Below, piece by piece: positions 1-32,005 of a stretch of DNA of 32,005 bases. The translations under genes and the position numbers were made by a program. Source of the DNA: Bacteroidales bacterium (GTDB lineage: Bacteria > Bacteroidota > Bacteroidia > Bacteroidales > UBA932); contig JAFZRV010000017.1 in assembly GCA_017619655.1 (NCBI GenBank), forward strand, positions 1-32,005, written 5' to 3'. The first letter of the stretch is position 1, and each line of letters starts with the position of its first letter. The notes under the pieces are model-generated. The model did no database searches. It was not told the DNA's origin and saw only the letters and a program-made list of their open reading frames with translations.

Positions 1-510
1 ATCCGTATAAAGCTTCCGGTCATTCATCAACTGCTTATACTTTTGGTTTATAGGCTCGGTTACGGGTATAAGGCTCTTTCCAATCTCTTCAAACTCGATA
101 AAAGTCGTATTTTCCGGTGATGTCGACTGCAGGACGATAGGGCCAAACATGTCTTCCGGGCAGGCAATGCTGACACCTGTCTGCGAAGGAACAAACGGTC
201 TGACCTTAGCCATCCCTGAACCGGGTACAGTGAAAATGAATTCATATACCAGTGTCGTATCCAATAGCGCCATGCCTGAAAAATGTCCTTTTTTGATGCG
301 GAAAGATGCGACTGGTTTTTCGTGCACCCAGTCCTGATCAGGCCGGAAAACATGTACTTCATTATAATCCTTGCTTTCTACCGTCCCGCAGACCGGGCAT
401 TCAGCCATACACGCATCGCGCGTAACGGGAAGCTGGTCAGATTCCTGACCCTGCTTCGAGCAACCAACCAGACAAAGGGCTGTGAATAGAAATAGAAAGA
501 AACGTTTCAT
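1..510 (-). CDS. Partial lipoprotein, probable DUF4369-type N-terminus of a thioredoxin-like protein
   Basis: The frame is open from an ATG at 510 to the left edge, so 170 residues are visible and the C-terminus is missing. It starts with MKRFFLFLFTALCLVGC, a lipoprotein signal peptide with the lipid-anchored Cys at about residue 17. The following part carries a VASFRIKKGHFSG segment and later a GP(I/V)V...SPEN...FIEFE segment. These resemble the DUF4369 domain that precedes AhpC/TSA (thioredoxin-fold) domains in many Bacteroidota lipoproteins. The CxxC thioredoxin site would lie beyond the window and cannot be checked. A cysteine pair, CPVC, near residue 39 is not at the position expected for that site. 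It has its own strong promoter. Its GC content is clearly lower than that of its neighbours. The reading frame is certain; the family is an inference from pattern. Confidence 0.7.
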   Translation of the reverse strand, partial: MKRFFLFLFTALCLVGCSKQGQESDQLPVTRDACMAECPVCGTVESKDYNEVHVFRPDQDWVHEKPVASFRIKKGHFSGMALLDTTLVYEFIFTVPGSGMAKVRPFVPSQTGVSIACPEDMFGPIVLQSTSPENTTFIEFEEIGKSLIPVTEPINQKYKQLMNDRKLYTD

Positions 511-525
511 CACTCAATTTTCTGA

Positions 526-558
526 CAAATGTACCTAATACCATCGTTTCTAATCAAA
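526..558 (-). promoter_or_regulatory. Bacteroidota-type promoter for the 1-510 lipoprotein gene
   Basis: On the minus strand TTTG (555-558) is followed after 21 bases by TACATTTG (526-533), a full match to the TAnnTTTG -7 element. The expected start of transcription is about 16-20 bases before the ATG at 510. The -33 element overlaps the stop codon of the upstream gene. Confidence 0.7.
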
Positions 559-910
559 CCAGAAACGAATGAAGCCGGAAGGAGAAATACCCCTTCCCGT
601 CCAGGTATGCCAGGGCATCGCTGAGAAGGGCCTGTTTCTTGTTTTCGTCCAGATCTGAATGGAAGATGATGTCAATCATCGTTTCCAGGCCGTAGTCACT
701 CAATTTCAACACTTCCACAAGATACCAGACAGGGTTCTCCTGCTGCAGGACTGCATCAAGGTCAAACGGAAGGTTTTCCTTGTCGAACTCTTCCTTTACA
801 GCCTTCAAGGAATAATCCGGCGGATTGTCATTCAGCAGCCCCAGCCTCCGGGCGATGTGCTGCAGCATCTCGCCGATCCGGTCAATCTCTCTGAGAATAT
901 AATCTTCCAT
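554..910 (-). CDS. Small hypothetical protein, mostly helical
   Basis: A 118-residue protein starting MEDYILREIDRIGEML. I do not recognise the family with confidence; the N-terminus is faintly like small DUF6483-type proteins. It has no signal peptide and no membrane segment, and is predicted mainly alpha-helical with many acidic residues, so it should be cytoplasmic. An in-frame TTG at 925 would add five residues (MYLIA). The ATG at 908-910 is preferred because the ordinary start gives a natural amphipathic N-terminal helix. It lies 30 bases downstream of the sialidase-like gene on the same strand and may be co-transcribed with it. The downstream lipoprotein gene has its own promoter, so the transcription unit probably ends here. 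Confidence 0.65.
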   Translation of the reverse strand: MEDYILREIDRIGEMLQHIARRLGLLNDNPPDYSLKAVKEEFDKENLPFDLDAVLQQENPVWYLVEVLKLSDYGLETMIDIIFHSDLDENKKQALLSDALAYLDGKGYFSFRLHSFLV

Positions 911-940
911 AGCTATGAGATACAATTAACAATGAGGCCG

Positions 941-2044
941 TCAACCATGCACGTGCGGCTTCACCCGGACGTACTTGATCCGTTGTCGGTTCCAGGTATA
1001 GACAATGTGGAGTTCCCCGCCGGATTCAACGATGGAAGGATAGGAGAACTCCCCTTCTCCCTCTTCGAGGGTCAGTGCGTCGTGCCAGTGCAAGCCGTCC
1101 GCTGAGAAAGCCAGCACCAGCGGCGTCCTGGGGCCGAACTCTTTTCCCCGCTCCTTTCCGGCCGGGTTGTATACCATGGCGAACAGGCCGTTCGAGAGGG
1201 TCTCACAGTCGATGCCCGAATTGTTGTTGGGAATATCCGTCAGCTGTTCAGGCTCCCAGGAAACACCGCCATCATGACTGTATGTCGTTGAAAGGTAGCC
1301 GTTCTTGGTACGGCAGAGTGCCTGCAGCGTCCCGTCACGGTGCTTCAGGATCGCGGGTTGGATGGAAACGATCGTATCGGCCGACGGAACGCGGACATAG
1401 GTCCAATGCTTTCCCCCATCCTCCGAAATCTCAAAATGAATCTGCCAGCGGACGCTTTCGTCGCTCGACGGCGCGACGATGCGACGGCCCACCTGGACCG
1501 GCTTGTTCTTGACAGCGCCCAAATAAGCAAAGTCGACCGAACCGTCCTGATAACGGCCCAACGTCTCCGCCTCGCCCCAGGAACGTCCCCCATCATGGCT
1601 TCGCATCAGGTGCCCGACCCAGTCCTTGATATAGATACCCGTCTTGTAAAACAGCAGGAGTTCTCCTTGGCGGCCGGGCTGCTGATAGAGCACGGGATTC
1701 CAGCAGGGATGCGGAACGCTGTCGCCGACAGCACCTGTCGCGACTGCGACCGGCGACGACCAACCCGCCGATCCCTTATCCTTGCGGCATATCCAGATAC
1801 GGACATCGCTGCAGCCTTCCCAGGAACCGCCGAAAAAAGCAGCGGCCAAGTCTCCTCCGGGCAGGGCTGCAAGGGTTGCGGCATGACAGGACGGGAACGA
1901 GGCCGTATCGTAAAGAAATTCGCTGCAGACCAGCTCGCAGGAAATGTCTTCTGGGGATGGCGCATGGGGAAGGCACGCCGAAACCATCGACAGTGCCAAC
2001 GCCAGCACCGGCAACGCAAAGATCAGAGAAGGGCGCGTTTTCAA
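941..2044 (-). CDS. Sialidase-fold (BNR repeat) exported lipoprotein
   Basis: A 367-residue protein with a lipoprotein signal peptide ending SMVSAC, so it is exported and lipid-anchored. Three canonical Asp-boxes (SxDxGxxW) are visible: SHDGGRSW, SEDGGKHW and SHDGGVSW. A degenerate fourth is SADGLHW. This fits a six-bladed beta-propeller of the BNR_2 (sialidase-like) family. The N-terminal FRIP arginine motif of true sialidases is not present; the equivalent stretch reads FPSCHAATL. It may therefore be a glycosidase or lyase acting on something other than sialic acid. The start is TTG at 2042-2044, overlapping the TGA stop of the upstream kinase-like gene (TTGA). No upstream in-frame ATG exists, and the signal peptide needs this start. 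Translational coupling to the upstream gene is likely. Confidence 0.8.
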   Translation of the reverse strand: MKTRPSLIFALPVLALALSMVSACLPHAPSPEDISCELVCSEFLYDTASFPSCHAATLAALPGGDLAAAFFGGSWEGCSDVRIWICRKDKGSAGWSSPVAVATGAVGDSVPHPCWNPVLYQQPGRQGELLLFYKTGIYIKDWVGHLMRSHDGGRSWGEAETLGRYQDGSVDFAYLGAVKNKPVQVGRRIVAPSSDESVRWQIHFEISEDGGKHWTYVRVPSADTIVSIQPAILKHRDGTLQALCRTKNGYLSTTYSHDGGVSWEPEQLTDIPNNNSGIDCETLSNGLFAMVYNPAGKERGKEFGPRTPLVLAFSADGLHWHDALTLEEGEGEFSYPSIVESGGELHIVYTWNRQRIKYVRVKPHVHG

Positions 2045-2679
2045 TGAATATACGCCAGGATGAGATCGACGGCTTCGTCTTCGCTCACGTGGTCCATGTT
2101 GATGACGAGGTCGTAGTTGCGGGCGTCGTAACGGCTCGTGCCGGTATAGCGCTGGATATAGTTCTCGCGGGACTGGTCGATGCTGTCGATGATCGCTGCG
2201 GCCTGCTCCTCGTTCAGGTTCTGCTTGCGCATGACACGGGCGATCCGGTTTTCACGGGAAGCCGTGATGAAGACGCTGATCTTCCCGGGGCAGTCCTTGA
2301 GCACGAAAAAGCCCGAGCGGCCCGCAATGACGCAAGGCCCCTCCGCGGCGATGGCCTTCAGGATCTCCGACTCTGACTTGAAAACGTCGTCGGTGGTGAC
2401 ACCGGAACGGAATTCCCGGACGAAGCGGCTTTCGTCGTTGACGAGCATATTCTGCTTGGGCATCGGCGCGACCTTTCTGACGAAATCGGAAAACCAGTTC
2501 TTCTTCTCTCCCTTGAGTTCTTCGATGGTGCTGGCCGTGAGGTTGAACTGTTCCCGAAGGGCATTGATCAGGTCCTTGTCGCTATAGCGGACATCCAGTT
2601 TCTCAGCCAGCTTCCGGCCGACGGTACGGCCGCCGGAGCCCACTTCCCGGCTGATGGTGACAACCAAATCTTGATTCAT
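2041..2679 (-). CDS. Cytidylate kinase-like family protein
   Basis: A 212-residue cytoplasmic protein of the Cytidylate_kin2 type. The N-terminus VVTISREVGSGGRTVGRKL is the family's phosphate-binding loop region, followed by DVRYSDKDLI. Further on come GPCVIAGRSGFFVL and the arginine-rich ENRIARVMRKQN lid segment, then SRYDARNYDLVIN. All of these are expected for a P-loop nucleoside monophosphate kinase. These proteins are common in Bacteroidota and Firmicutes alongside the true cytidylate kinase Cmk, and their substrate is mostly unproven. The ATG at 2679 lies about 30 bases behind a good promoter. It is the first gene of a short transcription unit with the sialidase-like lipoprotein, which overlaps its stop codon. 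Confidence 0.85.
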   Translation of the reverse strand: MNQDLVVTISREVGSGGRTVGRKLAEKLDVRYSDKDLINALREQFNLTASTIEELKGEKKNWFSDFVRKVAPMPKQNMLVNDESRFVREFRSGVTTDDVFKSESEILKAIAAEGPCVIAGRSGFFVLKDCPGKISVFITASRENRIARVMRKQNLNEEQAAAIIDSIDQSRENYIQRYTGTSRYDARNYDLVINMDHVSEDEAVDLILAYIH

Positions 2680-2710
2680 ACTCGCAGTATTAAGGGTTCA
2701 ACTTTGTCTT

Positions 2711-2742
2711 CAAATTTACGAATTATTTGCGAATTCCCGCAA
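2711..2742 (-). promoter_or_regulatory. Promoter for the cytidylate kinase-like/sialidase-like unit
   Basis: TAAATTTG on the minus strand at 2711-2718 matches TAnnTTTG exactly. TTGC lies 20 bases upstream (2739-2742) in the -33 position. The element overlaps the last codons of the GNAT gene, so the two units are separated by a promoter without a true intergenic gap. Confidence 0.6.
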
Positions 2743-3198
2743 GGCAGGTTCGGTCAGCCGCTGCACCGTCCACTCGTCCATGGGAATGGCGCCGATGGAG
2801 CGGTAGACCGCCAGCGCCGGCTTGTTCCAGTCCAGGCAAATCCATTCCATGCGGCCGCAGTTGCGCTCCACGGCCAGTCTTGCCAGGTATTTCAGCAATG
2901 CCTTGCCATAGCCGAGACCGCGCTTTTCCGGCAGGACGAACAGGTCTTCCAGATACAGTCCCTTCCGCCCGACAAAAGTGGAAAAGTTATGGAAAAACAG
3001 GGCGAAGCCTACGACGGCACCGTCCTCCTCGGCGAACACCACCTCGGCGGAATGCTCCACGAACAGGGAGTGATGGATCGTGGCCTCGTCGGCGACGACC
3101 TGGTCGGCGCATTTCTCATACGCGGCGATCTTCTTGATGTATTCCAGGACGAGCCCGGCCTCGTCGGGCCTCGCGGGACGGATATGGAAGGTTTTCAT
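2716..3198 (-). CDS. GNAT acetyltransferase, diamine/thialysine (SSAT-like) type
   Basis: A 160-residue cytoplasmic acetyl-CoA-dependent N-acetyltransferase. The acetyl-CoA pyrophosphate-binding motif R/QxxGxG is at residues 93-98 (RGLGYG), just after the conserved LYLEDLFVLPE strand. The LDWN...AVYRSIGA segment (about 122-137) carries the tyrosine usually proposed as general acid. The combination of YLEDLFV, CGRMEW and LDWN is typical of spermidine/spermine or thialysine acetyltransferases, so a small amine substrate is likely but not proven. It starts 9 bases after the stop of the DUF389 gene and is probably co-transcribed with it. Confidence 0.88.
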   Translation of the reverse strand: MKTFHIRPARPDEAGLVLEYIKKIAAYEKCADQVVADEATIHHSLFVEHSAEVVFAEEDGAVVGFALFFHNFSTFVGRKGLYLEDLFVLPEKRGLGYGKALLKYLARLAVERNCGRMEWICLDWNKPALAVYRSIGAIPMDEWTVQRLTEPALREFANNS

Positions 3199-3207
3199 GG
3201 TGCAGGG

Positions 3208-4347
3208 TCAGTGAGCGGAGGCAGTCGAGTCGGCAGCGGCTTTCGCCTGCTCGGCGGCCTTGTACTTCGCGAGCTCGATCTGCAGTTCCGTAATGGTCTG
3301 GGTGAGTTCCTGTATCTTTTTCAGGTAGTGGTCGTTCAGGTCGCGGATGACCTCGTTCTTGTTGATGCTCTGGACGGCGGCTTCCTCGTGGAAGATGATC
3401 TGGTCGCTGTGCAGGCCATAGCTCTGGGCCGTCTTGAGCAGGAGCTGTTTGGTCGTGAAATCGAGCGCCTCTCCGGCCAGATAGATGTCGAGCGTCTGGT
3501 TCTTGCCGCTCAGGTTCACCTGATGGTCGAAGATATAACTGGTGCCGATGGTCTTGTTTTCCTGGACGAAGCGTTCGGCGCTCGTCTCGAAGTTGTTGTC
3601 GCGGATGGTGCCGACGGCCGAGACGATACTCGGAACCAGCATCACCAGCAGGACGGCGGCCACGACACGCCGGCTGCGGTTGAGCTGGGGCGCGGTAACC
3701 TTCGCGCCCTCGAATCCCAGGGACTTGGCCATGAAGAAGGTGGCCAGCGCGATGAAGAAGCTGTTGATCAGGAAAAGATAGGCAGCGCCGAGGATATAGG
3801 TCAGGCTGAGACGGGCGATGCCGTAGCCCAGCGTGCAGAGGGGCGGCATCAGCGCCGTGGCGATGGCGACGCCGGAGAGCACGGTCCCCCGCTCCTTCCG
3901 CGCATGTTCCATCATACCGGCTACGCCGCCGAACAGAGCGATCAGCACGTCAAAGATCGTGGGACGGGTACGCGCCAGCAATTCCGTGGGATTGTTCAGC
4001 CGCAAGGGCGACACGAGGAAGTAGAGGCTGGCCACGATGATGCTGATGCCCACCATGACGATAAAGTTCTTGAAAGCGCTCTTCATCAGCTCCGTATCGT
4101 TGGTGCCCATGCCCAAGCCGAAGCCGATGATCGGCCCCATGACAGGCGAAATGAGCATCGCGCCGATGATGACGGGAATCGAATTGACGTTCAAGCCCAC
4201 GCAGGCAATGATAATGGCGCAGGCCAGGATGATGACGTTCGGTCCCCGGAAATTGATATTCTTCCGGATGCCGGCGGCCGCCGCTTCCCGGTCGATTTCA
4301 CCTTCCAGATAGATGATGTTGCGCAAATACTGCTGAAATTTATTCAT
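3208..4347 (-). CDS. DUF389 family membrane protein
   Basis: A 379-residue inner-membrane protein. Residues about 36-215 form a series of hydrophobic segments containing the family signature GAMLISPVMGPIIG and the conserved GVAIATALMPPLCTLGYG. This identifies the DUF389 (uncharacterised hydrophobic domain) family. A short cytoplasmic N-terminus precedes the membrane part. After the last hydrophobic segment (about 230-245) there is a soluble C-terminal domain that ends in a probable coiled coil (LKKIQELTQTITELQIEL) and an Ala-rich tail. The function of the family is unknown; a transport or gating role has been suggested. It has its own promoter at 4355-4386 and leads a two-gene unit with the GNAT protein. 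Confidence 0.9.
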   Translation of the reverse strand: MNKFQQYLRNIIYLEGEIDREAAAAGIRKNINFRGPNVIILACAIIIACVGLNVNSIPVIIGAMLISPVMGPIIGFGLGMGTNDTELMKSAFKNFIVMVGISIIVASLYFLVSPLRLNNPTELLARTRPTIFDVLIALFGGVAGMMEHARKERGTVLSGVAIATALMPPLCTLGYGIARLSLTYILGAAYLFLINSFFIALATFFMAKSLGFEGAKVTAPQLNRSRRVVAAVLLVMLVPSIVSAVGTIRDNNFETSAERFVQENKTIGTSYIFDHQVNLSGKNQTLDIYLAGEALDFTTKQLLLKTAQSYGLHSDQIIFHEEAAVQSINKNEVIRDLNDHYLKKIQELTQTITELQIELAKYKAAEQAKAAADSTASAH

Positions 4348-4354
4348 AGTGTCT

Positions 4355-4386
4355 GCAAGTTACGAAATTTTGGGGCTTCCGCCAAA
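4355..4386 (-). promoter_or_regulatory. Promoter for the DUF389-GNAT unit
   Basis: On the minus strand TTTG (4383-4386) is followed after exactly 20 bases by TAACTTGC (4355-4362), a near match to TAnnTTTG. The transcript leader would be very short, as usual in this phylum. Confidence 0.5.
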
Positions 4387-4394
4387 TGCCCGCA

Positions 4395-5462
4395 TCAAAT
4401 CACATGCCGATAGTGGCAGTGGATGACCTGGCCGCCGTCGCCGTGCCAGTTGTGCATGCCGTTGCCCTGGCAGTCGCGCCAGACCGGGCAGTCGGCACAG
4501 ATTCCCTTGCGGGTCCAGCGGCGGTCGCGGAAAGGCTCGAAGCGGTGCTGCCAGACCTCCCACAAGCTGTCCTGGTAGATATTTCCCTGGGAAAAGAGGT
4601 CCCGGTCGATGTTGGGGCAGCCGCAGATGCGGCCGTCGATCAGGACAGAGGCGATGGTGATGCCGGCCCGGCAGAAGAAAGGATTCCGCCGCACTTTCCG
4701 CTCATACGGCCCCAGGTAGCCCTCGCAGCTGAAGGTCACGTTCATGCGGCCGTCTTTCGCCGCCGCCGCGGCTTCACGCCGCGTCTGGATAAAATCCATC
4801 AAACGGACGAATTCCGCATCGGTCAGCTGCATGTCGGGGTCGTCCTTGGCCCGGCCGATGGGAATGATGGTGAAGATGCGCCACTGCTTCACGCCCAAGC
4901 CCTGCAGCTTGTCGTGCAGCGCGTCGAGTTCGCCGATGTTGCGGCGGTTGATGCAGCTCACCACGTCGAAATTGAGCCGGGGCTCTTTCGCCGCGATGGC
5001 AATGGCCCGCTCGGCCCGCTCGAAACTGCCGTTGCGGCCGCGCATCCAGTCGTGCCGCTCCCCCAGCCCGTCCAGGCTGATGGTCAGCGCGCCAAGCCCG
5101 GCTCCCATCAGTTTCCGGTGCATCGCTTCGTCGTAGAACCAGCCGTTGGAGACCATGCTCCAGCCGACGCCACGCTGACGGATGGCCCGCCCCACCTCCG
5201 CGATGTCGGGCCGCAGCAGCGGCTCGCCGCCCGTCAGCACGACGGTAAACTCGGGGGGACGTTCCTTCGAAGGGATGGTGTCGAGCGCCCGCAGGAAGTC
5301 AGCCAGGGGCATGTCGATGTCCTGGCTGACAGTCATGCAGTCGCTGCCGCAGTGGCGGCAGTGCAGGTTGCAGCGCGTGGTGCACTCCCAGAACAGGTAG
5401 TTCAGTTCGTGGACCTTCGTCTCATTGGCCCGGAAAAGCCGGAAGAGCGGCTGTCGAAGCAT
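4395..5462 (-). CDS. Radical SAM/SPASM enzyme of the rSAM/lipoprotein system
   Basis: A 355-residue cytoplasmic iron-sulfur enzyme. The radical SAM cluster motif CxxxCxxC is at C31, C35 and C38 (CNLHCRHC), with extra cysteines at 27 and 42. The SAM-binding motif TGGEPLLR follows near residue 77. The C-terminal part has a SPASM-type set of cysteines (FFCRAG, GRICGCPN, ICADC, RDCQGN, HCHY) for auxiliary clusters. Sequence and context match the family always found beside a small putative lipoprotein (TIGR04133 with TIGR04134, from memory). The reaction is unknown; modification of the partner lipoprotein or another peptide is a reasonable guess. The ATG directly follows the TAA of the lipoprotein gene with no gap. 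Confidence 0.88.
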   Translation of the reverse strand: MLRQPLFRLFRANETKVHELNYLFWECTTRCNLHCRHCGSDCMTVSQDIDMPLADFLRALDTIPSKERPPEFTVVLTGGEPLLRPDIAEVGRAIRQRGVGWSMVSNGWFYDEAMHRKLMGAGLGALTISLDGLGERHDWMRGRNGSFERAERAIAIAAKEPRLNFDVVSCINRRNIGELDALHDKLQGLGVKQWRIFTIIPIGRAKDDPDMQLTDAEFVRLMDFIQTRREAAAAAKDGRMNVTFSCEGYLGPYERKVRRNPFFCRAGITIASVLIDGRICGCPNIDRDLFSQGNIYQDSLWEVWQHRFEPFRDRRWTRKGICADCPVWRDCQGNGMHNWHGDGGQVIHCHYRHVI

Positions 5463-5834
5463 TTACTCGGCCTTGACCAGTTGGATTTCGACGGTACGGT
5501 ACTTGGTGTCGACAATGACGGTATCCTTGACCTGGTAGTCCGAATCCAGCATCTCGAAGCGGAACTGGGGATCCTGGCCTTCGGCCGTTCCGAAAAAGAC
5601 GTGCGCCTCGCCATCTTCGTTGGTCCTGCCGCAAGGAATCCAGTCCAGGTTGTCGGCGGCCTGCACGCGGGACGACACGTAGACGTCTTTCAGCGGCTCA
5701 CCTGTATCCGCAGCCACCACCTTGAACTGGAGGGAAGCATCGTGCAGCCATTCAGGCGTGCCGTAGCACGCCTGAAAGATGAAAAGCGCCGTGGTCAGCG
5801 ACAGGCCTTTGAGCAGATTATGAAGCCATTTCAT
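5463..5834 (-). CDS. Radical SAM-associated putative lipoprotein
   Basis: A 123-residue exported protein. A signal peptide ends FIFQAC with the lipid-anchored Cys at residue 23, followed by YGTPEW, a near-invariant start of the mature part in this family as I remember it. The rest looks like one small beta-sandwich: ASLQFKVVAADTGEPLKDVYV resembles a carboxypeptidase-regulatory-like (CarboxypepD_reg) fold. The only other cysteine is in WIPCGRTNEDGEA. It lies between dipeptidyl-peptidase 7 (18-base gap upstream) and the radical SAM gene (no gap downstream). This makes it the likely partner or substrate of the radical SAM enzyme. Its function is unknown. Confidence 0.8.
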   Translation of the reverse strand: MKWLHNLLKGLSLTTALFIFQACYGTPEWLHDASLQFKVVAADTGEPLKDVYVSSRVQAADNLDWIPCGRTNEDGEAHVFFGTAEGQDPQFRFEMLDSDYQVKDTVIVDTKYRTVEIQLVKAE

Positions 5835-5852
5835 GGGAAGACGGGTATTGGG

Positions 5853-7982
5853 CTACTTCACATAAGACAGCTCGTTGATGAGGTTGGTCGCGCCGCCGAA
5901 CTTCTCCACCATCCAGAGGACGTAGCGGATATCGACGCAGATGCAGCGCTGGAGTTCGGGCTCGAACATCACGTCGGAGCTCATGCTTTCCCAGTTGCCG
6001 TCGAACGCGAGGCCGATCAGGTTGCCGTTGGCGTCGAGCACCGGCGAACCGGAGTTGCCGCCCGTGATGTCGTTGTTGGTCAGGAAGCAGGTGTGCAGCG
6101 TGCCGTCGGCATCGGCCCAGCGGCCATAGTCGCCCGCTTCATAGAGTTCCTTCACCTTGGCCGGCACGATGAATTCGGGATTCGTGGGATCCTCTTTCTC
6201 CATGACGCCCTTCAGCGTGGTATAGTGCAGGTACTTCAGACCGTCCTTCGGCGAATACGGCAGCACGTGACCGTAAGTCAGGCGCATGGTCGAGTTGGCG
6301 TCGGGATACATGGCCTGGCCTTTCTGCCACTCCATGAGGGCGGCGGCGAAGTTCTTGCGGGCCTTGTTGTACTTGGCCTCTTCCTCGGAGACGGCACCGG
6401 GACGTCCACCGGGGCCGGGACGCATGGCACTTCCATACAGGGCCATATAGTGCTTCATGAGCGGACCGGTGACGGAGTTCATCAGGCCGGCGACCGGATC
6501 GGCGAGGAGTTCTTCCTCCGAAGCCTGGGAAAGCTTCTCGTAGGAGGTGAACACGCTGTTGTCGAAGAGATTGTTCACGTAGGCGGGGATGTCCATCGTA
6601 GCGAAGTCCTCACCCGGGATTTCGAGATAGTCTTCCGCCTTGGCGTTCTTGCGGTAGAATTCCAGCAGTGCGACGGCTTCCTTGCGGTCCAGTTCCGCCA
6701 CATAATCGCGATAGCGGGACTCGACGCGCGGAACGACGCTCTGCATGGTCACCGAGTTGTCCTGCTGGTGGGCACGGCCATAGGCGTTGACCAGGGCGGA
6801 ATACATGCTCAGCAGTTCGATCTGGCTGGGAGCTTCGGAAAGCAGGGTGACGGCGAGGTTGTCGGCGTCATTCTTGGCGACGTAGGCGGCGATGTCCTCG
6901 ATCGGGGTTCCATAGCGCTCGGCACGGACAGGATCGGCGGCGATCCAGGCTTTCAGCGCGGCTTCCTTCTCTTCCTCACGGCCGATAATGTTCAGGTTCT
7001 TGAACGCGAGTTCCTCACCCTGCCACTTCTTCCAGCCATTGGCGCTGCCGGCGTACTTGTTGGCGTACTTCAGCTGGACGGACGGGTCGGCGCACATGGC
7101 CTCCCACATCAGGTCCTGGCGGACGGTGCGGGCGTCGATGCGGATGCGGTTGGTGGCGATCATCTGCTCGAGCTGCGCGGCGGTCTGATAGCGCTGCGTA
7201 CGGCCCGGGTAGCCCATGATCATGGCGTAGTCGTTCTCCTGCGGGCCCTTGAGCGAGATCTTCAGGCTGTGGGCGGGACGGTACGGCACGTTGTCGACAT
7301 CGTAGTCGGCCGGCATGTTGTTCTTGTCGGCATAGACGCGGAACATCGAGAAGTCGCAGGTGTGGCGGGGCCACATCCAGTTGTCGGTCTCACCGCCGAA
7401 CTTGCCCATGGAGGCCGGCGGAGCGCCCACGAAGCGAACGTCACGGTATGTGCGGTAGATGATCAGGTAGTAGATGTTCTCGTTATAGAAACCGGTCACG
7501 ACGGCACGGCACTGCGGATTCTTCTCCGTAGCGGCGGCGATGATCTCGCGGCGCGTCGTCTCCGGGTCTTCCGCGGCTTCCATCTGGGCCGTCACGTCTT
7601 CCATCGACACGAGGAAGGTGACGCTGAGGCCCGGAACGGGAATCTCTTCGGCACGTTCGTTGGCCCAGTAGCCTTCCATGAGGTAATTGTGCTCGTCGGT
7701 GGACAGGCCCTGGATGCTGCCGTAGCCGCAGTGGTGGTTCGTCACCAGGAGGCCCTGGTTGGAAATCATCTCACCCGTGCAGCCGCCGCCGAACTGGACG
7801 ATGGCGTCTTTGAGCGACGATTTGTTGATGTTGTAGATTTCCTGGGGAGAGAGCTTGCAGCCGGCGGCTTTCAAGTCCTTCTTGTTCATTTGCTGGATGA
7901 GCGGCAGGAGCCACATGCCTTCATCGGCGACGGCACTCAGCGAGAGCGTGAGCGCGGCGAAAAGTATCAGGATTCTTTTCAT
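5853..7982 (-). CDS. dpp7: Dipeptidyl-peptidase 7 (S46 family serine peptidase)
   Basis: A 709-residue periplasmic exopeptidase that removes dipeptides from the N-terminus of peptides. The start at 7982 gives a clean Sec signal peptide (MKRILILFAALTLSLSAVA). The upstream in-frame extension reads through the promoter and is rejected. The catalytic triad is visible: His84 in TNHHCGY, Asp210 in HTCDFSMFR and Ser644 in GGNSGSP. The S1-site residue is Gly662 in LAFDGNW, as in DPP7 (hydrophobic P1 preference), where DPP11 has Arg (acidic P1). One oddity is Cys209 immediately before the catalytic Asp, where I expect Gly. It leads an operon with the lipoprotein and the radical SAM gene. It fits a peptide-fermenting lifestyle. 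Confidence 0.92.
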   Translation of the reverse strand: MKRILILFAALTLSLSAVADEGMWLLPLIQQMNKKDLKAAGCKLSPQEIYNINKSSLKDAIVQFGGGCTGEMISNQGLLVTNHHCGYGSIQGLSTDEHNYLMEGYWANERAEEIPVPGLSVTFLVSMEDVTAQMEAAEDPETTRREIIAAATEKNPQCRAVVTGFYNENIYYLIIYRTYRDVRFVGAPPASMGKFGGETDNWMWPRHTCDFSMFRVYADKNNMPADYDVDNVPYRPAHSLKISLKGPQENDYAMIMGYPGRTQRYQTAAQLEQMIATNRIRIDARTVRQDLMWEAMCADPSVQLKYANKYAGSANGWKKWQGEELAFKNLNIIGREEEKEAALKAWIAADPVRAERYGTPIEDIAAYVAKNDADNLAVTLLSEAPSQIELLSMYSALVNAYGRAHQQDNSVTMQSVVPRVESRYRDYVAELDRKEAVALLEFYRKNAKAEDYLEIPGEDFATMDIPAYVNNLFDNSVFTSYEKLSQASEEELLADPVAGLMNSVTGPLMKHYMALYGSAMRPGPGGRPGAVSEEEAKYNKARKNFAAALMEWQKGQAMYPDANSTMRLTYGHVLPYSPKDGLKYLHYTTLKGVMEKEDPTNPEFIVPAKVKELYEAGDYGRWADADGTLHTCFLTNNDITGGNSGSPVLDANGNLIGLAFDGNWESMSSDVMFEPELQRCICVDIRYVLWMVEKFGGATNLINELSYVK

Positions 7983-8022
7983 GGTTATGGATTGAGAATT
8001 GTGTTGCCTGTAAACAGTGTAG

Positions 8023-8055
8023 CAAATATAGGAAAAAAGCCTAAAAAAGCCTAAA
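8023..8055 (-). promoter_or_regulatory. Promoter for the dpp7-lipoprotein-radical SAM operon
   Basis: TATATTTG on the minus strand at 8023-8030 matches TAnnTTTG exactly. A T-rich -33 region (8052-8055) lies about 21 bases upstream, over the end of the esterase gene. The leader to the ATG at 7982 would be about 35 bases. Confidence 0.65.
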
Positions 8056-8059
8056 AGGC
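8033..8059 (-). terminator. Possible terminator overlapping the esterase stop codon
   Basis: On the minus strand a small hairpin, GCCT-TTT-AGGC (8049-8059), spans the TAG stop. It is followed by TTTTTT, a repeated GGC and a second TTTTTT. The stem has only 4 base pairs, so termination would be weak. The unit AGGCTTTTTT is directly repeated. Confidence 0.35.
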
Positions 8060-9280
8060 GGACAGGAATGCGCCGCGTTCGGCGTCCCAGGCCGCGATTT
8101 CCCACATCGCATGGCCGCAGGTCGGCACGCAATAATAGCGTTTCTCTTTGGTTCCCAGATTGTTATAGATGGAGAAGTTGGTATGCGGCGGGCAGGTCGG
8201 ATCCTGCAGGCCGAAGGCCATGTAGACCGGGCAGTGGATGCGCGGCGCGAAATTCTTCACGTCGAAATACGAGAGCGTGGTGAAGAGGTCCTCGCGCGCG
8301 ATCCCCTCTTCGCCGGCCTGCTCGAACACCTCGTGCACCGGCCACCACACGATCTTCGCATAGTCGGGGTAGTCGCCCAGGAAAGGCACGGCCGGCGCGA
8401 TGGCCTTGATGCGGGGATCGAGCGCCGCGGCGACGCAGGTCAGGGCCCCGCCCTGGCTCTCGCCCATCGCCACGATGCGCGCCGTATCGGCCTTGTCGAG
8501 CGAAGCGGCGAAATCGACGGCCCGTTTGGCATCCGCGAACGCACCCCGGTAATAGAATTGTTCCTTCGCCGCCAGGCCGCGGTCGATCCAGCGGTCCTGG
8601 TCACCCTTGAAGATACCCTGGTCGCGCACGCTCACCAGGAAATCGATGCGGTCCGGCGCGGCGTCAGGATCGAAATAAAAGACCGGCGCGCCGTAGCCCA
8701 TGTACTGCACGTAGACCGGATACCGGCCCTCCGCCACGGGAATGGACACGATGCCGCCCGACAGGCCGCCGCCCCAGGACGGATAGCGCACCTCGTAGCA
8801 GGTCCGCACTTCGTTGGAATAGTCCGGCATCTCCGTCCAGACGGCCTCCAGCGGGATCTGGTCCAGTTCGGCCAGCGTCTGCGCCCAGAAGGCGTCGAAA
8901 TCGGGCTGCGCATCCGGCGCACTCACCACGGCGTCGGGACGCACGCCGATGTTCCAGCGCACGGAGTCGCGCAGGCGCACTTCGTAAAAGCCCGGCGCCA
9001 GTTTGCCCAGCGGCACGGTCAGCATGCTGTCGGGCGTAATCGTCACTTCCGTGGCAAGAATCACTTCCGGCGCATCGGCCATCAGCGAAAGGTCTGTCAC
9101 GAGCTGGAAGGAAGCCGGGCCGGGCGCCGCATCCACATGGGTGCAGAGCGTATAAGGGGCCTTCCCGGTGAAAAGCCAGCCCAGGTCGGGCACGGAAGCG
9201 CCCGTGGGCGTCTCGAGCTTCGGCGTGCACGCGGCCAGCCAGCAGCAGCCCGCCAGGGCGAAGATCCAAGCGTGTTTCAT
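8051..9280 (-). CDS. Acetyl-xylan esterase-like (AXE1/CE7) lipoprotein
   Basis: A 409-residue alpha/beta-hydrolase of the AXE1 family, which removes acetyl groups from xylo-oligosaccharides or related small esters. A lipoprotein signal ends WLAAC (Cys18), so it acts in the periplasm or at the cell surface. Residues about 20-115 form an extra N-terminal beta domain seen in Bacteroidota members. The catalytic domain shows Ser275 in GESQGG, Asp360 in GLQDPTCPP and His390 in TCGHAMW. RGxxD-type residues of the family appear in YYRGAFADAKRAVD. It follows the YfcC-like transporter gene by 13 bases and is likely co-transcribed with it. Substrate identity is inferred from the family only. Confidence 0.88.
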   Translation of the reverse strand: MKHAWIFALAGCCWLAACTPKLETPTGASVPDLGWLFTGKAPYTLCTHVDAAPGPASFQLVTDLSLMADAPEVILATEVTITPDSMLTVPLGKLAPGFYEVRLRDSVRWNIGVRPDAVVSAPDAQPDFDAFWAQTLAELDQIPLEAVWTEMPDYSNEVRTCYEVRYPSWGGGLSGGIVSIPVAEGRYPVYVQYMGYGAPVFYFDPDAAPDRIDFLVSVRDQGIFKGDQDRWIDRGLAAKEQFYYRGAFADAKRAVDFAASLDKADTARIVAMGESQGGALTCVAAALDPRIKAIAPAVPFLGDYPDYAKIVWWPVHEVFEQAGEEGIAREDLFTTLSYFDVKNFAPRIHCPVYMAFGLQDPTCPPHTNFSIYNNLGTKEKRYYCVPTCGHAMWEIAAWDAERGAFLSAF

Positions 9281-9293
9281 GGTATAGTCGTAT

Positions 9294-10622
9294 TTAAAAA
9301 CCTTCTATGGGGAACAGGACCGTGGGCAGGAGCAGCAGGAAGCCCAGCACCAGCAGCACTACGACGCCCTTCCAGACCCACTTCACCCATTTCTCATACG
9401 GGATGCGGGCCATGGCCAGGGCCGCGACCAGCACGCCGGAAGTCGGGGTGATCATGTTGGTGAAACCGTCGCCGAACTGGAAGGCCAGCACCATGGCCTG
9501 CCGCGAAACGCCGACCAGGTCGGAGAACGGCGCCATGATGGGAATGGTGATGGCCGCTTTGGCGGTTGCACTGGGAATCAGGAAGTTGATGAGGGCCTGG
9601 ATGCCATACATGGCCGAGAGCGAAGCCACGGGGCCGGTCCCGTCCAAACTGCCTTGCAGGCTGTGGAGGATGCTGTCGACGATGCGGCCGTCCTGCAGGA
9701 TGACCACGATGCCGGAGGCGAAGCCCACCACCAGGGCGGCGGACAGGATGTCCCTGGCGCCGGCGATCAGCTCGTCGGCGATGCGGTTGGCGCCGAAACC
9801 GGCGATCAGGCCGCAGACGATGCCCATCAGCAGGAAGAGGCCGGTGATTTCGGGCATGTACCAGTCCCAGCAGGTCACGCCCACGATGAGCAGGACCACG
9901 GTGGCCAGCAGCACCAGCAGGATGGCCTGCTGACGGCCGGTCAGCGGAGGCGCATCCGCCGCCTCGACGGCAGCGGCGGCAGGCTGGGCACGGCGGGTGC
10001 GTCGGGCGTATACGATCACGAACAGGACCATCAGCAGCGTCAGCAATCCCCAGCAGAAGATGCGGTAGTTCATGCCGGAAAACAGCGGCAGCCCGGCCAT
10101 CCCCTGCGCAATCCCCACCGTGAAAGGATTGAGGAAGGCGCTGGAAAAGCCCACGTTGGCCGCCACATACACGATCAGCATGCCCATGAAGGCATCGTAA
10201 CCCATCGAAACGACGAGCGGCACCACGATGCCGATGAACGGGATGGTCTCTTCGCTCATGCCGAAGACGGCGCCCGCCAGCGAGAAAAGCAGCGTCAGCG
10301 CCACCAGCACGAGTTTGTCGTAGCGGCCCACGCGCCGTATGAAGCGGCTGATGCCGGCCGAAACGGCACCGGTGGCGTTCAGGAGCCAGAAAGCGCCGCC
10401 TACGACCAGAATGAAGATGATGATGCCGGCCTGCTTGACGAATCCGTGGTAGATGGCGGAAAACACCTGCCAGGTCTGGGGCACGGCGTCGACCTGTTCG
10501 TAAGCCAGGGTCCCGTCCTCCCCCGTCACGTAACTGCCGCCCGGCACGAACCAGGTCGCTATCGCGCAGAGCGCAATGAGCATGGCAATGATGACGTAGG
10601 TATTCGGGACCCTGGCTTTCAC
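9294..10622 (-). CDS. YfcC/DcuC-family membrane transporter
   Basis: A 442-residue inner-membrane protein with about 10-12 hydrophobic segments. The N-terminus VPNTYVIIAML...WFVPGGSY and the segments FGMSEETIPFIGIVVPL, NPFTVGIAQGMAGL and GFASGIVVILQDGRIVDSIL match the YfcC family. In that family of putative basic-amino-acid or carboxylate carriers (DcuC superfamily), substrates are mostly untested. The start is GTG at 10620-10622; the next ATG (10583) would remove the conserved VPNTYV, so GTG is preferred. It lies between the last fimbrial gene and the esterase. Near the peptidase operon, a role in amino-acid or peptide-product transport is attractive but unproven. Confidence 0.85.
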   Translation of the reverse strand: MKARVPNTYVIIAMLIALCAIATWFVPGGSYVTGEDGTLAYEQVDAVPQTWQVFSAIYHGFVKQAGIIIFILVVGGAFWLLNATGAVSAGISRFIRRVGRYDKLVLVALTLLFSLAGAVFGMSEETIPFIGIVVPLVVSMGYDAFMGMLIVYVAANVGFSSAFLNPFTVGIAQGMAGLPLFSGMNYRIFCWGLLTLLMVLFVIVYARRTRRAQPAAAAVEAADAPPLTGRQQAILLVLLATVVLLIVGVTCWDWYMPEITGLFLLMGIVCGLIAGFGANRIADELIAGARDILSAALVVGFASGIVVILQDGRIVDSILHSLQGSLDGTGPVASLSAMYGIQALINFLIPSATAKAAITIPIMAPFSDLVGVSRQAMVLAFQFGDGFTNMITPTSGVLVAALAMARIPYEKWVKWVWKGVVVLLVLGFLLLLPTVLFPIEGF

Positions 10623-10627
10623 AGGGC

Positions 10628-10635
10628 TAAAGGTA
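10628..10635 (-). promoter_or_regulatory. Possible -7 element for the transporter-esterase pair
   Basis: TACCTTTA on the minus strand is one base away from TAnnTTTG and lies in the 24-base gap after the last fimbrial gene. No clear -33 element is seen. Transcription would start almost at the GTG codon, giving a leaderless or nearly leaderless message. Confidence 0.35.
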
Positions 10636-10646
10636 CGAAAAAATAA

Positions 10647-11705
10647 CTAAATCTGCACCGTCGTGGCATTGCCCGCCACCCAGTCGGTGACCGTCGGCGT
10701 GATGACGACCTCGTTAAGCGTGATTTCAATGGTATAAAGGTTCTTCGTCCCCGCTTCCCAACTGCCGGAGCAGGTATAGGTATACTGCATCGTGTCGTTC
10801 ACCGCCGTACCGCCGCTCTTGCCGTTGTGCACGGTATAGTTGATCGTGAACGACTGGGCATTCTGCGGCGGAAGGATGACATAGGCCTCCCCGAAGTGCT
10901 TCTGGGACAGGGTCGTGGCGGTCGTACCCAGGTGCAGGTCCGTCAGGGCCGGGTCATTGGCGGTACAGGCCGCACCGCCATAGACCCGGGCGGCGATATG
11001 GTCTTTCTGGCTGCCCAGCGAAGACCAGCCCGCCGAGAGGCTGCCGCTCCCGCCCCCGGCGCCCGGATTCTCGACCGTCAGCGTGCCGCCGTAGTACGCA
11101 CCGTCCAGGGTGATACTGTTGATCGTCACGCCCTTGTTGTTCGTCGCGTCATAGGCGACATTGGCTTTGGCTGCGAAGCAGACCACCGTTTCCGCATGGC
11201 TGAGGGTCATCGGCGTGCCGCCGGACACATGGAACTGGTTGTTGACGGCGCCGTAGAGGATATCGTCGAAGACGGCGGAATTGTCGGGCACGCTCAGCAC
11301 CACCTTCTTCGCCACGTTTCCGCCGGCATCGCCCCAGACCGCCGTCGGCACGACCCCGATGTTCGGGTCTTTCAGGCCCGTGGTGGCATAGGCCAGGAAA
11401 TCGAGGGAACCGTCGAGCGGCCAGTAGCGGGATTCCGCCCAGTGCGACGACTGCTTGGTAAAGGTGACGCTCGTGAAGTAATTGCCGGCGGCGTCGGAAG
11501 CACCCGCATGGCTGCCCAGGTTGCGGTACGCGGAGACGATCATGTTGTAGTCGTCGGGGAAGGTTGTGCCGTCGATCGGGCTCTTGGTGATCGCATGCTG
11601 TGCGGTCAGGAAACGGATGTCCTGGAGCGGTTCCTGCTCCAGCGGATGGCAGGCCGGCAGCGTTGCCAGCGTGATGGCGAGACCCATCAAAATGTGTTTT
11701 TTCAT
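10647..11705 (-). CDS. Fimbrillin family protein (probable accessory or tip subunit)
   Basis: A 352-residue exported protein. A lipoprotein signal ends TLPAC (Cys19). The mature part has the Mfa-like/fimbrillin pattern: ITKSPIDGTTFPDDYNMIVSAY near the N-terminus, HWAESRYWPLDGSLDFLAYA in the middle, and YTIEITLNEVVITPTVTDW at the C-terminus. These are typical of Bacteroides-type fimbrillins used as tip or accessory subunits. It is the last gene of the fimbrial operon, 40 AT-rich bases after the DUF4906 adhesin. A secondary promoter in that gap is possible, but no consensus element is visible. It differs clearly from the three FimA-type pilins at the start of the operon. Confidence 0.82.
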   Translation of the reverse strand: MKKHILMGLAITLATLPACHPLEQEPLQDIRFLTAQHAITKSPIDGTTFPDDYNMIVSAYRNLGSHAGASDAAGNYFTSVTFTKQSSHWAESRYWPLDGSLDFLAYATTGLKDPNIGVVPTAVWGDAGGNVAKKVVLSVPDNSAVFDDILYGAVNNQFHVSGGTPMTLSHAETVVCFAAKANVAYDATNNKGVTINSITLDGAYYGGTLTVENPGAGGGSGSLSAGWSSLGSQKDHIAARVYGGAACTANDPALTDLHLGTTATTLSQKHFGEAYVILPPQNAQSFTINYTVHNGKSGGTAVNDTMQYTYTCSGSWEAGTKNLYTIEITLNEVVITPTVTDWVAGNATTVQI

Positions 11706-11745
11706 GAATGACTATATTTAAAGTGTTGGTTTATATAATATGTAT

Positions 11746-14700
11746 TTATTGCTTGGTTATTCGTCCGTTAGATTTGCAAGAAAGCGAAATGGTTTGTTCG
11801 ACTGTCTTACCGTTCAGGGTATAGCTGAAGCAGATTGTGCCGCTGCCGCTGGACGTGAAATGGAACTGCCAGCCGCTCCCCTCCTCGTAGCCGTCCAGCA
11901 CGATATTCGAAGAACAGGTGCAATGGACCGCCTCACTTTCCTTGCGTTGGATCGTCTCGCCGGAGAAGGCCTTCGTCAGCGTGACGGTCACGTCGCCCAG
12001 CACGAAATTCAAGTCCGGGTCGTCCTGCGATTCCAGGCGTCCGACGGACAGGGATTCCGGACATTCCAGCGCCACCGCCGAATAGCGGGCCGTTGCGGTC
12101 AGGCCTTCAAAAGAGGCTGTCAGCGTCAGCTCGCTGCACGCCGCCGTTGCGGTCAGCATGCCGGTGGAGGCATCGACCGAGAGACTGCCCTGATCGGCAT
12201 ACGCGGCGGAAGCTGTCACGTCGACCTGCGAGCCGTCGTTGTAGTCGGCCGTCAGCGAGAAAGGCTGCGTATAGTTCAGGCGGCCGTCCACGATGCCGAC
12301 CAGATCATAGCCTGTCCTGTCGAAACGCAGGCCCGTCAGACTCCTGACTTCCGGTTCCGGTGTCGGCTCCGGTGTCGGTTCGGGTTGCGGCTCGGGCTGC
12401 GGTTCGGGCTGCGGTTCCGGCTGCGGCTCAGGCTGCGGCTCAGGCTGCGGCTCGGGTTCGGGTTCAGGAACCGGCACGACAGTCTGTCCACGGTGGATCA
12501 GCCGGACCGTCTGGCTGGAGACCTCCTTTCCTTCGATGGTCAGCAGGGTTACCAGGTCGCTTGTATCGGCATGGGCCGAAAGCGGATACACCGTCACGTC
12601 GGCGCTGCCCGATCCCTGGGCAGGGCTGACCTGCCAGTGGTCCCCTACGCCCTGGACAACCCACTCGGCCGTGCCGGAAATCCGGAACGTGCGGCCGGCC
12701 GTCGGACCGGCTTCATCCGCCGTCCAGCTGAGTTCCGCGGGCGAGACCGAAAGTGTCGGCGTCTCCGGTTTTTCAGGTATTTCCGGTTTTTCCGGTGTTT
12801 CCGGCGGTTCCTGCTTCGCAGACGAGGGCTGCACCACGTCGATGGTTACGCCGCCGCTGGTCTGGCCGCCGTAAGAGGCTGTCACCACGGCGCTGCCCAC
12901 GCCGACAGCCTGGCTTCCACTGCCAGAAGCCGCCACCGCGGAAGGGTTGCTGCTCGTCAGGCTGAAACCGTCGTAGATAAAGTCGATGTCGTTGTCTTCC
13001 CAGACGATACGCACGCGCCAGCTCTGGCCGCTGCCCACTTCGACCTCTTTGCGGTCCCACAGCCAGCTGCCGTCTTCGCCCAGCACGGTGAGTTCGATCT
13101 TGTTGATGCCCCGGTCGCGCAGCGTCAGGCTGGCATCGGCGGTCACCGTAACCCCGTTGTAAGTATAGGAGGCATGCACCTGCGTCGTGCCGTTCGTCCC
13201 GCCGGACGTGAAACGGCCATTGCCGTTGCTGGTCACCAGGCCGTCCGCACTCCATTGCGCCTTGCTGGTCACGACCTCCTGCGACCCGTCTTCCAGGGTA
13301 ACCGTCGCGGTATAATTCGCCTGGAAGCCGCCGGAGAAGACTTCCTGCGCGGCAGGACTGATGCTCAGGCTCACCGGCCTGGCCGGATTGACGATCGTCG
13401 CCTTCACGCTGGCCGTCTTCGTCGTATTGCCTTCGGTATACGAGGCCGTGATGAAATTCTGGGGCGCATTGCCCAGGCTCGGCAGATTGTAGAATTTATA
13501 GTTGTAGGCGTCGACCGGGGGTCCCAGATAGATGTTGGCCGATGTGGAGCTGCAGTAGGCCCGGTAGACCGACACGGCACCGCCGCAGGTATTGCTGGCA
13601 TAGGCATTCGCCGCATGGGTGTAATTGTCGCTGTTCAGTAAAAAACGCCGCGGCATGTTACCCGTCCATCGGCAATCCTGGCTCACTTCGATTTCAACGC
13701 CGTCATGGTATACGGCGTACACATCGATCTTCACGTTGGTCGCGGTGGAGTAGTTCTTGGTATAGCGGCTGTCCGCGAAGTTTTCACCGCCGCAGCCGGG
13801 CAGGTAAATCTCGGCGGGATCCACACGGATGCTCTGCAGGGTGGCGTAGGTCGTGATGGCCCGGGTGGCCGTGACGGTCGTGCCGTTCTCGGTATAGGCG
13901 AGCTGGACGTTCGCCTGACCCCGCTTGGTTTTGGAGCGCAAGGTGCCGTCGCCGATGTATTCCACGATGTCTTCGTCGTCGATGGTCCAGACCACGTCGG
14001 CGGGATCCACGTCGAACTGGCCGCTCAGGCCCGTGTACGTCACTTTCACGGTGTAGGTCACCGTCCGGCCGCCGGTCAGCAGCCGCTGCGCCGAACTCGG
14101 GGTCACGACCAGCGAGGCCGGAATCCGGCCGACGATGAGCGTGGCGGCGGCCGAATGGCTGCCGTCGAGGGTTTTCACCCGGATGGTGCCGCTCTGCGGC
14201 GTGATGCCGGCCGGCGCCGTCAGGCTCAGCTGGTCGCTGTCCAGGGTAGCGCCCCAGGCGCCCCCTGTCGGAACCACGCCGGCCCGGACCAGGGCATCAT
14301 CGGCTTCTACTGTATATTTCAGGCCCGCCGGCGTACGGACGATGGGTTCTTCCACCGAACTGCCGGGCGGGAGCAGGATGGTCTCATGGGTAAAGGCCAG
14401 GGAGCGGGTATCCGTGAAGGAGCCCGTCTCCAGTTTCCAGTGATGGCTGTCGCCCGATACGCTTGCGTCGGTCAGCTGCAAGGTCACCGTATGGGTCTGG
14501 TTGCGGACCACGTCGAAATTGTCGGCGGCATTCTCGCCCAGGCAGAAGCGGCAGGTCAGGTCGCGCGTCAGCGCGCTGCCGTCCGTCATCCGGAGCGTTC
14601 CGGCGATCTCGATGTAGCTGGGATAGGCGTCGGCGGGGATGTTCGCCGGAATCTTGTTCCAGGGGCTTCCTCCTGCCGGCAGCAGGGTGCCCAGGCAGTT

Positions 14701-15411
14701 TTCAAACGGATAATATGACGTGGCGCCGCCCGCATTGAGCGTCGCCAGGTCCGCGGCCGTCGCCGCGTCGGTCAGCTGTGACGAGGCCGTCGCGCGCGAG
14801 CGCTCGGCAAACGGCGTCACGCTGGCCACGCCGCTCAGGGTCAGGCTGCTGGCCGTAAACGTCCAGGCGGAAAGGCCCGACTGGTCGACGACGATGTCGT
14901 AGCGGCCCACCAGGCGGGTCAGCGGAATGGAAAGCCGCTGGCCGGCGGCGAGCTGCCGCCGCGAAAAGGCGATGGGGCCGGGACTGCTCCAGGCCATGGG
15001 CAGACCGCCCGCGATGCCGGCGTCGATGCGCAGCGCCTGCATGTCGGCGACCGTCGTCGCGCCGACCGTAAAACGGCCGGTCTGGTCGCCCAGGTTGGCC
15101 AGGGCAAAATAGCGGTACGGACGGTCCGTCATGACGTCCAGGCTGAGGTCGCCGGCGGATTCACAATAGTATTTCGCCTGGAGGACATCCCCTTCGAAAA
15201 CCAGCAGGTTCCAGTTAAAGACCGTATCGTCCGCGCCCGTATAACTGCTTTTCGTAGCATGCGGGTCCTGGGACGGAACGACCGAAAGGGCCGCGGTCAG
15301 CGTCTGGCCGCGGGACGGGATGCCCGCCCCCTCCGTCAGGGGAGACTGGCAGCCATGCGCCAGCAAAAGCCATCCCGCCAGGAGAATAAGGCTGATATAG
15401 GATCGTTTCAT
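11746..15411 (-). CDS. Large DUF4906 fimbrial tip adhesin with Ig-like/BACON modules
   Basis: A 1221-residue surface lipoprotein (probable anchored Cys21 in LLLAHGC; the lipobox is loose). Residues about 50-325 form a DUF4906 pilin-like domain, marked by [19 protein letters not shown] (about 290-307). Then come several Ig-like, Big_2-type beta modules at about 430-525, 525-675, 679-765 and 768-860. A short Pro/Glu linker (865-885) precedes a BACON-like domain (about 886-975). A long Pro-Glu-Gln spacer spans 980-1021. One more Ig-like module (1022-1115) and a Cys-containing C-terminal domain complete it. DUF4906 proteins are tip subunits of type V pili in Bacteroidales, so this is probably the ligand-binding tip. 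The many modules suggest a stalk holding a distal binding site. Confidence 0.82.
12349..12474 (-). repeat. Tandem 12-base repeat coding for a Pro-Glu-Gln spacer
   Basis: About nine near-identical 12-base units lie in frame inside the adhesin gene. They code for PEPQ units followed by PEPT units. Copy number can change by slippage without a frameshift, because each unit is four codons. The spacer links the BACON-like domain to the last Ig-like domain and should be stiff and extended. Confidence 0.9.
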
Positions 15412-15423
15412 AAGGCGTCCTTG

Positions 15424-16248
15424 TTAATCGTAGAGACTGTAGATGTATTCGTCCTTCCAGTCCGCGATGCGGAGGTAGAGAAGGGCGTCGCGGAAATCGA
15501 TCCGCAGGGAGAAATCGGGCAGGTCTTCGGCAGCGGAATCGTAGCCGGCGGCGAAGAGATAGAGCCCGACGGGACAGGAAAAGAGCAGGTTGTGGCGGTC
15601 CTTTTCCCAGAACTCCAGCAGCAGGTCGTTGCGGAGCTGCCGGGGAATGCGGACACAGATGCGTCCCTGCCCGTCGTCTTCCTGCACGGTATAGAGATAC
15701 TCCCCTTCCACGGCGGACAGGTCGGCCGCGTCGAAGCCGCAGGTCGAGCCGCGGATCACCATGTTGTAGCGACGGCACAGCGCGCCGCCCGCCTCGTCGG
15801 TGAACTGAAGGGTCGAAAACTGCTTGTGGGGCTGCAGCACGCAGCTCGCCTCCTCGTCGCTGCAGTCAACCCACTGCGTACTGGCGTAGAGCGCATCCAT
15901 CTCGTTGCCAGGCTCATAGGTCACACGCGTATCGGCAGCCAGGAAGTCCCGCCAGGGCTTGTCATGGACCAGCGCAATCACTTGCAGGCGGTTCTTTTCC
16001 ACGGAAAATTCTTCCAGCTCGGGGCACAGCTCCAGGGGGTGCTGCGTCATCCAGCGGCTGCCCGCATCCTGCAGGAGCAGGTCTACGCGCCCCGCCGTCC
16101 CGACGGCGGGCTCCGCCGCCAGCAACGCCCGGTAATCCACGTCCAGGTAGCAGGGACAGGGAAGCCGGTCTTCCCGCACCGTGCAGCCGATGCCGGCACA
16201 GAGCAGGAAACAGCCGAAGAGGGCCCGGACAAAATGATATTTCAACAT
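15424..16248 (-). CDS. FimB/Mfa2 family fimbrial anchor lipoprotein
   Basis: A 274-residue lipoprotein. The signal peptide ends CAGIGC, followed at once by TVREDRLPCPCYLDVDY, the hallmark N-terminus of the FimB/Mfa2 family. Later motifs include the internal RYNMVIRGSTCGFD and the C-terminal SLRIDFRDALLYLRIADW, both in the expected places. In Porphyromonas gingivalis, FimB and Mfa2 anchor the pilus to the outer membrane and limit its length. It sits between the third pilin and the DUF4906 adhesin, with gaps of 11-12 bases on both sides, so translation is probably coupled. Length is normal for the family. Confidence 0.9.
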   Translation of the reverse strand: MLKYHFVRALFGCFLLCAGIGCTVREDRLPCPCYLDVDYRALLAAEPAVGTAGRVDLLLQDAGSRWMTQHPLELCPELEEFSVEKNRLQVIALVHDKPWRDFLAADTRVTYEPGNEMDALYASTQWVDCSDEEASCVLQPHKQFSTLQFTDEAGGALCRRYNMVIRGSTCGFDAADLSAVEGEYLYTVQEDDGQGRICVRIPRQLRNDLLLEFWEKDRHNLLFSCPVGLYLFAAGYDSAAEDLPDFSLRIDFRDALLYLRIADWKDEYIYSLYD

Positions 16249-16259
16249 AATCGCTTCAT

Positions 16260-17357
16260 TTAGAGAGGTTCAGAATAATCAAGCCCGTCCGTCCAGCCAT
16301 TGGTCGAAATGCGGGCTGTCAGCTGAGCGGCCGTCACCGGCTCGTTGGGGTCGGCGGAACCGCTGGCGCAGATGGTCAGGGCGACGTCGTAGGTCGTGTT
16401 GCGTTCCAGGCCCTTTCCTTCGTGGACCAGGGTCACCGGATACCACCAGTCCGCCCCGTTGACACGGGCCAGCACCACCAGGCGCGTCGGCGCACCCGTG
16501 CTTTCCGTCGCTTCCGGACCCGGATGGTCCTGGACCACCCCGTTGGGGAAACTGTACAGGCAAGCCGCTGCCGGCACATGGTCCTGTCCGCGGGCCAGCG
16601 ACACGGACAAAGACTGGAAAAGATGGGAACGGCAAGCGGACGGGACCTGCTCCGCGGAGCGGATGTAGTCCTGGCTGTCCGTCGAGGAGGCCCGGCCGGC
16701 CACCCGGCCACCCAGGTTCACCCAGCCAGCAGGAGCGCCCGCAGCGCCGAGGTTCCAAGCCTGCAGCGCATTGATCAGGAAGATGCCCTTGATGGTCATG
16801 GCGCCTCCGTCGGTATAGGTAGCGGGCAGGCGGTTGCGAATGACGGTCACCCGCACGCGGGCCGCGTAGCGTTTCATGGGAATGGCCACCTGGCTCACTT
16901 CCCCGGGATTGATCTGCACCTCGGCGCTTTCCATCATCACGAAGCCGGTCGCTTCGCTCAGGCCGCAGTCCGTCAGGCCGACCGCCGTCGCCAGCAGCTC
17001 CGCTTCCGTCCGGACTGACTGCAGGTCCGGCCCGTTGGCCACTGCATAGATCCGATAGGTGCCGGCGCCCATGGCCGGATAGAGCTTGGTATATGGAAAA
17101 TGCACAGTACCGGCGTCGAGCGGCAGATAATCGTAGCGGTTGCCGCCTTTGAACAGCAGCAGCTGCACCTGGTTGACGGCCTCTTCGTACGCGAGGGCCG
17201 AGGCATCGGAAAGAGCCTTGGTCGGGCTGCCGGGACCGGGGATGACCAGGGACAGGCTCCCCTCCCCGGCCATCGGCTGCCAGCGGGCACAGGCCGCGAC
17301 CGTCGCGATCAGCAGCCAGGCCGCCAGCAGCATCCGGAAGGTCAGGGTCGCTTTCAT
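16260..17357 (-). CDS. FimA-type fimbrial subunit, third tandem copy
   Basis: A 365-residue exported pilin. A lipoprotein signal ends IATVAAC. The mature sequence follows the FimA/Mfa1 two-domain pattern: SLSLVIPGPGSPTKA strand, VNQVQLLLFKGGN, GTYRIYAVANGPD, VAIPMKRYAARVRVTVIRN, and near the end WWYPVTLVHEGKGLERNTTY and GSADPNEPV. The segments are the same as in the two upstream pilins, so it is a paralogue. Its C-terminus (DGLDYSEPL) differs from the GNF/GDF ends of the other two, which may matter for polymerisation or position in the shaft. Its ATG overlaps the TGA stop of the second pilin by one base (TGATG). Confidence 0.88.
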   Translation of the reverse strand: MKATLTFRMLLAAWLLIATVAACARWQPMAGEGSLSLVIPGPGSPTKALSDASALAYEEAVNQVQLLLFKGGNRYDYLPLDAGTVHFPYTKLYPAMGAGTYRIYAVANGPDLQSVRTEAELLATAVGLTDCGLSEATGFVMMESAEVQINPGEVSQVAIPMKRYAARVRVTVIRNRLPATYTDGGAMTIKGIFLINALQAWNLGAAGAPAGWVNLGGRVAGRASSTDSQDYIRSAEQVPSACRSHLFQSLSVSLARGQDHVPAAACLYSFPNGVVQDHPGPEATESTGAPTRLVVLARVNGADWWYPVTLVHEGKGLERNTTYDVALTICASGSADPNEPVTAAQLTARISTNGWTDGLDYSEPL

Positions 17358-18424
17358 CAGAAATCCCCCTGATACGCATTTCCGTTTCCCCAGGCCGTGA
17401 TGGTCACCTCCACGTCCAGGTTGCCGTTCGAGACACGCTGGTTGGGGTCTTTCGAACCCGGACCGGTAATCACGAACGACACGTCGTAACTCGTGTTGCG
17501 CTCCATGCTCGGCAAGGTCACCGGATAATACCAGTGCTCAGCCGGCGAACCATAGGAGACACGCAGCACCAGGCGGGCGCAGACGGCCTCGGCAGTGGCT
17601 CCCGCAAAATGGTCGGCCGCGGAAGCCAGCCTGTTGGGGAAGCAATAGAACGGCAGATTGAAACTCTCCGCCGTCGTGAGGCTGCGGTTGACCGTATGCT
17701 GCGGCGCCCGGAAGGTCAGGGCGGCGCACTCGGCATCGGCGGCGGCGCGGATGAAGTCGACCGTGTCCACCGAACTGTTCCGGCCCGTCTTGCGGCCGGC
17801 GTAGTTCACATAGCCCGAAGGATCGGCGGAAGCCAGGAGCGTCCAGTTTCCCAGGCCGTTTTCCAGAAAGACGCTTTCAACCGTCAGCGCGCCGCAGTCC
17901 ACCGGCAGCTTGTTCTGCACCGTGGTCAGGCGGACGCGGCTGACATGGCGCTTGAGCGCGATGGTGACGCTGGCCGGCGTCTGGCTGCTGCCGCTCACGG
18001 TGATACTGTTTTCCGTGGCTCCGTACATGACGAAACCGACATCCGGCTGGTTGAGCGACAATGCGATGGCCTGCTGCTCCAGTTCGCTCCGGGTCTCGAT
18101 GCCCGGCATAGCCGGTGCATTCGCGACCGCCACCAGGTCATAGTAACCCGCTTTGACGCCGTCGAGGGAACGGGTCGCCGTATTTTCCGGGAACACTTCC
18201 CGGCGATAGAGCTTCCCGTCCGACTGGAAGATAAAGACCTGTACGTCTTTGAGATAGTCTTCTTTTCCCTCGGCATCCGTCACCGATTTGGTGCCGGGCG
18301 CACCCGCGGGGGCGACCGAAATGCACAGCGATCCGGTGCGCGTTTCCGCGCCGGGATCGAGATTCGACTGGCATGCCACCGCACAGAAGCAGGCGCATGC
18401 GGCAAAGAGAATGATTCTTTTCAT
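17357..18424 (-). CDS. FimA-type fimbrial subunit, second tandem copy
   Basis: A 355-residue exported pilin. The start at 18424 gives a lipoprotein signal peptide ending CFCAVAC. The longer in-frame extension upstream lies antisense-free but out of frame over the first pilin gene and is rejected. FimA features are CISVAPAGAPGTKSV, VQVFIFQSDGKLYRREVF, YYDLVAVANAP, VTIALKRHVSRVRLTTVQN, YYPVTLPSMERNTSYDV and GPGSKDPNQRV. It ends NAYQGDF. In this pilus type, lipoprotein precursors are cleaved at the surface and joined by donor-strand exchange. It is separated by 23 bases from the first pilin and overlaps the third by one base. Confidence 0.9.
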   Translation of the reverse strand: MKRIILFAACACFCAVACQSNLDPGAETRTGSLCISVAPAGAPGTKSVTDAEGKEDYLKDVQVFIFQSDGKLYRREVFPENTATRSLDGVKAGYYDLVAVANAPAMPGIETRSELEQQAIALSLNQPDVGFVMYGATENSITVSGSSQTPASVTIALKRHVSRVRLTTVQNKLPVDCGALTVESVFLENGLGNWTLLASADPSGYVNYAGRKTGRNSSVDTVDFIRAAADAECAALTFRAPQHTVNRSLTTAESFNLPFYCFPNRLASAADHFAGATAEAVCARLVLRVSYGSPAEHWYYPVTLPSMERNTSYDVSFVITGPGSKDPNQRVSNGNLDVEVTITAWGNGNAYQGDF

Positions 18425-18447
18425 GATATATGGTTTTATGGTTACTG

Positions 18448-19407
18448 TCAAAAATTCCCCTGCAGGCTCGCCCCGGACACCCAGGGCACGACGGTCAGCC
18501 GGGATTCGAAGCCGCTGTAGTCCTGCGGCAGGTCTTCGGGATGGTCCACCCCGAAACTGGCGATGGTCAGGTCGATGTGGTAATGGTGGTTGGCCCGCAC
18601 GCTTGCCAGGGTCACGGGATAGTAGGTGACCCGGCCCGCCAGTGTGGCTTTCACCACGAAACGCGTGCAGCGGCTCCCCCACTGCGTCTTGTCGTGGCTG
18701 TCGGGCGAGGCGTTGGGATAGGCGTAGAAGCAGGGCCCGCCCTGCAGCAGGGCGAGCGGTGCCCCGTCGCTGTCCTCGCGGTCCATCCGGTTGTACCACA
18801 ATGCGTTGGGAGCCGGGAGCGAATCGATCAGGGCCAGGTTGTTGCGGCCGGCCACGTTGGTCAGGTAGACCTCGTCCACCTGGAAGGGAGCCGCCGCCAG
18901 CGGACCGGTGAAGGCCGTATGGATCATATACGAAACCTTGGCGGCCAGGCGCTGCATCTCCACGGTGATCTTTTCGTCCGACTCGATGAGGTGGTTGTCG
19001 AGCCGGCCGACCATGACAAAGCCGTCTTCCCCGTTCTCCGCGAGGGTGGTCTCCGTCTGGTAGAGATCGGCCTTGGCGATGCCGAAGAGCGGCAGGGACG
19101 CCTTGTTGGCCACGGCCACGAAATCGTAGGTCTCGTCGGTCAGGAAGAAGTCGAAACGGCCGTCGGCAGACTGGTAGCAGTTGACCAAGTGGCCGCTCCG
19201 GCTGAATACGTAGAGCAGGCAATGCGTCACCTGGCTTTCCAGGGCCTGAAGCCCGTCGGCGCCCTTGGTGTCAGGTGCGGCCCGGTGCAGGGTCAGTTGG
19301 AGACGGCGCGGCACCGGCTGTTCCGTGCAGGCCACGCAGGGTTCTCCCCTGTCGCAGCCGCAGGCCAGGCAGAGCGCCGTCAGGAATAAAGTCAAGGCTT
19401 GTTTCAT
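18448..19407 (-). CDS. FimA-type fimbrial subunit, first tandem copy
   Basis: A 319-residue exported pilin, the shortest and most diverged of the three tandem FimA-type proteins. A lipoprotein signal ends CLACGC, followed by a Cys-rich start (DRGEPCVAC). The FimA pattern is visible in LLYVFSRSGHLVNCYQS, YDFVAVANKASLP, KITVEMQRLAAKVSYMI, TYYPVTLASVRANHHYHIDL and the C-terminal VVPWVSGASLQGNF. The usual GSxDP motif is replaced by FGVDHPEDL. As the first pilin after the OmpA-like gene it may be a minor or basal subunit; this is inference from order and divergence. The gap to the OmpA/TPR gene is 13 bases. Confidence 0.82.
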   Translation of the reverse strand: MKQALTLFLTALCLACGCDRGEPCVACTEQPVPRRLQLTLHRAAPDTKGADGLQALESQVTHCLLYVFSRSGHLVNCYQSADGRFDFFLTDETYDFVAVANKASLPLFGIAKADLYQTETTLAENGEDGFVMVGRLDNHLIESDEKITVEMQRLAAKVSYMIHTAFTGPLAAAPFQVDEVYLTNVAGRNNLALIDSLPAPNALWYNRMDREDSDGAPLALLQGGPCFYAYPNASPDSHDKTQWGSRCTRFVVKATLAGRVTYYPVTLASVRANHHYHIDLTIASFGVDHPEDLPQDYSGFESRLTVVPWVSGASLQGNF

Positions 19408-19420
19408 CGTTGCACGTTTT

Positions 19421-21373
19421 TTATGATTCTCGGTTCAGGTCGTATTTCCGGATCAGGGCGCTGATTTCCGGGTCGAGGTTGCCGCGGTGGACGAAACTCC
19501 CGTTCTGGCTGCAGGCATGGAGATAGCATTCCACGGCGCTGCGCTCGTCTCCCTGGCGCGCATAGACCAGGGCCAGCATATAGTTGACTTCCGCGCTGCG
19601 GTCGAGCTGCTCGAGGATGGCCCGCGCACTCGCATTGTAGTCGAGGCAGCAGAAGGCGATGGCCGTATTGAAATCGGCGTAGGGCCGCAGCAGCGTCAGG
19701 GCGCGCTGATAGTCCCGGTCGCGGATGGCTTGCACACCGGCCATATAGGTCGTGTCCAGCACCGTGGTATGGATGGTATCCTGGACCATGTCGCGCCGGT
19801 GAAGCCGGAAATCGAAGGCCACGACGCGCAGGCGCGGATACAGTTCATTCTTCAGATAGGGATAGAAATCGTCGGTCCGCAGGGCTAGTTCGCGCCGGTC
19901 GGGATCGGGTTCGGCACGGCGCAGCCGGTAGCGCTCTTTCTGCCTCGGACTCAGCTGCGGATCGGCCTCGACCAGGAGGTCGAGCTGTTCCCAGTTCTCG
20001 GGAACGGCATGGCTGCTGAAACGGATGCCCGGGCGTACGGCAGCGGCGGCGCGGCTGCCGTCGAGCTGGAGGAAGATCCCGGCGGCCCGGTCGGCGGAAT
20101 CGGCGTACTGCTGCATGAAGCGCTCGAAGTAGCGTCCGACGCTCTGGCTGCGGCGCTGCGAGAGCGCGGCGTTGGCCTGCCAGCTGCCTTCGGGAGAGGC
20201 ATGTGCCGTCACCACGATGCTGTCGAGGTCGAATTCCTGGTTTTCCAGCAAGGAGGCCAGCATGGCGCGGATCTGGAGAATTTCCGTTAGGTTGTCGCCC
20301 AGGTCTTCCCGGACGCGGTCGTCACCCAGGTCGAAGAGCAGCCGGGCCTCGGTCTGCACGTCCACCCGGCGCGAAACCACCTGGTCGAGGTAGCGCTCGC
20401 GACCGTCGACGAAGGCGCTCAGGGAGCTGATGTAGAAGGTCAGGGGCTCGCTTTCCGGCACGCGGTACACGATCTTCTCCTGCTCGCAGACCTCGCCGGC
20501 CAGGCGGATGTCCACCTTGCGCAGCCGGGGCCGCGTCTGCAGGGTCTGCACGTAGTTGTACACGAATTCCCCCGCCTCGTTGACCAGCAAGGTATCGAGC
20601 CGCAGGTGCTCGGTCTGCACCGGGACCTTCACGTAGCGCCGGAACATCTTGTCCTTGTCGCGGATGCGCCGCTCGTTGCGCCGCACCAGCCAGCCGTAGG
20701 TGTAATAGTCGACGGCCTGGCGTTCCGTGACGCCGTAGATCGAGGCGAACGCCTCGTCGGAGACCTCCGTGCTGTCCTGCCGCAGGGCGTAGAGCCGGGG
20801 CAGGTTGCGCCGGATCCAGATTTCGAGCTGGTGCCGGTCGATGAAGCGCGTGGAATCGGTGACGATGCTGCGCAGGAAGCGCTCATACTGCTGGTACCCG
20901 CGCAACTGCGCCTTCCGGTAATCCTTGCCCGTGATCAGGATGTCGTCGAGCTCCCGTTCTTCGTCCAGCACGGTCATCCGGGGATGGAAGCGCACTTGCC
21001 AGCGGCTGTCCTGCATGGCGGCGGGCACGATGACCTGGAACGCCAGCTCGATCTTTCCGTGGCGCTCGGCCACGTTGCGGAAGCGGGCCGTCACGCGGGC
21101 GGCCTGCAGCGTCTCGCTGGCCACCATTTCGCCCGTCTCCTCGTCGCGCACGGCGTTCATGATGATGACCTCGCGGCCCATGAAATCGTGCACCACGAGG
21201 CTGTCCGCCTCGAAATGCGGCAGTTCAGGATCCGCGGGTTCCCGCCTGTCCTGCGGCAGGACCAGCGAGGCGGTCAGCTGTTTTTCCTGCAGCCGGCTCG
21301 CCTTCCGGGAAGTTCCGCAGCCGGCGGCCAGCAGGCCGGCCAGCAGCGCAAAGAGCAGCACAGTGCGTTTCAT
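19421..21373 (-). CDS. OmpA-like/TPR lipoprotein of the fimbrial locus
   Basis: A 650-residue exported lipoprotein; the start at 21373 gives a signal peptide ending LLAAGC. An N-terminal beta-rich region (about 60-140) is followed by a charged helical region. Then comes an OmpA-family segment near residue 390 (VTAHASPEGSWQANAALS), matching the peptidoglycan-binding core region with its SxRR helix. TPR-like helical repeats follow at about 550-640 (YMAGVQAIRDRDYQRALTLL and later). Such large OmpA-like proteins paired with DUF3575 proteins are common next to FimA/Mfa loci in Bacteroidales. A role in fixing the pilus base to the cell wall, or in assembly, is inferred. The gap to the DUF3575 gene is only 4 bases. 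Confidence 0.78.
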   Translation of the reverse strand: MKRTVLLFALLAGLLAAGCGTSRKASRLQEKQLTASLVLPQDRREPADPELPHFEADSLVVHDFMGREVIIMNAVRDEETGEMVASETLQAARVTARFRNVAERHGKIELAFQVIVPAAMQDSRWQVRFHPRMTVLDEERELDDILITGKDYRKAQLRGYQQYERFLRSIVTDSTRFIDRHQLEIWIRRNLPRLYALRQDSTEVSDEAFASIYGVTERQAVDYYTYGWLVRRNERRIRDKDKMFRRYVKVPVQTEHLRLDTLLVNEAGEFVYNYVQTLQTRPRLRKVDIRLAGEVCEQEKIVYRVPESEPLTFYISSLSAFVDGRERYLDQVVSRRVDVQTEARLLFDLGDDRVREDLGDNLTEILQIRAMLASLLENQEFDLDSIVVTAHASPEGSWQANAALSQRRSQSVGRYFERFMQQYADSADRAAGIFLQLDGSRAAAAVRPGIRFSSHAVPENWEQLDLLVEADPQLSPRQKERYRLRRAEPDPDRRELALRTDDFYPYLKNELYPRLRVVAFDFRLHRRDMVQDTIHTTVLDTTYMAGVQAIRDRDYQRALTLLRPYADFNTAIAFCCLDYNASARAILEQLDRSAEVNYMLALVYARQGDERSAVECYLHACSQNGSFVHRGNLDPEISALIRKYDLNRES

Positions 21374-21377
21374 AGTT

Positions 21378-21962
21378 TCAGAAGATATAGCTGATGGATA
21401 CTTGCAACTCATTGGACGGCAGCAGGAACCAGCGCGTCGCGCCGCGTACCGGCGTGCCGTCTTCCCCGCTCACGACCCGGCCGCAGCGCGGGCAGCGGTA
21501 CTGCGTGTACCACGCCTTCCCGAACCAGCCGCCCAGGCCGAGGTCGAGGTTCCAGTGGCGGTCGAGCATGCGGCTGTAGCCGACGCCCAGGCCCATGCCC
21601 GCCGCGAGGCCCTCTTCTGTCAGCGGGCGCCTGAGCAACCCCCCGCGGTTGTACTCCTCCACCTGGGCGCGGGCGCTCATCCACCAGGAGGAGTAGACGT
21701 TCCAAGGCCAATAGCGAAGGCCCAGGGAAGCGCTCCGGGCGCGGTTCTGGAACGCCGTCCCTTTCTCGGCGGAGCCGAAGTTCCAGTTGTTGTAACGGGC
21801 GCCGGCATGCAGGGAGAGATGCTGGCTGAAAGCGAGACCGGCCTGTGCGTTGATGGTCCCGAGGTTCGCCCAGTCCAGCACATTGGTGGACAGGGAGAAT
21901 ACCTGGGCCTGGAGCGAGCCGGCCAGCAGCAGGCAGAGGACCGGCAGTACGAATCGTTTCAT
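21378..21962 (-). CDS. DUF3575 outer-membrane beta-barrel protein
   Basis: A 194-residue exported protein and the first gene of the fimbrial operon. A Sec signal peptide (MKRFVLPVLCLLLAGSLQAQ) precedes FSLSTNVLDWANLGTINAQ, the typical start of the DUF3575 family. Alternating beta strands (LSLHAGARYNNWNF, ASLGLRYWPWNVYSSWWMSA, GLAAGMGLGVGYSRML) and a final Phe (SISYIF) fit a small outer-membrane beta-barrel. A CxxC knuckle (YRCPRCGRVV) lies in a late loop. DUF3575 genes usually precede FimA-type operons in this order; they may help pilus export or anchoring, but this is untested. It has a clear promoter 24-31 bases upstream of the ATG. Confidence 0.85.
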   Translation of the reverse strand: MKRFVLPVLCLLLAGSLQAQVFSLSTNVLDWANLGTINAQAGLAFSQHLSLHAGARYNNWNFGSAEKGTAFQNRARSASLGLRYWPWNVYSSWWMSARAQVEEYNRGGLLRRPLTEEGLAAGMGLGVGYSRMLDRHWNLDLGLGGWFGKAWYTQYRCPRCGRVVSGEDGTPVRGATRWFLLPSNELQVSISYIF

Positions 21963-21985
21963 AGGGCTGCGTGTTTTTGGGAAGG

Positions 21986-22017
21986 CAAAACTAGAGCGGC
22001 CCGCCGCGAAAAAAAAA
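21986..22017 (-). promoter_or_regulatory. Promoter of the fimbrial operon
   Basis: TAGTTTTG on the minus strand (21986-21993) matches TAnnTTTG exactly. A run of nine T residues (22009-22017) covers the -33 position. The leader to the ATG at 21962 would be about 17 bases. It is divergent from the htpG promoter, and the 244 bases between the two start codons hold no gene. Confidence 0.6.
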
Positions 22018-22129
22018 CTCGGAGCGCTTATCTGGTCAAAGTTTTCAGCATCTCGAAAAAGCGCGGGAAAATGCAGATTTGTCGGGGCGGAAAAGGCTTC
22101 TGGAGAGCCGTTTTACAAGAAACTGACAA

Positions 22130-22159
22130 TTTGTCGCACCCGGGGCGCTGGTATCTTTT
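22130..22159 (+). promoter_or_regulatory. Promoter of htpG
   Basis: TTTG (22130-22133) is followed after 18 bases by TATCTTTT (22152-22159), a near match to the TAnnTTTG -7 element. The leader to the ATG at 22207 would be about 40 bases. No CIRCE-type heat-shock operator is seen. Confidence 0.5.
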
Positions 22160-22206
22160 TTGATTTATCCCGTGCCAGAAACGAAAAATATTAAAAAACG
22201 ATACTT

Positions 22207-24072
22207 ATGACGAAAGGAAAAATCGGCGTGACCACGGAAAATATCTTTCCGGTCATCAAAAAGTTCTTGTATTCCGACCACGACATCTTCATGCGCGAGC
22301 TCGTGGCCAATGCCGTCGACGCCACCCAGAAGCTGAAAGCCCTGGCCGGCACCGGCGATTTCAAGGGTGAACTGGGCGACCTGACCATCCGCGTGGACGT
22401 GGACGACAAGGCCAAGACCATCAAGATCACCGACCGCGGCATCGGCATGACCGAGGAAGAGGTCGACAAATACATCAACCAGATCGCCTTCTCCTCGGCC
22501 GGCGAGTTCCTGGAGAAGTACAAGGACAAGGCGGGCAGCATCATCGGCCACTTCGGCCTGGGCTTCTACTCCGCCTTCATGGTGTCGCAGAAAGTGCGGA
22601 TCGAGACGCTTTCCTGGCAGGAAGGCGCCAAGGCCGTGAAATGGGAATGCGAAGGCGAGCCCGACTTCACGATGAGCGCCAGCAAGAAAGAGGACCGCGG
22701 CACCACCATCACCCTGTTCCTCGACGCGGACAGCGAAGAATTCGCCGAGGAGGCGAAGGTGGGCGCCCTGCTCAACAAATACTGCAAGTTCATGCCCGTC
22801 CCCGTGTGCATGGGCAAGCAGAAAGAGTGGAAGGACGGCAAGTACGTGGATACCGACAAGGACAACATCATCAACGACACCGAGCCGCTCTGGACCCGCA
22901 AGCCCAGCGAGCTGAAGGACGAGGACTACCTGACCTTCTACAACAAGCTCTATCCGATGCAGGAGGATCCCCTCTTCCACATCCACCTCAACGTGGACTA
23001 CCCGTTCAACCTGACCGGCATCCTGTACTTCCCGAAGATCAAGGACCGGCTCGAAGTCACGCGCAACAAGATCCAGCTCTACTGCAACCAGATGTTCGTC
23101 ACCGACTCCGTGGAGAACATCGTGCCGGAGTTCCTGACCCTGCTGCACGGCGTCATCGACTCGCCGGACATCCCGCTCAACGTGTCGCGCAGCTACCTGC
23201 AGGAAGACGCCAACGTAAAGAAGATCTCCACCTACATCACCAAGAAGGTGGCCGACCGACTCGAGGAGATCTCCAAGAACAAGCAGGAGGAATTCGAGCA
23301 GAAATGGGACAACCTGAAGCTCTTCATCGAGTACGGTATGCTCACCGACGAGAAGTTCTGCGAGCGCGCGCTGAAGTTCGCCCTGCTCAAGAACACGGAG
23401 GGCGCCTACTTCAACTATGAGGCCTACGGCGAGAAGATTAAGGAGGCCCAGACCAACAAGGACAAGAAGACGGTCTACCTCTACTGCACCGACCCGGTGG
23501 CCCAGTATCCCTACGTGGAGGCCGCCAAGGCGAAGGGCTACGACGTGCTGGTCTTCGACTGCCCGCTTGACGCGCACTTCGTGAACCTGCTGGAAACCAA
23601 GCTGAAAGACGCTACTTTCAAACGGGTGGACGCCGACGCCATCGACCGCCTCGTCGAGAAGGACGAGCGCGCGAAGTTCGAGATTTCGGAAGAGGACGCC
23701 AAGTATGTGACCAGCGTCTTCGAGGAAATCCTGCCGAAGGAGAACAAGTATGAGGTGAAGGTGGAGAACCTGGGCGAGAACGCCGCCCCGATCCTGATCA
23801 CCCAGAGCGAATTCATGCGCCGCTACCGCGACATGGCAGCCCTGGGCGGCGGCATGAACTTCTACGGTGAACTGCCCGACAGCTACAACATCACGGTCAA
23901 CGCCGAAAACCCTGTCATCAAGAAGGTCATGGGCGAGACCGGCGTCAAGGCCCTGACGGCCGACAGCACCCTGCTGAAGCAGGCCACCGACCTGGCCCTG
24001 CTGTCGAACGGCATGCTGAAAGGAAAAGCCCTCGCCGACTTCATCAAGCGCAGCGAGGACCTTCTCGGTTAA
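22207..24072 (+). CDS. htpG: Molecular chaperone HtpG (Hsp90)
   Basis: A 621-residue cytoplasmic ATP-dependent chaperone. The ATP-binding site shows E31, N35 and D38 in ELVANAVDAT, D76-G78-G80 in DRGIGM, and GHFGLGFYSAFM (114-125). The middle domain has LYFPKIKDRLEV and the catalytic-loop segment IPLNVSRSYLQ. The C-terminal end is LALLSNGMLKGKALADFI. Bacteroides HtpG proteins are about 680 residues long by memory. The difference is in the C-terminal dimerisation domain after NPVIKKVMGE, where a charged coiled-coil insertion appears to be missing. It is the only clear plus-strand gene and converges on rmuC with a 23-base gap. Confidence 0.97.
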   Translation: MTKGKIGVTTENIFPVIKKFLYSDHDIFMRELVANAVDATQKLKALAGTGDFKGELGDLTIRVDVDDKAKTIKITDRGIGMTEEEVDKYINQIAFSSAGEFLEKYKDKAGSIIGHFGLGFYSAFMVSQKVRIETLSWQEGAKAVKWECEGEPDFTMSASKKEDRGTTITLFLDADSEEFAEEAKVGALLNKYCKFMPVPVCMGKQKEWKDGKYVDTDKDNIINDTEPLWTRKPSELKDEDYLTFYNKLYPMQEDPLFHIHLNVDYPFNLTGILYFPKIKDRLEVTRNKIQLYCNQMFVTDSVENIVPEFLTLLHGVIDSPDIPLNVSRSYLQEDANVKKISTYITKKVADRLEEISKNKQEEFEQKWDNLKLFIEYGMLTDEKFCERALKFALLKNTEGAYFNYEAYGEKIKEAQTNKDKKTVYLYCTDPVAQYPYVEAAKAKGYDVLVFDCPLDAHFVNLLETKLKDATFKRVDADAIDRLVEKDERAKFEISEEDAKYVTSVFEEILPKENKYEVKVENLGENAAPILITQSEFMRRYRDMAALGGGMNFYGELPDSYNITVNAENPVIKKVMGETGVKALTADSTLLKQATDLALLSNGMLKGKALADFIKRSEDLLG

Positions 24073-24095
24073 TCCGTCCGGGACCTGAGAGACAA

Positions 24096-25412
24096 TTATT
24101 CCCGATCACCCTCTTCGAGCGCGCCGATTTCATCGACATCGAGGAGGGCTTTTTCTATCTGCTTGCCTTTGCGGGCGCCCATCTTGGCCAGCTTGATGGC
24201 CGTGGTCGTGATGCTCTGTCCGCCCGGGGCCAGCTTGCGGCCGGCTTCGCCATAGGCTTTCATGGCGTTTTCCAGCGATTTGCCCACCGCTTCGTAGGAG
24301 GACAGGAACTTGTCCACGCGGTCCATCATCTCGCCGGCCAGGGCATAGACTTTTTCATGGTTCTCTGCCTGCTGCACCTGGGTCCAGGTGAGCTGGACGA
24401 TGCGGATGGCGCCGTAAAGCGACTGTTCGTCGGCGATATAGACATTCTGTTCGGCCGCCCAGCGCCAGAGCTCCGGCTCCTGGTTGAGCGCCGTCCATAG
24501 CGCGCCCATGTTGGGCACGAACATGATGACGTAGCCGGCGGACATCTTCGGCGGCTGGATATAGGCGGCGTAGTCTTTTCTGGCGAGCTCCTTCACATGC
24601 TTGCGGATGCTCTCGATGTGGGCGTGCAGGTAGCGGGCGCGGTCCTCCTCGTTCTCGGCGTTGACATAGTTCACATAGTCGGCCAGGGAGGTCTTGGCGT
24701 CGACGATCACTTCGCGCCGGCGGTCGAGATGAATGATCACGTCGGGCCGCATGGCGGAGCCGTCCTCGTTGCGGACGGTCCGGCCTTCGGCGTCGGTGAT
24801 CGTGGGCTGCACGTCGAAATGGACACCCTTGGTCAGGCCCTGCGAAGAGAGGATTTCCTCGAGGATGGTCTCTCCCCAGGTGCCCTGCAGCTTGTTGCCG
24901 TATTTGAAGGCGGCGGCCAGCTGGTCGGTGCTGCGCGCCACGCGACCGGTGTATTTCATCAGCGATTCGACATCGCTCTTGATCGCGCTTTGGGCCGTCT
25001 TGTGCACGTCGCTGTTGGCGAGCATCTCCTTGCGGAGCTCGTCCATCTTCTCCTTGACGGGATTGAGGAGCGTGCCGAGGGCCTCGCTGCTGGAGGCCTT
25101 GAACTCCTGCTGCCGGGCCTTGAGCAGTTCGTCGGTCGCCAGTTTGGCCTGGTCTTTCATCTGGCCCATCGCCTCGTCGAACTGCTGCTTCATGACCTTC
25201 ATCGCCTCTTCATGGGCACGGTCCCGGGCCTCGATCACCGCATCCTTGGCCTTTTCGGCATCCAGCACGTCTTTCCGGGCGTTTTCCAAGTCGGACTCCA
25301 GGCGGGCCTGCTGCGCCAGCAGGGAGGCCCGCGTCAGCGAGCGGGTGATGAAAACCGCCAGCGCTACGGCGACCAGGGAAGCAATCAACAGGATCCAGAT
25401 GGTAGTTGTCAT
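24096..25412 (-). CDS. rmuC: DNA recombination protein RmuC homologue
   Basis: A 438-residue protein. One N-terminal membrane segment (about 4-24) is followed by a long coiled coil (about 30-110) and then the RmuC nuclease-like domain. The PD-(D/E)xK-type core is visible as RPDVIIHLDRR...VIVDAKTSLADY. The flanking QGTWGE and SSQGLTKGVHF and the later VIMFVPNMGALWTAL and SLYGAIRIVQLTW are standard RmuC landmarks. The family limits recombination at inverted repeats and has recently been linked to mobile-element defence in some bacteria. It is the last gene of the minus-strand run, 15 bases after the rhamnosidase. Length is normal. Confidence 0.95.
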   Translation of the reverse strand: MTTTIWILLIASLVAVALAVFITRSLTRASLLAQQARLESDLENARKDVLDAEKAKDAVIEARDRAHEEAMKVMKQQFDEAMGQMKDQAKLATDELLKARQQEFKASSSEALGTLLNPVKEKMDELRKEMLANSDVHKTAQSAIKSDVESLMKYTGRVARSTDQLAAAFKYGNKLQGTWGETILEEILSSQGLTKGVHFDVQPTITDAEGRTVRNEDGSAMRPDVIIHLDRRREVIVDAKTSLADYVNYVNAENEEDRARYLHAHIESIRKHVKELARKDYAAYIQPPKMSAGYVIMFVPNMGALWTALNQEPELWRWAAEQNVYIADEQSLYGAIRIVQLTWTQVQQAENHEKVYALAGEMMDRVDKFLSSYEAVGKSLENAMKAYGEAGRKLAPGGQSITTTAIKLAKMGARKGKQIEKALLDVDEIGALEEGDRE

Positions 25413-25427
25413 GTCGTTGGAAGGGTA

Positions 25428-28400
25428 TTATCTCACAATGAAACGATAGTGTCCGGAAGGAAGCAGGTAGGCGCCACTTCCCTTTTCGCCCAGTTCTTCG
25501 GCATACGCGCCGCCTTCCGCCACTTCGCAGTACACGCCTTCCGAAGCAGGCAGCTGCAGGCGGGCCGTCGTATTGGCCGGCACGAGGAATTCGTATTCAA
25601 CGCCATCCGCGCCGTCCAGCCAGCGCCAAGAACTCTCGATGCGGCCATACACCGTGTCATAAGCGCCGCGGGCATAGCTGAAGGAGCCGCCGGGACGGGG
25701 TGACAGGACGAAGCTGTGGTAGCCCGGATCGCTTTCCAGGGGCTGGATGCCCAGCATGTAGGAGAACATCCATTCCTCGATGGCGCCGAACGAATAGTGG
25801 TTGAAGGAGTTCATGTCCACCAGGCCGAAGCCCCGCTTGATGGTATAGGAGTTCCAGCGTTCCCACATGGTGGTGGCTCCCTGCAGCACGGGGTAGAGCC
25901 ACGAAGGGTACTCCGTCTGCTCGAAGAGCTGATAGGCCACTTCGTCGAAGCCGTTCTGCGAAAGCACGAGATTGAGGTACGGCGTGCCGATGAAACCGGT
26001 GGTCAGCTTGAAGCCGTGGGCCGCCACGTTGTCCACCAGGTTCTCGACGGCCAGCTGCTTGTGGCTTTCGTCGAACAGGTCGGCCTGCAGCGGCACGACA
26101 TAGGACGTCTGGGTATTGGCCGTGAACGAAGCGTCTGCGCCGCCCGCGATCCATTCGTGGTACGGCGGCACGTTCTTCGACTCTTTCGTGATGCCGTCGG
26201 GGCCCACGAATTCCCGGTTGAAGGCCAGCTTGATGCTTTCATAAAGCGCCTTGTACCGCGCAGCGTCGGCATATTTGCCGATGGCCTCGGCCATCTTGCT
26301 CATCAACAGCGCGTCATAGGCGTAATAGGCCGTATTGGTGAGCGGCGTGTTCGTATGCTCGACCGCCACCCAGTCGCCGTAGCCGCTGCCGGGCTGGATG
26401 TCCTTTACCGCCCTGTGCTGCAGATAATCCATGTAGGCGACCATCGAAGGATAGTGTTCCCGGATAAACTGGCTGTCGCCATACTGCAGGTACAGCTGCC
26501 AGGGAATGATGATGCCGGCTTCCATCCAGCCCATGGCTCCCCTGCCCTTGGCGGCTCCCCGCGGCGGAACACCCACGTAAGGCACGAAGTCGGGATAACT
26601 GCCGTCTTCCGCCTGGCTGTCGCGGAGCGAATGGAACCAGCGGGTGAAGAAGGGATCGACCTGCATGTTGTAGGTGGCGGCGCGGACGAACACCTGCGCG
26701 TCGCCCATCCAGCCCAGGCGCTCGTCGCGCTGCGGGCAGTCGGTCGGGATCGACAGGAAATTGCCGCGCTGGCCCCAGACGATGTTCTCGTAGAGGCGGT
26801 TCACGTCGGCGTTCGAGGTTTCGAAACAGCTGGTCTGCTCCCCTACGGAGGCGAGGACGAGGCCTTCCACCCGGTCGAGCGGAAGGGCCTTGTCGAGGCC
26901 GTGGATCTCGATGTAGCGGAAGCCGTGGAAGGTGAAATGGGGCTGGAAAACTTCCTCGTGGGAACTCCGGCAGATGTAATGGTCGGTGGACAGGGCGCCG
27001 CGGTAGTTCTCATTGTAAACCTGGCCCTTGCGCGCCTCATAGACTTCGGCGGTCAGCGGCGGGAGCGGATCCTCGGGGACCTGCTCCGGATAGATCATCT
27101 CGCCGTAACGGAACGTGATCTCCTGGCCGGGCCGGCCATGGAGGCGGATGCGCGGCACGCCGACCATGTTCTGGCCCATGTCGTAGACGAACACGCCGGG
27201 CTGGGGTTCCGATACGGAAACCGCTTTCAGCACAAGCTGGTTGCGGATCGGCGATCCGATGTAATACTGGATGGCGACGCTGTCGGCCGGCGCGGCCACC
27301 ACGCTGGCGGCGCTCCAGCCTTCATCATTGTAGCGGGCATCGGACCAGCCGTCACAGGCACGGCGGGCATCGTAGTCCTCGCCGTTCTGGAAGCTGTCGC
27401 TCGTGATCGGGCCACCGTTGAAGACCTTCCAGTCGCCGTCGCTCACGATCACCTGCTGACTGCCGTCCGTATAGGTCAGGACGATTTTCGCCAGCAGGGA
27501 GAGTTCAGTTCCGTACTGGTCCTGCCAGGCCGTCGCGTAGCCCGTAAAGTCGCTGTACCAGCCCGCGCCCAGCATGGCGCAGACGGCGTTGACGCCCGGA
27601 TGAAGCATCGGGGTAATGTCGTAGGTATTGTACAAAAGGCGGAAGCGATAGTCCGTCGAACCGGGATTGAACCAGTCGCCGCCCAGCCTGCGGCCGTTGA
27701 TTTCATATTCATAGATACCCCGGGCCGTAGTGTACAAGCGCGCCGAAGCCAGCTTCTTCTTGACCTCGAAAGAACGGCGGAACATCGGAGCGCCGCTTTC
27801 GTCCGCCGGTGAAAGGAGCTGCAGCTCACCGCCGGCGACGGCATAGGCGGCCTCGTTCCGATAGAGGGTCGTTCCCCAGGCCTGCTCCGTCACGGTCAGG
27901 TTCGCGAAAGTCGCCGGGTTGCCCGCAGGCTGGTCGAAGCCCACCTGGTTGAAGCGGCAGTACGGCTGCCACTCCTGGCCCGGGAACAGTTCCACGACCA
28001 GGGGTTCCTTCACGAGCAGGCTGCCGTCCACGGAGGGCCAGATCTTGTAGCCTTTGGCGTAGTCCATGGCCACGACCCGCAGCTGCACGTGGTGCGTTAC
28101 CTCCTCCGTACCCCGGGCGGGCACATCTTTCAAATCGCATTCAAAATCAGTCACTTCCCCCTCCTGGCCGGGATGACGGACGGTAAAGGAGAAGTGCCGG
28201 TCGCCCCGCAGCAGCTGCACACGCACGAAATGTGCCTCGTCCAGCCAGCCCATCAGGAAATCGGCTTCGGCACTGCCGGCGGGCAGCGTCACGTCGTAGT
28301 CCAGCACATAGCTGGCGCGGTATTTCGAGAAATGCGGCTGCCCGCTCGAAATCCACTGGGCGCCCGACCAGCCGCTGTCCATCAAGCCGGTCTCGAACCA

Positions 28401-28766
28401 GGAGGATGCCGACTGCACCACCCCGTCCGCATTGGTCACTTCCACCGTCCAGTCGTAGCGGGTGCAGGGCTTCAGCGGCTCGCCGCGATACACCACGCCC
28501 ACCGAAACGTCCGACACGCAGTTGTCGGAATCGTACACCAGCGTGCCGCTGGCCGCCTCGGTCACGGTAATCCGGCAGGCGGTCTGGCGCTGGGCATATC
28601 CGTCGCTCTGCATGACCCAGCTGAAGCGGGGCGCTGTGGCGTCGATGCCCAGCGGGGTGCTCATGTAGTCGACTTTCAGGTCCGTCACGCAGAAGGGGGC
28701 TTTCTCCTCCTTCGCGCAGGCGAACAAGACGAAGCTTGCCGCCAACAGTATCAGGAAACGTTTCAT
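25428..28766 (-). CDS. Alpha-L-rhamnosidase, GH78 family, lipoprotein
   Basis: A 1112-residue exported glycoside hydrolase that releases terminal alpha-L-rhamnose from plant pectins or glycosides. A lipoprotein signal ends FVLFAC (Cys17). An N-terminal Fn3-like domain (VTDLKVDYMSTPLGIDATAPRFSWV) is followed by a carbohydrate-binding region, the Bac_rhamnosid N domain, an (alpha/alpha)6-barrel and a C-terminal beta domain. The general acid motif DCPQRDERLGW holds D676 and Glu682, and the proposed base Glu969 is in TMWERWNSY. Both match Streptomyces GH78 residues by motif. No SusCD pair or regulator is next to it, so it is not in a classical polysaccharide utilisation locus within this window. 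Spacing of 15-20 bases suggests it is in the run from rlmB to rmuC. Confidence 0.95.
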   Translation of the reverse strand: MKRFLILLAASFVLFACAKEEKAPFCVTDLKVDYMSTPLGIDATAPRFSWVMQSDGYAQRQTACRITVTEAASGTLVYDSDNCVSDVSVGVVYRGEPLKPCTRYDWTVEVTNADGVVQSASSWFETGLMDSGWSGAQWISSGQPHFSKYRASYVLDYDVTLPAGSAEADFLMGWLDEAHFVRVQLLRGDRHFSFTVRHPGQEGEVTDFECDLKDVPARGTEEVTHHVQLRVVAMDYAKGYKIWPSVDGSLLVKEPLVVELFPGQEWQPYCRFNQVGFDQPAGNPATFANLTVTEQAWGTTLYRNEAAYAVAGGELQLLSPADESGAPMFRRSFEVKKKLASARLYTTARGIYEYEINGRRLGGDWFNPGSTDYRFRLLYNTYDITPMLHPGVNAVCAMLGAGWYSDFTGYATAWQDQYGTELSLLAKIVLTYTDGSQQVIVSDGDWKVFNGGPITSDSFQNGEDYDARRACDGWSDARYNDEGWSAASVVAAPADSVAIQYYIGSPIRNQLVLKAVSVSEPQPGVFVYDMGQNMVGVPRIRLHGRPGQEITFRYGEMIYPEQVPEDPLPPLTAEVYEARKGQVYNENYRGALSTDHYICRSSHEEVFQPHFTFHGFRYIEIHGLDKALPLDRVEGLVLASVGEQTSCFETSNADVNRLYENIVWGQRGNFLSIPTDCPQRDERLGWMGDAQVFVRAATYNMQVDPFFTRWFHSLRDSQAEDGSYPDFVPYVGVPPRGAAKGRGAMGWMEAGIIIPWQLYLQYGDSQFIREHYPSMVAYMDYLQHRAVKDIQPGSGYGDWVAVEHTNTPLTNTAYYAYDALLMSKMAEAIGKYADAARYKALYESIKLAFNREFVGPDGITKESKNVPPYHEWIAGGADASFTANTQTSYVVPLQADLFDESHKQLAVENLVDNVAAHGFKLTTGFIGTPYLNLVLSQNGFDEVAYQLFEQTEYPSWLYPVLQGATTMWERWNSYTIKRGFGLVDMNSFNHYSFGAIEEWMFSYMLGIQPLESDPGYHSFVLSPRPGGSFSYARGAYDTVYGRIESSWRWLDGADGVEYEFLVPANTTARLQLPASEGVYCEVAEGGAYAEELGEKGSGAYLLPSGHYRFIVR

Positions 28767-28786
28767 AGACAGGGAATTCGTACTGA

Positions 28787-29899
28787 TTATTCGTATTCGG
28801 ACATCCGCTGGACCTGTTCCATCACCCGGAGGAAATTGCCGCCGGCGATGTGACGGATCTCATATTCGGAATAGCCGCGCTTGCGCAACTCGATGATGAT
28901 TTTCTGCATGCGGCTCACGTCTTCCAGCCCGTCGGGGGTGGCTTCGATGCCGTCGAAGTCGCTGCCCAGGCCCACGTGCCGGAAACCGACCAGCTTCACC
29001 ACATGGTCGATGTGGTCCACGATCTTCTTGTAGGACGGGCGCGGAACGGCCTGCAGGGCTTCGATGGCCCGGCGCATCCGCTCCTGACGCGCAGGATCGA
29101 CAGGATTCTCAAGCCAGGCGTCTCCGGCCGCCTCCTGTTCGTCGATCAGCGCACCCGCCTTCTCCGCATAGTCCTTGTCGAGGAACGACGGATAGAAGTT
29201 GACCTGGATGACGCCGCCCTTCTCGGCCATGGCCACGATCATCTCGTCGGTCATGTTGCGGGGATGGTCGCTCAGGGCGCGGCAGCAGGAATGGGTCGCC
29301 ACCACCGGTGCCTGAGAGTATTTGATCACGTCCCAGAAGGACGCATCGGAAATGTGCGACACGTCGATGAGCATGCCGAGGCGGTTCATCTCGGCCACCA
29401 CTTTCCTACCGAAGGGGCTCAGGCCGTTCCAGCGGGGTTCGGGCGAAGTGCAGGAGTCGCAGATCTCGTTGCTGCGGGCGTGCGTGAGCGTCATGTAGGT
29501 GCAGCCCATGCGGTTGAACATGCGCAGCAGCGACAGGTCCTTCTGGATGGGTGCGCCGTTCTCCATGCCCATGAAGATGGAGATCAGGCCGTTCTTGGCG
29601 TTGCGGCGGGCCTGGGCCGGCGTCTCAGCGAAGGCCACTTGGTCCGGATTCCGCTCCACGGCGTCGTAGACATAGGAAACGAGTTCCAGCGCGCGGCGGG
29701 TCGCCTGGTCGGGCGCCAGGGAGTTGGAGGTATAGATGGCGAAGAAGGCGCCGTTGACGCCGCCCTTCTTCATGCGGGGAAAATCGATCTGGGAAACGGG
29801 AAAACTGCCGGGCATGCAGCCGACATTGATGCGGTGTCCGAAATCAGCGCCCTTGGCCAGCATCAGCGGGGCGTCACAGTGGGAATCGAGCAAAAACAT
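28787..29899 (-). CDS. Membrane dipeptidase-like metallopeptidase (M19)
   Basis: A 370-residue zinc peptidase of the renal dipeptidase family, which splits dipeptides, some with D-amino acids. Metal ligands are visible in the expected order: H7 and D9 in DSHCDAP, E113 in GMENGAP, H182 in DVSHISD and H203 in ATHSCCRA, with the substrate-binding D314 in GLGSDFDG. No signal peptide is present from the ATG at 29899, and HxD is only seven residues from the start, so the enzyme should be cytoplasmic. It lies 12 bases after the DUF2807 gene and 20 before the rhamnosidase. Together with dipeptidyl-peptidase 7 it fits use of dipeptides taken into the cell. Confidence 0.93.
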   Translation of the reverse strand: MFLLDSHCDAPLMLAKGADFGHRINVGCMPGSFPVSQIDFPRMKKGGVNGAFFAIYTSNSLAPDQATRRALELVSYVYDAVERNPDQVAFAETPAQARRNAKNGLISIFMGMENGAPIQKDLSLLRMFNRMGCTYMTLTHARSNEICDSCTSPEPRWNGLSPFGRKVVAEMNRLGMLIDVSHISDASFWDVIKYSQAPVVATHSCCRALSDHPRNMTDEMIVAMAEKGGVIQVNFYPSFLDKDYAEKAGALIDEQEAAGDAWLENPVDPARQERMRRAIEALQAVPRPSYKKIVDHIDHVVKLVGFRHVGLGSDFDGIEATPDGLEDVSRMQKIIIELRKRGYSEYEIRHIAGGNFLRVMEQVQRMSEYE

Positions 29900-29911
29900 G
29901 GCGGCAGGTTT

Positions 29912-30691
29912 TTATTTGTGACGTTTGAGGGTCGATGCACCGCCGATCTTGTCGCTCTTGATCCGCAGTTCTTCGGAATCGCCGTAATACTCGCACTTGG
30001 AAGCGCCCGCGAGCTCCACGCTCAGTTCCTGGACCGGGCACACTTCCACTTTCGAAGCACCGTTGGCCTTGACGTCGACGTTCTGGGCCTCGAAGGCTTC
30101 GGCACGCACCTTGGAGGCGCCGGTGGCCTGCACGGTGAAATCCACGGTCCGGCCCACCACATCCAGGCGGGAGGCACCCGAGAGCTCCGCCTTCGCGTCG
30201 CTCGAACGGAAACTGACGATGGCCTTGGAGGCGCCGGAGATCTTGACGTTCACGTCGGGGGCGACGATATTGAGGTTCGTGACCTCGCTGCCGCCGCTCA
30301 GCTCCAGGGAGAACGATTGCATGGGGCTGCTGAACTGGTCGTTCGAGCTGAGGGTCGAGGCGCCCGAGAGGCCCACGTAGTGCAGGTCGGGCATCTGGAA
30401 GACGGCTTTCGCCACTTTCTTGCGGTTCTTCTGCTTGAGTTTCATCGGCAGTTTGGAGAAACCCAGCTCCACGATGCCGGCGCGGTTCTTCACCACCAGG
30501 TACGGGAGGAACTCTTCGGTGACTTCTACTTCGATCTTATAACTGTCTGAATGTTCCACGACGATTTCAAAGGCGTCATCAGCCTGGATGCCGGAGAATC
30601 CATCCATCTTGAAGGATTTCTTCACGGAGCCTGCATTGGCCGCCACGGAGGCCACCAAAAGAACGGCAAGAGCAAGAACGATTTTTTTCAT
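29912..30691 (-). CDS. DUF2807 (head-GIN) exported beta-helix protein
   Basis: A 259-residue exported protein with a Sec signal peptide (MKKIVLALAVLLVASVAANA). It starts KKSFKMDGFSGIQADDAFEIVV, the GIN-domain entry. The rest is a series of short strands punctuated by GAS turns: SGAST, SGASK, SGASR, TGASK, NGASK, AGASK and GGAST, about every 17-21 residues. This is the repeating rung of a beta-helix. DUF2807 proteins are periplasmic or surface proteins of unknown function, probably in adhesion or binding. It follows rlmB by 25 bases and precedes the dipeptidase by 12. Confidence 0.9.
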   Translation of the reverse strand: MKKIVLALAVLLVASVAANAGSVKKSFKMDGFSGIQADDAFEIVVEHSDSYKIEVEVTEEFLPYLVVKNRAGIVELGFSKLPMKLKQKNRKKVAKAVFQMPDLHYVGLSGASTLSSNDQFSSPMQSFSLELSGGSEVTNLNIVAPDVNVKISGASKAIVSFRSSDAKAELSGASRLDVVGRTVDFTVQATGASKVRAEAFEAQNVDVKANGASKVEVCPVQELSVELAGASKCEYYGDSEELRIKSDKIGGASTLKRHK

Positions 30692-30716
30692 GTCAGTATA
30701 GATTTTTGAAGATAGA

Positions 30717-31466
30717 TTATCTGGAATGGGTCCTTTGGCGGACGACCTCGAAGAGCAGCACGGCGGTGGCCACCGACACGTTGAGCGATCCGGTCTCCCC
30801 CACCATGGGGATGCGGGCGCCCACCGTGCAGAGGCTGAGCACGGGTTCGGAAATGCCGCTTCCCTCCGAGCCCATGACCAGCACGCTGGCTTTCCGGAGG
30901 TTGACGTCGTACATCGTGTCTTCGGCCTTTTCGCTGACCGCGACGATCTGGAATTCGGAGTCCCGGAAATAATACAGCGCCGTGCGCAGGTTCGCCACGC
31001 GGGCGGTCGGGATGCGGAGCAGGGCGCCGGCGGAGGTCTTGACGGCGTCCGCGTTGATGGCGGCGCTGCCCTTGGCCGGGACGACGATGCCGTCGACGCC
31101 GGCGCACTCCGCGCTGCGGGCGATGGCGCCCAGGTTGCGGACGTCGCTGATGCCGTCGAGCACCAGGAACACGGGGTTGGCCTTGCGGGAAAGCGCGCCT
31201 TCCACCATCTCTTCGAAGGGAACGTACTCGATCTGGGCCAGGTACGCGATCACGCCCTGGTGCGCGCCCCTGACCAGGCGGTTCATCTTTTCGACGGGCA
31301 CGAACTGGTACGGGATGTCCCGCTGCGTCACTTCCTCGAGCAACGCGCGGAACTGTTCACCCTCCAGTCCCTTCTTGAACAGAATCTTTTCGAATCTGCG
31401 GCCCTGCCGCACCGCATCCGTCACCGGATGCATGCCATAGAGATAGTATTGGTTGTCGTTGTCCAT
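30717..31466 (-). CDS. rlmB: 23S rRNA 2'-O-ribose methyltransferase RlmB (TrmH/SpoU family)
   Basis: A 249-residue SPOUT methyltransferase, expected to methylate the 2'-O of G2251 (E. coli numbering) in 23S rRNA. An N-terminal substrate-binding domain (YYLYGMHPVTDAVRQG, RGAHQGVIA) precedes the knotted catalytic domain. Motif 1 is DVRNLGAIARSAE (N111, R117). Motif 2 is VLVMGSEGSGIS (about 196-206). Motif 3 is RIPMVGETGSLNVSVATA. The ATG at 31466 is chosen over the TTG at 31487, because the TTG lies inside the -7 element of the promoter. It is the first gene of the run that continues to rmuC. TrmH-type paralogues can be hard to separate, but the domain layout favours RlmB. Confidence 0.93.
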   Translation of the reverse strand: MDNDNQYYLYGMHPVTDAVRQGRRFEKILFKKGLEGEQFRALLEEVTQRDIPYQFVPVEKMNRLVRGAHQGVIAYLAQIEYVPFEEMVEGALSRKANPVFLVLDGISDVRNLGAIARSAECAGVDGIVVPAKGSAAINADAVKTSAGALLRIPTARVANLRTALYYFRDSEFQIVAVSEKAEDTMYDVNLRKASVLVMGSEGSGISEPVLSLCTVGARIPMVGETGSLNVSVATAVLLFEVVRQRTHSR

Positions 31467-31484
31467 ATTTGCCTTCAAAACATA

Positions 31485-31515
31485 CAAAGATAATTAGAAA
31501 TAAATGGAAATACAA
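31485..31515 (-). promoter_or_regulatory. Promoter of rlmB and the genes downstream
   Basis: TATCTTTG on the minus strand (31485-31492) matches TAnnTTTG exactly, with TTGT 19 bases upstream (31512-31515). The leader to the ATG at 31466 is about 12-15 bases, and the location rules out the upstream TTG as start. Confidence 0.65.
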
Positions 31516-31785
31516 CACAGAAAACGACCCCTTGAGCCATGCTTTCCGGGTGCTCTGGACGTTTGCGTGACAGTGTTGCTCCTCATGCTTCGCGGCAGGG
31601 GCGTCCTGCGCGTCCGTCCCTTGACGGCGAACTGCTCCCTTTTAGCCTCGCTATGCTCGTCTAACGGTCGCAGAACCTGCGCCGTCATGTAACGGGACTC
31701 CCGCTTGTCCATCCTTTTTCTGCCGCTCAAAATCGTCGCACCCACTATCACGCACCCGCCACCGCACCCACACCATAGAGTTCAG
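31516..31785 (+). other. GC-rich interval without a convincing gene
   Basis: This 270-base stretch between the rlmB promoter and the RNA promoter holds no recognisable protein. Open frames exist on both strands; the longest is minus 31494-31751 (85 residues from a GTG, 72 from an in-frame ATG). Its Arg/Ser/Thr-rich translation resembles no family I know. A hairpin with the stem GCAGG/CCTGC is at 31595-31609. It is much richer in GC than the flanking promoters, so it could be a small gene, a repeat copy or an untranslated element. Confidence 0.3.
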
Positions 31786-31816
31786 CTAATTATTTGTATT
31801 TTTTCTAAATAATTAG
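31786..31816 (+). repeat. Perfect 10-bp AT-rich inverted repeat
   Basis: CTAATTATTT (31786-31795) and AAATAATTAG (31807-31816) are exact reverse complements around an 11-base T-rich centre, followed on the plus strand by TTTTT. It could be a weak terminator, a protein-binding site or an upstream element of the RNA promoter that starts 20 bases further on. Confidence 0.75.
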
Positions 31817-31835
31817 TTTTTACTCTTCTTTTTTG

Positions 31836-31843
31836 TAAATTTG
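31836..31843 (+). promoter_or_regulatory. -7 element of the structured RNA at the right edge
   Basis: TAAATTTG matches TAnnTTTG exactly. The -33 position falls in the right arm of the inverted repeat (TTAG, 31813-31816). The predicted start of transcription is about 31849-31855, just before the folded RNA. Confidence 0.6.
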
Positions 31844-31849
31844 CTATAC

Positions 31850-32005
31850 TTTCCAATAAGGGAAGCAGACATAGTAATAGCGTTTGCTATTTATTCGGTT
31901 ACCTGAAACCTGAGAAATTTCATTAAGCCGCCGAATAAGTCAGTGAACGCCTGCGCTTAGGCGTGGGTGTGACTTGTTCAGGCTAAGGCATCTCAGGGCC
32001 GCAGG
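31850..32005 (+). ncRNA. Rod-like structured RNA, 6S/Bacteroidales-1-like candidate (3' end cut off)
   Basis: Behind a strong promoter the sequence folds into one long imperfect rod, with no protein frame. A small hairpin is at 31876-31891 (AATAGC-GTTT-GCTATT). The rod pairs CCTG (31902-31905) with 32002-32005, and CCTGAGA (31909-31915) with TCTCAGG (31991-31997). An internal loop of 11 and 7 bases follows, then GCC/GGC (31927-31929 with 31981-31983) and ten pairs with one wobble (31933-31942 with 31970-31979). The tip is a 6-bp hairpin (31947-31952 with 31959-31964, loop GCGCTT). A promoter-like open bubble in a long rod is the plan of 6S RNA, which binds RNA polymerase; the Bacteroidales-1 motif has been proposed to be 6S. 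The pairings are seen directly; the family is an inference, and the outer part lies beyond the window. Confidence 0.55.

Follow-up and report, generated by a model that had tools for sequence, protein, structure and literature searches.

The gene for 6S RNA adjoins zapA in Escherichia coli, and Bacteroidales-1 (RF01693) has a promoter and a terminator, as does the RNA family described here. In type III toxin–antitoxin systems the order is promoter, RNA, terminator and gene. The timing of R-M genes in new hosts and the control of surface proteins in Bacteroidota are open questions. We analysed a stretch of DNA from a Bacteroidales bacterium, called the window below, which is an entire contig of 32005 bases from a genome that is 60.65% complete. 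An earlier note on this DNA described a promoter-driven, rod-like RNA with a central bubble at the end of the contig and suggested 6S RNA or Bacteroidales-1; a promoter-driven structured RNA is strongly supported by our analysis, but this identity is not. In our view the window RNA is probably the 5′ portion of a leader that acts in cis as a bistable attenuator; the family to which it belongs is Bacteroidota-wide and absent from Rfam 15.

The TAnnTTTG promoter element (TAAATTTG) is exact and lies where the note had placed it, and the stretch 31836–32005 contains no ORF of at least 60 aa, in agreement with the view that no protein frame explains the helices. The claim of a structured RNA held as well: folding of 31850–32005 gave −58.8 kcal/mol compared with −40.7 ± 3.7 kcal/mol for 200 dinucleotide shuffles (z = −4.90, 0/200 as good), and covariation in relatives was decisive. 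The computed fold reproduced the 4-bp helix at the window edge, the 7-bp helix and the 11/7 internal loop, but the helices that had been given as 10 and 6 bp are slightly different, 9 and 10 bp. Above the internal loop, helices of 3, 9 and 10 bp are predicted up to the TTAG loop, and a weak 3-bp helix (31927–31929/31987–31989) is placed by the fold into the 3′ side of the internal loop. A competing helix was missed in the earlier description, i.e. 31880–31899 can also pair with 31930–31950 (20 bp). Due to the fact that the window is a complete contig, the RNA is cut by the assembly end and can be completed from relatives only, in which the complete RNA is present. The window copy shows P0, A, A′ and P5 directly, and its segment 4 and gene lie beyond the contig end. 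The features are collected in Table 1. By eye, relatives carry other hairpins at the place of the 5′ end hairpin. Just upstream of the promoter, 31700–31843 has weak matches at two places in its own genome (L002 and L003; 76–84% over 45–67 bases) and in other genomes.

Table 1. Features of the RNA at the 3′ end of the window (positions in the 32005-base contig)
Feature	Position	Strand	Basis
−7 element (TAnnTTTG) of the Bacteroidota promoter, TAAATTTG	31836–31843	+	exact match; also upstream in 9/9 of the first sequence set
Hairpin TTTCC-AATAA-GGGAA at the 5′ end, close to the probable transcription start	31850–31864	+	predicted in the shortened-transcript fold, absent from the best fold of the longer stretch
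AGACATA box preceding P0	31867–31873	+	common to close relatives
P0 hairpin AGCGTTTGCT, most conserved box of the family; also in the 5′ arm of the alternative helix	31879–31888	+	alignment, covariation, fold
Alternative ~20-bp helix, 5′ arm (P0 + A)	31880–31899	+	fold of 31850–31965; permutation z −14.9, 79 representatives
P1 5′ strand CCTG, partner 32002–32005 (4 bp)	31902–31905	+	fold; covariation
P2 5′ strand CCTGAGA, partner 31991–31997 (7 bp)	31909–31915	+	fold; covariation
11/7 internal loop, 5′ side	31916–31926	+	fold
P3/P4 5′ strand; mostly part of the 3′ arm in the alternative fold	31927–31941	+	folds, covariation
Alternative helix, 3′ arm (A′ + P4 5′ strand + J4/5)	31930–31950	+	shortened-transcript fold; permutation test
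P5 5′ strand = segment 1	31947–31956	+	fold, covariation
TTAG apical loop	31957–31960	+	fold
P5 3′ strand = segment 2; alternative partner segment 4 (before the U-tract) in complete relatives	31961–31970	+	fold; permutation tests
P4/P3 3′ strands	31971–31983	+	fold, covariation
11/7 internal loop, 3′ side	31984–31990	+	fold
P2 + P1 3′ strands, truncated where the contig stops; relatives continue into segment 4, U-tract and gene	31991–32005	+	fold; relatives

A rod with a central bubble is present in the window RNA, but this layout is not specific to 6S RNA. The Rfam check that the note had proposed was run on the window and on complete relatives and returned neither of the two families. In the scan of the whole window no family reached its cut-off, and in 31700–32005 none was found at E 10. 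Relatives are the fairer test because the window copy is cut; the complete RNA of eight relatives had no Rfam match at E 5, that of 20 further loci had none (gathering score only), and that of 19 members from outside the order had none at E 1. Matches listed for the 47 scanned loci were tRNA, 5S, DUF805/DUF805b and four sub-threshold ones, none of them on the leader RNA. Thus, as far as scanned (47 loci and the window), the RNA family is absent from Rfam 15. The covariance models of 6S RNA (RF00013, RF01685) had no match on the window RNA or the eight complete relatives, and the same held for Bacteroidales-1, which was also without a match at E 1 in the window's own genome. In this genome, at 60.65% completeness, RF00013 was absent (5/14 control genomes match) and RF01685 gave no match, nor did it in any of the 14 control genomes. 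In the open-access literature we found no description of this RNA family, most subscription papers and all supplementary tables being outside our reach; PMC8040213 predicts 3161 candidates, which may include the leader RNA, and an earlier prediction without a name is possible.

Weak matches to RF01693 (e.g. L039) and one to RF01685 (L321) do occur in the genus; the two whose neighbours were read lie between genes that we named zapA-like and RNase Y by eye, and the RNA at these two loci has no resemblance to the window RNA. The RNA between the zapA-like and RNase Y genes is a better 6S candidate than the window RNA. With its weak matches to Bacteroidales-1 in one genome and to 6S-Flavo in another, it raises the possibility that the 6S RNA of Bacteroidales is Bacteroidales-1, located beside zapA as in E. 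coli. Four further loci of the genus (L037, L038, L040 and L041) with this weakly matching RNA were examined by sequence alone.

DNA search of 61 genomes found the window RNA in seven other genomes of the genus and in one of another family (E ≤ 3.5e-10). TAnnTTTG precedes the RNA in each of these first relatives, and all but the one of the other family have a run of at least 6 T after the hairpin. With a model built from nine sequences, in which 17 of 39 pairs had both-sided change, 15/40 genomes of the genus (10 above 60 bits) and 102/393 genomes of the order were matched at E 0.01, and a broader model, run on the phylum at E 0.0001, matched 53/395 genomes, of which 49 lie outside the order; E-values of these model searches are rough. 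Copy numbers in 34 known carrier genomes ranged from 1 to 36, which are lower bounds, with at most 91 candidates scored per genome; three deeply scanned carriers of the window's own genus had only 1, 2 and 1 copies. The P0+A pattern found 116 stretches, and 73 of the 80 scanned hold the RNA. Record titles of carriers include Muribaculum, Prevotella, Alistipes, Bacteroides and Candidatus Limimorpha, and among the members is a named strain of oral origin, Porphyromonas sp. oral taxon 278 W7784 (L217). The family, of ∼200 nt, is Bacteroidota-wide and widespread in gut and environmental Bacteroidota.

A phage or plasmid origin was considered and rejected. A distant blastn search of 72,556 plasmid and 50,697 phage records, with the complete relative L044 as query, gave no match; two viral contigs match the P0+A pattern, but neither holds the RNA. 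Close copies were found in four of 13 stretches scanned (L306, L307, L308 and L309), and another locus (L314) has two RNA copies 15 kb apart; no array logic was established, and cassette arrays were likewise set aside. At one place two family members stand in tandem on the same strand, ∼60 nt apart, the second one weaker (L099 and L100). In L306 (1970–4932), two ORFs, 246 and 253 aa long, have most of their sequence in common, and each follows an RNA copy at some distance; by eye, they resemble a cargo or immunity-like gene that has been duplicated.

Covariation in relatives was the check named in the earlier note, and the rod pairs co-vary overwhelmingly. In an alignment of 88 sequences, both-sided changes occurred at 39/39 pairs, 94.1% of cells were paired, and 884 cells had both-sided change compared with 251 in shuffles (0/500 shuffles as good); the signal was lost when the partner strand was slid. 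Fitting of the alignment to the model biases it in favour of the rod pairs, but the margin is very large. Permutation of partners in the set of 79 representatives, which are <80% alike, gave z = −39.6 for P1/P2, −23.1 for P3/P4 and −10.2 for P5. The P0 hairpin has the consensus AGCgTTtGCT; a gAAA box and a 3′ CC are conserved in the stretches separating P1 from P2, as is gaAtAAgt in the P4 strand; the unpaired bases flanking P2 are conserved in the consensus as well.

The same permutation approach, which ignores the relatedness of sequences, was applied to pairings that compete with the rod. The alternative helix, P0+A with A′-P4-J4/5, had −19.65 kcal/mol with its own partner and −14.41 kcal/mol with permuted ones (z = −14.9, 76/79 representatives). 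A first test of A:A′ had dropped 33/79 representatives lacking the anchor pattern and was superseded by fixed windows, which retained 78/79 (one dropped for a short flank) and 79/79. In folding of transcripts shortened after P5, 66 of the 79 formed at least 7 pairs of the alternative helix. Moreover, in the 52/79 representatives with a gapless helix of at least 6 bp between segments 2 and 4, a set confined to the order, A:A′ was paired in 47 shortened transcripts and in 1 longer transcript, and the rod was present in 50 longer transcripts.

Pairing of segment 2 with segment 4 was also conserved (z = −10.2, 60/78 representatives), and the own partner was better than the mean swapped partner in 104/113. 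A first count (602/685 versus 406) was biased because the register had been chosen on the own partner, and it was replaced by a test with the register re-optimised in permutations, which gave 765 compared with 722 ± 5.2 (n = 110, z about 8). In a hold-out set, 2:4 pairing had z = −8.2 (36/42), with controls of 0.0 and −1.6; here 74 of 75 matches were kept (one partial match left out), 28 were dropped as ≥85% alike, and 4/46 were dropped for short flanks. Only the 2:4 test is fully independent in the hold-out, because the pattern used for it fixes P0+A. Covariation across these representatives shows two mutually exclusive sets of conserved, predicted helices.

Seven control pairings were near null (z = −0.9, +1.3, −0.2, +0.5, +0.6, +2.0 and +0.1). 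The eighth, which paired the P2/P1 3′ strand with sequence beyond the U-tract, was non-null (z = −5.2; hold-out −4.1), and so was P0 with the same region (z = −5.0; hold-out −2.8); these pairings may be a further regulatory layer or may be composition effects. By eye, segment 1 seemed able to pair with sequence ahead of the start codon, but this did not pass the permutation test (z = −1.8). Pairing of segment 4 with sequence beyond the U-tract had z = −3.3 but +0.6 in the hold-out and was rejected as a general feature. In seven members from outside the order (L169–L173, L179 and L181), a hairpin of the type TCACTTT-GGGNCT-GAGTGA stands soon after the U-tract; by eye, its loop is a mirror of the 5′ half of segment 4, and the two change together.

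The note had named a cis-leader continuing directly into a gene as evidence against its own reading, and this is the arrangement that we found. In 119 loci, which leave out the weak matches L054–L059 and the window's own cut copy, the downstream ORF is on the same strand in 114, commonly 60–120 nt away, on the opposite strand in 3, and not within reach in 2. A stricter rule in the hold-out (same-strand ORF of at least 100 aa starting within 320 nt) was satisfied in 25/36; some members from outside the order had no obvious close ORF behind them by eye. A T-run of at least 4 follows within 70 nt of the RNA in 107/119; it is missing in the other 12/119, and in some members, e.g. L061, there is little or no U-tract. 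TAnnTTTG occurs within 110 nt upstream in 91/136 loci compared with 9.4 in shuffles (maximum 18 in 200), and the upstream promoter element was found in 32/45 of the hold-out, but between RNA and ORF TAnnTTTG is not enriched (5/114 compared with 6.6 expected). As judged from consensus promoters only, the RNA appears to sit in the 5′ leader of a gene without a promoter of its own, and expression of that gene would thus seem to require polymerase to get past the U-tract at the end of the leader. In two loci, L072 and L078, DUF805b matches above cut-off lie between RNA and ORF; small motifs of the DUF805/DUF805b type may be parts of longer leaders. In L078 a DUF805 match (1733–1797) lies inside the ORF as called, thus the called start may be wrong.

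Families of DNA methyltransferases above Pfam cut-offs account for 27 of the 114 downstream proteins (N6_Mtase 9, N6_N4_Mtase 7, EcoRI_methylase 6, C5 methylase 3 and MmeI 2), two of the EcoRI type being known from the tally alone and the others individually. Four more are methyltransferase-like, three just under cut-off (L045, L048 and L060) and L050 by likeness, and PADLOC models of type I, II, IIG and III methyltransferases are among the tallied matches. One downstream protein matches DarT (L077). By a crude signal-peptide rule, 35 proteins are secreted-like and 15 lipoprotein-like, with slight overlap with the methyltransferases; LRR_5 was found in 6 proteins and Por_Secre_tail in 5. Several of the loci are close homologues of each other and hence not independent, and the counts are raw ones. 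In the window's genus, a methyltransferase-type gene follows 7/8 strong complete copies with a readable gene. In L317 the RNA is followed by an EcoRI-type methyltransferase and a DUF262/HNH-like ORF, and in L316 by two methyltransferase-like ORFs and a GIY-YIG/helicase-like ORF (by eye beyond the first gene); these units of the genus look like whole R-M-type operons. Two methyltransferases found behind the RNA in relatives had no match in the window's own genome, 60.65% complete.

In the mechanism that we propose, the TAnnTTTG promoter would start a leader of ∼200 nt that ends in a U-tract before the gene. Early in transcription, the P0+A arm is predicted by folding to pair with A′-P4-J4/5 (∼20 bp), and when the 3′ half has been transcribed, the rod P1–P5 is predicted to be the more stable fold. 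As the early helix would take up the base of the P5 5′ strand, seen in the shortened fold of the window, the P5 3′ strand would be freed. Thus, in a presumed OFF state, a persisting early helix would open the base of P5 and release segment 2 for segment 4, and the 2:4 helix with the U-tract would act as a terminator, keeping the gene off. In a presumed ON state, a rod formed in time would hold segment 2 in P5 and leave segment 4 open, and polymerase would read through. Forcing the 2:4 helix costs a mean of 12.9 kcal/mol above the best fold in the 52 representatives, hence at a cost of about 13 kcal/mol the choice would have to be kinetic or factor-driven. That the choice of fold sets termination, like the signal and the direction of switching, is what we infer from this model. 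A ligand, a protein, pausing or temperature could act as the trigger. A wider proposal is tentative, and we hold it to be possible but somewhat short of an even chance: a horizontally spread, Bacteroidota-wide RNA switch would make R-M genes, and further cargo or surface genes, respond to a single common cue. The early ∼20-bp helix would compete with the late rod during transcription, and strand exchange would link this competition to a terminator with a 3′ strand resembling the apical hairpin.

A special case of the attenuator would be a ligand-binding riboswitch for a common signal, e.g. a second messenger, with the conserved internal loops as pocket. Its bistable architecture, the conserved unpaired bases flanking P2 and the many copies before unrelated genes in some genomes would suit such a model, but the downstream genes share no pathway and no Rfam match was found, and we consider this special case doubtful. 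The own promoter and U-tract and the many copies in some genomes would equally be expected of a free-standing, terminated small RNA of ∼200 nt acting in trans, for which position would mean co-mobilisation and the genes would use unrecognised promoters. Members outside the order that by eye lack a close ORF point the same way, but the presence of a same-strand ORF downstream in nearly all loci and the missing enrichment of TAnnTTTG before that ORF argue against it, so that a trans-acting RNA seems unlikely.

Cargo-like genes, occasional close copies, and the same type of methyltransferase together with the RNA between different flanks in several genomes (by eye) raise the question of a DNA-level element, such as a site where gene cassettes recombine or integrate, in which strand structure rather than RNA is conserved. 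However, promoter upstream and U-tract downstream impose one orientation, and G-U pairs are frequent in P5, which fits the expectation for RNA and counts against such an element; we regard it as quite improbable. To 6S RNA or Bacteroidales-1 we assign next to no probability. The rod with a central internal loop behind a promoter and the low copy number in the three carriers of the window's genus would agree with it, but window and complete relatives have no Rfam match, other carriers have up to 36 copies, the RNA lies in leader position, and a different RNA weakly matching both models sits at the zapA-like and RNase Y genes in two loci of the genus. The cis-acting attenuator leader remains our preferred reading.

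The family is large and has exceptional covariation, and its two competing helices give defined predictions. One structured leader before type I, II, IIG, III and C5 methyltransferases and secreted-like proteins makes both the timing of R-M genes and the control of surface proteins directly testable. If the proposal is true, dozens of genes in some cells would form a shared RNA regulon, and newly acquired R-M systems could be kept silent or timed.

Compared with 6S RNA (RF00013, RF01685), the window RNA is likewise a promoter-driven rod with a central internal loop, but it has no model match, is a leader and has two competing folds, and a separate 6S-like RNA is found at zapA–RNase Y. Bacteroidales-1 (RF01693) is from the same order and of similar length, but gives no match, and its weak matches that were read in the genus sit elsewhere and differ in sequence. 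DUF805b and DUF805 (RF02914, RF03081) are short, separate elements downstream of the leader RNA, without a match in 18 of 20 loci scanned. With type III toxin–antitoxin systems the leader RNA shares the order of parts, but it stands before many protein families, and no repeats were seen in the RNA. With transcription-attenuating leaders and riboswitches as a general class, it has promoter, structured leader, competing helices, U-tract and gene in common. In contrast to these, the leader RNA lacks an Rfam 15 match in the scanned loci, its alternative 5′ helix is ∼20 bp long, the 3′ strand of the presumed terminator pairs with the apical hairpin, often without a good local partner by eye, and the genes behind it are mutually unrelated.
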